NCBI GenBank assembly: GCA_022750435.1 | Contig: JAKIVS010000002.1 | Location: forward strand, 62,001-126,000 | From: Thermoplasmata archaeon | Lineage (GTDB): Archaea > Thermoplasmatota > Thermoplasmata > Lutacidiplasmatales > UBA184 | Reading direction: 5' to 3' | DNA length: 64,000 nucleotides | Shown: positions 1 through 64,000 of the stretch, piece after piece | How positions within the stretch are numbered: the first letter of the stretch is position 1 | Layout: every line of letters starts with the position of its first letter | Program-made: the position numbers and the translations under genes | Notes under the pieces: model-generated | What the model was told of the DNA's origin: nothing | The model's database searches: none | Seen by the model: only the letters and a program-made list of their open reading frames with translations

Positions 1-30
1 CCGGAGCGCGAACGCGAATCTCCGACCCGA

Positions 31-600
31 CTAGTTGTGATTGACGAACCGGCCGACTCCGTTGACCCCGTTCGTGCCCTGCGCGCCAGTGCCCGCGGTG
101 CCGGGGGCGCCGCTACCGGGGGATCCGGGGAGTCCGTTCAGGCCCGTCGTGCCCGAGGCGCCGGTGGTACCGGCACTCCCGGTCTTCCCCACCTTGCCCT
201 TGGCGTCTCCAAACTCGAGGAAGATCCCGGTGACGTTCCAGCGGCCACCGGAGGCGACGAACAGCTGCGAGGTTCCCCCGCCGCTCAGCTCGACGGTGTT
301 TCTGCCGGAGGGGATGTTGACCGTGAGTCCGGTGGTGATGCTGATCGGGGTGGTGAGCGTCAGGGGGAGGCGGGTGAGGGTGAAAGTGCCGTTCCCTCCG
401 CCAGCGACCGCGCTCGCGAGGGCCGATTCCGTGCAGGAGTAGACCGACGAGTCTGCGGTGAGCCGCGGCGTTCCGCCGGGAGTGCCGGTGAATCGCGCCG
501 GCGGGGCGGCAGGTGGGAGGTAGGCGAGCAGCAGGAGCGCGACGAGCGCTCCGATTCCGAGGGCGGCCACCCAATGCTTCCTCGCGCTGCTGACGACCAC
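31..600 (-). CDS. Membrane-anchored collagen-like protein
   Basis: The 189-residue product has one hydrophobic segment near the N-terminus (about residues 9-28), which could be an uncleaved anchor or a signal peptide. A Ser/Thr/Gly-rich stretch follows (about 45-130) whose alternating pattern suggests beta strands. From residue 135 to the end there are about 15 Gly-X-Y triplets with short breaks (GKVGKTGSAGTTGASGTTG and onwards), as in bacterial and viral collagen-like proteins. I chose the GTG at 600 because GGGGAG lies just before it and the membrane segment follows directly. It diverges from the PRC-barrel gene. An extracellular structural or adhesive role is inference. Upstream in-frame starts cannot be excluded. 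Confidence 0.6.
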   Translation of the reverse strand: MVVSSARKHWVAALGIGALVALLLLAYLPPAAPPARFTGTPGGTPRLTADSSVYSCTESALASAVAGGGNGTFTLTRLPLTLTTPISITTGLTVNIPSGRNTVELSGGGTSQLFVASGGRWNVTGIFLEFGDAKGKVGKTGSAGTTGASGTTGLNGLPGSPGSGAPGTAGTGAQGTNGVNGVGRFVNHN

Positions 601-766
601 CGCTCCCCGACACGCCGATGGGCGTCCGCTCTTAGAATCGCCGAGCCGCCGGTCGAGTTCCCGTCGTCCAAGTGAGCGACCGTTCCCCCCTGTCCAACCG
701 CAGCGCGGCGGAGCCCGTACCGCTCCTCCCCACCGCCCTCCGAGGCGGCCCACTCCCGACGAAGGG

Positions 767-775
767 TTAAATATC
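767..775 (+). promoter_or_regulatory. TATA box of the PRC-barrel gene
   Basis: TTAAATATC lies about 34 nt before the ATG at 805. This predicts a transcription start near 797 and a very short leader. It is the only AT-rich patch in the surrounding GC-rich intergenic sequence. Confidence 0.55.
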
Positions 776-804
776 GAATCCGGAACTCGACCCTCGAGGC
801 CGAC

Positions 805-1047
805 ATGCGCAAGTTCCTGACCGAGCTCCGGGGAAAGACCGTGATGACGAACGACGGCCAGATCCTCGGCTTGATCGAGAACTTCGTCGTCGACACCCAG
901 ACCGGCGCCATCGCCCACGTCCTCGTGACGCCGGGCGAAGACGTCGAGCCGCGCCTGTTCCCGAACGACGCGTCCGGCCGCCTCGTGCTCCCCTTCAAGA
1001 GCATGCGCGCGGTCAAGGACGTCGTCGTGATGGAACTTGGGAAGTAG
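805..1047 (+). CDS. PRC-barrel domain protein
   Basis: The 80-residue protein is a single PRC-barrel domain. It opens with MRKFLTELRGKTVMT, followed by DGQILGLIENFVVD and a closing strand VKDVVVMELGK. Archaea carry many such stand-alone small barrels; the fold is shared with RimM and photosynthetic reaction centre H subunits and is thought to mediate protein or RNA contacts. Its own TATA box lies upstream. The last 11 bases overlap the TTG start of the glycosyltransferase, suggesting co-transcription. The precise role is unknown. Confidence 0.88.
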   Translation: MRKFLTELRGKTVMTNDGQILGLIENFVVDTQTGAIAHVLVTPGEDVEPRLFPNDASGRLVLPFKSMRAVKDVVVMELGK

Positions 1048-1912
1048 TCCCACTCCCGCGTTCGTTTCCGTCGTCGTCACCGTCAAGAACGAGCAGCGGC
1101 ACATCGCCCGCCTGCTCGACAGCCTGCTCGTCCAGGAGCCGCCGTTCGAGGTCGTGGTCGTCGACGCGCTCTCGCGCGACGACACCTGGCCGATCCTCAC
1201 GCGCTATGCCCGAGAACATCCGACCATCGTTCGTGTCAGCCAGAAGTACGGCTCGCGAGGAATCGGGCGGAACACCGGCGTTGCCGTCGCGCGCGGCGAG
1301 TTCGTCGCCTTCATCGATGGCGACTGCTTCGCGGACTCCGGCTGGCTCTCGGAGCTGCGCGGGGCCCTCCGCGAGAGCGACGTGGCGGCCGGGAAGACCG
1401 TCGCCGTCGGCTCGCTCCAGTATGGACTGCTCGAACGCGTCGAGCTGTTTCAGCGCGGAAACGACGTCACGTTCCCGAGTTGCAACCTCGCGTACCGACG
1501 GAGCTTATTCCTCTCTCTCGCCGGGTTCGACCCCCGGTTCATCACCGCCGAGGACATCGACCTCAACTTGCGCGCGGTCGAAAAGGGCGCACGGATCCAG
1601 TCCGTCCCGGCGGCGGTCGTGTACCACCAGATGCGGTCGACGTTCGTCCGATTCCTCTACCAGGCGTTCTGGAACGGGTACGGCCGGAAGCAACTCACCG
1701 AGAAGCACGGCAGCCTCTGGGGCAACTACCGGATGCGCCGGCTGATGTCGAACCAGAAGACCCCGACGTCCTGGATCCGCCTCGCGGCCGCGTTGCTCGG
1801 CTACTTCAGCCGGATGCTCACCGGGGTCGGGGAGCGCCTCACGCCGACGCTCCCGACGGAGAGCCCGCGGGAGAACGGCGCCTCCGCCGACGGTTCGGCG
1901 GGACGGGCGTAG
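1037..1912 (+). CDS. Family 2 glycosyltransferase
   Basis: This 291-residue GT-A glycosyltransferase should transfer a sugar from a nucleotide or dolichyl donor. Residues 9-30 carry the typical opening (VSVVVTVKNEQRHIARLL). FIDGDC at about 92-97 holds the metal-binding DxD, and TAEDIDLNLR near 180 supplies the acidic catalytic ED pair. No transmembrane segment is clear, so it is probably a peripheral enzyme of surface-glycan assembly. The TTG start overlaps the end of the PRC-barrel gene; no better ATG or GTG precedes the first beta strand. Donor and acceptor cannot be told from sequence. Confidence 0.82.
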   Translation: MGSSPTPAFVSVVVTVKNEQRHIARLLDSLLVQEPPFEVVVVDALSRDDTWPILTRYAREHPTIVRVSQKYGSRGIGRNTGVAVARGEFVAFIDGDCFADSGWLSELRGALRESDVAAGKTVAVGSLQYGLLERVELFQRGNDVTFPSCNLAYRRSLFLSLAGFDPRFITAEDIDLNLRAVEKGARIQSVPAAVVYHQMRSTFVRFLYQAFWNGYGRKQLTEKHGSLWGNYRMRRLMSNQKTPTSWIRLAAALLGYFSRMLTGVGERLTPTLPTESPRENGASADGSAGRA

Positions 1913-1924
1913 GGCGCGGTGCGC

Positions 1925-2284
1925 CTACCCGGTCTTCAGCAGCTCGGCGACCTTGCCGACCTCGGCGAGGACGCGGGTCGCGTCCGCCGACTGGTCGACG
2001 ACCGCGACGAGGAGGGCCTTCTTGCCGCTCCCGACGATGATCGTCTTCGAGTCGTTCCCCTCGATGACGATCTTCTCGGGGGGCGCCCGGTTGAGCTCGG
2101 TGTTCGCCGTCGCGGCGGCCCCGAGGATCGTGGCGCACATGATCGCGAACGTCTCGGTGTAGACGCCCGCGGGGACGTCCGCGTACAGGACGAGACCGTC
2201 CCGGGAGACCAGGGCGGCGGCGATCCCGCCGATCCGGGTCTTGAGGTCCTTAATGACTGCGCCCACGTTGCCCGTTGCCATCAT
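1925..2284 (-). CDS. Roadblock/LC7 domain protein
   Basis: The 119-residue protein matches the Roadblock/LC7 fold: helix (VGAVIKDLKTRIGG), strands AALVSRDGLVLYADVP, a long central helix and the closing strands ALLVAVVD. Prokaryotic members such as MglB act as GTPase-activating partners or dimerisation modules for small Ras-like GTPases. The start is the first of two adjacent ATGs, 8 nt after GAGGT. It follows the V4R gene by 16 nt on the same strand, so the two probably form one operon. No partner GTPase lies in the window. Confidence 0.85.
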   Translation of the reverse strand: MMATGNVGAVIKDLKTRIGGIAAALVSRDGLVLYADVPAGVYTETFAIMCATILGAAATANTELNRAPPEKIVIEGNDSKTIIVGSGKKALLVAVVDQSADATRVLAEVGKVAELLKTG

Positions 2285-2300
2285 ACCCGGTGACCTCTAG

Positions 2301-2708
2301 TTACATCTCTTCGATGCGGAAACGGCACTCGGACTGGCCCGTGGAGGCACACATCTCTTCCGTGCATTTGACGCGCGACCCCTTAAAACGTTCGTAGAAC
2401 TCGCGGAGAATCCCCCGCAACCGGTGGCAGGTGGGGATGTCGCTGGGGGAGACCTCGATCGACCCCTTGACGATGGCTTCTCCGTCCTTGAACTGAATCT
2501 CTTCAATCCACCCGCGCTCCTTCAGGATCTCGGCCGCGCGCTGGAAGTATTTGGACCGGTCCTTGAGCGCCTCATCGGCCATGTCGGCCCCGACCACCGA
2601 CCCTTCCTTGAAGAACAGACCGTGGCACGCGTGGGACATCACCCCCTCGTAGAGCTCCTTGACCCGGTGGAGCTCCGATTGATTGAGTTTCACGTAACGC
2701 GTGGACAC
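2301..2708 (-). CDS. V4R-domain (4-vinyl reductase-like) sensor protein
   Basis: The 135-residue product resembles V4R domains, small-molecule-binding modules of the NO-signalling and heme-binding-like superfamily. It contains SHACHGLFF near residue 27, then RAAEILKERGW, and a Cys-rich end (VKCTEEMCASTGQSECRF) with cysteines at about 28, 94, 115, 120 and 128 that could bind metal. An open frame extends further upstream. However, a TATA box at 2731-2738 places transcription start at about 2708, which is exactly this GTG, so I call a leaderless start. It is operonic with the downstream Roadblock gene; the pair may be a signalling module, which is inference. Confidence 0.75.
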   Translation of the reverse strand: MSTRYVKLNQSELHRVKELYEGVMSHACHGLFFKEGSVVGADMADEALKDRSKYFQRAAEILKERGWIEEIQFKDGEAIVKGSIEVSPSDIPTCHRLRGILREFYERFKGSRVKCTEEMCASTGQSECRFRIEEM

Positions 2709-2730
2709 GAACGGCGCACCGACGGGCCAA

Positions 2731-2738
2731 TTATATAG
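2731..2738 (-). promoter_or_regulatory. TATA box of the V4R-Roadblock operon
   Basis: TTATATAG (reads CTATATAA on the minus strand) is centred about 26 nt before the GTG at 2708. It is the best TATA match in this part of the window and decides the short, leaderless start of the V4R gene. Confidence 0.65.
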
Positions 2739-2881
2739 GTATTGGAAAGACGGGGTGACGGAACGGGACGAAGAGCCCCGGGGCGCGCGATTTCCTCGGG
2801 CCCTATCGACGTTCTGGGGTCGAACCGACCCGGAGAGCGCCGACTTGGCGATGGGTGGCCCGGAGTCATCGTCGGAGGGGT

Positions 2882-2889
2882 CATTTATC
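2882..2889 (+). promoter_or_regulatory. TATA box of the leader ORF and membrane-protein gene
   Basis: CATTTATC is centred about 25 nt before the ATG at 2910, predicting that the transcript begins at the leader ORF start codon. Confidence 0.5.
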
Positions 2890-2909
2890 CGGGACCGGTT
2901 CCGAGGACC

Positions 2910-2987
2910 ATGGTCGCGGCTCTGGCCCGTCTCGGAGCCATTCTTGCCCGTCCGCGAGCCGACGCCCAGTGGATGGACGGGTTGTGA
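2910..2987 (+). CDS. Possible 25-residue leader peptide
   Basis: A short frame begins at an ATG that coincides with the transcription start predicted from the TATA-like CATTTATC. It encodes 25 residues, starting MVAALARLGAILARPRADAQ. Its TGA overlaps the GTG of the next gene (GTGA), a classic arrangement for translational coupling. The N-terminal half is hydrophobic and the C-terminal half charged. It could be a regulatory leader peptide or a small protein. The evidence is positional only; no homology is recognised. Confidence 0.4.
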   Translation: MVAALARLGAILARPRADAQWMDGL

Positions 2988-3799
2988 CCGACGAGATCCC
3001 GGACCCGGAAGCCGACCAGGCCGCGTGGGCCCGGCTGGACCACCGATTGGAGGTCGAGCGTCGGGCCCGCAAGCGGTCTTGGTTCCGGAGGGTCGACCCG
3101 GAAGGGAGCGGGCCGAAGGGTTCCCCAATTCCACTCGCCGAACCCGACCTCTCCGATCTCCCTCCCGACCTACCGGCGGCCGAGCCGGTCGGCCCCGTCC
3201 TCCCCGTCGTCGGGGTGTTCCCCAATCACGAAGCGCTCGCGTACGCGACCCGCTCCGCCGCCGGGGCCGCCCCGTTCCTCATCCTCGTTGGGCTCGTGGG
3301 CGCGGTCCTGATCGAGCTCGTCCTGATCGGCGACGGGTCCCTGGTCTTCCTCGTCCTCCTCGGATTCCTGGTCGCCGCTCTCGTCGTGGTAGGGACGTGG
3401 GGGGCCCGACTGGTGCGCGCCCGGACCCCGACGGCTGTCGAGTTCGGGTCCTCGGGCATCACGGCGACCTGGGGTCCGTCTCGACCCCGAAGGGTAACGA
3501 TCCCGTTCGAGCGGATCACGTCGATTGAGGAGCGACAGTGGCAGTGGATGGGCGGCCGGGCCAACTACGCCGTGTTCCACCCGGCATCGCTCTGGTTTGA
3601 GGCGGACGGGGCCTACCCGGCCCCGAAGCGTGCGGGTGCCCGATCCGGACCCTCGGTCGTGTACCTGACGGACCAGAATGGCGAGCGGGCGTCGCGAGCC
3701 CTCCAGGCTTGGAACGTCACCGTCGGGGCACCTTCCAGGGCCGATGCCCCGTCCCGCTATCTTGGCGTGGCGCCGGGTTGGCGCCGCCGGGAACGGTAA
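2984..3799 (+). CDS. Two-helix membrane protein with PH-like domain
   Basis: The 271-residue protein starts with an acidic and basic cytoplasmic segment (1-90), then two membrane helices (about 96-116 and 119-140) joined by a short GDGS turn. About 120 residues follow that look like a bacterial PH-type domain (FGSSGITATWG, IPFERITSIEE, VVYLTDQNG). The architecture is common in archaeal and bacterial membrane proteins of unknown role. The GTG start overlaps the stop of the 25-codon leader frame. An upstream in-frame extension exists but is low-complexity and precedes the predicted transcription start. Confidence 0.6.
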   Translation: MTDEIPDPEADQAAWARLDHRLEVERRARKRSWFRRVDPEGSGPKGSPIPLAEPDLSDLPPDLPAAEPVGPVLPVVGVFPNHEALAYATRSAAGAAPFLILVGLVGAVLIELVLIGDGSLVFLVLLGFLVAALVVVGTWGARLVRARTPTAVEFGSSGITATWGPSRPRRVTIPFERITSIEERQWQWMGGRANYAVFHPASLWFEADGAYPAPKRAGARSGPSVVYLTDQNGERASRALQAWNVTVGAPSRADAPSRYLGVAPGWRRRER

Positions 3800-3950
3800 C
3801 GGGGACCTGGCGGAGGACGCAGCGCCGAATTGGGGTCGGAGCACCGAGCGGCCTGCCGGGCCTCGTCCCGGACGAATCCCGGCGGAGGGCGACCCCCTCG
3901 GCCGACGCGTCGCGCAGGGTCCTTATGGCGCGGCCCTTGTCTCGGGGGCG

Positions 3951-5429
3951 ATGACGGGCGCCCGCGACCTGACGAACCGAGTGGCGGGACGCCCGCGATC
4001 GTCGGCCGGAACCGGGCGTCTCGACGTTCGGAACCCAGCCACGGGGGAGGTCATTGGGACGGTCCCGCTCTCGGGCGCGGAGGACGTGGCCGCTGCGGTC
4101 GCCGCGGCCCGGGCCGCGTTTCCCGCGTGGTCCTCGACCCCCGTGGGAGAGCGTGGGCGCCTGGTGGGCCGGTTCCGCGCGCTGCTCGAACGGGACCAGG
4201 AGTCGCTCGCCCGGTCGGTCGTTCGCGAACACGGGAAGACGATGGCCGACGCGGCCGGGTCGGTCCGGCGGGGGATCGAATCGGTCGAATTCGCGGAGGG
4301 GGCCGCATCGCTCCTCCCGGGCGCGACGATCGCCAACACCGCGCGCGGCGTGGACGCGGAGATGTTCTCCGAGCCCCTCGGAGTGGTCGTCGGCATCACA
4401 CCGTTCAACTTTCCGGTGATGGTCCCGCTCTGGATGTTCCCGACGGCGATCGCCCTCGGCAACACGTTCGTCCTGAAGCCGTCGGAGCGGGTGCCGCTCT
4501 CGGCGGACCTCCTCGGCGCGCTCTCGGAGGAGGCGGGCTTCCCGCCGGGCGTCCTCAACATCGTTCACGGGGACAAGGACGCGGTCAACGCCCTCCTCGT
4601 CGCCCCGGGCGTGGATGCGGTGGCGTTCGTCGGCTCGGCTCCGGTCGCCCGTCACATCTACACCACCGCGGCCGCCGCCGGGAAGCGCGTGCTCGCTCTC
4701 GCCGGCGCGAAGAACCACCTCGTCGTTCTTCCCGACGCCGACGTGCCCGGGGCGGTCGATTCGATCCTCTCGAGCGCCTTCGGCTCCGCCGGGGAGCGGT
4801 GTCTCGCGGGGAGCGTTGTCCTCGCCGTGGACCCGATCGGCGACGAACTCGTCCGACGGCTCTCCGAGCGCGTCCGGGCCCTCAAAGTCGGGCCGGGCGA
4901 CGACCCGTCCACCGACGTCGGCCCGGTCGTTCGGCCCGAGCAGCGCGACCGGGTCGAGTCGTACATCCGGCTGGGCCAATCGGAGGGCGCGACCGTGGCG
5001 GCGCAGGCCCCGGTCCCGGCGGGGAGCGGGGGGTACTTCGTGGCCCCCACGCTGTTCGACCACGTGCGGCCCTCGATGCGGATCGCGCGCGAGGAGATCT
5101 TCGGTCCGGTCCTGGCGGTCGTCCGGGTCGCCTCGTTCGAGGAGGCGCTCGAGGTCGCCAATGCCTCCGAGTTCGGCAACGCCGCGGCGATCTACACCCG
5201 CGACGGTGGTCGGGCCCGCGCATTCCGCGAGCGAATCCAGGCCGGAATGGTCGGGGTGAACTTGGGGGTGCCCGCTCCGTCGGCCGCGCTCCCGTTCGTC
5301 GGGTGGAAGGGCTCCGCGTACGGCGCTCTGGCGGCCACCGGACCCGAGGCGGTCCGATTCTTCACGCGAACGAAGGTCGTCATGTCGCGCTGGCCGGCCG
5401 AGCCGGCCCCGCGTCCACCGGCGTCCTAA
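3951..5429 (+). CDS. mmsA: Methylmalonate-semialdehyde dehydrogenase (CoA-acylating)
   Basis: The 492-residue aldehyde dehydrogenase matches the CoA-acylating methylmalonate/malonate-semialdehyde group, which converts these semialdehydes to propanoyl- or acetyl-CoA with NAD+ in valine and related catabolism. It has the Asn of PFNFP (154), the catalytic Cys in GSAGERCLAG (284), and GAKNH in place of the ELGGK glutamate motif, a hallmark of this non-hydrolytic subgroup. EEIFGPVL is conserved near the C-terminus. The ATG at 3951 is about 27 nt after CCTTATGG, suggesting a leaderless start. It converges with the HAD gene, overlapping by 4 bases. Confidence 0.88.
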   Translation: MTGARDLTNRVAGRPRSSAGTGRLDVRNPATGEVIGTVPLSGAEDVAAAVAAARAAFPAWSSTPVGERGRLVGRFRALLERDQESLARSVVREHGKTMADAAGSVRRGIESVEFAEGAASLLPGATIANTARGVDAEMFSEPLGVVVGITPFNFPVMVPLWMFPTAIALGNTFVLKPSERVPLSADLLGALSEEAGFPPGVLNIVHGDKDAVNALLVAPGVDAVAFVGSAPVARHIYTTAAAAGKRVLALAGAKNHLVVLPDADVPGAVDSILSSAFGSAGERCLAGSVVLAVDPIGDELVRRLSERVRALKVGPGDDPSTDVGPVVRPEQRDRVESYIRLGQSEGATVAAQAPVPAGSGGYFVAPTLFDHVRPSMRIAREEIFGPVLAVVRVASFEEALEVANASEFGNAAAIYTRDGGRARAFRERIQAGMVGVNLGVPAPSAALPFVGWKGSAYGALAATGPEAVRFFTRTKVVMSRWPAEPAPRPPAS

Positions 5430-6193
5430 GCGTCGGCCGGCGGGGCGCCCGTCTCGGGCGGCGCGGACGGCGGAGCCGCTTCGAGCAATTTCGGCAACTC
5501 GGTGAGCGAGCGGATCCGGGTCCCCCCGAGTCCCTCGAAGGCGTTGGTCCGGTCGAGGAGAACGGCCTCCATCCCCGCGCGGGCGGCCGCGCGGACATCG
5601 CTCCAGTACAGGTCCCCGACGTACACCACGCGCGCGGTCTTCGACGCGAGGGAGGTACGCGCCGCCCGGAAGGCCGCGGCCGCGGGCAACCGGGGAGCTT
5701 CGGGCATCCCCGGGTCGGCGAGCAACGGCACGTCGGGGGGGAGGCCGGTGCGAGCGAGGAACGCGCGGGCGACCGGCTCGGGGAACGGAGTGAGGACGCC
5801 GAACGCGACGCCGTGGTCCTTCAACCAGTGGCCAATCCCCGGTACGTCGTCGAACGTCTCGGAGTGCGGGGACGGACGGAGGAACCGGTCGACGACGCTC
5901 GCGACCTCGTAGTCGCCGAGCGGTCGACCGGCGACGGCGAGGAGGGTGTCGTGGAGGTGCAGGCGGAAGTCCGCGGCACCGACCGGAGGTTCGGCCCCGA
6001 CGAGCCCTTGCCAGCGGCGGCGGTCCCACGCGCGGACCGACTTGCGGATCGCGGCCTTCGCGTGGCGCTCCGAGAGGAGCGGGCCCTGCGGCTTCCACGC
6101 CCACTGCCAGTGGGCGAGCGTCTGGAACGGAGCCAGCGTGTCATCGAGGTCGAAGAGGACCAGGGGGTCCGCCCCGTCGGGGGGTTCGGGCAT
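5426..6193 (-). CDS. HAD-superfamily hydrolase
   Basis: The 255-residue protein has HAD motif I FDLDDTLAP (Asp 15 and 17), motif II GVLTPF, a downstream Lys and motif IV VYVGDLYWSDV, with an alpha-helical cap between motifs I and II. It is probably a small-molecule phosphatase; the substrate is unknown. The C-terminus is Ala/Pro-rich. It lies 10 nt after the coiled-coil gene on the same strand, so the two are probably co-transcribed, and its stop region overlaps the convergent dehydrogenase gene by 4 bases. Confidence 0.85.
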   Translation of the reverse strand: MPEPPDGADPLVLFDLDDTLAPFQTLAHWQWAWKPQGPLLSERHAKAAIRKSVRAWDRRRWQGLVGAEPPVGAADFRLHLHDTLLAVAGRPLGDYEVASVVDRFLRPSPHSETFDDVPGIGHWLKDHGVAFGVLTPFPEPVARAFLARTGLPPDVPLLADPGMPEAPRLPAAAAFRAARTSLASKTARVVYVGDLYWSDVRAAARAGMEAVLLDRTNAFEGLGGTRIRSLTELPKLLEAAPPSAPPETGAPPADA

Positions 6194-6203
6194 GCGCGCC
6201 GAC

Positions 6204-7079
6204 CTAGCCCCGTCCGGTCTTCTGGAGCTCGAGCAGGTCCTGCGTCGACACCTTCTCCCCCTTCTTCAGGCGCGCAAGGAAATCGTCCTCGCGGGGGGGC
6301 TCGGCGTCGGTCCACGTCGAGGGGGCCCGGCCGCCGCGGGCGGCGTAGAGCATCTTCTCGATGTCCCGGACCTCCTCGATCGCGGCGATGTGGGCGCGGT
6401 GGGCGTCGTCGGCCGCCGTCTTGACCTCGATGAGCTTCGCCTGGACGTCGTCCGCCTGCCGGCGGAGGTCGTCGATCAGCTCGTACTGCTTGACCATCAG
6501 CTCGTGCTGGTTCTGGGCCTCTTCGGCGAGCTCGCCGACGGCCTTGTGGTGCTTCTCCGCCTCGTCGCGGGCGACGGCGAGCTCCGCGACCGCAGTGTCG
6601 ACCTCCGGGTCCGCGCGGAACTGCTCGTCCTGCTCCTTGATGGCGGCCTCGAGTCGCTTCATCTCCTCGATGAGGCGCTTCTCCTGCTCGCCGGTGAGCG
6701 CCGTGGTCATGTGGCGGAACTCGAGCTCCTTGAGGTCCTTGCGGAGGCGCCAGACCGGGACCGCGCCCTGATTGCGTGGGGCCCGGGTGCGCTTCATCTC
6801 GGCGACCTTCTCGGAGAGCACCTGGAGCTTCCCGTTCCACTCCTCGCGGAGCCGCTTCGCCTCCCGGACCGACTCGTTCAGGTCGTCCCGGTGGTGCCGG
6901 TGGTCCTGGGCCTCGGAACTGCGTCCGTGGAGCTCGTCGATGATCCGGGCGCGTTCCTCGGCGAAGACGCGGGCTTCCGCGTTCAACTTGTCCCGACGGG
7001 CGCGATGGTCGTCCGCTTTCGCGTTCGACTCCGCCCGCTTTCGTTCCAACTCATCCGTGGCGTCGGTCAAGAGAGGCAC
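6204..7079 (-). CDS. Archaeal coiled-coil protein
   Basis: The 291-residue protein is almost entirely charged heptad-like helix (DELERKRAESNAKADDHRAR and onwards) with a short non-helical C-terminus that includes DDFLARLKKGEKVSTQDLLE. It resembles the archaeal coiled-coil family COG1340, whose function is not known. A TATA box (TTATAT, about 7133-7139) lies upstream. I chose the GTG at 7079, about 30 nt from the predicted transcription start; a longer in-frame extension would begin upstream of the promoter. A TTG at 7070 is an alternative. Confidence 0.7.
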   Translation of the reverse strand: MPLLTDATDELERKRAESNAKADDHRARRDKLNAEARVFAEERARIIDELHGRSSEAQDHRHHRDDLNESVREAKRLREEWNGKLQVLSEKVAEMKRTRAPRNQGAVPVWRLRKDLKELEFRHMTTALTGEQEKRLIEEMKRLEAAIKEQDEQFRADPEVDTAVAELAVARDEAEKHHKAVGELAEEAQNQHELMVKQYELIDDLRRQADDVQAKLIEVKTAADDAHRAHIAAIEEVRDIEKMLYAARGGRAPSTWTDAEPPREDDFLARLKKGEKVSTQDLLELQKTGRG

Positions 7080-7238
7080 CGCCCGCCGAGAACTCGGCGG
7101 CGTCGGGGGACGAGCGTTCGACAAACGGGGCGGATATAAGCGCTTCCACGACGCTTCGACGACCGGACGACGGTCCGGCATCTCCGGAGCCGCCCGGGCG
7201 CTTCGAGTCCCGCGTCACGCTAATAACCCAAGGTCCGG

Positions 7239-8702
7239 ATGAAACGCGCCGTGGAGGAGATTGGCCGCATCTTCGGCGACGTCGGGCTCGGCCAGTTCCA
7301 CCTCAGCCTGACCCAAGCGGTCGAACGGGGCGACTACCTCACCGTCGAGGACGAGGGCCACGGCGGCGTTCTGTGCCAGCTCGACGACCTCCGGCGGAAG
7401 AGCGACCTCGACGTCGAGCACGCCGACGGGCTCGGCCACGGCGCCGACACGCCGATCCACCAGAACCTCATCGGCGTCGCCCGCGTCGTCGGATACCGCG
7501 ACGGCCAGGGCCTCGTGAAGCTCCCGACCGTTCCATTCCGGCCGGGGGCGAAAGTGTTCCGCGCGGAGGAGCCACTCATCGCCGACGTCCTCGGCCTCAA
7601 GCACCGCGGCAACGTCGGAGCGTACGTCGGCCTCCTACGGAATCACTCACTCCGCATCGAGCTCGACATCAACCAGCTCGTCCAACGTCACGTTTCGGTC
7701 CTCGCCAAGACGGGCGGCGGCAAGAGCTACCTCTTGGGCGTCCTCATCGAGGAACTGCTCCGCCACAAGGTCACGTGCGTGATCATCGACCCGCACGGGG
7801 AGTACGGTTCTCTCCGCAAGGCCGCCGAGTCGAACGGCGTCCACGCCCGCTTCCACGTGGAGGCGCAGGGGTTCCCGCAGCAGATCCAGGAGTACTCCCC
7901 CGACGTCAGCCTGAACCCGACGGCGAAGCCGCTCACGTTCTCGCTGCGGCACATCGAGCCGCGCGACCTGCTCGTGTTCATGGGCCTCACGAACGTCAAG
8001 TCGTTCCTCGCGCCGCTCAAGCAGATCCTGGAGAGCGTCGGCGCGACGCACCCGGACTACAGCGTGAAGGACCTCGTCCGCGCCGCCGAAGGCGGCGAGG
8101 GGGCCGTCGCCGAGACGCTCCACGAACGGCTCGAGTACCTCGAGCAGACCAAGCTGCTCGGTCCGCAGGGGACGAGCCTCTCCGACCTGGTCGTGAAAGG
8201 GAAGGCGACGTTGATCAACCTCCGCGGGGTCGCGCCCGACGTCCAGGAGCTCGTCGTCGCCCGGATCGCGTCCACGCTGTTTGACAACCGGAAGAAGGGG
8301 AAGATCCCGCCGCTGTTCTTCGTCATCGAGGAGGCGCACAACTACGCCCCGCAGCAGGGGACGGCGACCTGCTCGCGGATCCTGAAGAACATCGCGAGCG
8401 AGGGCCGGAAGTTCGGCCTCGGCCTCTGCGTCGTCACGCAGCGCGCGGCCCGCATCGACAAGTCGGTCCTGTCGCAGTGCAATACGCAGCTGATCCTGCA
8501 GGTGACGAACCCGCTCGACCTGAAGGCGATCGCCCAGTCAATCGAGGGCCTGACCGAGGGGATGACCGAGATGATCCAATCGCTCCCCGTCGGCGTAGCG
8601 CTCGTGACGGGAGGCGGCTACCACACGCCGCTGTTCTGCGAGGTACGGCCGCGCGCGACGCGCCACGGCGGAGAATCCGTGACCATCGTCGAGAACAACT
8701 AG
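7239..8702 (+). CDS. herA: HerA-family hexameric ATPase/helicase
   Basis: HerA is a hexameric FtsK-like translocase that works with the NurA nuclease in DNA end resection. The 487-residue protein has an N-terminal HAS-barrel, Walker A AKTGGGKSYL (about 156-165), the HGEYGSL segment after the first beta strand, Walker B LFFVIEEAHNYAP and the typical SEGRKFGLGLCVVTQR segment. The length is normal. AAGGT lies 5 nt before the ATG. The usual partners nurA, mre11 and rad50 are absent from the window. Confidence 0.92.
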   Translation: MKRAVEEIGRIFGDVGLGQFHLSLTQAVERGDYLTVEDEGHGGVLCQLDDLRRKSDLDVEHADGLGHGADTPIHQNLIGVARVVGYRDGQGLVKLPTVPFRPGAKVFRAEEPLIADVLGLKHRGNVGAYVGLLRNHSLRIELDINQLVQRHVSVLAKTGGGKSYLLGVLIEELLRHKVTCVIIDPHGEYGSLRKAAESNGVHARFHVEAQGFPQQIQEYSPDVSLNPTAKPLTFSLRHIEPRDLLVFMGLTNVKSFLAPLKQILESVGATHPDYSVKDLVRAAEGGEGAVAETLHERLEYLEQTKLLGPQGTSLSDLVVKGKATLINLRGVAPDVQELVVARIASTLFDNRKKGKIPPLFFVIEEAHNYAPQQGTATCSRILKNIASEGRKFGLGLCVVTQRAARIDKSVLSQCNTQLILQVTNPLDLKAIAQSIEGLTEGMTEMIQSLPVGVALVTGGGYHTPLFCEVRPRATRHGGESVTIVENN

Positions 8703-8784
8703 CCGACCGACGCCAGGGCCCCTACCGGGGGCCCCAAATGCGACGCACCGTCACCTAAGTAGCGAGGGGGCCCTACCGCGAGAG

Positions 8785-9096
8785 ATGGACAGGCGGAGAG
8801 CGGGATGGCTCGCGCTCATCGTCGGACTCGGTATCGGATCATTCTACGTCCCCCTGGCCGTCGGAACCTACTACGGCGTCCCCTTGATCGGTTTCGTCGC
8901 CGGCTTGCTGCTGGCCATCGTGGTCGGACTGTCGATGCGGTTCGCGCTCGACTTTCCGTTCGGCTCGTCCCGCGAGGAACTCCTCGACGACCTCACCGGC
9001 GAAGACACCGCGGAGCGGACGGCAAAGGACTTGGTGCTGCAGGAGGAACCGGAACTCCGGAAGCCCACCAAGGACCCGACGGCCTGGGACCGGTAA
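8785..9096 (+). CDS. Small two-helix membrane protein, unknown
   Basis: The 103-residue protein has two membrane helices (about 8-30 and 34-54) followed by a charged cytoplasmic tail rich in Glu, Asp and Lys. CCTAAGTA about 28 nt upstream of the ATG is a plausible TATA box, giving a leaderless start. I recognise no family. It could be an accessory subunit of a larger membrane complex, but nothing nearby supports that. Confidence 0.65.
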   Translation: MDRRRAGWLALIVGLGIGSFYVPLAVGTYYGVPLIGFVAGLLLAIVVGLSMRFALDFPFGSSREELLDDLTGEDTAERTAKDLVLQEEPELRKPTKDPTAWDR

Positions 9097-9111
9097 GTCC
9101 CGCCGTCGAAA

Positions 9112-10632
9112 CTAGCGCCCTTCGAGATACCCGACGACGGTCCGAACGCCAAAGGCGGTCGCGCCGGGGTTCTGGTACGCCGGCTGCCACTTCCGGGTGG
9201 ACGGGGTGGTCCACGAGGCTCCGGCGATGTCGAGGTGGGCCCACGGGGTGGTGCCGACGAACGTCTCGAGGAAGGCGGCTCCGGTCAACATCCCGGCTAC
9301 GGGGAGTTCGGTGCTGTTGCGGACGTCCGCGACGTCGCTCTTGACCAGCTCCCGGTGGTAGTCGGTGAGCGGCATGCGCCACACCGGTTCGCCGGAGCGT
9401 GCGGAGGCTTCCAGGAGGCCGTTCGCGAGCTTGTCGTCGTTGCTGACCAGGCCTGCCGTGTCGTCGCCGAGCGCGACGACCTGCGCGCCCGTCAACGTGG
9501 CGAGGTCGATGATCTCGTCCGGGTGGTACTTGTCGACGGCGTAGCCGAGGCCGTCGGAGAGGACCACGCGGCCCTCCGCGTCGGTGTTGAGGATCTCCAT
9601 CGTGTGGCCGTCGTACGCCCGCACCACGTCCCCGGGCCGGTAGGAGGAGCCGCTTGGGACGTTCTCCGCGCAGCAGAGGATGCCGATGACCCGCGGGGCG
9701 ACCTTCCGGAGCGCCGCCGCGCGCAGGATGCCGAGCACCGCGACGGCGCCGGACTTGTCGTACTTCATCTCCGACATCGACGCCGCGGGCTTGATCGAGA
9801 TGCCGCCGGAGTCGAAGGTGATCCCCTTGCCCACGATGCAGATCGTCTTGCCAGTGCGTCCGGCGCCGGCGTACTCGATCAGGACCATCCGGGGAGGATG
9901 CGTCGACGACCCGCCGCCGACGGCGAGGAGGCCCCCGCACTTCAGCTCGGCGAGCTTCTTCTCGTCGAAGACCTGCACCTTCAGGTCGATGTCCTTGCCA
10001 AGCCGGACCGCCTCGTCCGCCAGGCGGGCGGGGGACGCGGTGTCGGCCGGAAGATTCGCGATGTCGCGGGTCCAGACGACCGTCTCGGTGAGGTGGACGG
10101 TCCGCTCGAGGCGGCGCTTGAGCCCCGCCTCCTCGCGCGCGTGCTCCTCGCCGAGGAACACGGTCGCTTCTTCGACGCCTCCGTCGGTCTTCGTCTTGTA
10201 GCGCAAGAATTCGTAGCCGCCGAGGGCCGCTCCCTCGAGAAGCGCCTCGAACGCCGCCTCGGAGGCGACGGACTCCGCCACGAACGAGGCGAGACGGAAC
10301 CCGACCGTTCGGGCGCCCTTCCCTTTGAGGGCTCGGACGGCCTCGGCCGCCGCGCGGCGCGCCGTTTCGTGCGTCGCGGCGGTCCTTGGTCCGAGCCCGA
10401 TGATCACGATGCGGCCCTTGCCGTCGGGCCGGTGGACGACGGTGATCTCCTTCTTGCGGCCCCGGATCTCGCGGCGGTCCCAGGCGGCTTTCAGGAGGCC
10501 GTCCGTCGCCGCGTCCTCGCGGGCGAGGGTTCGGGGGAAGGCGTCGTCCTTCTCCGCCCGCTGGAACACCCCGGTGACCGAGGCGTCGACGGAGCCGAGA
10601 GTGACGTCCCTCTTGTCGAGGGCGAGCTTCAC
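9112..10632 (-). CDS. pepA: Leucyl aminopeptidase (M17)
   Basis: The 506-residue protein is a cytosolic M17 aminopeptidase that removes N-terminal residues from peptides, probably those released by the proteasome. The C-terminal catalytic domain carries the metal and active-site elements GKGITFDSGGISIKP, MKYDKSG and the signature NTDAEGR, then LTGAQV. The N-terminal macro-like domain is less conserved, as usual. It starts 16 nt after the sepF stop on the same strand, so the two probably share a transcript. Confidence 0.95.
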   Translation of the reverse strand: MKLALDKRDVTLGSVDASVTGVFQRAEKDDAFPRTLAREDAATDGLLKAAWDRREIRGRKKEITVVHRPDGKGRIVIIGLGPRTAATHETARRAAAEAVRALKGKGARTVGFRLASFVAESVASEAAFEALLEGAALGGYEFLRYKTKTDGGVEEATVFLGEEHAREEAGLKRRLERTVHLTETVVWTRDIANLPADTASPARLADEAVRLGKDIDLKVQVFDEKKLAELKCGGLLAVGGGSSTHPPRMVLIEYAGAGRTGKTICIVGKGITFDSGGISIKPAASMSEMKYDKSGAVAVLGILRAAALRKVAPRVIGILCCAENVPSGSSYRPGDVVRAYDGHTMEILNTDAEGRVVLSDGLGYAVDKYHPDEIIDLATLTGAQVVALGDDTAGLVSNDDKLANGLLEASARSGEPVWRMPLTDYHRELVKSDVADVRNSTELPVAGMLTGAAFLETFVGTTPWAHLDIAGASWTTPSTRKWQPAYQNPGATAFGVRTVVGYLEGR

Positions 10633-10648
10633 GAGAGGTCGACCGTGC

Positions 10649-11026
10649 CTAGAACGACGGTCGGATCTTCTGGCGGTCGATGCGGATGCCCGCGGGGGTC
10701 AAGGCGAGCAGGTTCTTCGCGATCCCCGCCACGTCCCCGTTGACGTCCTTCGCGACGTTCTTCAGGTCGACGCTCATGCGGCGCACCGCGCTCGCGTCGT
10801 TCGCGATCGACGTGTAGTCGATCATCACGATGTCGCCCTGGTAGGCGAGCTTGGAGATGTTGTGGAGGTCGTCGAAGCGCAGGATCTCGGCGAGGCGGAT
10901 GGTCCCCTTGGTCCCGGGCCCACCGGCGTCCTCCTCGAAGCCCATCGTCCCGAGGTCGAGGAACGTCCCTTCCTCGAGGGTGTCGTTGCCGTGGTGGCGC
11001 CGAAGGAGACCGCTTTTCTTCATCAT
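10649..11026 (-). CDS. sepF: Cell division protein SepF
   Basis: The 125-residue protein matches archaeal SepF, the membrane anchor for FtsZ at the division site. The core is ILRFDDLHNISKLAYQGDIV, followed by MIDYTSIANDASAVRRMSVD and the C-terminal helix and strand VNGDVAGIAKNLLALTPAGI. The start MMKKSGLLRR could form the amphipathic membrane-binding segment. A TATA-like CTTAAAAGG at about 11068-11076 overlaps the stop of the upstream NMD3 gene. No ftsZ is in the window. Confidence 0.88.
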   Translation of the reverse strand: MMKKSGLLRRHHGNDTLEEGTFLDLGTMGFEEDAGGPGTKGTIRLAEILRFDDLHNISKLAYQGDIVMIDYTSIANDASAVRRMSVDLKNVAKDVNGDVAGIAKNLLALTPAGIRIDRQKIRPSF

Positions 11027-11071
11027 CGACCGGATCCGCTCCTGTCGACGGTTGCGAGGGGGGTACGCCTT

Positions 11072-11848
11072 TTAAGACTGCCGCTCGACGGGCGCCGCCG
11101 CCGTCGGCCGGACCACGCCACCGTCGACCGGGACGCGCAGGCAGAACGTCACGCGGTACACGTCTTGGCCGTTCTTCCGACCCCAGAGCGTGGCCGATTC
11201 CTTCAGCGTGCCGTGGAGCCGGACCTTGCCGAGGCGAGCGAGCGAGCGCGCGGAGAGGGTGTCCGTCAGGTAGAAGTCCCACCCCTCGGGGAGCTCCTCC
11301 TTCCACGAGAGGGCCGCCTTCACCGATTTCCGGGACTCCCCCATCAGCGTCTCCCATTGGCGATCGAGGCGCTCGCGCAGCGCGGGGGGTTTCTCGCGCG
11401 GTCCATCCAAGGCGGCGCGGAGCTGGATGACGGCCGTGTAGAAGTGACCCGTCCGCCGGCTGCAGTCGAGACAGGTCCGGTGCTCGACTTTGACCTCGAA
11501 CTTGACCGTCTCCGTCCGACGGGCGCCGCGGAAGACGAGGTCCACGGACGCTTCGAGCTGGCGCAGGAGCGGGTTCAGCCCCGCCTCCGTCCAGCGGATC
11601 TTCCGGACCCCGGCCTCGGGGTGAATCACGAGGAGGGGCGTCAGATCGTCCGGAGCGAGTAGCGTCGAGGCGCCCTGACGCTGCCAGAGCTGGCCGATCT
11701 TTCGTGCGCCGCACGTGGGGCAGAGGACCACGACGGGACGACCTTCGACATGGACCAGCGAGGCGCGCGTCGCGGCGCATTCTGCACAGACGCCGTCCAC
11801 GACAGCAACGTCGCTCCGGCCGCAGACGACGCAGAACTCTCCGGACAC
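11072..11848 (-). CDS. nmd3: NMD3 family protein
   Basis: Archaeal NMD3 is the homologue of the eukaryotic 60S export adaptor and is thought to act in large-subunit maturation. The N-terminal zinc ribbons are visible: CVVCGRSD, CAECAATR, CPTCGARK and, later, CLDCSRRTGHFY. Two OB/SH3-like domains follow. The GTG at 11848 lies 16 nt after the stop of the DUF424 gene, a typical archaeal neighbour. The protein has 258 residues, slightly short of many homologues. The MCM-DUF424-NMD3 order suggests an information-processing operon. Confidence 0.85.
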   Translation of the reverse strand: MSGEFCVVCGRSDVAVVDGVCAECAATRASLVHVEGRPVVVLCPTCGARKIGQLWQRQGASTLLAPDDLTPLLVIHPEAGVRKIRWTEAGLNPLLRQLEASVDLVFRGARRTETVKFEVKVEHRTCLDCSRRTGHFYTAVIQLRAALDGPREKPPALRERLDRQWETLMGESRKSVKAALSWKEELPEGWDFYLTDTLSARSLARLGKVRLHGTLKESATLWGRKNGQDVYRVTFCLRVPVDGGVVRPTAAAPVERQS

Positions 11849-11864
11849 GTCGACCGACCCCCTC

Positions 11865-12164
11865 TTACCCCTGCGACACGGCGAAGATCTCGGCGTGCGG
11901 CACCCCGCCGAGCGTTCCGGTCCCGTCGGCGGCGACGAAGCCGCCCTTCCGGGCGATCTCGAGGACCCGGGGGCCGAGCAGGTTCGCGGTCGTCGCACGC
12001 TGGAGGGCCCACACGAGCTCCTCCTCGGAGACCGCGCGCTCGCCGTAGAAGTAGGAGGTGACGGTCACGGTCCGGCCGGACTTTCCGACGGGGAGTTCCT
12101 TGCCAATCAGGTCGGCGTCGCAGGCGGCGACAACGAACTCCGCGCGGACCTTGTGGACCCGCAT
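11865..12164 (-). CDS. DUF424 family protein
   Basis: The 99-residue protein matches archaeal DUF424: MRVHKVRAEFVVAACDADLI at the N-terminus, YGERAVSEEELVWALQRAT in the middle and GGVPHAEIFAV at the end. The family is restricted to archaea and often sits beside NMD3 or translation genes; no biochemical role is established. The ATG at 12164 is preceded by AAGGAGG at about 7 nt, so I prefer it to the upstream in-frame ATG at 12182. Confidence 0.88.
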   Translation of the reverse strand: MRVHKVRAEFVVAACDADLIGKELPVGKSGRTVTVTSYFYGERAVSEEELVWALQRATTANLLGPRVLEIARKGGFVAADGTGTLGGVPHAEIFAVSQG

Positions 12165-12273
12165 CACGATCCCTCCTTCCATCCGGGCCTCCCGACGGTT
12201 CGATGCCCCGCGGGGGATATCAGGACTGCCGGCGACCGTTCACCGGCGCCGTCCTTATGCTGGGCGGAGCGGC

Positions 12274-14397
12274 TCAGAAGCGGATCAGCTGCCAGCGACC
12301 CGGACGCGTTTCCGCGATCTCGCCCTGGTTGCGGAGCATCGAGAACAGCGCGTCCACCCGGTTCGGGGCGATTCCGCGCTTCTCGGCCTCGGTGTGGAGG
12401 AGGCTCAGGTCGAACGTCCCGCCGCCGGCCTCCTGGAGTTCGCGCATCAGGTCCTGGAGCTTCTCGACCCGTTCCCGCTGGTTGTGGGTGACGCCGGTCG
12501 CGATGGCGTCGATGTCCATCTTCCCCTCGGTGGTGGTCACGCGGGCGAGGAATCCCTCGACGATCCGGGTCGCCCGCTGCGCGTCCTCGGCGCTCACGAC
12601 GAGCGAGAGCCGGGCGCGCGCGGCGGCCTCGCTGAGGCGCACCAGTGCCTCGAGCTGCCGCGCGGTGATCGGGACCGGGGCGTCGGGCTCCTCGCCCTGC
12701 TTGCGGACCCGGACGTAGAAGTCCTCGAGGATGCGGAGAGACTCGTTCGAGAGCACCGGCCGGATGTTCCGGCGGGCGTAGGCGATGTACTTCCGCAGGA
12801 GATCGGGAGGGAACGGGGCCCCTTCCCACGGAGGGAGCGGGCTGTCCTTCGTCATCGCGGCCATCGCGGCGCCCTGCTGGTGGGAGAGCAGAATCCGGTT
12901 CGCGAGGAACCGGTCGCGCTTCTCCTCCGGCCGGTCCTTGATCGAGTAGATGACGTCGAACCGGGAGAGGAGCGTCGGAGGAAGGTCGAGCTGTTCGGCG
13001 ATCGTCTTGTCGGGGTTGAACCGCCCCCACTTCGGGTTCGCCGCCGCGAGCACCGGGCAGCGCGCGTTCAGCGTCGCGGTGATCCCGGCCTTCGCGATGC
13101 TCACCGTCTGCTGCTCGAGCGCCTCGTGCATCGCCGAGCGGTCCTCGGGGGTCATCTTGTCGAGCTCGTCGACAATAGCCATGCCGCCGTCGGCGAGGAC
13201 GAGCATCCCCGCCTCGAGGACCCACCGCCCGCCGGCGAAGTCGTCCTTCACCGCGGCCGCCGTCAATCCCGCGGCGGTCGCGCCCTTGCCGCTCGTGTAG
13301 ATGCCGCGCGGAGCGACGTCGGCGATGTACCGGAGGAGCTGGCTCTTCGCCGTCCCCGGATCTCCGACCAGGAGCACGTGGATGTCGCCGCGAATCCGGA
13401 TGCCGTCGGCGTGGCGCTTCTCGACGCCGCCGAAGAGCTGGAGGGCGATCGCCTCCTTCTCCTCCTCCATCCCCTTGATCGTCGGGGCGAGGGAGAGGAC
13501 AACTTTGTCCACGACCGTCGGGTCGCCGCGGAAGGCGAGGATCGTGCGCTCCTCCGCCTCGGAGATCTCGATCTCGTCGTACTCCCGCTGCTTGTACTCG
13601 AGGGAGTTGCCGTGGAGCATCAGGTCGAACGTGGTGCTGCGGACGATCCCGGCGCGGGAGGCGGTCGCGCGCTGCATGCTCTTCAGCACGCCGTTCGCGA
13701 CGACCCGGTTCCCGGGCGTGACCTGACCGGTGAGATCCTCGGTAAGCAGGACCGAGAGGCCCTGCGGGTGGGCGCCCCCCTTCAGCGTCTCCGGGTTCTC
13801 CTGGATCTCGATCCGTTGCGAGTCGATGTAGGTCGACTTCTCGGGCAACAGGCGGAACCGGGTCCGCCCGGCCGGTTTCCCGCAGCCGCCCTGCGAGGTC
13901 GGGCATTCGAGCGGCTCGCGGAAGACCGTGGAGCCGTCGTCCTGGGGCTCTCGGACCTCCGCGCGGCAGGCGAGGCAGGAGAACACGGCCTCCCGGATCT
14001 GCGGCCGAACTTCGGTCGCCTTCCGGACGATCCCGTCGAGCGCCACGAACTGGTTCAGGTCGGCCTCGCGGATCATCCGGATCTGCTTCTTCGCCGTCGA
14101 GGGGAGACCAATCACTCGGAGCCGAAGGCCCTCGGTCTCGGGTCCCGCGGCCGGGATCAATTCCCGCATCGCCCGGGCGCCGGCCGCGATGACCTCCTCC
14201 GGTCGCTCGAGGAGGAGGTCCGCGAGAGGAGTATCGGCGGACTCGATGACGGAGAACGGGACCTCCAAGGACCGTTCCTCGGGGAACCGGTCCGCGAGCT
14301 CGAGGATCCGGGGTCGGAGCTCGCCCTCTTCGAGGACGGCGGTCCACCGGCCGACGAGGTCGATGCGTTCCACGAGCGTTCGTGCGGCGGTGACCAT
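12274..14397 (-). CDS. mcm: Replicative helicase MCM
   Basis: The 707-residue MCM forms the homohexameric 3'-5' replicative helicase of archaea. The N-terminal domain holds a zinc finger (CLACRAEV and, later, CPTSQGGC). The AAA+ core shows Walker A GDPGTAKSQ, Walker B GGMAIVDELDKM, sensor 1 AAANP and the arginine finger LSRFDV. A C-terminal winged-helix domain follows (LSLLHTEAEKRGIAPNRVDA). GGAGGT lies 4-9 nt before the ATG, overlapping the end of aspS, so translation is probably linked to the aspS-pyrG operon. There is no intein. Confidence 0.96.
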   Translation of the reverse strand: MVTAARTLVERIDLVGRWTAVLEEGELRPRILELADRFPEERSLEVPFSVIESADTPLADLLLERPEEVIAAGARAMRELIPAAGPETEGLRLRVIGLPSTAKKQIRMIREADLNQFVALDGIVRKATEVRPQIREAVFSCLACRAEVREPQDDGSTVFREPLECPTSQGGCGKPAGRTRFRLLPEKSTYIDSQRIEIQENPETLKGGAHPQGLSVLLTEDLTGQVTPGNRVVANGVLKSMQRATASRAGIVRSTTFDLMLHGNSLEYKQREYDEIEISEAEERTILAFRGDPTVVDKVVLSLAPTIKGMEEEKEAIALQLFGGVEKRHADGIRIRGDIHVLLVGDPGTAKSQLLRYIADVAPRGIYTSGKGATAAGLTAAAVKDDFAGGRWVLEAGMLVLADGGMAIVDELDKMTPEDRSAMHEALEQQTVSIAKAGITATLNARCPVLAAANPKWGRFNPDKTIAEQLDLPPTLLSRFDVIYSIKDRPEEKRDRFLANRILLSHQQGAAMAAMTKDSPLPPWEGAPFPPDLLRKYIAYARRNIRPVLSNESLRILEDFYVRVRKQGEEPDAPVPITARQLEALVRLSEAAARARLSLVVSAEDAQRATRIVEGFLARVTTTEGKMDIDAIATGVTHNQRERVEKLQDLMRELQEAGGGTFDLSLLHTEAEKRGIAPNRVDALFSMLRNQGEIAETRPGRWQLIRF

Positions 14398-14405
14398 CGG
14401 ACCTC

Positions 14406-15716
14406 CTACGGTTCCAGCCGGTAGCGGTCGCGGGGGAAGAGGCGCACTTCACGGATATTGGGGACCCCTGTCAAGGCCTGGGTGAACCGGTCGATACCGA
14501 ACCCCCATCCGCCGTGCGGGGGCATGCCGTACCGGAACGCCTCGAGGTAGCCGGGGAACGACGCGGGGTCGAGTCCGGCCGAGAGGATGTTGGCCGTCAG
14601 TCGGTCGAGCCGGTGCTCGCGTGGGCCGCCGCTCGCGATCTCGAGCCCCGAGAAATCGAGGTCGAAGTACTCGGTGAGCTCCGGGCGGTCGTCCTGCCGC
14701 CGGGCGTAGAACGTCGTCGCCTTGGTCGACGTCGGGAAGTCGGTGATGAAGTACAAGGGGACCCCGAGCTTCTGCTGGACGAGCTCGCCGAGCTTCCGCT
14801 CGTCCTCCGTTCCCATGTCCTGGTCCGTCCCCGGTCGCCCGAGCCACTCGACGACCGTCGAGAACGGAAGCCGCGGGAACGGGCGGGGCGGGTCGGCGAG
14901 CCGTGCGACGAGGGGATTGCCGGTCTCGGTGAGCCGGGTCCGCGCGTGGGCGATCGTCCGGGCGACGGCTTCTTCGAGCGTCACCCGAAGGTCCTCGGCC
15001 GACTCGATGAACGCCATCTCCCCATCGAGCATCGCGATCTCGGTGATGTGCCGAACCGTGTCCGACGGCTCGGCCCGGAACACCGGACCGATCTCGACCA
15101 CCCGCTCAAAGCCCGCGGCCATCAGCATCTGCTTGTACAGTTGCGGACTCTGCGCGAGGTAGGCCCGCTCGCCGAAGTAGTCGATCGGGAACAGGGTCGC
15201 CCCTCCCTCCGCCCCCTGGCGGAGGATCTTCGGCGTCTCCACCTCGATGAAGCCGAGGTCCCGGAACGCGATTCGGAACCCCTCGAGGACCGCGCCCCGG
15301 AGCTCGAAGATCGCCCGGTTCGCGGGCTTGCGGAGGTCGAGGACCCGGTGGTTGAGGCGCGTGTCGAGGTCGGCGCCGACCTTGTCGACGACGCCGAGCG
15401 GCAGCGGGACCTCGGCGATGCTCAGGACCCGCGCGCTCGTCGGGAACAGCTCGACGCCGCGGTTCGACTTCTCCGACCGCTTCGCGACGCCCTCGACCTC
15501 GACGACCGACTCGCGCGACGCGGCCTGGAACAGGTCGAACAAGGCCGGGTCGGCGACGCCCTTCTTCAGTGTGACCTGGGTGGTGCCCGTGCCGTCGCGG
15601 ACGAGGGCGAAGGCGACGCCGCCGAGCGCGCGGTAGTCCTCGAGATGGCCGGCGATCCGGACGGTTACCCCGTCCAGGGTACGCAGCTCACGCGCGAGCC
15701 GGCGCTGGGACGCCAT
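14406..15716 (-). CDS. aspS: Aspartyl-tRNA synthetase, archaeal type
   Basis: The 436-residue class IIb synthetase charges tRNA-Asp. The N-terminal OB-fold anticodon domain (1-110) is followed by the catalytic domain with motif 2 FRAEPSDTVRHITE and motif 3 GWGFGIDRFTQAL. The length is that of archaeal/eukaryotic AspRS, without the bacterial insertion. His 24 (AGHLEDYRALGG) occupies the position where discriminating archaeal enzymes usually have Trp, which hints that it may also charge tRNA-Asn. Its start lies 29 nt inside the end of pyrG, so the two are operonic. Confidence 0.94.
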   Translation of the reverse strand: MASQRRLARELRTLDGVTVRIAGHLEDYRALGGVAFALVRDGTGTTQVTLKKGVADPALFDLFQAASRESVVEVEGVAKRSEKSNRGVELFPTSARVLSIAEVPLPLGVVDKVGADLDTRLNHRVLDLRKPANRAIFELRGAVLEGFRIAFRDLGFIEVETPKILRQGAEGGATLFPIDYFGERAYLAQSPQLYKQMLMAAGFERVVEIGPVFRAEPSDTVRHITEIAMLDGEMAFIESAEDLRVTLEEAVARTIAHARTRLTETGNPLVARLADPPRPFPRLPFSTVVEWLGRPGTDQDMGTEDERKLGELVQQKLGVPLYFITDFPTSTKATTFYARRQDDRPELTEYFDLDFSGLEIASGGPREHRLDRLTANILSAGLDPASFPGYLEAFRYGMPPHGGWGFGIDRFTQALTGVPNIREVRLFPRDRYRLEP

Positions 15717-17322
15717 CGGCCGGCACCCCCTTGCGCGCGAGCGCCGCCTTCACGAGCTCCAGGTAGAGCGGGTGCGGGGCCTCGGGTCGGGAGAGGAACT
15801 CGGGGTGGTACTGCACCCCGAAGAAGAACGGATGGTCGACGAGCTCGAACACCTCGACCCGCCCGTCGGGAGAGCGGCCCGTCGCCCGCAGTCCGTGTTC
15901 CCGGAACCGGTTCAGGTAGGCCGGATTGATCTCGTACCGGTGACGGTGGCGCTCGGAGACCTCGGTACGTCCGTAGAGCTGGGCGATGCGGGACTCCTCC
16001 GTGAGCGAAACCTTCAGCGCGCCGAGCCGCATCGTGCCGCCCATCGTGGCGAGGGTCTTCTGGTCCTCCAAGAGGCATACCACGGGGTCGGGGGTGGCCG
16101 GCTCGACTTCGGTGGTGTTCGCCTGGGGAAGGGCGAGAACGTGGCGGGCGAACTCGACGGCGGCCATCTGGAATCCATAGCAGACGCCGAGGAACGGAAT
16201 CCCCGTCTCGCGCGCCGCACGGATGGCGAGGACCTTCCCCTCGACGCCGCGGGCGCCGAACCCTCCGGGAACGAGGATCGCATCCGCCCGTTGCACGCGA
16301 GCGAGCGCCGCCGGGTCGCGCGTGAGGTCTTCGGCGTCGTACCAGTCGAGGTGGATGGTCGCGCCGAGATGCCCCTGGACGTGGTGGAACGCCTCGATGT
16401 GCGAGAGGTAGGCGTCGCGGAGGTCGGTGTACTTTCCCACGACGGCGACGCGAATTTCGGCCGAGTCCCGGCGGTACGTGGTCAGGAACTCCTTCCACGC
16501 GGTATAGTCGGGTTCGCGGTCGGTGAGTCCGAGGAGCTTCGTCAGCTGCTGGCCCACGCCCTGGGCCTCCAGGACCAGCGGCACCTCGTAGATCGTCGAC
16601 TGGTCCGGGACGGAGATCACCGCCTCCGGGGAAACGTCGCAGAAGAGGGAGATCTTCGCTTTGATGTCCGGCGCGAGCGGCGCGGGGCCCCGCGCGACGA
16701 TCATGTTCGGGCGAATGCCAATCGCCCGGAGCTCGCGGACCGAGTGCTGGGTCGGCTTTGTCTTCGCTTCGCCGACGGGGCCGACGACCGGGACGAGCGT
16801 CGTGTGCACGAACGCCGTGCGCGCCTCGCCGAGCTCGTAGGAGAGCTCGCGGAGCGCCTCGAGGAACGGCATCGACTCGATGTCTCCGACCGTGCCGCCC
16901 ACTTCGACCAGAACGACGTCGGCGCCGGTCGCCTGCGCGACCTCGCGGATCGACCGCTTGATCTCGCCGGTGACGTGCGGGATGATCTGGACCGTGTTCC
17001 CGAGGTAGTCGCCGCGCCGCTCCTTCTCGATGACGGCGCGATAGACTTTCCCCGTCGTCAGATTGTGCGTCCCGCTGAGGCTCTGGTCCAGGAACCGCTC
17101 GTAGTTGCCGAGGTCCAGGTCGGCTTCGGTCCCGTCGTCCAGCACGAACACCTCGCCGTGCTGGTAGGGGTTCATCGTCCCCGCGTCGACGTTGAGATAC
17201 GGGTCGACCTTGAGGATCGTGACGGCGATGCCGCGGGCCTTCAGGAGGCGGCCGAGGGACGAGGTCGTGATCCCCTTGCCGAGGCCGGAGATCACACCTC
17301 CGCTCACCACGATGACTTTCAT
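15688..17322 (-). CDS. pyrG: CTP synthase
   Basis: CTP synthase aminates UTP to CTP using ATP and glutamine. The 544-residue protein has the N-terminal synthetase domain (MKVIVVSGGVISGLGKG, KVDPYLNVDAGTMNPYQHGE) and a C-terminal class I amidotransferase domain with the nucleophile elbow GVCYGFQMA and the His-Glu pair in YHPEFLSRP. The ATG at 17322 begins the conserved MKVIVV. TTTATC (about 17355-17360) is the TATA box, about 35 nt upstream. The 3' end overlaps aspS by 29 nt. Confidence 0.96.
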   Translation of the reverse strand: MKVIVVSGGVISGLGKGITTSSLGRLLKARGIAVTILKVDPYLNVDAGTMNPYQHGEVFVLDDGTEADLDLGNYERFLDQSLSGTHNLTTGKVYRAVIEKERRGDYLGNTVQIIPHVTGEIKRSIREVAQATGADVVLVEVGGTVGDIESMPFLEALRELSYELGEARTAFVHTTLVPVVGPVGEAKTKPTQHSVRELRAIGIRPNMIVARGPAPLAPDIKAKISLFCDVSPEAVISVPDQSTIYEVPLVLEAQGVGQQLTKLLGLTDREPDYTAWKEFLTTYRRDSAEIRVAVVGKYTDLRDAYLSHIEAFHHVQGHLGATIHLDWYDAEDLTRDPAALARVQRADAILVPGGFGARGVEGKVLAIRAARETGIPFLGVCYGFQMAAVEFARHVLALPQANTTEVEPATPDPVVCLLEDQKTLATMGGTMRLGALKVSLTEESRIAQLYGRTEVSERHRHRYEINPAYLNRFREHGLRATGRSPDGRVEVFELVDHPFFFGVQYHPEFLSRPEAPHPLYLELVKAALARKGVPADGVPAPARA

Positions 17323-17451
17323 GGTTCGCACCGCGGGGGGGAGCGGGGTCGAGAGATAAAGTCTATCGAAAAGGGGGCGCGAAACGGTGCCCCGCCGAGA
17401 CACCGGCGGGTCGTTCGACCCGCCTTGAGAGCGGCGAACAGAGGAACCTGC

Positions 17452-18153
17452 TCAACTCGATGCGGTCGACTCGAGTGCGCGCTGGCACCATCGGCAGTTG
17501 TGCAGCCACGGCTCGTTCATCGTACCGCACGAGGCGCACTTGATGTACTGCTGGCTTCCCTGCGCGGCCTGGGGCGTCTCGACGCGCGCCTTCATGATCG
17601 TCTCGGGGCCCGAGGGGCCCGCGACCCACGTCTGGCCCGCCGTCTCGCCGGCGAACGACGGGGGCGCCTCAGCGGCCGCCGGCGGGGCGACCTCCATCGG
17701 CGCGGCGCGCACGCGCGGCTTCGCGACGATGCCGACGACCAAGAGGAAGCTGCCGAGCGCGGCGAGGATGATGCCGACGAAGGTGAGGATGACGAACCCG
17801 TCCGTCTGGACCGTCGCCGTGACGCCCGGGCCGTTCGTGACCGAGAAGGCGTACGTCCCACCGGAGTCGACGGCAAAGGAGAGCGAGCCGGAACCGCCGT
17901 GCCCGACGGCGATGGCCGACCCGGAGCTGGCGCAGTCGGCGTTCGGGCAGTCGTAGACGCTGAACGTCTCGTTCGAGTTTCCGCCCGACCACGAGACGGT
18001 CATCGTCCCGTCGATCAGCGTATTCAACGTCGCGCCGGCCGCGCTCGGAGCGACGGGCACGGCGACGGTGTTGGTCTGCTGGAACGTCAGTCCGGCCGCC
18101 AAGACGCCGATGATCAGCAGGACGGCGCCGACGATGACCAAGCCCTTTCGCAT
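17452..18153 (-). CDS. Membrane protein with C-terminal zinc ribbon
   Basis: The 233-residue protein has an N-terminal helix (VIVGAVLLIIGVLAAGLTF), an extracellular beta-rich domain of about 100 residues (VSWSGGNSNETFSVYDCPN, GGTYAFSVTNGPG), a second helix near 120-145, an Ala/Pro linker and a C-terminal zinc ribbon (CASCGTMNEPWLHNCRWC). The layout is common in archaeal membrane proteins of unknown function. The outer domain looks like a jelly-roll or emp24-like sandwich, which is inference. It sits between pyrG and pyrK but has no visible link to pyrimidine synthesis. Confidence 0.75.
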   Translation of the reverse strand: MRKGLVIVGAVLLIIGVLAAGLTFQQTNTVAVPVAPSAAGATLNTLIDGTMTVSWSGGNSNETFSVYDCPNADCASSGSAIAVGHGGSGSLSFAVDSGGTYAFSVTNGPGVTATVQTDGFVILTFVGIILAALGSFLLVVGIVAKPRVRAAPMEVAPPAAAEAPPSFAGETAGQTWVAGPSGPETIMKARVETPQAAQGSQQYIKCASCGTMNEPWLHNCRWCQRALESTASS

Positions 18154-18219
18154 GGGCGTCGGTAGCGGCCGCTCCTCAAAACAGTTCGGTGACTCGGAGA
18201 TTCTCTCGGCGACGGCATG

Positions 18220-18993
18220 TCACGCGGGCACCGAACGACCGGACGGAGCGCGCTTCGTGCGACCGAATTCCGGCAGCGATGCGATCCGTTCCGCCGGGAA
18301 CACCGGCCCGTCCACGCACACATGGTACGGGCCGAGCGCGCAGGCGTCGCACATCCCGAGGGCGCACTTCATGTGCCGTTCGACGGAGCAGACGACCGGG
18401 ACGCTCCGGGGGCCGGCGGCGGCGACGACCTTCTGCATCATCACTTCCGGTCCGCACGTCCAGACGACGTCGAAGGGAGAGTCCGCGAGCAGCCGCTCGA
18501 CAAGGCCCGTGACGTACCCACGCTCGCCGGCCGTCCCATCGTCCGTCGCGACCACCACCGTCGCCCCGGCCGAACGGAGGCGTTCCTCGAAGAGGAGTTC
18601 CTTCTTCGTCGTCGCGCCGAGCGCGGCGGTGAGGGTCGAGCCGTTCGCGAGCGCGGCCTCGGCCGCCGGGGCGAGCACGGCGGTGCCGGAGCCGCCCCCA
18701 ACCAGCAGGATGCGACGGGGGGAAAGATCGAACGAGGTTCCGTAGGGTCCGCGGACGCCGAGACGCGTCCCGACCGGAAGGTCGAGGATCCTGCGACTGG
18801 TCCCGCCCATCGCCTTCACGGTGACGCCCTTGCGAGCTCCGACGTAGGCGAGTGACATCGGGAGTTCGTCGTCCCCCGGGACCCAAAGCATCACGAACTG
18901 CCCGGGTCGCGCCGGTCGCGGGTCGTCGAAGCGGAGCGTCACCGTGCTCGGAGTTTCGACGACCCGCTCAACGACGGAGACGACCGTTCGCAC
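18220..18993 (-). CDS. pyrK: Dihydroorotate dehydrogenase electron transfer subunit
   Basis: PyrK passes electrons from PyrD (class 1B) to NAD+ through FAD and a [2Fe-2S] cluster. The 257-residue protein has the ferredoxin-reductase-like FAD domain (RPARPGQFVMLWVPG), an NAD-binding domain (ILLVGGGSGTAVL, WTCGPEVMM) and the C-terminal cluster motif with cysteines in VVCSVERHMKCALGMCDAC and VCVDGPVF. It is immediately downstream of pyrD with a 24-nt gap. The pairing supports an NAD-dependent 1B enzyme. Confidence 0.93.
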   Translation of the reverse strand: MRTVVSVVERVVETPSTVTLRFDDPRPARPGQFVMLWVPGDDELPMSLAYVGARKGVTVKAMGGTSRRILDLPVGTRLGVRGPYGTSFDLSPRRILLVGGGSGTAVLAPAAEAALANGSTLTAALGATTKKELLFEERLRSAGATVVVATDDGTAGERGYVTGLVERLLADSPFDVVWTCGPEVMMQKVVAAAGPRSVPVVCSVERHMKCALGMCDACALGPYHVCVDGPVFPAERIASLPEFGRTKRAPSGRSVPA

Positions 18994-19017
18994 GAGAGCG
19001 CCGTGCCGAGCCGGGGA

Positions 19018-19956
19018 TTAAGTGGTTCGGACGGCGGCCCCGGGGGCGGGGTGGGCGGCGCCGACGGCGGCCCCCCACGAGGGGAATCCCAGCGCATCGA
19101 GCCGGGGTGGGAGTTCGGCCGCCAAGCGACCGAACACGCCGATCCCGTCGAAGGCCACGGCGGTGCCGACTTCGACCGCGCGCGCCCCAGCGAGCGCGTA
19201 CTCGATGGCGTCGTCGACCGTACGGATCCCGCCAATCCCGACGACCGGAATCTTCAGAGCTTCGTACAGCTGCCAGACGACCGCGAGGCCCACCGGCTTG
19301 ATCGCGGCGCCGCTGAGCCCTCCAAGACCGTGGGCCAGCACCGGCCGCCGCAGGTTGAGGTCGATCGCCAGCGCCCGGAGCGTGTTGATCGCGCTGACGG
19401 CGGCGGCGCCGCCCCGTTCGGCGGCAAGTCCGAGCGCGACCGGGTCGGCCGTGTTGGGAGTGATCTTGGCGATGACCGGTACGGTGACCGCACGGACCAC
19501 CGCCCGAACGACGCGCTCCACCTCGGCCGGGTCGGAGCCGACCTCCGAACCGAGTCCCTTTGCGTGCGGGCAAGAGAGGTTCAACTCGAGCGCGAGAACG
19601 CCGGTCGACGCCATCCGACGGGCCACCGCGGCAAACGCATCCGCGTCTCCCGCGAACACCGAGCCGATCGTGGGGACGCCCGCCGCGACCGCGACCGCCA
19701 CCTCGCGGGGGTACTCCTCGATCCCCGGGTTCGGCAGGCCCATCGCATTCAGCATCCCCCACTGCTCGTAGGTGTCGATGGTCGGGTTCGGGTAGCCGTC
19801 CCGCGGCGCCTCGCCGATCGACTTCGTCACGACGCCGCCGGCCCCGGCCGCGTAGGCGCCCTTGAGCGACTCCCCGCTCTCCCCCCAAATCCCAGACGCA
19901 AGGAGGAACGGGTTCCGCAGCCGGATTCCCGCGAGTTCTACCCCGACAGCCGCCAC
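19018..19956 (-). CDS. pyrD: Dihydroorotate dehydrogenase, catalytic subunit (1B type)
   Basis: PyrD oxidises dihydroorotate to orotate with FMN. The 312-residue TIM barrel has LRNPFLLASGIWG, GGVVTKSIG, the catalytic loop ELNLSCPHAKGLG with Cys as base (class 1B), GGLSGAAIKPVGL and VVGIGGI. The GTG at 19956 lies about 28 nt from a TATA box shared with clpB, so a leaderless start is likely; upstream in-frame codons precede the predicted transcript. It is followed by pyrK. Confidence 0.93.
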   Translation of the reverse strand: MAAVGVELAGIRLRNPFLLASGIWGESGESLKGAYAAGAGGVVTKSIGEAPRDGYPNPTIDTYEQWGMLNAMGLPNPGIEEYPREVAVAVAAGVPTIGSVFAGDADAFAAVARRMASTGVLALELNLSCPHAKGLGSEVGSDPAEVERVVRAVVRAVTVPVIAKITPNTADPVALGLAAERGGAAAVSAINTLRALAIDLNLRRPVLAHGLGGLSGAAIKPVGLAVVWQLYEALKIPVVGIGGIRTVDDAIEYALAGARAVEVGTAVAFDGIGVFGRLAAELPPRLDALGFPSWGAAVGAAHPAPGAAVRTT

Positions 19957-19980
19957 GGTCGACGTCGGACCGTCGGTCGA

Positions 19981-19988
19981 CTTATATC
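19981..19988. promoter_or_regulatory. Bidirectional TATA box between pyrD and clpB
   Basis: CTTATATC is a good TATA box on the plus strand, ending 27 nt before the clpB ATG at 20015. Its complement GATATAAG lies about 28 nt from the pyrD GTG at 19956. No other AT-rich element exists between the two genes, so one box probably serves both directions. Confidence 0.6.
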
Positions 19989-20014
19989 GGTACTGCCGGT
20001 GGTGCGGCCCCGCG

Positions 20015-22615
20015 ATGCATCTCGACAAACTGACCGATGCCGCCCGCGCGGCGTTGGAGCGGGCGTTCGCCCGCGCCGCTGACCTTCGGCACCTCGCGGT
20101 CGAGCCCGAGCACCTGCTTCTCTCCCTGCTTTCGGACGAGAACGGACCCGCAGTCGAGATCGTCCGTCAGCTGCAGGCGGACCCGGCGAAGCTCCAGGCG
20201 AAGCTCGAGGAACACCTGGCCACCCTGCCGACGGCCGACCACGTGGCGGCCTCGGAGCAGTACATCTCGCGGCCCCTGACCGCAGCGATCGAGGCCGCCG
20301 AGTCCGAGGCCGCGAAGAAGAAGGACCGCTACACGAGCGCGGAGCAGCTGCTCACCGGCATCGCATCGACCCAGTCCGAAGCGCGAGAGATCCTCGCCGA
20401 TGCGGGCGTCCGCAAGGCCGGGATCGCCGAGGCGTTGAAGGCGCTCCGTGGCGTCACGGGCTCCGTTGAGAGTCGGAAGGACGAGGCGCAGTACAAGACG
20501 CTCGAGAAATATTCCCGCGACCTCACCGCCCTCGCGCGACTCCGCAAGCTCGACCCGGTGATCGGCCGGGACGACGAGATCCGGCGCGTCATCCAGATCC
20601 TCTCGCGGCGCACGAAGAACAACCCGGTCCTGATCGGCGACCCCGGCGTCGGGAAGACGGCGATCGTCGAGGGCCTCGCGCTCCGCATCGCGACGAAGGA
20701 CGTCCCGGACTCGTTGAAGGAGAAGCGAATCCTCGCGCTCGACCTCGGCGGCCTACTCGCCGGGGCGAAGTTCCGCGGGGAGTTCGAGGAGCGGCTCAAG
20801 GCGGTCCTGAAGGAGGTCGAGCTCGCGGAGGGAAAGGTCGTCCTGTTCATCGACGAGTTGCACACCCTCGTCCATGCCGGCGCGACCGAGGGCGGTGCGC
20901 TCGACGCCTCGAACTTGCTGAAGCCGGCCCTGGCCCGGGGGACCCTCCACTGCATCGGCGCGACCACGATCCAGGAATACCGCAAGTACATCGAGAAGGA
21001 CGCGGCCCTGGAGCGCCGGTTCCAACCGGTCGTCGTCGCCGAGCCGTCGGTGGAGGACACGATCTCGATCCTCCGCGGGCTGAAGGAGCGCTACGAGCTC
21101 CACCACGGCGTCGTCATCCACGACAACGCGCTCGTCGCCGCGGCGACCCTCACCGCCCGGTACATCTCCGACCGCCACCTCCCCGACAAGGCGATTGACG
21201 CCGTCGACGAGGCGGCCTCGATGGTCCGGCTGGCGCTCGACTCCCGGCCCCCGGAGCTCGACCAGCTCGCCCGAAGGGTTCGTCAGCTCGAGATCGAACG
21301 GGCCGCATTGGCCCGGGAAAAGGACGCGGCGTCCGTCGACCGGCTGAAGCGTCTCGAGAAGGAGCTCGCGAATCTGAAGGAGCGGGAGACCTCGCTCACC
21401 GCGCGCTGGAAGCGAGAGAAGGAGGCGGTCGAGGCGGTCCGGACCCTCCGGCAGCGCCTCGACGTGATGAAGGCCGAGGAAGAGTCCGCCGAACGGTCCG
21501 GCAATCTCGAGGCTGCGGCGCGACTCCGCTATGGCACAGTCCCCGCACTCCAGCGGGAGCTCGACGAGAAGGCGAAGTCGCTCCAGAAGTCCGACGACGA
21601 CACGCTCCTCCGGGAGGAGGTCGACCAGGAGGACGTGGCGCAGGTCGTTGGGAAGTGGAGCGGGGTCCCCGTCTCCCGAATGCTGGAGACGGAGACGAAG
21701 CGCCTCCTCCAGATGGAAGAGGAACTCCGCAAACACGTCGTCGGCCAGGACGAGGCGATCCGCGCCGTCGCCGCCGCGGTCCGAAGGTCCCGGAGCGGCC
21801 TCGGTGACCCGAATCGCCCGATGGGCGCGTTCCTGTTCGTTGGACCGACGGGCGTCGGGAAGACGGAGCTCGCGAAGGCGCTCGCGGGATTCCTCTTCCA
21901 CTCCGAACGAGCGCTCGTCCGGATCGACATGACCGAGTACATGGAGAAGCACACCGTCGCGCGGCTCATCGGAGCGCCGCCCGGCTACGTCGGCTACGAG
22001 GAGGGGGGCCAGCTCACCGAAGCCGTCCGGCTCCACCCGTACACGGTGATCCTGTTCGACGAGATCGAGAAGGCCCACCCCGACGTGGTCAACGTCCTCC
22101 TGCAGCTCCTCGACGACGGCCGCCTTACCGACGGCCAAGGGCGGACGGTCGATTTCCGGAACGCGCTCGTCATCATGACCAGCAACCTCGGCACCGAGCT
22201 GCTCGCCGCCGCGAAGACCGAGGAGGCCCGCCGGACCGCGATCGAAGGGGCGCTGCGCACGTTCTTCCGGCCGGAATTCCTCAACCGGCTCGACGACACG
22301 GTCGTCTTCCACCAGCTCACCGAGCCGGAGATTGAGAAGATCGTCGACCTCCAGCTCGCGCTCGTCCAATCCCGGATGCGCGACCGGCGGATCGAGATCC
22401 GGGCCACGGAGGGGGCCCGCAAGCTCCTCGCCGCCGAGGGGTTCGACCCGGACTTCGGCGCCCGTCCGCTCAAGCGCACGATCCAGCGCCTCGTCCTCGA
22501 CCCGCTGACGGTCCGACTGCTGGCCGGCGAGATCGCCGACGGTTCGAGGGTCACGGTCGAGGCGCGGGGTCAAGAACTCCGACTCGTCGCGTCGACACCG
22601 AAGGCGGGGGAGTAG
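20015..22615 (+). CDS. clpB: ClpB disaggregase
   Basis: ClpB (Hsp100) is a bacterial-type hexameric disaggregase that works with DnaK-DnaJ-GrpE. The 866-residue protein has the Clp N domain (two repeats, 1-145), NBD1 with Walker A GDPGVGKT (about 208), a middle coiled-coil domain (about 400-520; [19 protein letters not shown]), NBD2 with Walker A GPTGVGKT (about 610) and Walker [11 protein letters not shown], and the D2 small domain. The ATG at 20015 fits the TATA box; a longer frame upstream precedes transcription. It is rare in archaea and most likely of bacterial origin. A grpE gene lies at 48.2 kb. Confidence 0.95.
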
Positions 22616-22621
22616 CGGATC

Positions 22622-23566
22622 GTGTCGACCGCGGTGACCGTCGCCATCGTCGGCGCCAAGGACCAGGCGAAGGAACTCGGCAAGAAGGGGACGACCTCCG
22701 ACGTCACGCTATTCAACGCCGTCCGCGACGGCCACGCGGTCACGCTCATCGAACCGACGCAATTCCCCGAGAAGTTCGCCTCGCTCCTCTTCACCCTCGC
22801 CATGGCCGACCGGACCGTCTTCCTCGTCGATACGATCGGTCGCGAGATCGCGGAGACCGCCGCGGTGATCGACCTGTTCGACACGCCCGTCGACATGGTG
22901 CTCGCCGCCGGAGTTGGGGAAAGCGAACTTCGGAAGGCGTTCAAGGGGACCCGCCTCGAGACCGCGCCGGCGATGGCGCTCGACTACCCCAAGCTTCGCG
23001 CGACCATCGACTCCTGGACGTCCGGAGAATCGCCGGGCCCGACCATGGTCCGACTCGACCATGCGTTCCCGGTGAAAGGCGTCGGGGCCGTGGCGCTCGG
23101 CGTGGTGCGTCGCGGGACGCTGAACGCGCACGAGAAGCTCCGGCTCTATCCCACGGACAAGCTCGTCGAGATCCGGTCGCTCCAGGTCCACGACGTCGAC
23201 GTGAAGAGCGCCCAGTCCGGGGAACGCGTCGGCGTGGCCGTGAAGGGCGTGGACGCCGACGAACTGTCGCGCGGCCAGGTGCTCGCGCCGGAAGGGACGC
23301 TCCGCGTGGGGACCGAACTCGTGGTGACGCTCGACAAACGGTGCCGGTACTACAAGGGAGACATTTCGGAGGGCCTCGTCGGGAACCTCCTTGTCGGTCT
23401 GCAATTCGTGCCCGCGACGGTCACGGCGGGAAAGGCCCCCGGTCCGATCACGGTGACGACCGACCGCCCCGTGGCCTTCGCGCCTGGCGATCCGGCCATC
23501 TTCGCCGACCTCTCCGCGGCCCCGGGCCCGCGCGTGGCGGGGCGCCTGCTCCTGCCCAGCGCCTAG
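22622..23566 (+). CDS. EF-Tu/SelB-like protein lacking the P-loop
   Basis: The 314-residue protein has the layout of a translational GTPase: a Rossmann-like G domain (1-135), EF-Tu domain 2 (HAFPVKGVGAVALGVVRRGT, KLRLYP, VKGVDADELSRGQVL) and a domain-3-like end. The G1 loop GHVDHGKT is missing: after VAIVGA comes KDQAKELGKKGTTSDVTLFN. DxxG and NKxD are also not evident, so it probably cannot hydrolyse GTP. It resembles the archaeal EF-Tu domain-2 paralogues related to SelB. The GTG follows the clpB stop by 6 nt, so the two are probably co-transcribed. Confidence 0.72.
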   Translation: MSTAVTVAIVGAKDQAKELGKKGTTSDVTLFNAVRDGHAVTLIEPTQFPEKFASLLFTLAMADRTVFLVDTIGREIAETAAVIDLFDTPVDMVLAAGVGESELRKAFKGTRLETAPAMALDYPKLRATIDSWTSGESPGPTMVRLDHAFPVKGVGAVALGVVRRGTLNAHEKLRLYPTDKLVEIRSLQVHDVDVKSAQSGERVGVAVKGVDADELSRGQVLAPEGTLRVGTELVVTLDKRCRYYKGDISEGLVGNLLVGLQFVPATVTAGKAPGPITVTTDRPVAFAPGDPAIFADLSAAPGPRVAGRLLLPSA

Positions 23567-23594
23567 AGCCGCCGCGGCCCATCCGGCGCCGCGA

Positions 23595-23648
23595 TTACGG
23601 CTTCTTCTTCTCCTTGCTCTTCTCGTTGCAGCCGCAGGTATCGCACAT
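23595..23648 (-). CDS. 17-residue CxxCxC microprotein
   Basis: A tiny frame encodes MCDTCGCNEKSKEKKKP. It has an excellent ribosome-binding site: GGAGGTG ends about 8 nt before the ATG. The CxxCxC head resembles the metal-binding N-terminus of HypB-type proteins, and the tail is lysine-rich. It lies between the EF-Tu-like gene and PAN, in about 200 nt with no other gene. A metal-binding or signalling role is inference. It is too short for standard gene finders. Confidence 0.55.
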   Translation of the reverse strand: MCDTCGCNEKSKEKKKP

Positions 23649-23770
23649 CGCTCGGCACCTCCGGTCGTCGAGACGGGCCCACCGTATCTCAATCCCCGCG
23701 CGGACTCCCAGACGGTGCGTCCACCCGAGGAAGAAACTCTGGGCGGGCGGAGATCCGGTCGGGTCGCGAT

Positions 23771-24976
23771 TCAGGCGAACATGGTGACGGACTCCTTGTG
23801 GAGTTCCTCTTCACCGATGACCTTCTCGACCGCGCGCTCGAAGTCGACGACGGACACGGTCTCGCGCTCTTCCCGGATCGCCCACATGCCGGCCTCCGTG
23901 CAGATCGCGCGGATGTCGGCCCCCGTGGCGCCCTCGCACCGGTTGGCGAGCGACTCGAAGTCGATCGCCTCCTTGAGGGCCATGCCGTGGGAGTGGATCT
24001 TGAAGATCTCGACGCGGCCCAGGTAGTTGGGGACCGGGACCTCGATGATCCGGTCGAACCGGCCCGGGCGGAGCAGCGCCTCGTCGAGGATGTCGGGGCG
24101 GTTCGTCGCCGCGATGATCTTGACGTTGGAGAGCGGCTCGAAGCCGTCCATCTCGGCGAGCAGCTGCATGAGGGTCCGCTGGACCTCGCGGTCGCCGCTG
24201 GTGGCGACCTCGAGCCGCTTCGCGCCGATCGAATCGACCTCGTCGATGAAGATGATCGTCGGGGCCTTCTCGCGGGCGAGCTGGAACAGCTCCCGGACGA
24301 GGCGCGCGCCCTCGCCGATGTACTTCTGAACGAGTTCGCTGCCGACCAAGCGGACGAACGTCGCGTGGGTGTGGTGCGCCACGGCCTTCGCGATCATCGT
24401 CTTGCCGGTGCCGGGCGAGCCGATCAGGAGAACGCCCTTCGGCGGGTCGACGCCGACGCGCTTGTAGAGGTCGGAGCGGAGGAGCGGATACTCGACGGCC
24501 TCGCGGATCTCGCGGACCTGGTCCGTGAGCCCACCGATGTCCGCGTAGGTGACCGACGGCTTGTCGACGATCTCGCTCGCGGCGACGAGCGGGTCGAGGG
24601 AGGCGGGGAGGACGCCCATCACGGCGAGCGTCTGCTTGTTGAGCGCGACGCGCGAACCGACGGTGATCTTCTCGTGCTCGACCGTCTCGGCGGAGTTGAC
24701 GACGAAGTCCGGGCCGGTGGAGGACTTGACGACGACGCGCCCGTCCGTGAGGACGTCGCGGACGCTGCCGACGATGAGCGGAGGGTAGCGGAGCCGGTCG
24801 AGCTCCGTCTTCAGCCGCTTGACCTCGCGCTGGAGTCGGAGGATCTCGGCCTCCATGTAGTGCCGCTCGCTCTCGACGCGCTTGATCGCCTCGGCGAGCT
24901 GGCTGTTGCGAAGTTCGAGGAAACTGACGCGGTCGAATCCTTCTCCGGACGACGCCGACGCATCGGAATCCGCCAT
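23771..24976 (-). CDS. pan: Proteasome-activating nucleotidase PAN
   Basis: PAN is the archaeal AAA+ hexamer that unfolds substrates and feeds them to the 20S proteasome. The 401-residue protein has an N-terminal coiled coil (16-62), an OB domain (66-125) and an AAA+ domain with Walker A GSPGTGKT (186-193, Ser instead of the usual Pro), Walker B IIFIDEVDSIG and the second region of homology TNRPDILDEALLRPGRFDR. It ends TMFA; hydrophobic-Phe-X is a variant of the HbYX motif that opens the 20S gate. It diverges from the pantoate kinase gene. Confidence 0.95.
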   Translation of the reverse strand: MADSDASASSGEGFDRVSFLELRNSQLAEAIKRVESERHYMEAEILRLQREVKRLKTELDRLRYPPLIVGSVRDVLTDGRVVVKSSTGPDFVVNSAETVEHEKITVGSRVALNKQTLAVMGVLPASLDPLVAASEIVDKPSVTYADIGGLTDQVREIREAVEYPLLRSDLYKRVGVDPPKGVLLIGSPGTGKTMIAKAVAHHTHATFVRLVGSELVQKYIGEGARLVRELFQLAREKAPTIIFIDEVDSIGAKRLEVATSGDREVQRTLMQLLAEMDGFEPLSNVKIIAATNRPDILDEALLRPGRFDRIIEVPVPNYLGRVEIFKIHSHGMALKEAIDFESLANRCEGATGADIRAICTEAGMWAIREERETVSVVDFERAVEKVIGEEELHKESVTMFA

Positions 24977-25043
24977 CAGTTTCGAACCGATCCTCGCCGC
25001 CGGGTACCCGACGACAATTGTATCGATAGACGAGAGCGCCGCC

Positions 25044-25053
25044 GCTTATAAGA
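25044..25053. promoter_or_regulatory. Palindromic TATA box between PAN and pantoate kinase
   Basis: GCTTATAAGA contains the self-complementary TTATAA. On the plus strand it is about 26 nt before the ATG at 25076. It may also serve PAN on the minus strand, which would then have a leader of about 45 nt. A second AT-rich element (CAATTGTATC, about 25016-25025) is an alternative for PAN. Confidence 0.5.
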
Positions 25054-25075
25054 GGTCGGGGTTCGAGTGGCGGGA

Positions 25076-25981
25076 ATGGGCTCGCTCCGAGACGGTTCGA
25101 CGACCGTCGCTGCCGCGTTCGCGCCGGGGCACGTCACCGGACTATTTTCCCCGCGCACCGAAGCGCGCGACCCCCGGGCCCGCGGTTCCGTGGGCGCGGG
25201 ACTTGTACTCGAGCTCGGCGTGCAGGCAGTCGCGCGCTGGACGCCCGGCGCGGCCGACCGAGTCACGGTACGCACGACCCCGTCAATCCGCCTTCCCATC
25301 TCACTCGACGCTGCGATGCGTTCGAAGGGCGAGCGTCGGGGCCGCCTCTCGATCTCCTTGACCCATCAACTTCCGGTAAGCCAAGGGTTTGGGATGAGCG
25401 CCGCCGGCGCTCTCGCCACGGCGCGAGCCGCCGCGAAGGCGATCGGTCCCGGATCGCGACCCTCTCTGGAGATCGCCCACCTGACGGACCTGTTCGGGCA
25501 CGGTGGGCTCGGCGGAGTGGCGGCGATCGGCGGGGGCGGACTCGAAATCCGCGAGCGGGCGGGAATCCCCCCGTGGGGGCGCGTCCGGCGCGTTCGATTC
25601 CCGTACTCCGTGTTCGTGTCGGCGGTCGGGAAACCGATGCCCTCCCCAACCCTCCTGGAGAATCCCCGGCTCGTCGCGCGCGTGGACGCCGCCGCGGTCG
25701 AGGGGCTTACCTCCCTTCGGAAGAGCCCCACACCGGCCGCGTTCCTCGCCGCGTCCGAGCGGTTCACCGACCAGGTCCGGCTGGGACCGGCTTCGCTCGA
25801 GCGTCGGATCGCCCGATTGCGCCGCACGGGTGCCTCGGTCGCCCAGGCGATGTTCGGCCGCGCGATGTTCGCCGTGCCTCGGACTCCGGAAGCCCGCGAA
25901 CGTCTGCTCCGTGCTTTGGTCCGGGAACGGCTCTCCGCCGTCGAGGTCGCGGTGCTGCCTCCGTCGTCCGAAACGCTTTAA
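25076..25981 (+). CDS. Pantoate kinase (GHMP family)
   Basis: Archaeal pantoate kinase phosphorylates pantoate to 4-phosphopantoate in the archaeal CoA pathway. The 301-residue GHMP protein has FAPGHVTGLFSP near the start, the glycine-rich phosphate loop QGFGMSAAGALATARA (about 103-118) and a C-terminal domain that includes GASVAQAMFGRAMFAV. I chose the ATG at 25076 because it is 26 nt from the TATA box; a GTG at 25067 is in frame but too close to the box. The partner phosphopantothenate synthetase is not in the window. Confidence 0.82.
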   Translation: MGSLRDGSTTVAAAFAPGHVTGLFSPRTEARDPRARGSVGAGLVLELGVQAVARWTPGAADRVTVRTTPSIRLPISLDAAMRSKGERRGRLSISLTHQLPVSQGFGMSAAGALATARAAAKAIGPGSRPSLEIAHLTDLFGHGGLGGVAAIGGGGLEIRERAGIPPWGRVRRVRFPYSVFVSAVGKPMPSPTLLENPRLVARVDAAAVEGLTSLRKSPTPAAFLAASERFTDQVRLGPASLERRIARLRRTGASVAQAMFGRAMFAVPRTPEARERLLRALVRERLSAVEVAVLPPSSETL

Positions 25982-26006
25982 CCCCCACGCCAGTCGGGCC
26001 CGTCCC

Positions 26007-26519
26007 ATGACGCGGAAGCCGGCCCGGATGTACCGCTCGATCGAGGGGCAGGTGTACACCCGGCAGGAGTACATGGGCGGCATTCCGCAGTGCCGGATCA
26101 CCCAATTCGACACGGGCAATCTCCGCACGGTGTTTCCGCTGTCCCTCTCGCTCGGTTGCGAAGAGGCGGCGCAGGTCCGCGACACCGCCCTGGAGGCGGC
26201 GCGCATCAGTGCGGTCCGCGTGATGGACAAGACCGCCCCGAATCTCTACCACCTGAAGATCCGTCGCTACCCGCACCAGATCTTGCGCGAGCACAAGATG
26301 GCCATGGGCGCCGGAGCCGACCGTATCTCGGACGGAATGCGAGGCGCGTTCGGGAAGCCCGTCTCCCACGCAGTCCGCGCCCAGATCGGGATGGAGCTGC
26401 TGACGATCCACACGACCGACGACCACCTCGCCGACGCGAAGGAAGCGCTCCGAAAGGCCTCCCACAAGCTGCCGACCCCGACGCGCCTCATCATCCGTCA
26501 CCGCCCCGTCGCGGCGTAG
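26007..26519 (+). CDS. rpl10e: Ribosomal protein uL16 (archaeal L10e)
   Basis: The 170-residue protein is the archaeal/eukaryotic form of uL16, a 50S component near the A-site and peptidyl transferase centre. It opens MTRKPARMYRSIEGQVYTRQ and contains LKIRRYPHQILREHKMA, GADRISDGMRGAFGKP and RAQIGMELLTIH, all typical. A TATA-like CTTTAACC about 28 nt upstream fits a leaderless ATG. It lies 25 nt after the pantoate kinase gene. Confidence 0.96.
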   Translation: MTRKPARMYRSIEGQVYTRQEYMGGIPQCRITQFDTGNLRTVFPLSLSLGCEEAAQVRDTALEAARISAVRVMDKTAPNLYHLKIRRYPHQILREHKMAMGAGADRISDGMRGAFGKPVSHAVRAQIGMELLTIHTTDDHLADAKEALRKASHKLPTPTRLIIRHRPVAA

Positions 26520-26561
26520 AGACCCACCGGCGCCTGAGCGCCGTGCGTCGAATCTTCTCGG

Positions 26562-27053
26562 TCAGCCGCCGGCCGACACCGGAGCCCGGGCGATCAGGAC
26601 CGGGCACGTGACGTGGTGGCTGACCGCGTCGGAAACGCTGCCGAGCAGGAGGCGCTTCGCCGTGGAGAGCCCGCGGGAGCCGAGGACGAGCAAGTCGGTC
26701 GGGTGCTTCTCCACGTGGGCGATGATCTCGTCGACCACGACCCCCTCCATGCACGTTCCCGTCGAGTTCGCGACGCCGGCGGTCTGCGCCTTCTTGACCG
26801 CCTTGTCGATGATGCCGCGGTAGTAGTTCGTCTCCGCCTCGGGGACCTCGGTCGGCACCCACGGCTCGGCGGAGGAGACGAACACCTGCTGGAGCGGCGC
26901 GACGGCGATGACCGCGAGGTCGCTTTGGTAGCGCCGTGCCAGGTCGATGGCGAGATCGAGCGCGAGTTCGCCCATCTTCGAGCCGTCGATGGCGACCGTG
27001 ATCCGGGCGAACGGGGGAAGACCCATCGGAACGCGGACCGGCTCCGGGTACAT
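26562..27053 (-). CDS. Universal stress protein (UspA family)
   Basis: The 163-residue protein has the UspA Rossmann-like fold: ITVAIDGSKMGELALDLAID at the start and the ATP-binding motif VLGSRGLSTAKRLLLGSVSD (G-2X-G-9X-G-S) at the end. The ATP-binding class is therefore likely. It is a single-domain protein of normal length with no membrane segment. It is convergent with the uL16 gene and divergent from the zinc-ribbon gene across about 85 nt. The role beyond stress response is unknown. Confidence 0.92.
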   Translation of the reverse strand: MYPEPVRVPMGLPPFARITVAIDGSKMGELALDLAIDLARRYQSDLAVIAVAPLQQVFVSSAEPWVPTEVPEAETNYYRGIIDKAVKKAQTAGVANSTGTCMEGVVVDEIIAHVEKHPTDLLVLGSRGLSTAKRLLLGSVSDAVSHHVTCPVLIARAPVSAGG

Positions 27054-27139
27054 GGGAGTTTGGGGCCGGGTCCTGCGCGAAAAAACCCGACGGAACCCTT
27101 AAGCCCGGAACCTTCCCATCGTGAGCCTGAGGCGACCTC

Positions 27140-27694
27140 GTGCCCCCGACGTGCAGCAACTGCGGCGCGAGCGACTTCGTCTGGGCGAACGAACTCAAGA
27201 CCGGAATGACGGGCGGCGGGACCCTCTCGCTCCGCTCCCGCGGCGAAGTTCCCCTCGGCACCCGGATTTGCCGGACCTGCGGGCACGCGGACCTGTTCCT
27301 GCGGGACCTCGCGATCCTGCACCAACCCCATACCTGGCGACCCGGCGAGTTTGTTCCGATCACACCCAAAGCAGCGCCCGCCAAGCCGGCCGCCCCGCAC
27401 GTGCATCCGACTCCGCCCCCGTCGCCTCCCCCTCCTCCCCCGGCAGCTCCCGCTCCCGCGCCGACGCCCTACGCGCTCACTCCCCCCCCGTACGCCCCGC
27501 TCGCGGCCGCGCCGGCGGTCTCCGGCGAGACCGAGGCCTCCCGCGAGACCGACCCGGCGCCTCCCATGCCATCGGACCCGGCGACCGAGTCGCCTTCTTC
27601 GGAGAGTTCCGGCGACACGGAGTCGACAGCCCCCGCGAAGCCGAAGACGGCCCGCAAGCGCGGGACGAAATCGAAGGCGTCTAGCGACGCGTAG
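27140..27694 (+). CDS. Zinc-ribbon protein with proline-rich tail
   Basis: Residues 1-60 form a zinc ribbon (CSNCGASDFVWANELKTG, then CRTCGHADLFLRD), a type found in many archaeal proteins. The remaining 125 residues are low complexity: proline-rich (PPPSPPPPPPAAPAPAP), then acidic Ser/Thr/Glu, then a Lys/Arg-rich end. The GTG start has GAGGCG about 8 nt upstream and a CTTAAG element about 40 nt upstream. The tail may be a disordered linker to partners or nucleic acid. The 3' end overlaps the convergent HxlR gene by 14 nt. Confidence 0.72.
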   Translation: MPPTCSNCGASDFVWANELKTGMTGGGTLSLRSRGEVPLGTRICRTCGHADLFLRDLAILHQPHTWRPGEFVPITPKAAPAKPAAPHVHPTPPPSPPPPPPAAPAPAPTPYALTPPPYAPLAAAPAVSGETEASRETDPAPPMPSDPATESPSSESSGDTESTAPAKPKTARKRGTKSKASSDA

Positions 27695-28085
27695 GCGGGA
27701 TCGCGGCGACCGCCGCGCTGTCCGTCGAGGCCCACTGGAGCAGCGGCACCAGCGCCCGTCGGAGCGTCAAGCCCCGGTCGGTGAGCCGGTACTCCACCCA
27801 GCGCGCGCCGTCGGGACGGACGTCCCGGCGGACGAGCCCGAGTTCTTCGAGTTCCCGGAGCCGGGCGGTGAGCGCCTTCGCGCCGACGCCGTCGAGCGCC
27901 TCCGCGAGCTCGTGGAACCGGTTCTGGCGGCGATTGCCCAGGACCCCGATCAACGGGAGGGTCCACTTCTTACCGATCGCATCCGCGACGCCGCCCGCCG
28001 GGTCGATGCAGTACTCCCGCCCGTCCTCGCGAATCATGCAGGCGACGGTCGGGTCGGTGGCGGGGGCGACTCGTCGGACCGACAT
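27681..28085 (-). CDS. HxlR-family transcriptional regulator
   Basis: The 134-residue protein has the HxlR winged helix: IGKKWTLPLIGVLGNRRQNR, LTARLRELEELGLVRRDV, then the wing VEYRLTDRG. Two cysteines (VACMIRE, EYCIDPAG) before the helix could sense thiol stress or metals, as in several family members. An internal ATG (about 28037) would give the shorter core protein. It is the last gene before the initiator tRNA on the minus strand. Target genes are unknown. Confidence 0.85.
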   Translation of the reverse strand: MSVRRVAPATDPTVACMIREDGREYCIDPAGGVADAIGKKWTLPLIGVLGNRRQNRFHELAEALDGVGAKALTARLRELEELGLVRRDVRPDGARWVEYRLTDRGLTLRRALVPLLQWASTDSAAVAAIPPTRR

Positions 28086-28112
28086 TCCGCTCGAACGCCC
28101 CGGCGTGGGAAT

Positions 28113-28218
28113 AGCGGGGCATGGATTTGAACCATGGATCTACGGGTTATGAGCCCGCCGGGATTTCAGGACCGTCGGGGGGACGCCCCGACGGCTTTCC
28201 TGACTACCCCACCCCGCT
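28113..28218 (-). tRNA. Initiator tRNA-Met (CAT) with a D-arm intron
   Basis: The 106-nt gene folds to an initiator tRNA once a 32-nt insert is removed. It has A1-U72, anticodon loop CTCATAA with the initiator-type GGG/CCC stem pairs, and T-loop GGTTCAAATCC. The insert (28164-28195) lies in the D arm. The mature form would be 74 nt plus CCA, which is not encoded. A TATA box (28242-28249) is about 27 nt upstream, so it has its own promoter. Confidence 0.88.
28164..28195 (-). other. Intron within initiator tRNA-Met
   Basis: Read on the minus strand, exon TCAGGA pairs with TCCTGA near the intron 3' end, flanked by 3-nt bulges AAG and AAT, resembling the bulge-helix-bulge cut by archaeal tRNA endonuclease. 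Inside is a perfect 9-bp hairpin (CCGTCGGGG/CCCCGACGG, 5-nt loop). Cutting after AA in each bulge restores a normal D stem (GGGT/ATCC). The outer side is a 3x3 loop, so the motif is relaxed. Confidence 0.75.
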
Positions 28219-28241
28219 ACGGCGCGCGGGAGTCGCGCACG

Positions 28242-28249
28242 GTATATGA
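28242..28249. promoter_or_regulatory. Bidirectional TATA box between tRNA-iMet and cyclase-like gene
   Basis: GTATATGA is about 25 nt before the ATG at 28270 on the plus strand and about 27 nt before the first base of tRNA-iMet (28218) on the minus strand. Both distances are the archaeal norm. Confidence 0.6.
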
Positions 28250-28269
28250 GTCTTGACGAATCGCGGCGC

Positions 28270-29328
28270 ATGTCTCGCGCGCGCCCGTCGGCGAACGTCG
28301 TCCCCGAGCGTCGCCGCGCGGCTCGCGCCACCTCGACCCGCGCTGCGGACGAGGCGACCATCCGCTGGTTGCTCGGCTCCTCGGAGCCCTCGATTCGGTA
28401 TCGAGCCCTCCGGGATCTGGCAGGCCGGCCGGAGCGCTCGCGGGAGGTCGTGGCGGCGCGCCGGGCGATCCCGCGCGGCGCCTGGGTCCGCCGGATCCTG
28501 GCGAAGCAGAGTCGCGGCGGCCACTGGGAATCCCCGGAGGACCTCTACCGCCCGAAGTACCAGGCCACGATCTGGAACGTCCAGGTCCTCGCCCTGCTCG
28601 GCGTCACGCGCAACGAACCGAGAATGGCCGCCGCCTGCGAGCTGTTCCTCGATCAGTTTGCCCGCGCCGATGGTGGGTTCGACAACGCCCCCGAGCCGGA
28701 CGTTCCGAGCGAGTTGTGCGTCACCGGCAATCTCACGAGGACCCTCCTCCTGGCCGGGTACGGCGACGACCGACGGGTTCGGGCGGCGGTCGACTGGATC
28801 GTCCGGACCCAGCTCGCCGACGGCGGGTGGCACTGCTGGCCGAACCGGGCGTTCCAACGGGGCACCCTGGACGCGTGGGAGGGATTGAGCGCGCTCGCCA
28901 CTCTTCCGCCCGCGCGTCGGTCCGCGGAGGTCCAGCGGGCGGTCGCTCGCGGGGCCGAGTTCTTCCTGCGCCACCGGCTGATGGAGCAGGGTCGGACGAA
29001 CTACGCGCCCTGGCGGAGGTTCCACTTTCCGAACCACTACTACTACGATGCCCTCGTGGGCCTCGACCTCGTGACGGGCCTCGGGTTCGGGGCCGACGCC
29101 CGGCTCGATCCGGCCCTCGCGTTGCTCGCCCACAAGCGACGGTCGGACGGCCGCTGGGTGATCGACCGGTCCAACCCCGATATCGGACCAGGCGCCGGGT
29201 ACACGCTGCGAAAAATGCCGACGCCGATGGTGGTCGAGCCGACCGGTCGACCGAGCGAGTGGCTGACACTGACGGCCCTTCGGGTCCGGCGGCGGGTGGC
29301 CGCGGCGCGGGGCCTCGCGACCCCATAG
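28270..29328 (+). CDS. Terpenoid-cyclase-like alpha/alpha toroid protein
   Basis: The 352-residue protein is made of repeated helical hairpins with QW-like turns (ADGGFDNAP, LADGGWHCWPN, RSDGRWVID), as in squalene-hopene cyclases and prenyltransferase beta subunits. The cyclase catalytic DxDD is not seen: the nearest acidic run is PEPDVPSELC. A protein-prenyltransferase-like or purely binding role is therefore as likely as cyclisation. The ATG at 28270 fits the TATA box as a leaderless start; upstream in-frame codons precede it. Two enzyme genes follow on the same strand. Confidence 0.68.
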   Translation: MSRARPSANVVPERRRAARATSTRAADEATIRWLLGSSEPSIRYRALRDLAGRPERSREVVAARRAIPRGAWVRRILAKQSRGGHWESPEDLYRPKYQATIWNVQVLALLGVTRNEPRMAAACELFLDQFARADGGFDNAPEPDVPSELCVTGNLTRTLLLAGYGDDRRVRAAVDWIVRTQLADGGWHCWPNRAFQRGTLDAWEGLSALATLPPARRSAEVQRAVARGAEFFLRHRLMEQGRTNYAPWRRFHFPNHYYYDALVGLDLVTGLGFGADARLDPALALLAHKRRSDGRWVIDRSNPDIGPGAGYTLRKMPTPMVVEPTGRPSEWLTLTALRVRRRVAAARGLATP

Positions 29329-29452
29329 AACCAGAGCCCGGGGCGCTTCGCGCTCCACGGACCGCTCGGGCGGAGGGACTGTTCGTCGGAGCCCGGAGGT
29401 TCCGCGCGGGGACCGTGGGCGCGAAATACGGAACGGAATGTCGCAGGTCGCG

Positions 29453-30268
29453 ATGCCGGAGCTCGATGTGGTCGATGCGTTCGACCAGATCTCTCCGGTG
29501 TACGACGCGACCCGGGCGCCCCTCGACGAAGCCTCGCTCGATTCGGTCGCAGGTTCCCTGAAGGCCCGCGGCGTTCGCTCGATCCTCGAGGTCGGGGTCG
29601 GCACCGGACGGGTGGCGATCCCTCTCGCGGCGCGGGGGTTCCAGGTGACGGGGATCGACGCCTCGACCGGAATGCTCGGTCGCGCGCGGTCGAAGGGCGC
29701 AAGCCGTCTCGTCCGCGGCACGGCCTACGCCCTGCCCTTTCGCGGGCATGCGGTCGACACCACCCTGTTCGTCCACGTGCTCCACCTCCTCGACGACCCT
29801 AGGGCCGCGCTCCGCGAAGCCTGCCGCGTCGGCCGCTTGGGGGCGACCGCCCTCGTACGCCCTCCGAACCTCCTTGCGGACCCACCGGCCCCGGAACTGG
29901 AGTGCGACCCGAGACGGGTCGTGGCCGAGATCCTGGCCCGCGACGGACACGTGGTCGCCACGCGTGGAGCCACCGGCGAGCCCGGGCGGCGGGAATCGAA
30001 GCTCATGCGCTCGATCCCGCCGGACCGGCTGGAGGTCCTCTCGGACCGGACGGTCACCGAGCCGTTGAGCGAACGACTCGACCTGCTCCAGCCGGGATCG
30101 TCGCGCGCCTTCCTCCAGGTCCCACCCGACGCCCTACGGCGCGCCGTGGACGAAGCCCGACGCCAGGTCGGCGACCGGACCCGTACGCGCCGACGGGTGG
30201 AGGCGCTGGCCACGTGGGCCAAGGCTCCCGAGCGTGTCGCGTCGGTCGAGAACGCGCCGTCGCCCTGA
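29453..30268 (+). CDS. SAM-dependent methyltransferase
   Basis: The 271-residue class I methyltransferase has motif I SILEVGVGTGRVAIPLA (about 43-59), GIDASTGML, then FVHVLHLLDDPRAALREA. The C-terminal 100 residues are Arg-rich and without clear similarity. The ATG at 29453 is 26 nt after GAAATACG, so a leaderless start is likely; an in-frame ATG at 29438 would lie upstream of that transcript start. The substrate is unknown; adjacency to the cyclase-like gene might suggest a lipid or terpenoid, which is speculation. Confidence 0.8.
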   Translation: MPELDVVDAFDQISPVYDATRAPLDEASLDSVAGSLKARGVRSILEVGVGTGRVAIPLAARGFQVTGIDASTGMLGRARSKGASRLVRGTAYALPFRGHAVDTTLFVHVLHLLDDPRAALREACRVGRLGATALVRPPNLLADPPAPELECDPRRVVAEILARDGHVVATRGATGEPGRRESKLMRSIPPDRLEVLSDRTVTEPLSERLDLLQPGSSRAFLQVPPDALRRAVDEARRQVGDRTRTRRRVEALATWAKAPERVASVENAPSP

Positions 30269-30407
30269 ACGACCATACGATCGGCGACGGCGGAGTGGAC
30301 CGCGTCCCAGGGCCCGGCGGACGCCGAACGGTCCGTTCTACCGTCCCGGCGCCGTTTCACGACCCCTTCCGGTTCTTCAAAAACCACGGCGACGTCGCCG
30401 GGATACC

Positions 30408-31244
30408 ATGAGTGCGGCACATTCCCCGGCTCGAGCGACGATCGCGGTTCCCGGCGGGCAGTTGGCGTTCGAGTCCCTGGGCGAAGGACCTCCGATCTTG
30501 TTCCTCCACTCCGCGATCGCCGACCAACGGATGTGGGACCGCGAGATGACCCGGTACTCGGCCGGTCACCGGGCGATGCGCTTCGACCAGCGGGGGTACG
30601 GGCGCTCTCCGGCGGCAACCGCGCCGTTCACGGTCAACGACGACCTCCACGCGGTCCTCACGCACGCTCGGGCGCCGCCCACCCTCCTGGTGGGTTCGAG
30701 CATGGGCGGGGCGTACGCCCTCGACTACGCCCTGGCCCATCCCGAGATGGTTCGGGGACTGTTTCTGGTGGCGCCGGGAATGTCGGGAGGATTCCACCCG
30801 CCGTTCGACGCCGAGGAACAGAAGGCGCTCGACTACGACGACGCGAAATCGTCGGCCATCGCCCAGGCCCGGTCCAAGGGGGAGACGGCCGCGGCGACCG
30901 AGGGTCTCCGAGCCCTCTGGTGCGCGGCCCTCGAGGGGTCGGCCCTCCAACTGTTCCACCGCATGGTCGAGGAGAATCTTCCGGAGGTGTTCGAGGACCG
31001 AAGCATGCACCACGCGACCCTGCGCGCCCCCGCCGAGCCGCTCCTCCCAGGAATCCGGGTCCCCACGACCCTCCTGATCGGCGACCGGGACAATCCGTCA
31101 ATGGCCTACTTCGTGAGGCGCATCGCGCGGGGACTCCCGAAGGCGCGCGTGGTCGAGGTCCCCGGCGCGGACCACCTCGTCAACCTGTCGCGCCCGGACG
31201 CCTTCGACCGGGCGCTCGATGTCGCCCTGCGAGAATCGGCCTAA
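30408..31244 (+). CDS. Alpha/beta hydrolase
   Basis: The 278-residue protein has the alpha/beta hydrolase fold: oxyanion region ILFLHSAIADQRMW, nucleophile elbow LLVGSSMGGAYA (Ser 98), acid in LIGDRDNPS and His in PGADHLVNL. The cap between strands 6 and 7 is about 70 residues. The substrate is unknown; esterase or C-C hydrolase activity is possible. The ATG lies about 27 nt after an A-rich element (TTCAAAAACC), suggesting a leaderless start. Confidence 0.9.
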   Translation: MSAAHSPARATIAVPGGQLAFESLGEGPPILFLHSAIADQRMWDREMTRYSAGHRAMRFDQRGYGRSPAATAPFTVNDDLHAVLTHARAPPTLLVGSSMGGAYALDYALAHPEMVRGLFLVAPGMSGGFHPPFDAEEQKALDYDDAKSSAIAQARSKGETAAATEGLRALWCAALEGSALQLFHRMVEENLPEVFEDRSMHHATLRAPAEPLLPGIRVPTTLLIGDRDNPSMAYFVRRIARGLPKARVVEVPGADHLVNLSRPDAFDRALDVALRESA

Positions 31245-31478
31245 CGGCCGGCGAGCCGAACCGGTCGGAAGCCGCGGGGCATCCTCGCCCAGCGCCTCGA
31301 TGCTCGCCCCCATGTGCTGGGCGACGTCGACGATCCACGCGAGCATCCCGGTGACCGGAGGGGCCACGGTGCCGGAAACTCCGGTCGTTGACGGGGCCCC
31401 GAACTGCCCGGCCCATGGGGCGCTAGTCTTACCACCCCCCGTGGCCCGACCCGGTTCGTCTCGCAGGAGCGCCCCCGC

Positions 31479-32465
31479 ATGGACCTGTTCACTCACGTCG
31501 TCTTCGCCTACCTCCTCTCGTTCGTGATCTGGGGACCGGGCGCCCCCCAGTACATCGCGGCCGGCGCCCTGGCGGGGGGTCTGCCGGACGCGGACGCTCT
31601 CCTCTTCCCGCTCGCCCGCCGGTTCCCGCTCCTCGAACACCACGGGATCACCCACTCAATCCTCGGAGTGACGGTGGTGGCGGTCGCCGGGAGCTTCCTT
31701 CTCCCATTCCTCCCGTACTTTCCCCACGCCTCGACGTTCCTGTACTTCGTCGCGATGGAGATCGGCGGCCTCTCCCACGTCTTCCTCGACGGCTTCACCC
31801 ACTTCGCGGTGAGTCCGTTCCTGCCGTTGTCCTGGCGCGAGTTGCGTCTCGACGCGGACGTGGCGATCAACATCGCGATGCTGACCCTGACGTCGGTCAC
31901 GCTCATCACGCTCAGCCTCGAGCGCGGCACGGTGCCGTTCACGATCTGGGTCGAGACCGCCTGGCTGCTGAGCGCGATCTACGGTGGCTACCTCGTGATG
32001 CGAGGGGTCGCCCGGTGGCGGGCCGACGTCGCCCGGAAGCGCGAAGGCTACTCGGCCGTCGCCCCCACGACGAACCCTCGGGTCTGGACGCTGCTCGACC
32101 GGCAGGACACGCCCGACCGGTACCGGATCCGGTACCGCCGCTACCGGTTCGGGGAGTCGAGCCCCGCCCCCGAGACGTCGATGGAGGTCTCGAAGCTCGG
32201 CCCGACGTCCGGACCCGTGCGGACACCGCAGGAAGCCCTCGAACGCACCTACGCCGCGGCGATGCTCCGCAACCGGTGGATGGCGATGCGCGCCCACGCC
32301 GGCGAAGCCGTGGAGCGCGGGAACGTCTTCGAGGTCCGCTGGTTCATCGTGGAGGTCGCCGGGTTCGGTCGCACGCTCGGCGTGCGCGGGGAGATCGACC
32401 GCACCACGGGCGAGATGCGCCTCCGCTCCGGATTCTTCCGCCGACCCGCCGCAGGTGCGGCTTGA
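31479..32465 (+). CDS. YdjM-like membrane-bound metal-dependent hydrolase
   Basis: Residues 1-180 form the YdjM/DUF457 membrane domain with four to five helices and the conserved polar residues GGLPDADALLFP, EHHGITHSILG and GGLSHVFLDGFTHF, which would form a metal site. The C-terminal 130 residues are cytoplasmic and Arg-rich, with TPDRYRIRYRRYRFGE. The family is called a metal-dependent hydrolase by motif only; the substrate is unknown. AGGAG lies 9 nt before the ATG, and the MFS gene follows by 25 nt. Confidence 0.82.
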   Translation: MDLFTHVVFAYLLSFVIWGPGAPQYIAAGALAGGLPDADALLFPLARRFPLLEHHGITHSILGVTVVAVAGSFLLPFLPYFPHASTFLYFVAMEIGGLSHVFLDGFTHFAVSPFLPLSWRELRLDADVAINIAMLTLTSVTLITLSLERGTVPFTIWVETAWLLSAIYGGYLVMRGVARWRADVARKREGYSAVAPTTNPRVWTLLDRQDTPDRYRIRYRRYRFGESSPAPETSMEVSKLGPTSGPVRTPQEALERTYAAAMLRNRWMAMRAHAGEAVERGNVFEVRWFIVEVAGFGRTLGVRGEIDRTTGEMRLRSGFFRRPAAGAA

Positions 32466-32490
32466 CGCGGCCGGTCGGAGGAGCGCACCC

Positions 32491-34083
32491 ATGACCGGAT
32501 CCGGATCGTTGCCCTCGGGCCCGACAGCGAAGACGATGGAGACGTTCGACCGCGCCTACGCGAACAAGATCATGCTCCTCCTCGGCGGGATCGTGATGAC
32601 CGTCCTGTACGTCGAGGGGATGCTCACCCCCTCGCTCCCCACGATCCAGAGCGACTTCCACGTCGACACGGCTCAGGTCACCCTCATCATCTCGGCGTAC
32701 GCCATCGCCGGGGTCGCGCTGAGCCCGGTCATCGGCAAGCTCGGCGACATCCACGGAAAGCGGAAGGTCCTGATGGGGACGATGCTCGCCTACGCCGTTG
32801 CGGTCTCCGTCACGGGGTTCTCACCGAACTTCACCTTCATGGTCGCGGCCCGGACGATCCAGGGAATCGGGCTCACGATCCTCCCCCTCGGCATGGCCCT
32901 CGTGCGAGAGGAGTTCCCCCGGGAGCTCGTGCCTCGCGCCCAGGGGCTGTTGAGCGCCCTCTTCGGTATCGGCTTCGCCATCAGCCTCCCGATCGGCTCC
33001 TACGTGTCGCAGACGTACGGGTGGAGGGACACCTACCACTCGGCCATCCCGGTGGTGCTGCTCCTCACCGTCGCCGTGTTCCTCCTCGTGAAGGAGTCCC
33101 CGTACCGGCGGCCCGACACCCGGGTCGACTACGTCGGCGCTGCGCTCCTCGGCGGTGCCTTGGCCGGGATCGTCGCCGCCCTCTCGCAAGGAGAGAGCTG
33201 GGGGTGGACCTCCCCGCTCACGCTCGGCTTCCTGGTGGTCGGGCTGCTGCTGCTCGTCCCGTTCGCGCTCTGGGAACGCCGGTGGACGCACCGGAAGAAC
33301 GAGCCGATCGTCGACCCGCGGCTTCTCGGAGAGCGGAACGTCGCCGTGACGAACGCCGTGCTTACCGTCGCCGGTCTCGGGATGTACATGGCACTGTTCT
33401 CGCTGATCTACCGGTTCGAGGCTCCTGGCCTTTCCGGCGGATTCTCGCAGGACATCCTCCAGGCCGGACTCGACATCGTCCCGCTCGCCCTCTCGATGCT
33501 GGTCGTTGCCCTGATTGCCAGCGTCGCGGTGTCGCGGGTGGGCGTCAAACCGCTTGCGCTTGGCGGGGCTGTGCTCACGAGCTTTGGATTCCTTCTGCTC
33601 GCGTCGGCGACGACGCTCAACCAGTCGCTCGCGTACGAGTGCGTCACAGGGGCCGGGATCGCCCTCCTGAACGCGTCGATCATCAACATGCTGGTCCTCA
33701 CGGTCGATCCGAAGGACATGGGCCAGGCAACGGCGATGAACAACGTGTTCCGGAACCTGGGGGGCAGCGTCGGTGCGCCGATCGTCGGCGCCCTCCTCGC
33801 CGCCTACGTGACCGGGATCATCGTCCCGACCGGACCGTTCGCTGGGACGGACCTCCCAAGCCTCCACGCGTTTCAGTACGCTTTCTGGATCGCCGCCGCG
33901 GTCACGCTGATCGGAGGCGCCGCCGTGTTGTTCGGCGAGGAAGTTCTCGGGCCCCGTCGCCACACCAAGTTCGCCCACCTGCCCACCCTGGCGGGTCGGG
34001 GACGAGGCCTGGGGGGAACGTCCGACGGGCGGCCCGAGTCGGGGTTCGACTCCCCTGCACCGACGGTCGAGCCGACCAGATAA
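32491..34083 (+). CDS. MFS transporter, DHA2 (EmrB/QacA) type
   Basis: The 530-residue protein has about 14 membrane helices and the MFS motif A GKLGDIHGKRKVLM after helix 2, with AARTIQGIG (motif B region) after helix 4. The 14-helix layout suggests a proton-driven drug or small-molecule exporter. The last 60 residues are hydrophilic. GGAGGAG ends 7 nt before the ATG, which fixes the start. It is downstream of the YdjM-like gene, probably in one transcript. Confidence 0.9.
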   Translation: MTGSGSLPSGPTAKTMETFDRAYANKIMLLLGGIVMTVLYVEGMLTPSLPTIQSDFHVDTAQVTLIISAYAIAGVALSPVIGKLGDIHGKRKVLMGTMLAYAVAVSVTGFSPNFTFMVAARTIQGIGLTILPLGMALVREEFPRELVPRAQGLLSALFGIGFAISLPIGSYVSQTYGWRDTYHSAIPVVLLLTVAVFLLVKESPYRRPDTRVDYVGAALLGGALAGIVAALSQGESWGWTSPLTLGFLVVGLLLLVPFALWERRWTHRKNEPIVDPRLLGERNVAVTNAVLTVAGLGMYMALFSLIYRFEAPGLSGGFSQDILQAGLDIVPLALSMLVVALIASVAVSRVGVKPLALGGAVLTSFGFLLLASATTLNQSLAYECVTGAGIALLNASIINMLVLTVDPKDMGQATAMNNVFRNLGGSVGAPIVGALLAAYVTGIIVPTGPFAGTDLPSLHAFQYAFWIAAAVTLIGGAAVLFGEEVLGPRRHTKFAHLPTLAGRGRGLGGTSDGRPESGFDSPAPTVEPTR

Positions 34084-34110
34084 CCGGCACGTGCGACCGG
34101 TCGGCTCTGC

Positions 34111-34542
34111 TCAGGGCAGCGGGATGTCGCCCGGTCGTCTCGACACCCCCGTCCACTTCGCACGAAGAATCTCCAGGTCCAGGGTGGCCAGGAACTCCGC
34201 CCGGCGCGTGTTCGCCGTGGCGAGGATCAGCGCATCGGGGAGCCGGAGCTGGGTCGTCTCTCTCAGCTCGCCCGCGGCGAGCGCAATCTCCTCGTCCACT
34301 GGCTCGATCGAGTACGAACGGGAGGACTTCAGGTGGCTGAGGAATGGCGTCCAGAGCGCGGCCCGCCGGGCAACGGTGAATCCGGCGCGTAGCTCGGCGA
34401 GCGTGATCACGGAGACAAGGGCCCCGAGATTTCCGTCATCGATGGCATCGAGCAACCGGCGCGAGGCCGCATGCCCCGGTTCGTGGGGGGCTCGGGCGGC
34501 GAGGAACACGTTAGTGTCGACGAGCACTCGGGCGCCGCTCAC
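34111..34542 (-). CDS. vapC: PIN-domain toxin VapC
   Basis: The 143-residue PIN domain has the metal-binding acidic residues in VLVDTNVFLAA, TLAELRAG and LPDALILATA, so a ribonuclease toxin is likely. The GTG at 34542 lies inside the end of the antitoxin gene (32-nt overlap); an alternative longer start is in frame. The target RNA is unknown, though VapC toxins often cut tRNA or rRNA. Confidence 0.88.
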   Translation of the reverse strand: MSGARVLVDTNVFLAARAPHEPGHAASRRLLDAIDDGNLGALVSVITLAELRAGFTVARRAALWTPFLSHLKSSRSYSIEPVDEEIALAAGELRETTQLRLPDALILATANTRRAEFLATLDLEILRAKWTGVSRRPGDIPLP

Positions 34543-34780
34543 GCTTCCCCCATTCCTCACGGATTCGGCGCTGGAACTCCACACCCGTCTCCGATGAGGG
34601 GCCCCAGGCCGCGAGAATCTCGGTCAGTCGGGTCGGCCGTGCCTTGCGGACAACCGCTCGGTCTCCCGACTCGACGTCGAACAGCAGCCGGTCCCCGGGA
34701 TGGAGCCCTAGGGCATCGCGGACGTCCTTGGGCACGGTGATCTGACCTTTCTCACTGATCGTCCCACTCCCGCTCGCCAT
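34511..34780 (-). CDS. vapB: AbrB-type antitoxin VapB
   Basis: The 89-residue protein has a SpoVT/AbrB DNA-binding swapped-hairpin domain (GTISEKGQITVPKDVRDALG, HPGDRLLFDVE) and a basic C-terminal tail that would neutralise the toxin. The ATG at 34780 starts the domain directly; an in-frame ATG at 34798 would lie inside the operator and upstream of the likely transcript start. It precedes and overlaps vapC. Autoregulation through the inverted repeat upstream is expected. Confidence 0.88.
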   Translation of the reverse strand: MASGSGTISEKGQITVPKDVRDALGLHPGDRLLFDVESGDRAVVRKARPTRLTEILAAWGPSSETGVEFQRRIREEWGKRERRPSARRH

Positions 34781-34787
34781 GTGCGGA

Positions 34788-34809
34788 TTCCTTACCACTC
34801 GGTAAGGAA
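34788..34809. promoter_or_regulatory. Candidate VapB operator (inverted repeat)
   Basis: TTCCTTACC (34788-34796) and GGTAAGGAA (34801-34809) form a perfect 9-bp inverted repeat with a 4-nt spacer. It lies between the minus-strand TATA box (34817-34823, GTATATG) and the vapB ATG and covers the predicted transcription start, as expected for antitoxin autorepression. Confidence 0.7.
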
Positions 34810-34985
34810 GTCAGGAGTATATGACCCAGCGGTGGAGGAGAACGGCCGGGGAGGCAACCCCCCTTCCCCCGGTCCCCTCGGGGATAGAAGCCGCGGGAGG
34901 GAATCCCCGAAACGCTCGAACCCCATCCCTCGAGGATGGCCGCAATGCCATCCCAGTCGCCCCCGAGAGGTCTCAGTATGAAAGG

Positions 34986-35417
34986 TCACGATCGGGAGAG
35001 ACCCGCGAGGCGGAGAACTTCCTTAGTCGACAACACGGTTACACCATCCACACGGCGGAAATCCTTGTCGTACGACCAGATGGGCGCGGCGAGCGCATCG
35101 GCCAACGCGACGTACGCCTCATCGTGGAGCGCATGCGCCCGGGCCACACGTCGCCGCGCCGAAGGAAGGTACCGCGCGAAGGTCTCGGTGGGCACAACCT
35201 CGAGGCCCGCGCGAATCTGGTCCAGGACGACGACGACCGACTCCTTCGACACGTGGGACCTCTCAACCATCTCCGCCAGGTGGCGTTCGATTTCGTCGGT
35301 GACCGCTGCGGGGGTGTAGAGGATTAAGTCGTGCTGCCCGAGCAAGACCGAACGAGTTGTTCCGTCACGGAGCAAGCCGGCGAGGATCACGCTCGCGTCG
35401 ACTACGACCCGAGTCAC
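34986..35417 (-). CDS. vapC: PIN-domain toxin VapC (second module)
   Basis: The 143-residue PIN protein has acidic residues in VVVDASVILAG, AAVTDEIERHLAEM, HDEAYVALADAL and WSYDKDFRRVDG, matching the VapC active site. It starts with GTG overlapping the antitoxin stop (GTGA), so translation is coupled. It differs clearly in sequence from the other VapC in this island, so they are not recent duplicates. The RNA target is unknown. Confidence 0.87.
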   Translation of the reverse strand: MTRVVVDASVILAGLLRDGTTRSVLLGQHDLILYTPAAVTDEIERHLAEMVERSHVSKESVVVVLDQIRAGLEVVPTETFARYLPSARRRVARAHALHDEAYVALADALAAPIWSYDKDFRRVDGVTVLSTKEVLRLAGLSRS

Positions 35418-35632
35418 GGCATTCGGCTGGACACCCGGGCGTTGATTCGCCGGCCGAGCTCGATGGCGCCTACTTCGGTGAGCTGAGACCCATCCAACAG
35501 GCGATCGTAGACCTGGAGGCGGTCGACTTCACGAGCAAGGGCACGGCGCGCGACCTCCGACCACTTGATCTCGGGATGGCGACGCATCTCGCGATGGAGG
35601 TCTTTTGGTAGGGCGAGCGTCATGTTCGGCAT
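35414..35632 (-). CDS. vapB: Antitoxin of second VapBC module
   Basis: The 72-residue protein begins MPNMTLALPKDLHREMRRHP and contains EIKWSEVARRALAREVDRLQ, the pattern of a ribbon-helix-helix antitoxin, then a short neutralising tail. The ATG follows a TATA-like element (ACTTATTC on the minus strand, about 35656-35663) by about 28 nt, suggesting a leaderless start. It is coupled to vapC by a 4-nt overlap. Confidence 0.83.
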   Translation of the reverse strand: MPNMTLALPKDLHREMRRHPEIKWSEVARRALAREVDRLQVYDRLLDGSQLTEVGAIELGRRINARVSSRMP

Positions 35633-35656
35633 GCGTTTACACAGGTCATGCGGGAA

Positions 35657-35667
35657 TAAGTAACTTA
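35657..35667. promoter_or_regulatory. Palindrome over the promoter of the second VapBC
   Basis: TAAGTAACTTA is an 11-nt palindrome (5-bp arms, one central base) that overlaps the TATA-like element of the antitoxin gene. It could be the site where the ribbon-helix-helix antitoxin represses its own operon. Confidence 0.4.
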
Positions 35668-35810
35668 CGTATGCTTAGCGCACGGCGCTTCCGAGTTCCC
35701 GGCCCCTGACCCGCCGTGCGGCGTCCGGCTCGTGAGCGGGCCGTCTACGACCGACGGGGGCTCGAACTCACTCTCCCATCCCAACTTGGGGTTGGCGAAT
35801 CGGTTCAACA

Positions 35811-35882
35811 GCCGCGGGAGGGGTTCGAACCCTCGACCTGCTCCTTACCAAGGAGCCGCTCTGCCAGCTGAGCCACCGCGGC
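35811..35882 (-). tRNA. tRNA-Thr (GGT)
   Basis: The 72-nt gene has a perfect 7-bp acceptor stem (GCCGCGG/CCGCGGC), anticodon stem GCTCC/GGAGC with loop TTGGTAA (anticodon GGT), and T arm with GGTTCGAACC. CCA is not encoded and there is no intron. It marks one edge of the accessory segment. Confidence 0.95.
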
Positions 35883-35903
35883 ACTGTCGGCGGGGGAGAC
35901 GAC

Positions 35904-36776
35904 TCAGTTCTTCCCCTTTCCGCTTTCGGCGCTGCCCGCGTGGCGCACGTAGACCCCCGCGACCTGGGGGATCGGCGATGCGGGGTCCCGTTCGGCCGGG
36001 ACCCACTTCCGTTTCTCGAGGAAGGCCCGCATCCCCTCCTTCTGGTCGGCGGTCGCGAACAACGACTCCCAGATCCGAAGCTCGTAGGCCAGTCCCTCGG
36101 TGAGACCGCGGTCGACCGCCCGTTGGAGTGCGAACTTCGCGGCCGCGAGCGCGTCGGCGGACTTGCCGGCGAGTTCCTCGGCGAGGAGGAGGGCCTCCTC
36201 AAGAAGTCGCGACTTGGGGACGACTTGGAGGATCCACCCGTTCTCCATCGCCTCGGCGGCCGAGACCGAGCGACCGGTGTAGATCCAGTAGCGAGCCTTG
36301 ACCGAACCGATGCGTCGAGGGAGCCGTTGCGTCCCGCCCCATCCCGGCATCACGCCGAGATTCACCTCGGGTTGACCGAATCGAGCCTCCTCGCTCGCGA
36401 TGACGAAGTCGCACGCAAGCGCAAGTTCGCAACCGCCGCCAAGGCACGACCCATGGACGGCCGCGATCACGGGGACGGAGGTCCGCTCGATCGCCACCGT
36501 CGCGCCCTGCCCCTTCGCACCGTGCCGCCGTGCCTGGCTGGGTCCCATCGGGGCCATCTCGCGGATGTCGGCGCCCGCCGCGAACGCCTTCTCCGCCGCG
36601 CCGCACAGCACGACCGCCCGCACCGAACGGTCGGCGTCCACCTCGGCGAGGCGGGCGACCAGCGCATCGAGGACCTCCGCGTTGAGGACATTCACCGGGG
36701 GGTGGTCGATCGTCAGGATCGCGACGGCGCCGCGGCGTTCGAGGCGGACCAGCGGGGGGTCGGAGGTCGGCATCAT
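35904..36776 (-). CDS. Enoyl-CoA hydratase/isomerase family protein
   Basis: The 290-residue crotonase-fold protein has the oxyanion-hole regions KAFAAGADIREM and AAVHGSCLGGGCELALACDF and the catalytic segment EARFGQPEVNLGVMPGWGGT, with the two Glu positions expected of hydratases. It probably acts in fatty-acid or branched-chain acyl-CoA degradation. The first of two adjacent ATGs (36776 or 36773) lies about 25 nt from a TATA box (ATATTTAA), so it is leaderless. The C-terminus has a 30-residue extension. Confidence 0.9.
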   Translation of the reverse strand: MMPTSDPPLVRLERRGAVAILTIDHPPVNVLNAEVLDALVARLAEVDADRSVRAVVLCGAAEKAFAAGADIREMAPMGPSQARRHGAKGQGATVAIERTSVPVIAAVHGSCLGGGCELALACDFVIASEEARFGQPEVNLGVMPGWGGTQRLPRRIGSVKARYWIYTGRSVSAAEAMENGWILQVVPKSRLLEEALLLAEELAGKSADALAAAKFALQRAVDRGLTEGLAYELRIWESLFATADQKEGMRAFLEKRKWVPAERDPASPIPQVAGVYVRHAGSAESGKGKN

Positions 36777-36793
36777 CGGCCGACCAGAACTCC

Positions 36794-36803
36794 GATATTT
36801 AAC
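36794..36803 (-). promoter_or_regulatory. TATA box of the enoyl-CoA hydratase gene
   Basis: GATATTTAAC (GTTAAATATC on the minus strand) is centred about 23-26 nt before the paired ATG codons at 36776 and 36773. Confidence 0.6.
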
Positions 36804-36834
36804 GCACCTCGGCGGGAGTCGCTTCGTCGCCGGG

Positions 36835-36842
36835 GTTATCGT
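36835..36842 (+). promoter_or_regulatory. TATA-like box of the SDR gene
   Basis: GGTTATCG is centred about 26 nt before the GTG at 36864, supporting a leaderless start there. Confidence 0.45.
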
Positions 36843-36863
36843 TCCCGACGCGTCCGCCGACCC

Positions 36864-37592
36864 GTGCGCGCGCTCGTCACCGGCGGCAGCCGCGGGATCG
36901 GGGCGGCCACGGTCCGACGGCTCGCGCGGGCGGGCGCGGACGTGGCCGTGCACGCCTTTCGGCACCCGGACGAGGCGGAGACGGTGGCCGCCGAGGCCCG
37001 GTCCCTGGGCCGTGAGTCCTGGGTGGTGCGAGGCGACCTCGCTTCGGACGAAGGCGTCCGGGTCGTCGCGGACGGAGTCCGAGCGAAGTGGGATCGGTTG
37101 GACGTCCTCGTCCACAATGCGGGCGCATACGACCGGGCGATGTTCCCCGCGATCACCGACGCCGCCCTCCTCGCCACCTTCCGACTGAACGTCTTCGGCC
37201 CGTTCGCCCTCACCCGGGACCTGCTTCCGATGATGCGGCGGTCCGCGGCCGGCCGGATCGTCTTCGTCTCGAGCGTGCTCGCGTACACGGGATCGTCGAA
37301 CGGGGCCCACTACGCGAGCGCCAAGGCCGCGTTGCTCGGACTGTCCAAGTCCCTCGCGAAGGAGCTCGCCCCCGGGATCACCGTGAACGTCGTCGCCCCC
37401 GGCTCCATCGACACCGCGATCCTCGCCGGGGACACCCCCGCCCGACGGAAGGAGCGCGAGCGGACCATCCCCGCCGGGCGCATCGGGATGCCCGAGGAGG
37501 TGGCGGAGGCCATCGCCTTCCTCTCTTCCCCTGCGGCGTCGTACGTCACCGGGACCACCGTGCACGTGAACGGCGGGTCGAGGAGCGACTGA
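36864..37592 (+). CDS. Short-chain dehydrogenase/reductase (FabG-like)
   Basis: The 242-residue SDR has the cofactor loop ALVTGGSRGIGAATVRRL, NAG at about 90, catalytic SSVLAYTGSSNGAHYASAK (Ser, Tyr-x3-Lys) and PGSIDTAI after it. It is most like 3-oxoacyl-ACP reductases. The residue after the loop region (HAFRHPDEAE) suggests NADP(H). The substrate is unknown. The GTG start is leaderless by promoter spacing, and its TGA overlaps the Nop5-like ATG. Confidence 0.9.
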   Translation: MRALVTGGSRGIGAATVRRLARAGADVAVHAFRHPDEAETVAAEARSLGRESWVVRGDLASDEGVRVVADGVRAKWDRLDVLVHNAGAYDRAMFPAITDAALLATFRLNVFGPFALTRDLLPMMRRSAAGRIVFVSSVLAYTGSSNGAHYASAKAALLGLSKSLAKELAPGITVNVVAPGSIDTAILAGDTPARRKERERTIPAGRIGMPEEVAEAIAFLSSPAASYVTGTTVHVNGGSRSD

Positions 37593-38662
37593 TGCCGCCG
37601 AAGTCCTCCCACCGTGAGGTCGTGACGACCTGGTACGGGGCCTTCCTCGTCGAGGGGGGACGGGTGGTGGCCACGGCGGCGTTCCCCTCCGACCCCGCGG
37701 CGTGGGCCGACCGGATGCGCCGACGGCGGGCGGGCGAGGTCGCCCCGGAGGAGGTCGAACTCCTGCGCCGTCCGGAGTCGGCCGGCGTGGCGAGCCGCGA
37801 CCGGCGACTCGTCGCGCTCGGTGTGGCCGTCTCGGTCGACCCAACGACCCTCCCCGACCTCACACCCTACGAGCCGGATGCGGCCCGGGCGACGCTCCGT
37901 ACGCTCGGGCTGGACGATGCCACGCGGGCGCTCCACGACGCCTGGGACCCCGCGATCCACCTCGAGGAGGCGGTGCGGGCCACGGAGGACCTGGACGGGA
38001 TGCTCAATCTTCTGGGGGAACGGCTCGTCAGTTGGGGCTCCCGCGACGCCCCCCAGCTCGCCGACGTCCCGGAGGAGAAGGTCCGCGGGATCGCCCGTTC
38101 GTTGGCCGAGGGCCGCCGAGGCGAGAGCTCCACGCCCGACCTCCCCGGACCCGACCCCGACCTCGAGCTGGCCCGACGGACGTTCGCGGACCTCTACCGC
38201 TCGGCCGAAGCGAGCCGGGCCGCGCTGGAACGAGCCCTGGAAGTGGCCGTTCCGCGCCGGGCACCCAACCTGTCGGCCCTCCTCGGACCCCTCCTCGCGG
38301 CCCGGTTGATCGCGAAAGCCGGCGGTGTCGCGCGTCTGGGCCGGCTCCCCGCAAGCACCCTCCAGGTGCTCGGAGCGGAGCGCGCCTTCTTCGAGCACCT
38401 CCGGGGCCGGGCTCCCCCCCCGCGCCACGGGTTGCTGTTCCTGCATCCCACCATCCAAGGGGCGCCGAAGCGCCTGCGCGGCAAGTTGGCGCGCGCGCTC
38501 GCGGGCAAGGCGGCCATCGCCGCACGGCGCGACATGGTCGGGGCGGCGGCCGCCGAAGGGCTCTCGAAGCAGTACGCCGCCCGGGCCGCGGAGATCCGGA
38601 CGATCCCGGCGAAGGAACACCGCCGTGGGCGCGGACCGCCGCGCGCTACGCGGTCCACTTGA
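37592..38662 (+). CDS. Nop5/Nop56/58-like C/D box RNP protein
   Basis: Archaeal Nop5 bridges L7Ae-bound C/D guide RNA and fibrillarin in 2'-O-methylation. The 356-residue protein has a divergent N-terminal domain, a coiled-coil stretch (about 150-200) and the conserved Nop domain: NLSALLGPLLAARLIAKAGG, LARLPASTLQVLGAE-type sequence, then HGLLFLHPTIQGAPKRLRGK, where archaeal members read HPxIxxxPxxxRGK. The ATG overlaps the SDR stop (TGATG). The usual neighbour fibrillarin is absent, which is unusual. The tail overlaps the convergent gene by 17 nt. Confidence 0.87.
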   Translation: MPPKSSHREVVTTWYGAFLVEGGRVVATAAFPSDPAAWADRMRRRRAGEVAPEEVELLRRPESAGVASRDRRLVALGVAVSVDPTTLPDLTPYEPDAARATLRTLGLDDATRALHDAWDPAIHLEEAVRATEDLDGMLNLLGERLVSWGSRDAPQLADVPEEKVRGIARSLAEGRRGESSTPDLPGPDPDLELARRTFADLYRSAEASRAALERALEVAVPRRAPNLSALLGPLLAARLIAKAGGVARLGRLPASTLQVLGAERAFFEHLRGRAPPPRHGLLFLHPTIQGAPKRLRGKLARALAGKAAIAARRDMVGAAAAEGLSKQYAARAAEIRTIPAKEHRRGRGPPRATRST

Positions 38663-39197
38663 CGGAGCACCCGAGGACGGGACGCTCCGCGGGAACAATC
38701 CGCCCACCGGCCAGGGCGGCCTCGATGGCGTCCGCGAGGTACCGATGCTGGACACGCGTCGGGTCGTCGTACTGGTCGTCGATCCGGCCCTGGTAGAGCA
38801 GCCTCCGGTCCGGGCCGAACAGCATGGGGTGCGGGGTCACCAAGGCCCCGTAGGCGTGGGCGACCCGCTGGCTCTCGTCGTGAAGGTAGGGGAACGGGTA
38901 CTGCTTCTCCTTCGCCCGCGCCCGCATGTGCTCGAACGAGTCGTCCGGGTACGACCGCGCGTCGTTCGCGTTCACCATCACGAACCGGACGCCGCGCGGC
39001 GCCATCTCCTTGGCGAGCGCGATGGCCCGCCCCTCCCACGCCTGGACGTACGGACAGTGGTTGCACCAGAACGTCACGACGAGCAGCTTCGCGTCGTGGA
39101 AATCGGCGAGGCGCCACGTCTTCCCGTCGACGCCGGGGAGCGCGAAGTCCGGGGCCGGGTCGCCGGGGTGGAGGGAGAACGTCGCCAGGTCGGCCAT
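38646..39197 (-). CDS. Thioredoxin-like peroxiredoxin/AhpC-TSA family protein
   Basis: The 183-residue thioredoxin-fold protein has GDPAPDFALPGVDG at the start and a CxxC redox site FWCNHCPYVQAWE (Cys 45 and 48), then FVMVNANDARSYPDDSFEHM. It resembles the PRX-like group that carries a thioredoxin-type CxxC rather than a true peroxidatic PxxxT/S-C motif. It probably reduces disulfides or hydroperoxides in the cytoplasm. The ATG at 39197 starts the domain; the upstream in-frame stretch has no domain character. Confidence 0.87.
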   Translation of the reverse strand: MADLATFSLHPGDPAPDFALPGVDGKTWRLADFHDAKLLVVTFWCNHCPYVQAWEGRAIALAKEMAPRGVRFVMVNANDARSYPDDSFEHMRARAKEKQYPFPYLHDESQRVAHAYGALVTPHPMLFGPDRRLLYQGRIDDQYDDPTRVQHRYLADAIEAALAGGRIVPAERPVLGCSVKWTA

Positions 39198-39270
39198 GGT
39201 GCGGCACCCCGGCCGGCGGCATAGCCATTCCGGGAGCGGAGGCTTTCCGCTCCGGGTCGTTGGACGACCC

Positions 39271-39945
39271 GTGCCGAGGACCCCGGTCGCGCAGGTCGAC
39301 GACGGGCTCCTCGACGGCGAGGAGAACATCCGCCGCGACGAGGCCGCCCTCGCCCGCGGCCAGCCCGGCGTGAGGGTCGCCCGGATCTCGGCCCCGGCCC
39401 TCTCGATCGGCGTGGGCCAGAACTCGAACGTCCCTTCGGCCCGCCGGGCCCGGGCGCTCGGTCTCCCGGTGATCCGTCGAACGACGGGCGGGACCGGCGT
39501 CCTTCTCGGCGACGGGGATGTGGTCTGGTCGATCGTCCTGCCGCGCGACGACCCTCGGGTGGGACCGGACTTCGTCCATGCCTACGGGCGGCTCGGTCTC
39601 GGCGTGGTCCACACGCTCGCCTCCTTCGGCGTCCAGGCGGAGTGGGGGCCGGCGCTCGGGCTTTCGGAAGAGTTCTGCTTCCTCGGCTCGCGAGGGTGCG
39701 CGCTGACGAGCGGCGGACGGGCCCTCGGCGGCGCGGCGCAGCACGCGACGCGGAGCGCCCTCCTCCACCACGGCGTCGTGCCGCTGACGCTCGACCGCCA
39801 GCGCCTCGAAGCCGTGTTCGGCCTCGCACCGGCGATCTCCGAACCGAAGCTCACGACCCTGCTGGAGCTCGTGCCGACGGTGAACCCGATCTCCTTCGCC
39901 GCACGGCTCGGCGACCTGATCGTCGACGCGCTCGACAGCGCCTAG
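39271..39945 (+). CDS. Lipoate/biotin protein ligase-like protein
   Basis: The 224-residue protein resembles the LplA/LipB fold: EENIRRDEAALARG, RRTTGGTGVLLGDGDVVWSI, then SGGRALGGAAQHATRSALLH. In active LplA enzymes a Lys sits in the motif G-[RK]-K-x-x-G-S-A; here Arg-Ala replaces it. It may therefore be an altered ligase, a transferase with other chemistry, or inactive. The GTG at 39271 gives a normal N-terminus. No lipoate-dependent complex genes are adjacent. Confidence 0.72.
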   Translation: MPRTPVAQVDDGLLDGEENIRRDEAALARGQPGVRVARISAPALSIGVGQNSNVPSARRARALGLPVIRRTTGGTGVLLGDGDVVWSIVLPRDDPRVGPDFVHAYGRLGLGVVHTLASFGVQAEWGPALGLSEEFCFLGSRGCALTSGGRALGGAAQHATRSALLHHGVVPLTLDRQRLEAVFGLAPAISEPKLTTLLELVPTVNPISFAARLGDLIVDALDSA

Positions 39946-39960
39946 GATCGCGGCCGTCCC

Positions 39961-41271
39961 TCAGGCGGGGGGCCAGAGCGACTGGGCCGCCGCTTCGGCG
40001 CCGGCGCGGATCGGTTCCCACGGGCGTCGGACCAACTGACGTTCGCGGACCACGCACTCCCCGTCGACGTACACGGAGTCGATGGCTTCCTCGCTCGCCG
40101 AGTAGGCGAGGTGCGAGACGATCGCTTCCGCGCGGGCGGGGACCAGGGACGGGTGGTCCAGTCGGACGAGGGAGAAGTCGGCCCGCTTCCCCACCTCGAT
40201 CGAGCCGAGGTCGGCGGAGCGGCCGAGCAACTTCGCCCCTTCCACGGTCGCCATGTCGAGCAGGACTTGCGCGGGGAGGGCCCCCGCCTCCCAGAGCTGG
40301 TGCTTCTGCAGGAGTCCGGCCACGTGCATCTCCCGGAGCATCGAGAGCGAGTTGTTGCTGGCCACCGAGTCGGTGCCGAGTCCGACCGTCACGCCGCACT
40401 CCCGCATCTCCCGAACCGGGGCCACGCCCCCGGTCGCGAGCTTCATGTTCGAGCTCGGGCAGTGCGCGACGCCGACGGACCGCTTCGCGAGCGTCTCCAT
40501 CTCGCGCCGCATCAACCAGACGCCGTGCGCCGCGACCTGGCCCGGACCGAGGAAGCCGATCTTATCGAGCCAAAGCGGCGGGCGGAGCCCGGTCTTCGCC
40601 TCGTGCTCGTGGACCTCGCGTCGCGTCTCCGAGAGATGGTAGTGGACGAGGGTGGTCTCGCGCTCGGCGAGCGCCTTCGCCCCGAGCCACGTCGCCTCGT
40701 TGCAGACGTACACGCCCTGGGGCGCGACGAGAGGTTGGATCCGCGGATGCGTCCTCCACCGGCCGATGAACCCCGCGGCGTTGTCGAGCGGGGCCCCCTT
40801 TTGGGTGGTCATCTCCGGGTCGAGCACGGCCCAGCCGAGGAATCCGCGGGCCCCGAGCGAGTCGACCGCGCGGGCCACCGCATCCTCGAAGTAGTACAGG
40901 TCGAGGAGCGACGTCGTCCCCGTCAGCAGCATCTCGGCCACGCCCGCGAGGGCGCCGGCCTCCACGTCCGTCTCGGTCCGCTTCGCGTCCACGGCGAAGA
41001 GCCGTTCGAGGAACCCGCCGAGGTCCCGGTCGTCGGCGAGCCCCCGAAGGGGGCCCATCGCCACGTGAGTGTGGGCGTTGACGAACCCCGGAACGAGGGC
41101 GAACCGGTGGGCGTCCACGACGGTGGCGCCCTCCGTCCGGGCGCCCGGCCCAACGTGCGTGAACCGTCCCGCGTCGACCCGGACGTCGGTCCGCTCAATG
41201 CGACGGGCTGCGTCCTGGGTGACCACCAACGCGTCGCGGAAGACCGTCGGGGGCGCCTCGGGAACCGTCAT
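39961..41271 (-). CDS. dadD: 5'-deoxyadenosine/SAH/MTA deaminase (amidohydrolase)
   Basis: The 436-residue metal-dependent amidohydrolase matches the MTA/SAH/5'-deoxyadenosine deaminase group. It has the metal site NAHTHVAMGPLRG, HYHLSETR, VAAHGVWL, HCPSSNMKLATG and TDSVASNNSLSMLREM. Such enzymes deaminate by-products of SAM chemistry in archaea. The ATG at 41271 is about 26 nt after a TATA-like ATGTAACC on the minus strand. The 27-nt repeat described separately begins exactly in this promoter region. Confidence 0.87.
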   Translation of the reverse strand: MTVPEAPPTVFRDALVVTQDAARRIERTDVRVDAGRFTHVGPGARTEGATVVDAHRFALVPGFVNAHTHVAMGPLRGLADDRDLGGFLERLFAVDAKRTETDVEAGALAGVAEMLLTGTTSLLDLYYFEDAVARAVDSLGARGFLGWAVLDPEMTTQKGAPLDNAAGFIGRWRTHPRIQPLVAPQGVYVCNEATWLGAKALAERETTLVHYHLSETRREVHEHEAKTGLRPPLWLDKIGFLGPGQVAAHGVWLMRREMETLAKRSVGVAHCPSSNMKLATGGVAPVREMRECGVTVGLGTDSVASNNSLSMLREMHVAGLLQKHQLWEAGALPAQVLLDMATVEGAKLLGRSADLGSIEVGKRADFSLVRLDHPSLVPARAEAIVSHLAYSASEEAIDSVYVDGECVVRERQLVRRPWEPIRAGAEAAAQSLWPPA

Positions 41272-41290
41272 CTCGGAGGCGCGGACGTCG

Positions 41291-41317
41291 GGCCGGTTAC
41301 ATGTGGTTTCGCCCGCC
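41291..41317. repeat. Imperfect 27-nt repeat, copy 1
   Basis: This copy differs from 43818-43844 at 2 of 27 positions; both share the 16-mer TGTGGTTTCGCCCGCC and a following GC-rich segment that can fold (CGCCCGCC against GGCGGG-type bases). This copy spans the promoter region of the deaminase gene. Confidence 0.6.
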
Positions 41318-41455
41318 CGGCGGGGGGCGGCCACGCGTGGGTCGGAGCCTCCCGGTCCGCCCGGCGAATCTCCACGGCGCGCCCGGACGCCGATCCTCGT
41401 GCCGACTCCGGCCCGAGCGTCCGAGCGTGGCCCCGAAGGGCCAGGGTGGGCGGGA

Positions 41456-43681
41456 TCACGACGAGCCCGACGGCACGATCGAGACGCCTCCGATCGCGAG
41501 CCCGATCCCGTTCGCATGGAAGAACCCCTGGAGCTCGAGACCCGGGATCGGATCCGTGCAGTTGAGGGCGAACGAGAGTTCGGTCCAGGTCGCGGAGGAA
41601 ATGGCGGACGACTCGAAGCTCACGTTCTGGAGCGTGGCTCCGAAGCCGCGGACCATGACCGTGAGGAGCTCGCGCTGGTCCGACCGGGGGACGCCGGAGG
41701 CTTCGGCGGAGGCGAGCACCCGGACAGCGTAGTTGCCCGGAGGGAGGAACGCCGTCGGGGAGGTCCAGAGGACCCCCGACCGGTTCGACCCGGACGGCGC
41801 GGAGAGTTCGGTCCCGTACGGCGCGGACGCGTTGGGGAGCACCGTACCGATCGCCCCAGTCAGCAGGCCTCCGGCCGAGGGGGACCATTGGAACGCCGAG
41901 GGTGGGAAGGCTGGCCCGTAGAGGACCGCGGGACCGGTCGCCCCTCGATCGTACAGCAGGAGGGGGCCAACCGTCGTCGACCCGACCCACCCTTCCAACC
42001 CGTACCGGGCCGGGTTGGAGAGGTTCGCGCTGAAGTTGCGGGCGAGGCTGTGGAGGAACGACGGATACACGAGAACGTACTGCGGTCCTCCGGACAGGTT
42101 CAGGGGCAGGGCCTCCCAATTCTCGTCCTGAGCGCCGAGGAGCTCGAAGGCGTGGGGATAGTTCGCGAACAGCGAGAACACCTGGTTGGGAGAGGTGACG
42201 GTCGCCTCGATCGGCACGCGCCCGGCGAGAAGCTCCGCCGCGTCGAATCCTGGAAGGAGGGTGAGGGAGTGGTCCTGGTACTCCGCCTGGAACGGGTCCG
42301 CGAGCGTGATTCCTAGGTCACTCAGGAGAGGGTTGACGGGGAGGAGCACCACGTTCCCCACGAGGACGACGGTGAGGGCGCTCACCCAGGCTGCCCGGTA
42401 CGCGCGGTGTCGCCTCCCGGCTCGGACGTTGAGCGGGAGTTGGGTGGCCGGATCGTGCGGACGGGCGAGGGTCCAGCGCCCGGCGAGGTCGGGGACCCGC
42501 CGGAGACCGTACGCCAGGCCGATGAAAATGGGCACGGCAGCGACGAGGGGGTACTGGCTCCCGATCTCCACGTACCGGGTCGTGTCCGTCAGGACGCTGT
42601 AGCCGATCCACGGGAGGGCCACCACGAGCGTCCTCGGCGCGAGGAACGGAACGAACGCGACGAGCGCGTAGAGGAGCGCCCAGAAGGCGAGCGTGTAGGG
42701 CCATTGCGTTCCCCCCAGGATCGCCCCCAGGGATTGGGTGTCCGGGCTGCTGTTCTCGAAGAAGATTCCCCCGAGTCCCGGGGACAGCGGCGGGGCCGGA
42801 ACGCCGAGAACCCGCGCTCCCCAAACGTTCATGAACGAAAAGAGGACCACGAACGCGGCCGCGGAGGCCGTCATCAATCCGAGCGTGTAGCGGACGTCGC
42901 GTCGCCCGAGCTCGGTGCGAACCGCCCCGGAGAGGGCTCGGAGGGGCCTCGGGCCCGACCCGCTCGACCGGTGCCGCCAGGCGTCCCGCACCGAGACGAG
43001 AACCCGCTCGACGGAGTAGGAGAGGAACAGCGCCCCGATGAGGAAGGCGAACACCGGCGCAATCTCGAGGACCAGGAAGGCGACCAGCGCGGCAAGGAGC
43101 CCGAGCCGGTACCGACCAAGGGCCCAGTACATGGCGACCGTGAACAGAGCGAGCGGGAGGAACGCTTCGAGGTGGAAGGAGAACGCCTCGCCGCCGAGTG
43201 TGGGCGCCCAGAGGAGATACAGGCCGGCCGCAATCAACCCCTTGTCCGAGGAGCCCGTGACCGTCCGCGTCAGGACGTAGAGGGGGACCGCGGCGAGTCC
43301 GACGCCCACCGACTGCACGGCGAACAGAGTGACCGGAGTCGGGGCGAGGGCGTAGAACGGGACGGCCGCGTAGAGCACCGGCGACGGGTGCACGAGGAGG
43401 AAGGAGCAGCGGGCCTTCGTCATGCAATCGAACGATTCGTACAACGTCCAGGGATGTCCGCGGACCGTCGAGGTCAGCGCTTGCATGAAGATCGTGAGGT
43501 CGGTGGCGTTCCGCGTCTGGAAGTCGTAGTACGAGATCGTCCCGGCGTAGACGGAGACGGCCGCGAAGCCGGCGATCATCAGCGCGAGGAGGACCCGCGG
43601 AGAGTGCCACCACCTCGGGGCGGGGGAGGCGGCCCCCACGGTGTCGGGATCCGCGGCGGGCGGCACCTCGGGCTCGGGCAC
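41456..43681 (-). CDS. DUF2079-like multi-helix membrane protein
   Basis: The 741-residue protein has about 10-12 membrane helices in its first 450 residues and a large C-terminal beta-rich outer domain. Features of DUF2079 include YDFQTRNATDLTIFMQALTS near the N-terminus, LLVHPSPVLYAAVPFY and GEAFSFHLEAFLPLALF. The fold resembles GT-C lipid-linked sugar transferases, with Asp and His in the outer loops, so a glycosyltransferase function is possible but unproven. The GTG at 43681 lies about 25 nt from a weak TATA-like element; the start is uncertain. Confidence 0.75.
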   Translation of the reverse strand: MPEPEVPPAADPDTVGAASPAPRWWHSPRVLLALMIAGFAAVSVYAGTISYYDFQTRNATDLTIFMQALTSTVRGHPWTLYESFDCMTKARCSFLLVHPSPVLYAAVPFYALAPTPVTLFAVQSVGVGLAAVPLYVLTRTVTGSSDKGLIAAGLYLLWAPTLGGEAFSFHLEAFLPLALFTVAMYWALGRYRLGLLAALVAFLVLEIAPVFAFLIGALFLSYSVERVLVSVRDAWRHRSSGSGPRPLRALSGAVRTELGRRDVRYTLGLMTASAAAFVVLFSFMNVWGARVLGVPAPPLSPGLGGIFFENSSPDTQSLGAILGGTQWPYTLAFWALLYALVAFVPFLAPRTLVVALPWIGYSVLTDTTRYVEIGSQYPLVAAVPIFIGLAYGLRRVPDLAGRWTLARPHDPATQLPLNVRAGRRHRAYRAAWVSALTVVLVGNVVLLPVNPLLSDLGITLADPFQAEYQDHSLTLLPGFDAAELLAGRVPIEATVTSPNQVFSLFANYPHAFELLGAQDENWEALPLNLSGGPQYVLVYPSFLHSLARNFSANLSNPARYGLEGWVGSTTVGPLLLYDRGATGPAVLYGPAFPPSAFQWSPSAGGLLTGAIGTVLPNASAPYGTELSAPSGSNRSGVLWTSPTAFLPPGNYAVRVLASAEASGVPRSDQRELLTVMVRGFGATLQNVSFESSAISSATWTELSFALNCTDPIPGLELQGFFHANGIGLAIGGVSIVPSGSS

Positions 43682-43817
43682 ATCGCACGACGCCGGCAAC
43701 GCTACATTAGCCCCGCCTTTCTTTCCCCGTCCGGATCGGTCGATGAACCCGACGCTGGCAGCGGACCCCCGCCCTCGGAGGTCGTCGGTGCGCGTCCGCC
43801 TCGACGTCGCGGCCGAG

Positions 43818-43844
43818 GGCCGGCTACGTGTGGTTTCGCCCGCC
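43818..43844. repeat. Imperfect 27-nt repeat, copy 2
   Basis: This copy matches 41291-41317 at 25 of 27 positions. It overlaps the last codons of the CorA-like gene and is followed by a segment that can pair (CGCCCGCC with GGCGGGGCG). Confidence 0.6.
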
Positions 43845-44783
43845 GGAGAGGCGGGGCGACCCCTCGGCCGCGAGCTCCGGCAGGTCCTGGACCCCCTCGC
43901 CCGCGCGCCCCTCGGCGGGTCCGAGGTCACGGAGGATCCGCCGGATCCACGGGCGGGAAAAGACGGCGGCGAACGGAAGGATTCCGAGGACCACGAGCGT
44001 CGCGTCCACGAGCCAGCCGGGAACCCAGCCCGCCGACGGCATGCCGAGGATCGTCGCCCCGGTGTTCGGGATGAGCACCACGGCGCCGACGATGCCGAGC
44101 ACGAGCGCGATGTAGGTGAGCCCGAGCATCCGGATGTTCGAGATGTTCGCGAGCTCGGCGATCCGGTTCGAGGTGCGGGAGAGCTGGTTCGCCGCCTCGG
44201 CGATCCGGTTCGCCTCCTCCGCGCTCCGCAAGAGGATCAGGTCCGACAACGACTGCTGGACCGCGGCCGCGAGCTCCCGGGCGCGATCGACCTCCCGCAC
44301 CACGGCCGCCAGCGCGGTCTCCGCCCCCGGGAACCGGACGATCGACGGACCGCCGGCTTCGGCGGCGACGACCACGGCGCGACCGATGCTCGCGCGCAGG
44401 GCGGCGACCTCCCGCTGCCGCTCCCAGATCATGTTCGACGGGAGTTCCCGGCCCCGGCTCTGGAGCTTCGACAGGTGCTCGTCGATCGCCTCCGCTTGCT
44501 CGATGTAGGCGCGAGCCGCCCCCGCCAGGAGGTCGATCAGCGTCGCCGCGTCCCCGGTCAGGTGAAAGGACCGGCTCAGCCCCGTCGCGAGGGGGAGTTC
44601 CCCGACGAAGTCGACGCGGTCGGGGCGGATCCAGACCCCCTGCCAGGAGTTCCCGGTGCTGGAGGGAATTCGGAGGGAGAGGAGGGTACCGGCGGCGCCG
44701 TGCTGGACCGCGTGCGGCGGAGGGCGGTCGGGGTGGTCCCCGAGCTCCTTCAGGACCTCGGCGAAGCCGAGTCGCTCCCCCAT
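43824..44783 (-). CDS. CorA-like membrane protein
   Basis: The 319-residue protein has the CorA layout: an N-terminal alpha/beta domain, a long helical stalk (about 90-220, with SEEANRIAEAANQLSRTSNR-like heptads) and two C-terminal membrane helices (about 225-250 and 255-280). Where CorA has the GMN selectivity motif between helices, this has GATILGMPSAG, so GMP replaces GMN. Ion transport is plausible but unproven. A TATA-like GTTTAAGC lies about 50 nt upstream of the ATG. The last codons contain the 27-nt repeat. Confidence 0.6.
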   Translation of the reverse strand: MGERLGFAEVLKELGDHPDRPPPHAVQHGAAGTLLSLRIPSSTGNSWQGVWIRPDRVDFVGELPLATGLSRSFHLTGDAATLIDLLAGAARAYIEQAEAIDEHLSKLQSRGRELPSNMIWERQREVAALRASIGRAVVVAAEAGGPSIVRFPGAETALAAVVREVDRARELAAAVQQSLSDLILLRSAEEANRIAEAANQLSRTSNRIAELANISNIRMLGLTYIALVLGIVGAVVLIPNTGATILGMPSAGWVPGWLVDATLVVLGILPFAAVFSRPWIRRILRDLGPAEGRAGEGVQDLPELAAEGSPRLSGGRNHT

Positions 44784-44884
44784 GGTCCCGCCGACGCTCC
44801 TCCGGCGAGGAGTCGCGACGTCGGCGGCTTAAACACTGGCCCGCACGGGCTTCCACGGTCCGGCCCTTTATCGCCCCGGGGGAG

Positions 44885-45286
44885 TTGCCGAACTCCACGA
44901 GCGACTCCGCCCCCATTGACGTCCGAGAAGTGATCACGGAGGTCGAGGTGAGCGACCTCGCGAAGTCGCGGGCGTGGTACACTCGGCTCCTCGGCAAGGA
45001 GGCGGATCTCGAGCCGTTCCCAGGGAACGTCGAATGGCGGCTCGGGGGCGGTTGGTTGCAGATTGTCCAAGGGAAGCCGACGCCGTCGAGCTGGACCTTC
45101 CAGGTGGAGGTCCGGGACCTGACCCGGGAGCGCGAGCGCCTCCGGGCCGCCGGCGTCGAGGCGGCGGAGATCAAGATCGTCCCCAACGTGATCGCGTACT
45201 TCCCAATCCGCGACCCGGACGGCCACCAATTGCTGTTCTTCCAGGTCCTGACGCAGGACCCGAAGGTCACCGGCGGCCGAGCGTAG
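44885..45286 (+). CDS. VOC-family (glyoxalase-like) protein
   Basis: The 133-residue protein is a single VOC module: EVEVSDLAKSRAWYTRLLGK, then GGGWLQIVQG, and FPIRDPDGHQLLFFQV carrying the metal-site His/Glu region. Such proteins may be lyases, dioxygenases or binding proteins. The start is unresolved: TTG 44885 gives the longest plausible protein, but a TATA-like TTTATC at 44867-44872 would start transcription near 44895, which favours the GTG at 44930. The domain is complete in either case. Confidence 0.8.
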   Translation: MPNSTSDSAPIDVREVITEVEVSDLAKSRAWYTRLLGKEADLEPFPGNVEWRLGGGWLQIVQGKPTPSSWTFQVEVRDLTRERERLRAAGVEAAEIKIVPNVIAYFPIRDPDGHQLLFFQVLTQDPKVTGGRA

Positions 45287-45316
45287 AGAGCGCGCCCGAC
45301 CGGCCCGCTCGAGGGC

Positions 45317-48162
<2,846 letters not shown>

Positions 48163-48214
48163 GCCCTCCGCCTCAAACCCCAAATAAACGGGTCCCGTGG
48201 TCGCCGACGTTCGC

Positions 48215-48784
48215 ATGCCGGAGGAACTCCCGCCCCCCGAGTCGCCCGAGGCTCTGCCCGAGGCAGCCCCGCCTCCGAAGCCGGCTCCGCCCCCGGAGGA
48301 CTGGGAGAAGCGGTTCACCTACCTGTACGCGGATTTCGAAAACTTCCGGCGCCGGACCGGGCGAGAGCGGGAGACGCTCCGCGCCCAAACCCAGGCCGAG
48401 CTCCTGAAGGGCGTTCTCCCGATCGTGGAGGCGGCAGAGAGAGCCGTCGAGGCCGTTCACTCCCGCCCCCCAAAGGACCCGGTCCGCAAGGGCGTGGAAC
48501 TGCTGGAACGGTCGATCGCGGCGTTCCTCAAGGACCAAGGGGTCGAGGTCGTGGGCGTCGCCGGCGAGGCGTTCCGCCCCGAGGAGCACGAGGCGGTCGC
48601 CGAGGCCGCCCCGAGCCCGGCGGCGCCCGACGGACACGTCGCCGAGGTCGTCCAGCGAGGCTACTTGTTCCCGGGCGGACTCCTGCGTCCGGCGAAGGTC
48701 GTCGTCGCCCGACGCCCCGCCAAGACGCCGGCCCCGGCCGAGGAGACCGACGAGGTCTCGGATCCGGCGGAGCCGTCGCGCTGA
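48215..48784 (+). CDS. grpE: GrpE nucleotide exchange factor
   Basis: GrpE releases ADP from DnaK. The 189-residue protein has a Pro-rich N-terminus, a long helix (EKRFTYLYADFENFRRRTGR, the GrpE signature) and a C-terminal beta domain ending RPAKVVVARRP with GYLFPGGLLRPAKV. The ATG at 48215 fits a TATA element (AAATAAAC, 48182-48189) better than the upstream GTG at 48197. dnaK and dnaJ are not in the window. With ClpB it supports a bacterial-type disaggregation system. Confidence 0.92.
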   Translation: MPEELPPPESPEALPEAAPPPKPAPPPEDWEKRFTYLYADFENFRRRTGRERETLRAQTQAELLKGVLPIVEAAERAVEAVHSRPPKDPVRKGVELLERSIAAFLKDQGVEVVGVAGEAFRPEEHEAVAEAAPSPAAPDGHVAEVVQRGYLFPGGLLRPAKVVVARRPAKTPAPAEETDEVSDPAEPSR

Positions 48785-48805
48785 CTCTCCTTGAGGTCGG
48801 TCGAA

Positions 48806-50113
48806 ATGGAGCGAACGTCGGAGATCCCCGGATTCTACAAGCAGTCGATCGTGGAGCGCCGCCGGTTCGTCCAGGAGTGGGCCGGCCTCACCGATGACGA
48901 GGCCCGCGCGTACGACTTCCCCCCCGGGATCGACCCGGGGCTCTTCGGCCGGATGATCGAGAACGTCGTCGGCGCCTTCGCCTTCCCGCTCGGGATCGCC
49001 ACGAACTTCCGGGTCAACGGCAAGGAAATCCTCGTGCCGATGGCGATCGAGGAGCCGAGCGTCGTGGCCGCGGCCTCGAACTCCGCCAAGGTCGCGCGGG
49101 CGACCGGGGGATTCCGCGCCTCCACGACCCCTCCCGTGATGATCGGTCAGATCCAGGTGCTCGATGTCGCCGACCCGTCGGGGGGGCGCCACCGGATCCT
49201 CGACGCGCGCGAACGCCTCCTCGCCGCCGCCAACGCCCGCGACCCGATGCTCGTCAAATTCGGGGGCGGCGCGCGGGACCTCGAAGTCCGCATCGTCCCG
49301 TCGCCCCGGGGCACCATGCTCGTCGTTCACCTGCTCGTCGACGCCCGCGACGCCGGCGGCATGAACGCCGTCAATACGATGTGCGAGGCGCTCGCCCCCG
49401 AGGTGGCGAAGCTCTCGGGGGGACGCGTGGTCCTCCGCATCATCTCGAACCTCGCTGTGTTTCGGCTCGCCCGGGCCACGGCCACGTTCCCCGCGGAGAA
49501 GCTCGCGACGGAGCACGCCACCGGGGCGGAGGTCGTGGAGGCGATCCTCGACGCCTACACCCTCGCCGCGGTCGACCCGTTCCGCTGCGCGACCCACAAC
49601 AAGGGGATCATGAACGGCATCTCGGCCGTCGTCGTCGCGACCGGGAACGACTTCCGGGCCATCGAGAGTGGAGCGCACACCTACGCCGCCTACCTCGCGA
49701 AGGACGATGGAGGGGTAGTCAAGCCGCTCTCGACCTACGAGAAGGATGCCCACGGCGACCTCGTCGCCACCATCGAACTCCCCGTCGCCGTCGGCCTGAT
49801 CGGCGGCGCCACGGCCGTCCATCCGACGGCGAAGGCGAACGTCAAGCTCCTCGGTGTGAAGCACGCCAACGAGCTCGCCGAGATCCTCGCCGCCGTCGGG
49901 CTCGCGCAGAACTTCGGGGCGCTCCGCGCCCTCGCGACCGAGGGTATCCAGCGGGGGCACATGGGCCTGCACGCGCGCAACATCGCCGCCACGGCCGGTG
50001 CCCGACCGGACGAGGTCGACCGCGTGGTGGAGCGCCTCGTGGCCGAGCACGCGATCCGCATCGACCGCGCGAAGGAGATCCTCGAGGAGCTCCGGCGCGG
50101 CGCCGCGCCGTGA
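48806..50113 (+). CDS. hmgA: HMG-CoA reductase, class II
   Basis: Reduces HMG-CoA to mevalonate for isoprenoid lipid synthesis. The 435-residue class II enzyme has ENVVGAFAFPLGIATNFRVN, the substrate Glu in EEPSVVAAASNSA, DARDAGGMNAVNTMCE, Lys in HNKGIMNG, Asp in GNDFRAIESGAHTYA and the late His in GHMGLHARNIA. Most archaea use class I; class II is found in Thermoplasmata and Archaeoglobi, presumably by transfer. GAGGT is 8 nt before the ATG; an upstream in-frame TTG overlaps that site. Confidence 0.95.
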   Translation: MERTSEIPGFYKQSIVERRRFVQEWAGLTDDEARAYDFPPGIDPGLFGRMIENVVGAFAFPLGIATNFRVNGKEILVPMAIEEPSVVAAASNSAKVARATGGFRASTTPPVMIGQIQVLDVADPSGGRHRILDARERLLAAANARDPMLVKFGGGARDLEVRIVPSPRGTMLVVHLLVDARDAGGMNAVNTMCEALAPEVAKLSGGRVVLRIISNLAVFRLARATATFPAEKLATEHATGAEVVEAILDAYTLAAVDPFRCATHNKGIMNGISAVVVATGNDFRAIESGAHTYAAYLAKDDGGVVKPLSTYEKDAHGDLVATIELPVAVGLIGGATAVHPTAKANVKLLGVKHANELAEILAAVGLAQNFGALRALATEGIQRGHMGLHARNIAATAGARPDEVDRVVERLVAEHAIRIDRAKEILEELRRGAAP

Positions 50114-50706
50114 CGGTCGTCGGCGTCCTCGCCCTGCAGGGGGACGTTCCGGAGCACCGGGCGGCGTTCGCCCGGGTCCTCGGGCCGGACGGCGTGGTCC
50201 TCGTGCGGACCGCCCGCGAGCTGGCGCGCGTCGACGCGCTCGTGATCCCCGGGGGGGAGAGCACGACAATCTCCGCGATGCTCGACAAGGGCGGGCTCCG
50301 ACAGGCCCTCGTCGAGCGGATCGGGCGCGGGCTCCCGGTTCTCGGCACGTGCGCCGGGCTCATCGTCCTCGCCGACCGCCTGGAGGCGAGCCCGGGCGGA
50401 CGCGACCCGACGACGCTGCGGGCGCTCGACATCACCGTGCGACGGAACGACTTCGGCCGCCAGCGCGAATCGTTCGAGGCGCCGGTCCGCGTCGAGGGAC
50501 TCCGCGCGCCGCCGTTCCCGGGCGTCTTCATCCGGGCTCCGAGGATCCTGGAGGTCGGCCGGAAGGCGACGCCGTTCGCCTGGCGCGACACGGAGGTCGT
50601 CGGCGTGCGGGCCGGCACCGTTTGGGGACTCTCGTTCCACCCCGAACTGTCCGGAGACCCGCGGATCGCCGCGGCGTTCCTCCGGACGAATGTCCCGGGC
50701 GCCTAA
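50110..50706 (+). CDS. pdxT: PLP synthase glutaminase subunit PdxT
   Basis: PdxT supplies ammonia from glutamine to PdxS in pyridoxal-5'-phosphate synthesis. The 198-residue class I amidotransferase has GVLALQGDVPEH, the IPGGESTTIS loop, nucleophile GTCAGLIVLA and His-Glu in LSFHPELSGD. The GTG overlaps the HMG-CoA reductase stop (GTGA), so it is translationally coupled. pdxS is not in the window, an unusual separation. Its stop overlaps the convergent membrane-protein gene. Confidence 0.94.
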   Translation: MTVVGVLALQGDVPEHRAAFARVLGPDGVVLVRTARELARVDALVIPGGESTTISAMLDKGGLRQALVERIGRGLPVLGTCAGLIVLADRLEASPGGRDPTTLRALDITVRRNDFGRQRESFEAPVRVEGLRAPPFPGVFIRAPRILEVGRKATPFAWRDTEVVGVRAGTVWGLSFHPELSGDPRIAAAFLRTNVPGA

Positions 50707-51104
50707 CGCAGGAGCGTCGCGAGCGCGAGCACCGCCACGATCATCGCGGCCCCGACGCCGGCGGCGATCCACCAGGAGACCCGGGACGGGCTCTTCCACG
50801 ACCCGAAGAAGAACGGGATCGGACCGACCAGGATCACCCCGCCGGACTTCGGACGGGCGGAGTCGGACGCCGGGCTCGACCCCACCGGCTCCAAGGCGAA
50901 CTCCATCCCGAACGCGAGCGGAAGGAGCAGGAGACCGACGAAGATCGCCACGACGCCCCCAAGGAACAGGGCGGAGGCGCCCCCCACGAACACCGGGAGG
51001 ACGACCACGAGCGCGAGCTGCGCCGCCCCGGTGGCGACCGCGGCGCCCACGAGCGCCACTCCGAGCAGCAGCAAGGCCGGACCCACCCAGCGACGGACGT
51101 TCAC
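50703..51104 (-). CDS. TIGR00304/DUF131 family membrane protein
   Basis: The 133-residue protein has three to four membrane helices and the family signature GGVILVGPIPFFFGSWKS near residue 90. The family is archaeal and its function is unknown. It starts with GTG. The 3' end overlaps the pdxT stop by 4 nt (convergent). Confidence 0.82.
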   Translation of the reverse strand: MNVRRWVGPALLLLGVALVGAAVATGAAQLALVVVLPVFVGGASALFLGGVVAIFVGLLLLPLAFGMEFALEPVGSSPASDSARPKSGGVILVGPIPFFFGSWKSPSRVSWWIAAGVGAAMIVAVLALATLLR

Positions 51105-51155
51105 GGCGACTCATGGCAGGTCGGCCAAGGCTCATCGAGCTTGCGGCCGGGCGGG

Positions 51156-52634
51156 TCAGTGGTAGGTGTCGAACCGGTACGGCTCGAGGGGGGCTTCCCC
51201 GATCGCCATCAGGAACTCCGGGACCGTCAGCACCGGGCGCGGGTAGAGGTCCGAATCGTCGAGCGCGATCCGCGGGCACGCCGTGTTGACGTAGGCGTCC
51301 ACGTCCCGGCCCTCCAGGTCCCGGGGGTCGATCCGGTCGGAGACGAACAGCTCGGCGTCGAAGCCGCGGGCGCGCGCCCGGGCTTGCAGCGTGAGCGCCG
51401 TCGGGCTGCGGTTCTGCCCGGCCAGCGTGGAGACGAGGATCCCCCACCGGCGCGCGCCGCGCGTCGTCGCCACGAGAAGTTGGCGGCGCCGCACCAGCTG
51501 CCCGCGGTCGATGGGCGGATCGAGCTCTCCGCGGAGCGGGTCGATCGACCAGACGGGCTTCTCGACGGCGAACGCGAGTCCGAGGGGATGGAACCGGCCG
51601 GTTCCGAGGAACAGGAAGGCGTCGACGTCGTGTTCGACGGCCTCGGCGGTCGTGTAGTTGCACCCCAGCGCCTGGGCAGCGTACTGGAGCCTCCGGTCCC
51701 CCGTCCCGATCCGCACCGTGTACCCTCGCTTCTGAAGGGCCGCCACGAACGGCTCGACCAGGTCGAGGTGCTGCACCGAGGCGACGAGACCTACCCTCGG
51801 CGGGACCCCTCCGGCCTGGACGGTCGCGGCCAGCGCGTCGGGGTCGCCGCCCGCCTCGCGCATCTCGACGAAGTACGTCGTCCGGTCGAGCGGGACGTTG
51901 GGGATGGGGGCGTGGCCCAGGACGACGAGCGCATCGACCCCGGGGGTCTCGGAGGGTGACGGAAAGTCGCACGCCCCGAAGCACGGCCGGGACGCGACGA
52001 CGACCGGGACTCCCACCGCTTCTCGGATCGTCGCGGCGAGGTCGTGGGCGTTGCGCACGAGCCCCGCGGGAACCTGGAGGGCGATCTTCCGATGGTGCCC
52101 CTCCCGCAGCGCCGCGTACAACGCCTCCCCGAGCCTCGGGACGATGACGGCCTGCGGGGGACTCTCCGACGATCGTCCGACGGGCGAGGTCGAATCCGTC
52201 GACGCCTGGTCACGCAGGACCTCCAGGAGCCGGTCGAGCGCCTCCCGGTTGTCCGAGTAATAGAGCCGCTCCCGGGCGCGTTCGGGTGCGAGCCAGGCGA
52301 ACGCGTCGTGCTCGCGGCTCAGGCGAGGGACGAACGTCGACGGGACCTCGACCCCGAAGGCGTGCAGGCGCCACCGCCGTCCGTCGGGGCCCTCAAACCG
52401 GACGCTCCAGTCGAGCGGCACGGGGGACCGGGACTCGTCGAGTCCGGTCTCCTCCGCGAGCTCGCGCCGGAGCGCGGACGCGAGGTCCCGGTCCTTCGGG
52501 TCGACCTTGCCAGAGACCGGCACCCAGATCCGTCCTCGGCGGGGCGGCCGGCGAACCAGGAGCACGCGCAGGGGGGAGCGCGCGAACAGGTACCCTTCGA
52601 CGCACTCTTGGTCGACGGCCCCGTCAGCCGCCAC
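51156..52634 (-). CDS. dph2: Nudix hydrolase fused to Dph2 diphthamide synthase
   Basis: Residues 1-140 are a Nudix domain whose box reads GKVDPKDRDLASALRRELAE then ETGL; the first Glu is Asp but REL-EE is intact. Residues 165-492 are Dph2, the radical-SAM-like enzyme that begins diphthamide synthesis on EF2, with its three cluster cysteines in CFGACDF, GCNYTTAEA and TACPRIALDD. The GTG at 52634 overlaps the NAC stop by 11 nt; a longer frame to 52703 exists. The fusion is unusual. Nudix substrates are unknown; it may clean up nucleotides or ADP-ribose. Confidence 0.85.
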   Translation of the reverse strand: MAADGAVDQECVEGYLFARSPLRVLLVRRPPRRGRIWVPVSGKVDPKDRDLASALRRELAEETGLDESRSPVPLDWSVRFEGPDGRRWRLHAFGVEVPSTFVPRLSREHDAFAWLAPERARERLYYSDNREALDRLLEVLRDQASTDSTSPVGRSSESPPQAVIVPRLGEALYAALREGHHRKIALQVPAGLVRNAHDLAATIREAVGVPVVVASRPCFGACDFPSPSETPGVDALVVLGHAPIPNVPLDRTTYFVEMREAGGDPDALAATVQAGGVPPRVGLVASVQHLDLVEPFVAALQKRGYTVRIGTGDRRLQYAAQALGCNYTTAEAVEHDVDAFLFLGTGRFHPLGLAFAVEKPVWSIDPLRGELDPPIDRGQLVRRRQLLVATTRGARRWGILVSTLAGQNRSPTALTLQARARARGFDAELFVSDRIDPRDLEGRDVDAYVNTACPRIALDDSDLYPRPVLTVPEFLMAIGEAPLEPYRFDTYH

Positions 52635-53040
52635 CGGGCCCTCGGCGGGAGAGGAGCTGGAGGATCGCCTCGGCCGGCTGGCCGTCCGCCTCGGCGAGGG
52701 CATCGACGGCCTCCTCGTGACCGACGTTCGCCTGCTCCATCACGAGCTGGACGTCCTCCTCGGGAGGGCCGGCGGGCGGCGGGGGCGGGGCCACGGCGGA
52801 GGGGCCGACGCCCGCGATCGGTCCGGCGGTCCGGGGACGGACCACCGCCGTGCCGACGACCTGGTAGGTACGGACGCCCTGGACGGAGAGGATCGTGACC
52901 TCGGGGGATTGGAAGACGTGCTCCTTGTCCCGGGTCCGGATCACGACCTCCTCGACGTTCTCGACCGGTTCGGTGGTCATGCCGAGCCGGCGCATCGCCA
53001 GCTCCATCTGGCGCTGGTTCCGCATCCCGCCGGGAATCAT
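52624..53040 (-). CDS. nac: Nascent polypeptide-associated complex alpha subunit
   Basis: Archaeal NAC is a homodimeric chaperone bound at the ribosome exit. The 138-residue protein has the NAC core EEVVIRTRDKEHVFQSPEVT followed by ILSVQGVRTYQVVG, a Pro/Ala linker, and a UBA domain EEDVQLVMEQANVGHEEAVD with ADGQPAEAILQLL. The start at 53040 is typical (MIPGGMRNQRQ). It lies between the CBS-HPF and Dph2 genes on one strand, a translation-linked cluster. Confidence 0.94.
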   Translation of the reverse strand: MIPGGMRNQRQMELAMRRLGMTTEPVENVEEVVIRTRDKEHVFQSPEVTILSVQGVRTYQVVGTAVVRPRTAGPIAGVGPSAVAPPPPPAGPPEEDVQLVMEQANVGHEEAVDALAEADGQPAEAILQLLSRRGPGGG

Positions 53041-53057
53041 CGACGGACCGCCCGACC

Positions 53058-54317
53058 CTACTCCGCGCCGGTCGCCGCGCGGATCTTGGCCTCGAGCTCG
53101 CCGTCTGCGGCGGGCTCCTCGTCGTCCTTCGAGCCCGCGCGTCCGCTCCGCTTGCGGAGGGACCGGCGCTCGTCCTTGGACTTCCGGGTCTGGGCGACCA
53201 GATCGTCGAGCGTCTGCTGGATGGAGGCGAAGAAGTTCCAGCCCGTCTCGGTCGCGTGGAATACGCCGTCGTCGGTGTCGAGGCGCGCCTGCACGGTCGC
53301 GTCCCCCGCGCGGTGCGTCGCGTGCGGGGTGATGTGGAGGCTCAGCAGCACCGGTCGGGTGTTGCGGGCGATGTGGCGGAGCGCCTTCGCGACCAGGAGG
53401 TCGACCTCCGTGAGGATCGTGGGGTCGCCGGACGCGCGAAGGCCGTGGATCTGAACGTAGACGTCGTCGACGTTCGGCCCGGCCTCGACCGACGTACTGA
53501 TGGCGAGTCCGAGAAGGTCCCCCTGGGAGACGACGCCGGTCGGGCGCCCGTCCTCCACCACGAAGACGCTCGACACCTTCTCGCGGGTCATCAGCCGCGC
53601 CGCGGCGCCGGTCGTCGTTCCCCGCGGCACGGTGAGCGCGGGCGAGTGCATGATCGTGGCGACCTCGACGTCGAGCGCGTTCCCCGGCCGCTCCGCGTCC
53701 TTCTTGCCGCCCACGGTCGGCCGCCAGAGGACCCGGCTCAGGTCGGCGACGCCGATCGCGCCGACGAGGTGGCCCTTGCGGTCGATGACCGGGAGCGGGT
53801 GCTCCTCGAGGAGACGGATCTGGTGGAGGAGCATTCCGCACGACTCCGTCTCCTTGACGAGGAGGCCGGGCGGGCTCGCGACCTCCTCCACCCGGTGGGA
53901 GGCGAGCTCGGGCATGTCGGGAATCTGGCGGACCAGGTCGGTGCGCGAGACGACCCCGAGGAGTTCGCCCTTCTTCCCGACGACGGGAGCGGCCCGCAGG
54001 CCGGTGGCGAGGAACTGCTGGGCGAGCTCGGAGAACGTGGTCTGCGGCGTGATCAGCGGCGGGAGGATCAGCAGGTGCTCGACCTTCGTGGTGAGCGGGA
54101 GGTTGGTGCGCCGCGCGAGCGACTCGATCGTGATGAGGCCCACGAGCCGGTTGTTCCGCAGGACCGGGATCTCGTGGATCCCTTTCTCCCGCATCATCCC
54201 GAGGGCGCGGGAGACGGCCGCGTCGGTGGAGAGGGTCATCGGTTTCGGGGTCATCAATTCCCGGGCGGTCGGTCCGTCGGTGGGCATGTTCGAATCCGGA
54301 GGGCGGTTGGGGGGCAT
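53058..54317 (-). CDS. Four-CBS protein with HPF/YfiA-like ribosome-binding domain
   Basis: Residues 1-290 contain four CBS modules (TPKPMTLSTDAAVSRALGMM; GLRAAPVVGKKGELLGVVSR; LPVIDRKGHLVGAIGVADL; VSSVFVVEDGRPTGVVSQGD), which usually bind adenylates. Residues 295-395 resemble the S30AE/HPF domain of ribosome hibernation factors: VDDVYVQIHGLRASGDP, ARLDTDDGVFHATETGW, then NFFASIQQTLDDLVAQTRKS. An energy-sensing ribosome dormancy factor is a reasonable inference. The last 30 residues are basic and acidic. ATG 54317 or 54287 could start it. NAC follows by 17 nt. Confidence 0.82.
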   Translation of the reverse strand: MPPNRPPDSNMPTDGPTARELMTPKPMTLSTDAAVSRALGMMREKGIHEIPVLRNNRLVGLITIESLARRTNLPLTTKVEHLLILPPLITPQTTFSELAQQFLATGLRAAPVVGKKGELLGVVSRTDLVRQIPDMPELASHRVEEVASPPGLLVKETESCGMLLHQIRLLEEHPLPVIDRKGHLVGAIGVADLSRVLWRPTVGGKKDAERPGNALDVEVATIMHSPALTVPRGTTTGAAARLMTREKVSSVFVVEDGRPTGVVSQGDLLGLAISTSVEAGPNVDDVYVQIHGLRASGDPTILTEVDLLVAKALRHIARNTRPVLLSLHITPHATHRAGDATVQARLDTDDGVFHATETGWNFFASIQQTLDDLVAQTRKSKDERRSLRKRSGRAGSKDDEEPAADGELEAKIRAATGAE

Positions 54318-54333
54318 AGCGTTTGGGCGGGGT

Positions 54334-54846
54334 CTACGGGAGGTCGCGCGCCATCTGGTAGCCGCTCTCCCCGTCGGAGTAGTACCCGCGGAGGAGGTCG
54401 GTGACGCCGAAGCGGAAGCGGGTGTAGAACCGGATCGCGGAGACGTTCGACACGCGGACCTCGAGCGTGGTGCGGCGCATCCCCCGGGCCCGGCACCGCT
54501 CGAGGAACTCGGTCATCAACGCGGTCCCGACCCCCCGGGTCCGCCAGATCCGTTCGACGGCGAACATGAGGATCCTCGCCTCTCCTTCCACCTGGGTGAC
54601 GCCCAGGAGAAACCCGACCGGCATTCCGGAGGGGTCGGCGGCGATCAGGAATCCGGTGGGCCACTGCTGGCTGAGGGAGAAGTACAGCGACGAATCGTAG
54701 TGCTCGTGGAGCGCCTCCGCGACGATCCGGGAGACCACGGGGACGTCCCGGGCCTGGAAGCCGCGCAGCGTCGCCCCGGGGGGCGACGCGCTCGCCGGGA
54801 CGGCGGAGGCCTGCGCGCGGTCGGCCGATTCAGCGATACATCTCAC
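54334..54846 (-). CDS. rimI: GNAT N-acetyltransferase (RimI-like)
   Basis: The 170-residue GNAT protein has the acetyl-CoA loop WRTRGVGTALMTEFLERC (motif A) and the later VSNVSAIRFYTRFRFGVTDL, typical of RimI/Ard1 N-terminal acetyltransferases. It probably acetylates protein N-termini. The first 25 residues are Ala/Ser-rich; the true start may be further in. It overlaps the end of the PAC2 gene by 17 nt, suggesting coupled expression. Confidence 0.85.
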   Translation of the reverse strand: MRCIAESADRAQASAVPASASPPGATLRGFQARDVPVVSRIVAEALHEHYDSSLYFSLSQQWPTGFLIAADPSGMPVGFLLGVTQVEGEARILMFAVERIWRTRGVGTALMTEFLERCRARGMRRTTLEVRVSNVSAIRFYTRFRFGVTDLLRGYYSDGESGYQMARDLP

Positions 54847-55612
54847 CCGGCCCCGAAGTCTCCGGTGCCCGGATCTTCGCCATCGATTGCTGCTGTTGCT
54901 GGAGGGAGTGCCGGACCTCGCCCTCGATCTCCGCCGCCTTCTCCCGGAGCGGCTTCGTGTCGAGCACCAGCATCGGCACGAGCGGGTTGATCGTCTCGAT
55001 CACCTTGGCGGCGGCGCGGGCGTCCGGGTAGTCCTTGTGCGCCTGAGCGACCAAGCAGAGCACCGGTGTCTGCCGGCCGATGGCGCTCAAGAGCAGGCCC
55101 CCCGCGAACCCGGTGACGACGCCGTTCGCCGGCTCGAAGTGGTACTTCGCGAGGAGCGGGGCGGCGGCCCGGTTCGCCATGGCGACGACCCGGGCATCGC
55201 CCCGGACCTCCTCGTCCATCGGTTGCCCTTCGACGGCGACCAGGAGCTCGATCCCCTTCGCCTCGGTCCAATCGATCAGGAGGCGACTGAGGCGGTTCAG
55301 CATCTCCGGGGGCGGCTGAATGTCCGAGATGCCGACCACGAGCTGCTCGCACCTCCGGTCGACGCCGCAGACGACTTTGGAGGCGTAGAATCGGACGGGA
55401 GCGCTGACCACGCCCTCCTCCATGATCACCGTCGGCGGAAACTCCTCGCTGACCATGTACGCGACGTTCGTCATGTCGAGGGCGTGGACGAGGTACGAGG
55501 CCGCGACCGACCCCACGAGCCCATGGGTCGGGAATCCGATGACCATCATGGCCCCCTTGAGCGATTCGTCGCGCGTGTCCACGATCTTCAGGTCGTCCAT
55601 CGCCAGCGCCAC
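54830..55612 (-). CDS. pbaB: PAC2-family proteasome assembly chaperone (PbaB-like)
   Basis: PAC2-family proteins such as PbaB bind 20S proteasome precursors. The 260-residue protein has the family core MMVIGFPTHGLVGSVAASYL, EEFPPTVIMEEG, and GVVTGFAGGLLLSA, then a coiled-coil-like Gln-rich tail ending EMYR, a proper HbYX motif for docking on the proteasome. GTG 55612 has GGAGGT at a good distance; GTG 55621 is in frame. A TATA-like TTTAAGA (about 55650-55658) precedes it. PAN lies elsewhere in the window. Confidence 0.87.
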   Translation of the reverse strand: MALAMDDLKIVDTRDESLKGAMMVIGFPTHGLVGSVAASYLVHALDMTNVAYMVSEEFPPTVIMEEGVVSAPVRFYASKVVCGVDRRCEQLVVGISDIQPPPEMLNRLSRLLIDWTEAKGIELLVAVEGQPMDEEVRGDARVVAMANRAAAPLLAKYHFEPANGVVTGFAGGLLLSAIGRQTPVLCLVAQAHKDYPDARAAAKVIETINPLVPMLVLDTKPLREKAAEIEGEVRHSLQQQQQSMAKIRAPETSGPGEMYR

Positions 55613-55714
55613 CGTTTCCACCTCCGCGACGAACGATGCCGCTCCGGTCTTAAACCGTTGGTTGTACGGTCGCTCTCGGCCAGGGGTACCCGAGATGCGG
55701 GCCCCGAGGCCTGG

Positions 55715-56044
55715 TCAGGCCGACCGGAGCCACTCCGCGAGGGGGAGGAGATTGCCGTAGAGGGCCTTCCCGCGAGCGGTGAGGTCGTAGGACACGGGTG
55801 CCCCACGGACCGGTTCCTTCGCGGTGCGAACGACCAGCTTGGCCTTCTCTAGGGCCCGGAGCGTCGCTGTCAACGTGGCCGGGCTGACCCGCGGGAGGGA
55901 GCGTTGGATCGGACCGAACCGGAGGGTCCCGTGATAACCCAGAAGGGTGACGACGCACATTGCCCACTTCTTTCCCACGACGTCGATCAATCCGACCGGA
56001 GGGCAGGGGCACTCGAGCTCCCCATCGCAGCACATCGCGTCCAC
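55715..56044 (-). CDS. Cys-rich HxlR-family regulator of arsenic-type locus
   Basis: The 109-residue winged-helix protein has the HxlR core VVGKKWAMCVVTLLGYHGTL, TLTATLRALEKAKLVVRT and SYDLTARGKALYG. Its N-terminus MDAMCCDGELECPCPP holds four cysteines, with another in the core (WAMCVV), so thiol sensing of As(III), Sb(III) or another soft metal is likely. It is divergent from the Cys-rich peptide, arsC and channel genes. GTG 56044 is about 25 nt from the shared TATA box, so leaderless; ATG 56035 is an alternative. Confidence 0.8.
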   Translation of the reverse strand: MDAMCCDGELECPCPPVGLIDVVGKKWAMCVVTLLGYHGTLRFGPIQRSLPRVSPATLTATLRALEKAKLVVRTAKEPVRGAPVSYDLTARGKALYGNLLPLAEWLRSA

Positions 56045-56095
56045 TTCGTCCGTACGTAGCGGCGCCTTATGACTACTTCAGCGATTGAAGTGGAC
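56039..56095. promoter_or_regulatory. Symmetric operator around a bidirectional promoter
   Basis: GTCCACTTC (56039-56047) and GAAGTGGAC (56087-56095) form a 9-bp inverted repeat whose centre (56067) lies in the TATA box CCTTATGAC (56064-56072). An extra inner pair, ACTTCA (56075-56080) and TGAAGT (56086-56091), shares the ACTTC element. Each outer arm covers a predicted transcription start. Likely the binding site of the divergent regulator. Confidence 0.6.
56064..56072. promoter_or_regulatory. Bidirectional TATA box of the arsenic-type locus
   Basis: CCTTATGAC sits about 26 nt from the regulator GTG at 56044 (minus strand). On the plus strand it predicts a start near 56095, leaving a 13-nt leader with GGGGGTG before the peptide ATG. 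Confidence 0.55.
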
Positions 56096-56107
56096 GAGGG
56101 GGTGACC

Positions 56108-56200
56108 ATGACCGAGTGTTGCAAGTGTTGCTGTTGCTGCTGCTGCGAGACCGAGAGCGGCGGCGCGCAGAGCCCGACCAAGTGCTGCCGGACCGAGTGA
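56108..56200 (+). CDS. 30-residue Cys-rich peptide (11 Cys), possible metalloid chelator
   Basis: The frame encodes 30 residues with 11 cysteines, including a run of seven (MTECCKCCCCCCCETESGG, ending TKCCRTE). GGGGGTG lies 4-10 nt upstream of the ATG, a good ribosome-binding site. The TGA overlaps the arsC ATG (TGATG), so it is the first gene of the operon. The composition is metallothionein-like, although the motif is not from a known family. Binding of As(III) or other thiophilic metals is inference from context. Confidence 0.65.
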   Translation: MTECCKCCCCCCCETESGGAQSPTKCCRTE

Positions 56201-56628
56201 TGGCCGACCGACGGGTGTTGTTCGTCTGTGTGGAGAACGCCGCGAGGTCCCTGATGGCCGAGGCGATCTTCAACGCGACGGCACCCGGGGGGTGGGTCGC
56301 CGAATCCGCGGGAACTCGACCGGCGACCCACCCGAATCCACGGACCGGGAGATTTCTCCAGGAGATCGGACTCTCGCTCCCCCCGCACTCTCCGCAGCCT
56401 CTCTCACCGGCGGCCTCGGACGCCGCGGCCATCGTCGTGACGATGGGATGCCTCGACGACGCCAGCTGCCCGGTCCACCTCAAGAAACGCGAACTCCGGG
56501 ACTGGGGACTCCCCGACCCGGGCGGCCTGGACGACGCGGGATTCCGGTCGGTCCGGGACGAGATTCGCACGCGGGTCGGTGCCTTGATCGCGGAGATCCT
56601 TACCGAGAGCCCGGACCGGGCTCCGTGA
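56200..56628 (+). CDS. arsC: Arsenate reductase, low-molecular-weight phosphatase fold
   Basis: The 142-residue protein has the LMW-PTP signature CVENAARS (C-x5-R-S) near the N-terminus and a second cysteine pair in TMGCLDDASCPVHLKK, the redox cysteines of thioredoxin-linked arsenate reductases, followed by WGLPDPGG. It should reduce arsenate to arsenite. It overlaps the Cys-rich peptide gene by TGATG and the channel gene by GTGA. Length is normal for this class. Confidence 0.9.
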   Translation: MADRRVLFVCVENAARSLMAEAIFNATAPGGWVAESAGTRPATHPNPRTGRFLQEIGLSLPPHSPQPLSPAASDAAAIVVTMGCLDDASCPVHLKKRELRDWGLPDPGGLDDAGFRSVRDEIRTRVGALIAEILTESPDRAP

Positions 56629-57374
56629 CTCCGGGCTTGGGAACGCGTCTCCTGTCGGAGACGTTGGGAACCGCGCTTCTGGTGGGGATCGGGACCGGCG
56701 CGGTCGTGGCGAGCGCCGGCACGGGCTCGAGCCGGTTCCTGCTCCTGGCCGTCGCCTGGTTCCTCGCCGTGTCGGTCCCGGTGGCGCTGTTTGCCGGGAT
56801 CTCGGGCGCCCATCTCAATCCCGTCGTGACCCTCGCCCTCGTAGCCGACCGACGCGTCCCCGTAGGCGAACTCCCGCCGCACGTGGTCGCCCAAGTCGTC
56901 GGCGCGTTCCTCGGAAGCGCCACGGTCGCCCTGGCGCTCGGCACAGGGTCCCACCTGGGAGCGACCGTCCCCTCGACCAGCGTCGTGGAATGGATCTTCC
57001 TCGATGAGTTCGGGTTCACCTTCGTTCTGGTCGCCAGCGTCCTCCTCCTCGTCCGGGCCGGACCCGGCCGCTGGCGGTGGCGACTGACCTGGCCCGGACT
57101 CGTGGTCGCCGTCTCGACCTACCTGATCGGCCCGATCACCGGGAGTTCGCTCAACCCGGCGCGGTCGCTCGCCCCGGCGGTGCTTTCGTCGACCTACACC
57201 GACCTGTGGGTCTACTTCGTCGCCGCTCTGTTCGCGGCCCTCCTTGCGGTGGCGGTGGTTGGCCTCCTCGACGGACCCCCTCGAATGCCCTCCCGGTCGC
57301 GCGTCCCCGAGGACAATCGGCCTCCCGCCGCGGACGGGGCCGCCCCGCCACTTCCGCGGCGGCCGCAGACGTAA
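56625..57374 (+). CDS. MIP-family channel (aquaglyceroporin-like, probable arsenite efflux)
   Basis: The 249-residue protein has about six membrane helices and two half-helix loops: SGAHLNPVVTLAL (NPV instead of NPA) and GSSLNPARSLAPA (NPA). In arsenic loci such as aqpS of Sinorhizobium, the channel lets arsenite leave after reduction by ArsC. The same pairing is seen here. The cytoplasmic C-terminal tail is Pro/Arg-rich. The GTG overlaps the arsC stop (GTGA), so the three genes are one operon. Confidence 0.87.
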   Translation: MTPGLGTRLLSETLGTALLVGIGTGAVVASAGTGSSRFLLLAVAWFLAVSVPVALFAGISGAHLNPVVTLALVADRRVPVGELPPHVVAQVVGAFLGSATVALALGTGSHLGATVPSTSVVEWIFLDEFGFTFVLVASVLLLVRAGPGRWRWRLTWPGLVVAVSTYLIGPITGSSLNPARSLAPAVLSSTYTDLWVYFVAALFAALLAVAVVGLLDGPPRMPSRSRVPEDNRPPAADGAAPPLPRRPQT

Positions 57375-57401
57375 ATACGGTCGGCCGCCGGTGGGTCGGT
57401 C

Positions 57402-58667
57402 ATGAAGGTCCTCATCACGGGGATCGACGGCTACTCCGGCTGGCCGCTCGCCCTGCATCTACTGCGGCGCGGCCACGAGGTGGTCGGGATCGACAACTTC
57501 GTCACGCGGAAGCGGGTGAAGGAAGTCGGCAGCTGGTCGGCGACGCCGATCGGCTCGTTCGCGAAGCGGCAGGAAGCCGTCCATCGCCTCATGGGCAAGT
57601 CGATCCGCTTCCACAAGGGGGACATCACGAAGTACCCGTTCGTCGTCGACGTGATCCGTCGGGAGAAGCCCGACACGATCGTCCACCTCGCCGAGCAGCG
57701 CAGCGCGCCGTACTCGATGATCGACGTCGACCACGCGGTGCGGACGCAGGTCGAGAACCTCACCGGCACCCTCCACATCCTCTACGCGATGCAGGAGGCG
57801 TCGCCCGAGACCCACCTCGTCAAGATGGGGACGATGGGCGAGTACGGGACGCCGAACGTGGACATCCCGGAGGGGTTCTTCGAGGTGGATTACCACGGGA
57901 AGCACGACCGGCTGCCGTTCCCCCGGCAGGCGGGTTCGTGGTACCACTGGAGCAAGGTGTTCGACTCCGGAGACGTGATGTTCGCCACCAAGATCTGGAA
58001 TCTCAAGTCGACCGACGTCATGCAGGGGGTCATCTACGGGACGAGGACCCCCGAGATCACCGACGATGCGCTCCTCACCCGGTTCGATTTCGACGAGACC
58101 TGGGGGACCGCGCTGAACCGGTTCGCCGTCGAGGCGGTGCTGGGCTTGCCCATCACCCCGTACGGTCGGGGCGGCCAGGTCCGCGGGTTCATCGCCCTCG
58201 AGGATTCGATGCAGTCTCTGCGGCTCGCCGTCGAGAACCCGGCGAAGTCGGGGGAGTACCGCGTCTTCAACCAGTTCGACGCGGCCTACACCATCAACGA
58301 CCTCGCGGAGCTGACGCACCGGGTCGCGCGCGACCTCGGCCTCAACCCGCGGATCGAGCACCCCCCCGACCCCCGTGTCGAGGCGGAGCAGCACTACTAC
58401 AACCCGATCCACGAGAACCTGCCGGCCCTGGGCTACCGGCGCAGCCGGAACCTCGAGGAGGTCCTTCGGGAGATCTTCAAGGACCTCATCCGGTTCCGCC
58501 GTCGGCTCGAGGCGCGCCGCCACGTCGTGATGCCCACCGTCAACTGGCGGAAGTCCGACAACACGGCGGAGCTGGTCGCGCGGTCCCACCCTGGCCCCTC
58601 TCCGCCGGCAGCGCCAGGCGCGCCTTCCCCGACGCCTTCCGAGAGCGCGTCCCGGACGCCGGCGTAG
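57402..58667 (+). CDS. NAD-dependent epimerase, UDP-sulfoquinovose synthase-like
   Basis: The 421-residue extended SDR resembles SqdB/Agl3, which makes UDP-sulfoquinovose from UDP-glucose and sulfite. It has MKVLITGIDGYSGWPLALHL, HLAEQRSAPYSMIDVDHAVR, HLVKMGTMGEYGTPNVDIPE, catalytic SWYHWSKVFDS and GRGGQVRGFIALED. In Sulfolobus, Agl3 feeds S-layer N-glycans. The C-terminus has a 40-residue Pro/Ser tail. The ATG follows CGTAAATAC at about 28 nt, so it is leaderless. A GalU-like gene follows. Confidence 0.87.
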   Translation: MKVLITGIDGYSGWPLALHLLRRGHEVVGIDNFVTRKRVKEVGSWSATPIGSFAKRQEAVHRLMGKSIRFHKGDITKYPFVVDVIRREKPDTIVHLAEQRSAPYSMIDVDHAVRTQVENLTGTLHILYAMQEASPETHLVKMGTMGEYGTPNVDIPEGFFEVDYHGKHDRLPFPRQAGSWYHWSKVFDSGDVMFATKIWNLKSTDVMQGVIYGTRTPEITDDALLTRFDFDETWGTALNRFAVEAVLGLPITPYGRGGQVRGFIALEDSMQSLRLAVENPAKSGEYRVFNQFDAAYTINDLAELTHRVARDLGLNPRIEHPPDPRVEAEQHYYNPIHENLPALGYRRSRNLEEVLREIFKDLIRFRRRLEARRHVVMPTVNWRKSDNTAELVARSHPGPSPPAAPGAPSPTPSESASRTPA

Positions 58668-58672
58668 GTTCG

Positions 58673-59557
58673 ATGCGCGGAGTCGTCACCCTCGCGGGCG
58701 AGGGGACGAGGATGCTCCCCTGGAGCCGGGGCCTCCGCAAGGAGTTCCTCCCGCTCTACGACCGTTCGGAGACCGGGGAGGTCGTCCTGAAACCGGTCGC
58801 CCACGTGGTGCTCGAGTCGATGGTCGCCGCCGGGATCGAGGACGTCACGCTCGTCGTGGGCGCGAAGGACCTCGCCTTCGTCCAGAATTACTTCACCATC
58901 GACCGAACCCTGCTCCAGCGTCACGCCCGCCACGCCGAGCGGCTGGTGGAGACGCAACGGTTCTACGGAACGTTGCGGGACCTCCGGCTCCGCTTCGCCG
59001 TCCAGCCGGCTCCGCGGGGGTTCGGCGACGCGGTCGCGCATGCCGAGGAGTTCGTCGCGGAAGGGCCGTTCGTCCTCCACGCCGGCGACGCGGTTCTCAT
59101 CGAGCCGGAGCGAGGGACCCTGCTCCGGACGATGGGCGCGCTCCTCGAGCGCGAGCACCTCGATGCCGTTCTGCTCGTCCGCAAAGTCGCCGATCCCCGC
59201 CGCTACGGCGTCGTCGAGGGTCGCCCCGACGGGCGCGTCGGCGGGCTCCAGCGGCTGGTCGTTACCGGGATGGAAGAGAAACCGGCCAAGCCGCGCTCCC
59301 ACTGGGCCGCGACGGCGGCGTACGCCTTTTCGCACCGATTGTTCGACGCGCTCCGCTCGCTCGAAGGGACCGGTCCCACGGGCGAGATCGAGCTTACCGA
59401 CGCGATCCGGACGTTGATCGCGGAGGGGAGCGTCGCCGCGCTCGTCCTGTCTCCGTCCGCGGGGGAGTGGCGCAGCGTCGGTTCGCCGGAGGGGTTCCAG
59501 CTCGCGCTCGACCGCACGCGCCAGCGGGCCGTGGGGACCGAGAAGCGCTCGACCTGA
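58673..59557 (+). CDS. Nucleotidyltransferase (GalU/UTP-glucose-1-phosphate type)
   Basis: The 294-residue protein has the sugar nucleotidyltransferase signature VTLAGEGTRMLPWSRGLRKE followed by FLPLYDR, as in GalU, then HAGDAVLI for metal and EEKPAKPRSHWAATAAYAF. It probably makes UDP-glucose, the substrate of the upstream sulfoquinovose-synthase-like enzyme. The length is normal. It starts 5 nt after that gene, so they are co-transcribed. Confidence 0.87.
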   Translation: MRGVVTLAGEGTRMLPWSRGLRKEFLPLYDRSETGEVVLKPVAHVVLESMVAAGIEDVTLVVGAKDLAFVQNYFTIDRTLLQRHARHAERLVETQRFYGTLRDLRLRFAVQPAPRGFGDAVAHAEEFVAEGPFVLHAGDAVLIEPERGTLLRTMGALLEREHLDAVLLVRKVADPRRYGVVEGRPDGRVGGLQRLVVTGMEEKPAKPRSHWAATAAYAFSHRLFDALRSLEGTGPTGEIELTDAIRTLIAEGSVAALVLSPSAGEWRSVGSPEGFQLALDRTRQRAVGTEKRST

Positions 59558-59610
59558 CGCCCAGCCGGGTCGGCCATCGTCAATCGTCGATTTTGACCGG
59601 GGGAACGATT

Positions 59611-59627
59611 AAGGGGTCTCTCCCCTT
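59611..59627. promoter_or_regulatory. Inverted repeat in the promoter of the M20 gene
   Basis: AAGGGG-TCTCT-CCCCTT has 6-bp arms and a 5-nt spacer and overlaps the end of a TATA-like ACGATTAAG (59605-59613). It lies between that box and the predicted transcription start, a typical repressor position. Confidence 0.4.
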
Positions 59628-59686
59628 GCCGGAGACATTACCGCGTCCCGGACTTCTCGTCGGACGGGGAGGATCGTCCACATCCG

Positions 59687-60763
59687 ATGAAGCGACAGAT
59701 GGTGGACATGCTCGCCGACCTGATCAAGATCCCAAGCGACCCGTTCTCGGACAAGCAGGAGGTGCTCGACTACGTCCAGTCGTTCACCGACCAGGTCCAC
59801 ATGCGGAACACCCTGTTCGGGGAGTCGTCCGCGCCGGCGCTCCTCGCCGAGTACGGCCAGGGCGGCGTGGTGCTCTCCGGCCACCTCGACACCCCGCCAA
59901 TCGGGGATTACTGGAGCTTCTCGCAGAGCCAGCTGGCCGGCGGCCGGATGTACGGCCGCGGGGCGGCCGACATGAAAGGAACCGTGATCGCGATGCTCCA
60001 GGCGGCCCAGGACCTGGTCGCCCGGAAGGTTCCGATCGTACTCGCGCTCACGACCGACGAGGAGACGACGATGCAGGGCGCAGCCGCGCTCGCGAAGACG
60101 CTCCCGATGCGCCGCGCGAAGGCGATCGTCGTCGGGGAGCCGACCGGTCTCCGCGTTGCCTACGCGGAGAAGGGCGTCCTCGACCTCGCGATCGAGACCC
60201 GGGGGAAGGCCGCCCACGGGGCGATGCCGCACCTCGGCGAGAACGCCATCTCGAAGATGATGCGGATCCTTCGGGGCCTGGAGAGCTTCAAGGGCCGCAT
60301 CGCGCACCCGGAGCTCGGCAGCGTGACGATGAACATCGGCACGCTGAACGGCGGCACCCGGATCAACGTCGTGCCGAACAAGGCGACCGCGGAGGTCGAT
60401 ATCCGATTCCCGCCGCCGTACTCCCCGGACCAGCTGTACCGGGAGATCGAGGAGCACTTGCGGAGGATCAAGACCCCGTTCACGCTCCGCCGCCTGCTCA
60501 GCATGCGCTCGGTCCAGATCGACCCGGAGAGCGAGCACGTCAAGCTGCTGCGCGAAGTTTCGAGCGCCGAGTCCGCGGTCCTCGTCCACGCCAGCGAAGC
60601 GGTTTGTTACACGCAGGTGAACCCGAACGTCGTCATCTTCGGGGCCGGTGAGGAGGAGCTCTCCCACCAGGCGAACGAGTACGTCAAGGTCGAGGCGGTC
60701 GCCCGCGCGTCCGAGGTCTACAAGAAGTACGCTCAGCGCCTCGCCACCGGCAAGGCCGGCTGA
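59687..60763 (+). CDS. M20-family metallohydrolase (ArgE/DapE type)
   Basis: The 358-residue M20 enzyme has zinc ligands in LSGHLDTPP, RGAADMKGT, TTDEETTMQG and VGEPTG, and the final His in LSHQANEYV, with a dimerisation lid domain in between. Probable acyl-lysine, acyl-ornithine or peptide deacylase; the ornithine/lysine LysK branch is possible. The N-terminus MKRQMVDMLADLIKIPS is standard. A predicted 48-nt leader contains GGGGAGGA. Substrate not identifiable. Confidence 0.9.
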   Translation: MKRQMVDMLADLIKIPSDPFSDKQEVLDYVQSFTDQVHMRNTLFGESSAPALLAEYGQGGVVLSGHLDTPPIGDYWSFSQSQLAGGRMYGRGAADMKGTVIAMLQAAQDLVARKVPIVLALTTDEETTMQGAAALAKTLPMRRAKAIVVGEPTGLRVAYAEKGVLDLAIETRGKAAHGAMPHLGENAISKMMRILRGLESFKGRIAHPELGSVTMNIGTLNGGTRINVVPNKATAEVDIRFPPPYSPDQLYREIEEHLRRIKTPFTLRRLLSMRSVQIDPESEHVKLLREVSSAESAVLVHASEAVCYTQVNPNVVIFGAGEEELSHQANEYVKVEAVARASEVYKKYAQRLATGKAG

Positions 60764-60775
60764 CGGGCGCGGCCC

Positions 60776-61960
60776 GTGAAGATCGCCGAGCTGACGACGC
60801 GCTATCCGCCCGGTCCGGGCGGTGTGGAGCGCCACGTCCGCGAGGTGTCGGTGCGGCTCGCCCGACGAGGGCACGCGGTCGACGTCTTCGCGACCGACCT
60901 TTCCCGGGAGTACCCGTGGCAACGCCTGGGACCGGAGGTCGCCCGGACGGAGCTTCTCGATGGGGTGTCGATCCACCGTCTCCCTGCGTGGAGCTTGCCG
61001 AGCGAGCTGCACTACCCATTTTTCCGAGGACTCAACCGGGCCCTCGCCAAGTCGGGTCCGGACATCGTCCACGCGCACACGTACGGGACGAACCACGCTG
61101 CGGCCGCGGCCCGGTATTCGCGGAGGGCCAAGCGGCCGTTCGTGCTCACCGCGCACTACCACCCCATCTGGTCGATCGAGGGGGGCTGGCTCCGGCATCG
61201 GATCCGGGGGTTCTACGACCGGCAACTCGCCGCGCCGATCGTCGCGGCGGCGACGCGGGTGATCGTCCAGACCCACGAGGAGGAACGGCTCCTGAAGGTC
61301 CCCGGATTCCCGGTGCCTCGCATCGAGATCGTCCCGCCCGGGTACACGCCCCTCCCCGAGCCTCCGCCGGGGGACCGGCCGTTCTCCCGGTCCATCGGCG
61401 TGGAGGGGCCGTTCTTGCTGTTCGTCGGTCGCCTCGCCTCGAACAAGGGTCTTCTCGAGCTCGTCGAAGCGTTCGCGACTCTCGCGAAGCACGACGCGAC
61501 CTCAACCCTCGTGATCGTCGGCGCCGACGGGGGGATGCGCCCGGCGGTCGAACGCCGGATCCAATCCCTCGGGCTCGGCCCTCGCGTCCGGATCCCCGGG
61601 TTCGTCGCCGACGACCGGTTGCTCGCCTCGGCGTTCCGTGAGGCACGCCTCTTCGTCCTGCCGAGCGAGTACGAGGCATTCGGTCTCGTTCTTCTCGAGG
61701 CCCTCGCGCAGGGGACGCCGGTCGTCGCCTCCCGCGTCGGGGGGATTCCCGAGTTCCTCGAGGACGGCAAGGCCGGCCGATTGGTTCCCACGAACGACCC
61801 GGCGGCGCTCGCGGCCGCGCTTCTCGGCCTGTGGGACGACCCGGACACCCGGGCCAAGTATGGGGCGTACGGCCGCGACACGATCGTCCCGAGGTACTCG
61901 TGGGACCGGGTCGTCGACGAGCTCGAGCGGATCTTCCGCGAGGTCACGGACGGGCGATGA
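60776..61960 (+). CDS. Family 4 glycosyltransferase
   Basis: The 394-residue GT4 has the N-terminal Gly-rich loop YPPGPGGVERHVREVSVRLA, HAHTYGTN, and the C-terminal donor site FVGRLASNKGLLELVEAF, then PSEYEAFGLVLLEALAQGTP (EX7E). It likely adds a hexose to a lipid or glycan. The GTG start is 12 nt after the M20 stop. Its TGA overlaps the next gene (ATGA). The two GT4 genes differ in sequence and so probably make successive linkages. Confidence 0.92.
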   Translation: MKIAELTTRYPPGPGGVERHVREVSVRLARRGHAVDVFATDLSREYPWQRLGPEVARTELLDGVSIHRLPAWSLPSELHYPFFRGLNRALAKSGPDIVHAHTYGTNHAAAAARYSRRAKRPFVLTAHYHPIWSIEGGWLRHRIRGFYDRQLAAPIVAAATRVIVQTHEEERLLKVPGFPVPRIEIVPPGYTPLPEPPPGDRPFSRSIGVEGPFLLFVGRLASNKGLLELVEAFATLAKHDATSTLVIVGADGGMRPAVERRIQSLGLGPRVRIPGFVADDRLLASAFREARLFVLPSEYEAFGLVLLEALAQGTPVVASRVGGIPEFLEDGKAGRLVPTNDPAALAAALLGLWDDPDTRAKYGAYGRDTIVPRYSWDRVVDELERIFREVTDGR

Positions 61961-63111
61961 AGATCGTCCACGTCACACTCCGGTTCGACGCACCCGGGGG
62001 CGTGGAGACGAACGTCCGGGAGGTCGCGAAGGGACTCTGCGCGGCCGGCGACGACGTGCGCGTGTTCACGAGCGATCTTTACGATGAGGGCCGCTGGGAG
62101 CGGCGGACCGGCTTCGCCCCTACGGTGGACGGCGTCCCCGTACGACGATTTCCGGTGCGCAAACGCGTGATCCCGTTCCTGACGATGCCGATGATGGGCG
62201 GCGTGATCGACGCCCTGGCGGCCGAGCCGTGGGACGTGATCCACGCGCATTCCCACCGGTACGGCCACGTCCTCCAGGCGGCCGCGGTCGCTCGTCGACG
62301 GCGGATCCCGTTCGTCGTGTCGACCCATTACCACCCCGCGGACCGGGGGGAGCGGGCGCTCAAGCGGGGCCTGCTCCGCTGCCAGGATGTCGCGTTCGGG
62401 ATGAGCGCGTACCGGATCGCGGATGCCCTCGTGGTGGAAACCGGGCGGGAGGCGTCCCTCGTCCGGGAGTTCGCCCCCTCGAAGGGGATCCACGTGATCC
62501 CGCCGGGGATCGATCTGGAGGCGTGGAGCCATCCCGAGGGCGAGCACGCCGCGGTCGCCCTGCCGGACCGGTTTCTCCTCTACGCCGGTCGCATTGCTCC
62601 GAACAAGGGGCTCCCGGTCCTCTTGCGGGCGTTCGCCATGCTCCCGAAGTCCGGGCGCCCTGCGCTCGTGCTCATGGGCCGCGACTGGGGCGAGCGGCCG
62701 GCCTTGGAGCAGCTCGCCCACGATCTCGGCATTTCCTCCGAAATCGTCTGGCTCGGCCACGTGGACTCGCTCGCGGAGTACCGAGCCGTGTTCCGGAGGG
62801 CGAGCATCTTCGTCCTTCCCTCGGAGTGGGAAGCGTTTGGGCTCGTGCTCCTCGAGGCGATGGCCGCCCGGGTCCCCATCGTCGCCTCCGCTGTCGGTGG
62901 AGTTCCGGAAGTCCTGGAGGGGGGCCGGTCCGGCCGGCTCATTCCCTACGGGGCGGTCGACCCGCTCGCGAGCGCCATCGGCACCCTTCTGGGAGACGAC
63001 GGCGAACGATCGCGACTCGTCCAGGCCGGCGCCGAACGGGTCGCGGGACTCACGTGGGCGCGCGCCGTCGAGCGCCACCGGGCGCTGTACCGGGAGCTCG
63101 CTCGACCGTAG
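61957..63111 (+). CDS. Family 4 glycosyltransferase (second)
   Basis: The 384-residue GT4 has DAPGGVETNVREVAKGL, IHAHSHRYGHVLQ, then LYAGRIAPNKGLPVLLRAF and PSEWEAFGLVLLEAMAARVP (EX7E). It is coupled to the previous gene by ATGA. Together with the sugar-nucleotide genes at 57.4-59.6 kb it suggests surface glycan or glycolipid assembly. The acceptor is unknown. Confidence 0.92.
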   Translation: MKIVHVTLRFDAPGGVETNVREVAKGLCAAGDDVRVFTSDLYDEGRWERRTGFAPTVDGVPVRRFPVRKRVIPFLTMPMMGGVIDALAAEPWDVIHAHSHRYGHVLQAAAVARRRRIPFVVSTHYHPADRGERALKRGLLRCQDVAFGMSAYRIADALVVETGREASLVREFAPSKGIHVIPPGIDLEAWSHPEGEHAAVALPDRFLLYAGRIAPNKGLPVLLRAFAMLPKSGRPALVLMGRDWGERPALEQLAHDLGISSEIVWLGHVDSLAEYRAVFRRASIFVLPSEWEAFGLVLLEAMAARVPIVASAVGGVPEVLEGGRSGRLIPYGAVDPLASAIGTLLGDDGERSRLVQAGAERVAGLTWARAVERHRALYRELARP

Positions 63112-63226
63112 TCGGGCCGGGCAGTCGCTCGAGCTCGTCGGCCAGTTGGCGCGTCGCGGACCGCTCCGGCTCCTCCTCAAGGAGGGAGCCGGCGCGCAGC
63201 AGGACGACGCTCAGGGAGAGGATCAT
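63050..63226 (-). CDS. Possible 58-residue protein coupled to the aminotransferase
   Basis: A short frame starts with ATG overlapping the aminotransferase TGA (ATGA). It reads MILSLSVVLLRAGSLLEEEP and then RSATRQLADELERLPG before a Pro/Gly/Arg tail. The first 36 residues could form two helices; the tail overlaps the end of the GT4 gene on the other strand. I recognise no family. The position suggests it may be real, but it could be chance. Confidence 0.35.
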   Translation of the reverse strand: MILSLSVVLLRAGSLLEEEPERSATRQLADELERLPGPTTVERAPGTAPGGARRRAPT

Positions 63227-64000
63227 GCCGCCTGCAACTCCGCTCCGACCGAGCGCAGGATGCTAAGTCCCTTGCGGAGATTTTCACGCGACGCGGCGAA
63301 CGAGAGCCGAAGGTGGTTCGCGCCGAGCGAACCGAAGGCGTCTCCCGGCGTGGTGATCAGTCCGCGCTGGAGGAGCGTGCCGGCGATCTCCTGCGCGGTG
63401 CCGGGCCAGTCGATCTTCGGGAAGGCGTAGAAGGCGCCGGCCGGCGGTACGACGGTCACGCCCGGAATCTTGGCGAGGCCCTTCGCGATCAGGGCCCGCC
63501 GGGCCCGGAACTCGGCCACCATCGCCCGGGTCGCCGCGCCGCCGTCCTCGAGCCCCACGAGCACCGCCGCCTGGGCCGGCGTGGACGGGCAGGCCATCAT
63601 GTGGTAGTGCATCTTGTTGATCTCGACGGCGAGGGCGCGCGGCGCGACGAGGAACCCAATCCGCCAGCCCGTCATGGCGAGCGTTTTCGAGAAGGAGTTC
63701 ACGATGACCGCCCGGTCGGTGCGCCCCCAGAACGACTGGAACTTCCCCTCGTAGACCATCTCCTCGTACACCTCATCGGAGACGATGGTGAGGTCGTGCT
63801 CTTCGGCGAAGGAGATCATCCGGTCCACGGTCGCCTTCGAGAAGACGCTCCCCGTCGGGTTCGACGGGCTGTTGACCACGATGACCCGGGTCCGGGCCGT
63901 GACGAGCCGCTCGAGCTGGTCGAAGTCCGGTTGGTACCCCTTGTCCTCCAGGAGGTCGTACGCGACGGGTCGGGCGCCCATCAGCTTCGCGTGCGGAGGG
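63223..64000 (-). CDS. Class I/II aminotransferase (partial, 5' end outside window)
   Basis: The visible part is the C-terminal two thirds of a PLP-dependent aminotransferase. It has NSPSNPTGSVF, SDEVYEEMVYEG, the PLP Lys in NSFSKTLAMTGWRIGF, and AGAFYAFP, ending in an Arg-containing segment (NHLRLSFAASRENLRKG) that binds the substrate carboxylate. It is like AspC/AlaT-type enzymes; the substrate is unclear. The frame is open to the window edge (reads PPHAKL just inside). Confidence 0.93.
   Translation of the reverse strand, partial: PPHAKLMGARPVAYDLLEDKGYQPDFDQLERLVTARTRVIVVNSPSNPTGSVFSKATVDRMISFAEEHDLTIVSDEVYEEMVYEGKFQSFWGRTDRAVIVNSFSKTLAMTGWRIGFLVAPRALAVEINKMHYHMMACPSTPAQAAVLVGLEDGGAATRAMVAEFRARRALIAKGLAKIPGVTVVPPAGAFYAFPKIDWPGTAQEIAGTLLQRGLITTPGDAFGSLGANHLRLSFAASRENLRKGLSILRSVGAELQAA

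Follow-up and report, generated by a model that had tools for sequence, protein, structure and literature searches.

Can a reading frame of 17 codons in an intergenic gap of an uncultured Thermoplasmata archaeon be a gene in its own right, and what might a peptide made of little more than a CxxCGC motif and a run of lysines do in the cell? Genes of fewer than 20 codons mostly escape annotation and homology search, and standard gene finders usually skip frames of such size. The frame considered here was found in a stretch of 64,000 nucleotides from the lineage UBA184 (hereafter the window), and its start, stop, Shine-Dalgarno element and motif can each be tested by searches that do not impose them. 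Its product is moreover short enough for direct synthesis and metal titration (peptides CDTCGCKSKKKP and MCDTCGCKSKKKP).

A short reading frame between two genes

The features of the locus, in window coordinates, are the following.
23648..23595, minus strand: microprotein ORF MCDTCGCNEKSKEKKKP, 17 codons plus TAA, ATG start
23662..23656, minus strand: Shine-Dalgarno element GGAGGTG, spacer ccgagcg, 7 nt to the ATG
23685..23693, minus strand: weak TATA-like element ATTGAGATA, about 40 nt 5' of the ATG, a tentative assignment with a poor match
23771..24976, minus strand: PAN-type proteasomal AAA ATPase (AAA and Prot_ATP_ID_OB_C domains), upstream neighbour
22622..23566, plus strand: EF-Tu domain 2 protein (GTP_EFTU_D2), convergent downstream neighbour

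The frame (ATG TGC GAT ACC TGC GGC TGC AAC GAG AAG AGC AAG GAG AAG AAG AAG CCG TAA) lies on the minus strand at exactly the coordinates of the original prediction, inside an intergenic gap of 204 nt (23567-23770); the ATPase gene, which has the same orientation, ends 122 nt before it, and 28 nt separate it from the end of the convergent gene. The nearest upstream in-frame stop is 55 codons from the ATG with no ATG, GTG or TTG in between, which leaves this ATG as the sole common start. The string start-C-x-x-C-G-C has a single match in the whole window; when the window was simulated 30 times with a first-order Markov model to gauge the chance expectation, the mean was 0.0.

A second Cys-rich microprotein had been claimed for the window. 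The scan took in ORFs of 8-70 aa that contain at least three Cys and lie mostly in intergenic DNA, and it returned two further frames.
56108..56200, plus strand: poly-Cys ORF MTECCKCCCCCCCETESGGAQSPTKCCRTE, 30 codons, 11 of them Cys; further in-frame starts, from 56069 on, would lengthen it
19254..19427, minus strand: doubtful ORF with three or more Cys, mini-gene motif absent
The poly-Cys ORF does not carry the motif of the mini-gene. Divergent from it lies an ORF on the minus strand (55715-56044) that also begins with a Cys-rich stretch (MCCDGELECPCPP), and the two are perhaps a metallothionein and its regulator.

Evidence for a conserved coding frame

The window frame is one copy of a mini-gene that recurs across one family of uncultured archaea from acid soils and mine drainage, with the consensus M-C-[DEN]-T-C-G-C-x-x-K-K-K and a length of 12-18 codons. 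In a search of 103 genomes of this family that imposed no start and barred only codons beginning with C before the first Cys, 48 of 49 matches had ATG, GTG or TTG directly before that Cys, the lone exception being TCC in a genome (G062) that has a true copy too; the reversed control gave 1 match. A complementary search left the Cys free: its pattern was a start codon, 24 unspecified bases, KKKP and then TRR, and it gave 31 matches (reversed control 1), 29 of which read MC[DN]TCGC while 2 are not of the family. With these 2 left out, the tail-anchored set (25 distinct sequences among 29) has pS of 0.638 and pN of 0.0055 over codons 2-7, i.e., pN/pS of 0.009; this replaces a value of 0.04 from the 49 motif-chosen members, which was biased by the search pattern.

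The 49 members compared (48 from the no-start search and a second copy in G028) start with ATG (41), GTG (7) or TTG (1) and stop with TAG (27), TGA (13) or TAA (9); length is 13 in 37 of them and the last residue is Pro in 35. Synonymous changes affect Ser (TCC/TCG/AGC), Gly (GGC/GGG/GGT) and the stop codon, in all three forms. Position 3 varies between D, E and N, and Asp is therefore no fixed ligand. Nucleotides 22-36 of the tail, untouched by the search pattern, show an identity of 0.79 between members, compared with 0.27-0.37 in the flanking blocks, and the basic tail described in the original prediction is a family trait (Lys at positions 10, 11 and 12 in 44/49, 45/49 and 46/49 members). 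The same is true of its strong ribosome-binding site: beyond the GGAGGTG placed 7 nt before the window ATG, SD-like 4-mers occur at -20..-4 in 45/49 members, as opposed to 8/49 and 10/49 in two control stretches.

Further upstream, A+T content rises at -44..-38, and many family members have TTGATA/TTCATA/TTAT-like boxes about 40 nt before the ATG; TATA-like boxes were counted upstream in 25/49 members and in 1/49 for the downstream control, the pattern for this count having been drawn up once the sequences had been inspected. The A+T rise and these boxes suggest that the mini-gene has its own promoter. An in-frame start lies further upstream in 32/49 members, where the frame alone permits a longer product, and a T-run that may be a terminator lies within 70 nt downstream in just 7/49. 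Purifying selection in one frame and the accompanying translation signals are those of a protein-coding sequence, and on this comparison of sequences the mini-gene is very likely real.

Distribution in Archaea

UBA184 belongs to the order Lutacidiplasmatales (PMC9287336), and a genome of the UBA184 lineage is known from acid mine drainage (PMC8357290). By the no-start pattern search, the mini-gene is present in 42/103 family genomes and in 24/36 good ones; the 61/103 genomes with no match include 12 of the 36 good ones, which makes the mini-gene accessory. At the level of the genus, the pattern start-TGY-N6-TGY-GGN-TGY-N12-AAR, with its reversed form as control, gave 28 matches in 27/78 genomes (16/25 good ones), and 27 of the 28, once translated, are stand-alone ORFs of 13-18 aa. 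The other, L041 (55 aa, in G088), is unrelated, and dropping it leaves 26/78 genomes (15/25 good ones).

A class-wide search found a match in 53 of 400 genomes. The matches inside the family, the one in G088 excepted, are copies of the mini-gene and come from genera g1, g24, g25, g26 and g28. Outside it there are 12; the six of these that were translated comprise five proteins of 50-52 aa and of a different kind (L047-L051) and a 10-codon ORF (L052) that looks like chance, and the other six fall in families f13, f16 and f25. A draw of 389 genomes from the phylum had 20 with a match, and the three outside the family represent one type of 51-aa protein. Reversed controls gave 0 matches in the genus search and in an earlier one, and 1 in the class search, as in the no-start and no-Cys searches. 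As far as genomes were sampled and matches translated, the mini-gene appears to be confined within the phylum to one family.

The original prediction had proposed looking in related archaea for a conserved MCDxCGC frame with an upstream ribosome-binding site, and both turn out to be conserved. Its idea of a wider class holds insofar as the mini-gene recurs in the family, but the reason given for it—two Cys-rich microproteins in one window—fails, the poly-Cys ORF having a different motif.

Occurrences outside Archaea

The strict pattern MCDTCGCxxKKK found 27 loci in named genomes, all of them ORFs of 12-16 aa. Two records labelled 'bacterium' (L069, identical to G394, and L089, identical to G083) are family members by sequence. 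Two other cases, one in Bacillota (L076, MCDTCGCGGKKK) and one in Planctomycetota (L080, MCDTCGCRDKKKKKPK), look truly bacterial, with mis-binning a possibility; both have an SD-like element and use codons of their own. Their relatives, searched with patterns in which some codons were fixed, yielded no further short form: for one case the match was in 1/198 genomes, that genome itself, and for the other 4/147 genomes matched, one of them the source genome and the others with two longer proteins rich in Cys and a 15-codon ORF whose tail is different. Viral contigs gave 0 matches to the mini-gene, and a virus origin was rejected on this count.

Longer Cys-rich proteins were seen in these bacterial groups. 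A relative of the Planctomycetota genome encodes a 36-aa protein, MCDTCGCTPCKKCGKPIKNGVCVGCNKKADDCSCKK, on the minus strand behind AAAGGAGGTGAT (L121), with no Pfam or NCBIfam match, and the Bacillota genome G408 encodes on the plus strand a 56-aa protein starting MCYNCGC behind a GGGGGTG element (L118).

A candidate soft-metal peptide

From sequence and by analogy, we put at about even the prospect that the product is a free-standing carrier or buffer peptide for a soft metal, with copper and nickel as candidates. The mini-gene, probably under its own promoter, would then encode a cytosolic soft-metal-binding peptide. Methionine aminopeptidase removes Met before a small second residue, Cys counting as small, and its action here would expose an N-terminal CDTCGC. 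A single metal ion would then be held by three thiolates, and probably by the N-terminal amine, in the manner of HypB. The lysines of the tail may keep the complex in solution, or may attach it to nucleic acid or to a partner that is acidic, and the peptide would act as a metal buffer or a delivery peptide.

The likeness to HypB had been pointed out in the original prediction, and both the spacing of the Cys residues and their N-terminal place agree with published descriptions of that protein. E. coli HypB is reported to bind Ni(II) with sub-picomolar affinity via Cys2, Cys5, Cys7 and the N-terminal amine (PMC7055735). The HypB-type motif is found in 49/49 motif-chosen members and in 29/31 matches where it was not forced. 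The likeness does not extend to the GTPase domain, the ORF ending after 12-18 codons. HypB (TIGR00073) scored above cut-off in 0/103 family genomes, with weaker matches in 28/103, and in 4/14 control genomes; a HypB fragment was rejected on these grounds, and for the same reason a link to hydrogenase is unsupported. The HypB peptides CTTCGCG and MCTTCGCGEG are described as binding Cu with Ka ~10^6 per M, with no appreciable dependence of affinity on added end residues and no Ni or Zn binding by calorimetry (PMC6848105). As described there, the calorimetry conflicts with a nickel reading and lends no support to a need for a free N-terminal Cys; the two reports disagree on nickel.

HMA domains scored above cut-off in 3/103 family genomes and are present in 13/14 control genomes. 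They are equally missing from family genomes that have no peptide, and two of the three carriers (G263 and G394) have it, so that the lack of HMA is background, neither a correlation nor a sign of replacement by the peptide. Haem-copper oxidases and blue copper proteins have been described in Lutacidiplasmatales (PMC9287336). Since the order has these proteins, yet 100/103 family genomes show no HMA domain, copper(I) is put first among the candidate metals; nickel comes second, by analogy with HypB, and zinc, bound in a half-knuckle, would be third.

A more ambitious version of the carrier reading is possible, though we hold it only tentatively: a mature peptide of about a dozen residues, made up solely of a metal-chelating N-terminus and a lysine handle, may be the copper (or nickel) carrier of a lineage largely without HMA chaperones and HypB. 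It might equally tentatively be placed among the smallest conserved independent genes, one that arose or arrived singly in bacteria too. If the peptide does carry a metal, a metallochaperone can be reduced to little beyond its binding motif.

Alternative roles for the peptide

A zinc half-knuckle is a weaker candidate that still deserves consideration. Read in this way, CDTCG resembles one zinc knuckle, CPXCG, in which Asp has taken the place of Pro, and one Zn(II) would be shared by two peptides, or by a peptide and a partner protein, in a structural or regulatory role. In haloarchaea, C(P)XCG knuckles are reported to be the defining feature of a class of very small proteins, and other Thermoplasmatota families have longer proteins (L047-L051 and L188-L190) with a similar N-terminus and extra Cys pairs. 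However, the mini-gene product has a single knuckle as opposed to at least two in the haloarchaeal class as described, its third Cys is kept in 29/31 matches found with no Cys imposed, and a knuckle does not need the fixed N-terminal place seen in 48/49.

It is unlikely that the lysine tail is the active part, with nucleic acid or the ribosome as its target and the Cys motif as a switch that responds to redox state or metal. The prevalence of Lys at positions 10-12 speaks for such a role, but the Cys part is less variable than the tail, in which E, D or P can occur (the tail reads QNEEKSPEKKE in G077), and no conserved partner gene was seen.

Genomic neighbourhoods and the leader-peptide question

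Neighbouring genes were called by our own codon-bias rule, and some may be false. Among the 49 members there are 16 kinds of upstream gene, with hppA (H_PPase) immediately upstream in 24; the downstream gene is on the opposite strand in 25, on the same strand in 23 and unknown in 1. The PAN site is common to the window copy and G082 (L155). A functional link to the H+-pyrophosphatase gene was rejected, the window copy lying by the PAN gene and others in 15 further upstream clusters, and the hppA association is read as an inherited position. No conserved metal gene was seen adjoining the mini-gene in the members' neighbourhoods.

In 14 loci from 14 match-negative genomes, none had a three-Cys ORF of 8-40 aa in the 420 nt behind hppA; the scan detected its positive control, G018, and a further partial locus (L182) was without the hppA end. 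A tree of hppA from 26 loci with the mini-gene and 11 lacking it needs seven gains or losses in full, and no fewer than four if just the starred branches are considered. Given the varied neighbourhoods and these gains and losses, the mini-gene is an accessory one that undergoes loss or movement, and the family as a whole is not one of leader peptides.

A leader peptide or uORF, whose translation would control the next gene, is accordingly very unlikely. The same-strand arrangement in 23/49 archaeal members would allow it, as would the Planctomycetota case L080, in which a same-strand DUF255 thioredoxin-fold gene follows. But a same-strand gene to be regulated is not the rule in the family, in which the next gene runs opposite in 25/49 (1 unknown) and upstream genes are of 16 kinds with mixed downstream orientation, and it is the tail and stop of the ORF that are conserved, not the downstream DNA (identity ~0.30). 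Most improbable of all is a chance ORF, a non-coding RNA or an opposite-strand pyrimidine tract with no peptide made: the lysine codons do read as a CTTCTTCTT tract on the plus strand just past the end of the convergent gene, but such a tract leaves the Cys part unexplained, there is no Rfam match in 23300-24000, and the synonymous changes, the pN/pS of 0.009 and the conserved SD all argue against it.

Comparison with known systems

A full-text search for MCDTCGC-type strings, with subscription literature mostly outside its reach, had as its sole match a paper on HypB peptides, and among the matches listed for archaeal micro-proteins, very short conserved proteins, HypB peptides and archaeal ribosome profiling there was no paper on such a gene. 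The GMSC small-protein catalogue is stated to cover ORFs of 30 bases or more (PMC11364881).

Metallothioneins have many Cys and a metal cluster, whereas the members read have three Cys each. HMA copper chaperones (CopZ, Atx1), with a ferredoxin-like fold of ~70 aa and a CxxC, would share with the mini-gene product only the proposed job, and there is no sequence likeness. The C(P)XCG zinc-finger micro-proteins of Haloferax volcanii are, as described, likewise archaeal and very small, with a CxxCG knuckle-like element, but they have at least two motifs in fewer than 70 aa, whereas the mini-gene product has one knuckle-like element (D for P) and one further Cys in 12-18 aa; the window peptide has one CDTCG only.

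Several other Thermoplasmatota families have 50-52-aa proteins of the form MC[DEK][TS]CGCxxxGK...CCG..MK, which share the N-terminal MCxxCGC and, in most of those seen, an SD element, but have several more Cys pairs and are three times longer. Those listed (L047-L051 and L188-L190) end in a CCGxxMK-like stretch, and the two that were scanned matched no Pfam or NCBIfam model. The N-terminal site of E. coli HypB (CXXCGC), as it is described, has in common with the mini-gene product Cys2, Cys5, Cys7, Gly6 and the extreme N-terminal place; there, however, the motif forms the first few residues of a GTPase, while here the motif and a lysine tail are the whole protein.

Follow-up and report, generated by a model that had tools for sequence, protein, structure and literature searches.

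A cysteine-rich peptide gene at the head of an HxlR-linked arsenic operon in Lutacidiplasmatales archaea

Within the window, the 64,000-nt stretch of Thermoplasmata archaeon DNA analysed here, a very short gene for a cysteine-rich peptide leads an operon that continues with an arsenate reductase and a channel gene. Judged from sequence, the peptide belongs to a family that is real and apparently undescribed, metallothionein-like in type and found in a new setting. We consider it probable (roughly 0.6) that the product is a small As(III) binder of metallothionein type, its gene opening an HxlR-controlled ars operon (peptide-arsC-MIP).

The operon in the window

The host genome comprises 1.9 Mb in 28 contigs, with the window lying in contig C15. 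The gene order is hxlR (reverse strand), operator, Cys peptide, arsC and MIP, with the following features:

55718-56044, reverse strand: HxlR-family winged-helix regulator (Pfam HxlR 1.5e-16, above cut-off)
56052-56091, forward strand: 40-bp promoter/operator element GTACGTAGCG, between the divergent hxlR and the peptide ORF
56066-56070, forward strand: TATA-like CTTAT, part of this element
56075-56091, forward strand: inverted repeat ACTTCA-N5-TGAAGT, part of this element
56096-56107, forward strand: Shine-Dalgarno-like GAGGGGGTGACC, directly 5' of the peptide ATG
56108-56200, forward strand: Cys-rich peptide gene, MTECCKCCCCCCCETESGGAQSPTKCCRTE, at the head of the operon
56200-56628, forward strand: arsC, LMW-PTP-type arsenate reductase (Pfam LMWPc 9.7e-20)
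56625-57374, forward strand: MIP (aquaporin/aquaglyceroporin-like) channel (Pfam MIP 3.6e-34)

The peptide is 30 residues long with 11 Cys, seven of them consecutive, and overlaps arsC as TGATG, its TGA stop (56198-56200) sharing a base with the arsC ATG (56200-56202). The MIP gene in turn starts at a GTG that overlaps the arsC stop as GTGA (56625-56628). On all these points, and on the SD-like stretch upstream, the preliminary description of the ORF was accurate. When all ATG-started ORFs of 15–60 aa in the 64-kb window were scanned with a cut-off of 20% Cys, this ORF (together with its longer in-frame start) was the only one to reach it. That longer start, an ATG at 56069, falls within the TATA-like/operator element, which makes 56108 the better start. 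Within GAGGGGGTGACC, GGTGA matches the anti-SD complement GGAGGTGATC.

ArsC carries the catalytic Cys set of an arsC-type reductase: an LMWPc domain with the P-loop CVENAARS and the resolving-Cys pair GCLDDASCP, the P-loop being conserved in 81 of 82 homologues and the pair in 77. NCBIfam arsenate reductase models match it, yet score under their own cut-offs. Its named relatives come from Thermoplasmata MAGs, including Candidatus Lutacidiplasma silvani, and place the window in a Lutacidiplasmatales-type archaeon. The paper defining the order Lutacidiplasmatales gives acid soils and mine drainage as habitats where it is prevalent, in a text that contains no arsenic term. The channel would be expected to conduct As(III), given the AqpS precedent and the substitution by Acr3 described below. 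The regulator, a putative repressor/sensor, has a GTG start and a Cys-rich N-terminus (MDAMCCDGELECPCPP) and is divergent from the operon. In this arsenic locus, an HxlR-type protein with CPCPP and WAxC cysteines stands at 55718-56044, where an ArsR might.

Operator, peptide family and arsenic context

The intergenic regions gave the consensus GTACGTAGYG-N5-TTAT-N3-CNCTTCA-N4-TTGAAGT, which we used as an independent probe (up to three mismatches, with the reversed pattern as control). It matched once in the window and never in 100 shuffles. Among 78 congeneric genomes it detected 30 sites in 27, and across the whole order 39 sites, spread over 35 of 106 genomes, while the reversed control gave 0 in both sets. 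What comes after each of the 39 sites was counted by hand: 27 precede a Cys-rich peptide, 5 arsM (including the G091 site) and 7 no ORF or a degenerate one, and the operator was found ahead of peptide, arsC and arsM units only. By contrast, in shuffled 150-bp regions upstream of arsC a comparable ORF arose anywhere in 1% of trials and at the correct position in 0.16%. By these counts the ORF at 56108-56200 is a genuine gene and not a chance frame. The peptide ATG lies ~38 nt past the TATA-like TTAT and ~19 nt past the palindrome, and a short 5' leader containing the SD is therefore predicted.

CPCPP and WAxC are present in every one of the 39 HxlR homologues, a pattern that suggests a thiolate sensor. 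One or two extra upstream Cys occur in 20 of 22 regulators beside a Cys peptide and in 3 of 17 others (Fisher p 6e-6), an association that is not significant on tree-independent pairs and so, with shared ancestry considered, only suggestive. We found no paper linking HxlR with arsC in the literature searched, a set that excludes most subscription papers.

To follow the peptide across genomes, arsC was searched in the 78 congeneric genomes and the regions upstream of it were read. Within the order, the range covered here rather than bacteria at large, 27 of the 106 genomes (about a quarter), from three genera, hold members of the family, 29 different Cys-rich peptides altogether: those following the 27 operator sites, which are 22–42 aa long with 6–15 Cys, and two at loci (G061:C16 and G082) where the operator has more mismatches than the probe allowed. 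Whether related arsenic loci keep the frame had been chosen beforehand as the test that could overturn the proposal, and these 29 homologous loci carry it at the same operon position, with the operator on one side and, in almost every case, arsC on the other. Examples are MPETCCQDPGCACDPTTCPPGCCDDCC (G029), MENDCSATRCGCCDPMTCPPGCCEECC (G028), MSELCCPTPCCRIACCRMPCCETPCCDPKVCRPDCCTSCC (G078) and MPETGKPAPCCDRSNCSSCCCCCCCCGGDTSCG (G015); the Ca. L. silvani homologue, MSECKGCCCCCCQCDCRDVPSQPSCCRSA, has a GTG start. In layout the window peptide is nearest to the G082 and G061 copies, with their poly-Cys core and CCRxx end. Sequences diverge strongly, and many loci hold a different Cys-rich peptide in place of the window's version. 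What is kept is the Cys pairs, the reading frame and usually the stop overlapping the arsC start; CDPxxCPPGCCDxCC, often as the end, is common to many members. Long Cys runs occur in part of the family only, the maximum being nine consecutive Cys codons.

The peptide is dispensable, since it is missing from 14 of the 36 scored arsC loci with an adjoining divergent hxlR and from many ArsC-MIP operons, where arsM or nothing occupies its place. In two genomes, G027 and G340, the ORF seems to be retained with 2 and 0 Cys respectively, which would leave it some coupling role without Cys. In another, the second arsC copy (G017:C4, 3996-4360) matches as two pieces in different frames and may be frameshifted; the Cys peptide there is intact.

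Because the peptides are short and compositionally biased, profiles built from their alignments (A1, A2) performed weakly and missed the window's own peptide, and homologues were located via the operator and arsC instead. The window peptide and two typical members matched no Pfam or NCBIfam family, and a plasmid tblastn search gave no match. Two hits were rejected as compositional: Keratin_B2_2 (Pfam, high-sulfur keratin), at 0.0017 in 2 of 17 CPPGCC-type members, and asteropsin, the best PDB profile match, at 0.26. As no paper describing such a peptide was found either (again with most subscription papers outside the search), the earlier statement that its family is undescribed stands as far as Pfam, NCBIfam, PDB and the literature searched are concerned.

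The arsenic assignment of the operon, made earlier from the window alone, is strengthened by two findings: the presence of arsM in the same regulon and the replacement of MIP by Acr3. In several genomes the same operator precedes an arsM whose product scores 312 bits against the NCBIfam arsenite methyltransferase model (cut-off 263). Directly after arsC, 82 loci have MIP in 56 cases, Acr3 in 20 and never both, in agreement with bacterial ars operons, in which 18 of 18 MIPs were found without another transporter (PMC4435449). Close arsC relatives can differ in Acr3 versus MIP at the shared slot, as at L008 and L019. The first gene of the arsC loci scored was a Cys peptide in 25 and arsM in 30, never both in that scoring. 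MIP is downstream in 22 of 24 scored peptide loci; the preference of the peptide for MIP over Acr3 (Fisher p 0.001) is not significant on tree-independent pairs and is only suggestive.

Constraint and composition

To characterize selection on the ORF, we compared nine non-overlapping pairs of homologues. In frame, pS was 0.60 and pN 0.22, a ratio of 0.36, while the same procedure gave 0.77 and 0.89 in frames +1 and +2; protein-guided alignments tend to depress pN, a bias addressed by the other-frame controls. The preliminary description had proposed synonymous rates as a check, and the comparison indicates constraint. Non-Cys codons have a GC3 of 0.82 against a GC2 of 0.67, and a positive GC3-over-GC2 skew serves as a sign of purifying selection (PMC9094748). 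Over 25 homologues Cys makes up 34% of residues (261 of 773), Pro 13% and Asp+Glu 13%, while the hydrophobic residues LIVMFWY account for only 18 of 773 (2%), compared with 339 of 823 when the DNA is read in frame +2. These 25 are thus short, Cys-dominated and poor in hydrophobic and aromatic residues, as the metallothionein class is. Judged by codons and composition together, constraint acts on the peptide product, beyond the Cys codons alone.

Metallothioneins are likewise small, about one-third Cys, with CC and CxC-type clusters and almost no hydrophobic or aromatic residues, and those with known regulation respond to metal stress. The peptide differs from them in lacking sequence similarity to the described families (Pfam, NCBIfam, PDB profile) and in heading an arsC-MIP operon that has an HxlR protein as its regulator, and its metal binding is putative. 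The recurrent CPPGCC, CPGCC and CCPPGCC of the family resemble CCPGCC, the engineered tetracysteine tag that binds biarsenical dyes (PMC6273389). Both place Cys pairs around a Pro-Gly turn, and the tag binds trivalent arsenic; unlike the peptide, however, it is engineered, for organic biarsenicals, and the resemblance is an analogy only.

Possible role and alternatives

In the reading we prefer, arsenic or a similar thiol-reactive metalloid would reach the HxlR cysteines, and repression at the ACTTCA-N5-TGAAGT operator would be lifted so that the operon is transcribed. The ribosome would make the peptide and then, because its stop overlaps the arsC start, re-initiate on arsC. ArsC would reduce As(V), and the clustered and vicinal thiols of the peptide would bind the resulting As(III), keeping damage down until the metalloid exits by the passive MIP channel; vicinal thiols bind As(III) strongly (PMC6205960). 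Given its co-production with an As(III)-generating enzyme, the peptide would most simply serve as an As(III) buffer, which may be more useful with a passive two-way channel, although the ligand could be any thiophilic metal. A more elaborate form of this proposal, which we regard as possible but doubtful, is a ribosome-made As(III) trap with CCPGCC-like turns that does glutathione/phytochelatin-type chelation in passive-channel archaea, and whose translation may gate ArsC via Cys supply.

In 22 of 25 homologues the peptide ORF ends on a stop that overlaps the start region of arsC, and 18 of 25 arsC starts have no SD match, against 22 of 25 peptide starts that have one (of at least 4 nt). Stop overlap and the usual absence of an arsC SD point to translational coupling, by which the ORF may influence arsC output. 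The same geometry, with as many as nine consecutive Cys codons in the first ORF of the operon, would suit a cis-acting leader, in which the Cys codons sense Cys-tRNA/thiol supply by ribosome speed and tune arsC translation, the peptide itself being functionless. Mycobacterial poly-Cys short ORFs (Canestrari 2020, as cited in other papers) provide a precedent: they too are short upstream ORFs with runs of Cys codons adjoining an operon gene, the attenuator-like arrangement seen here, with long runs in part of the family. Compared with these mycobacterial leaders, the peptide ORF is SD-led and not leaderless (TTAT to ATG ~38 nt; SD matches at 22 of 25 starts; the site where transcription begins is only a prediction), and its operon serves arsenic rather than cysteine metabolism. 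Product-level constraint, seen in the hydrophobic depletion and the conserved DPxxCPPGCCDxCC, also speaks against a functionless peptide, and we consider the leader explanation unlikely. Leader RNA structure showed no excess over shuffles (mean z +0.39), the arsC start and the remainder being equally open, and an attenuator based on RNA structure is thus unsupported. Two peptides, moreover, are found apart from arsC. One belongs to a stand-alone hxlR-operator-Cys peptide unit (MPTTRGSDGRCDPSCCPPGCCDE; G011:C88, 758-881) with no ars gene alongside, the next gene being PPX/GppA-like by eye. The other (G081:C10, reverse strand, 1540-1050) lies at tandem operators, the first before a GTG-started poly-Cys peptide with nine consecutive Cys and the second before arsM. 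The stand-alone copies argue for a trans-acting product and, together with the lack of evident leader structure, against a pure leader-peptide attenuator. Altogether, a functional peptide whose translation is coupled to that of arsC seems to us more likely than a pure leader.

What such a peptide might bind or serve is a separate question. It could be a general thiol/metal buffer (Cu, Zn, Cd, Hg or oxidants), co-regulated with arsenic genes by happenstance: metallothionein-like composition is generic rather than arsenic-specific, and the G011 copy has no ars neighbour. The restriction of the operator to peptide, arsC and arsM units, and the Acr3 or MIP gene after arsC, make this quite unlikely. 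The preliminary description had proposed a chelator, donor or chaperone holding As(III) between reductase and channel. Metalloid binding is the role that would fit the composition best, but the handover from ArsC to MIP is unsupported, and we find it improbable that the peptide acts as a redox partner of ArsC, or takes As(III) over from it, and passes As(III) to the channel. The overlap with arsC and the frequent MIP downstream (22 of 24) would suit such a partner; however, ArsC with identical catalytic motifs occurs in many peptide-free ArsC-MIP operons, with arsM or nothing instead, two peptides are detached from arsC, and the high divergence of the peptides makes a docking surface unlikely. 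Finally, the TGC/TGT run of the window copy looks repeat-like, but a chance or low-complexity repeat without function is hardly credible and is refuted by the family, with its non-repeat homologues, its conserved frame and position, and the shuffle tests. A RiPP precursor (modified peptide) was considered but dropped, a non-systematic reading of nearby ORFs having revealed no modifying enzyme.

Other arsenic systems offer partial parallels. Like ArsD-type As(III) metallochaperones the peptide is small, Cys-containing, encoded in an ars operon and a possible As(III) carrier, but it is far smaller, shows no sequence similarity, and would have a channel as its partner, if any; no ArsA or ArsB was identified in the window operon. 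The AqpS/arsC loci of Sinorhizobium meliloti share the arsenate reductase and the MIP channel as As(III) exit, while neither a Cys-rich peptide nor an HxlR regulator is described there in the literature searched.

If the preferred reading is right, an archaeal arsenic-binding peptide is made from a ~90-base gene, a length commonly skipped by gene finders, under a type of regulator (HxlR) without an arsenic link in the literature searched. A protein-encoded chelator would then join reduction, pumps, channels and methylation among prokaryotic arsenic tools, and the 29 natural variants would form a ready series for As(III)-thiolate binding studies and biosensor design. At four loci (L131, L103, L125 and L114) the ArsM of the regulon has a Cys-rich N-terminal stretch (SSCCGG...SSCCND) preceding the methyltransferase core; this stretch may collect As(III) in a manner resembling the peptide.
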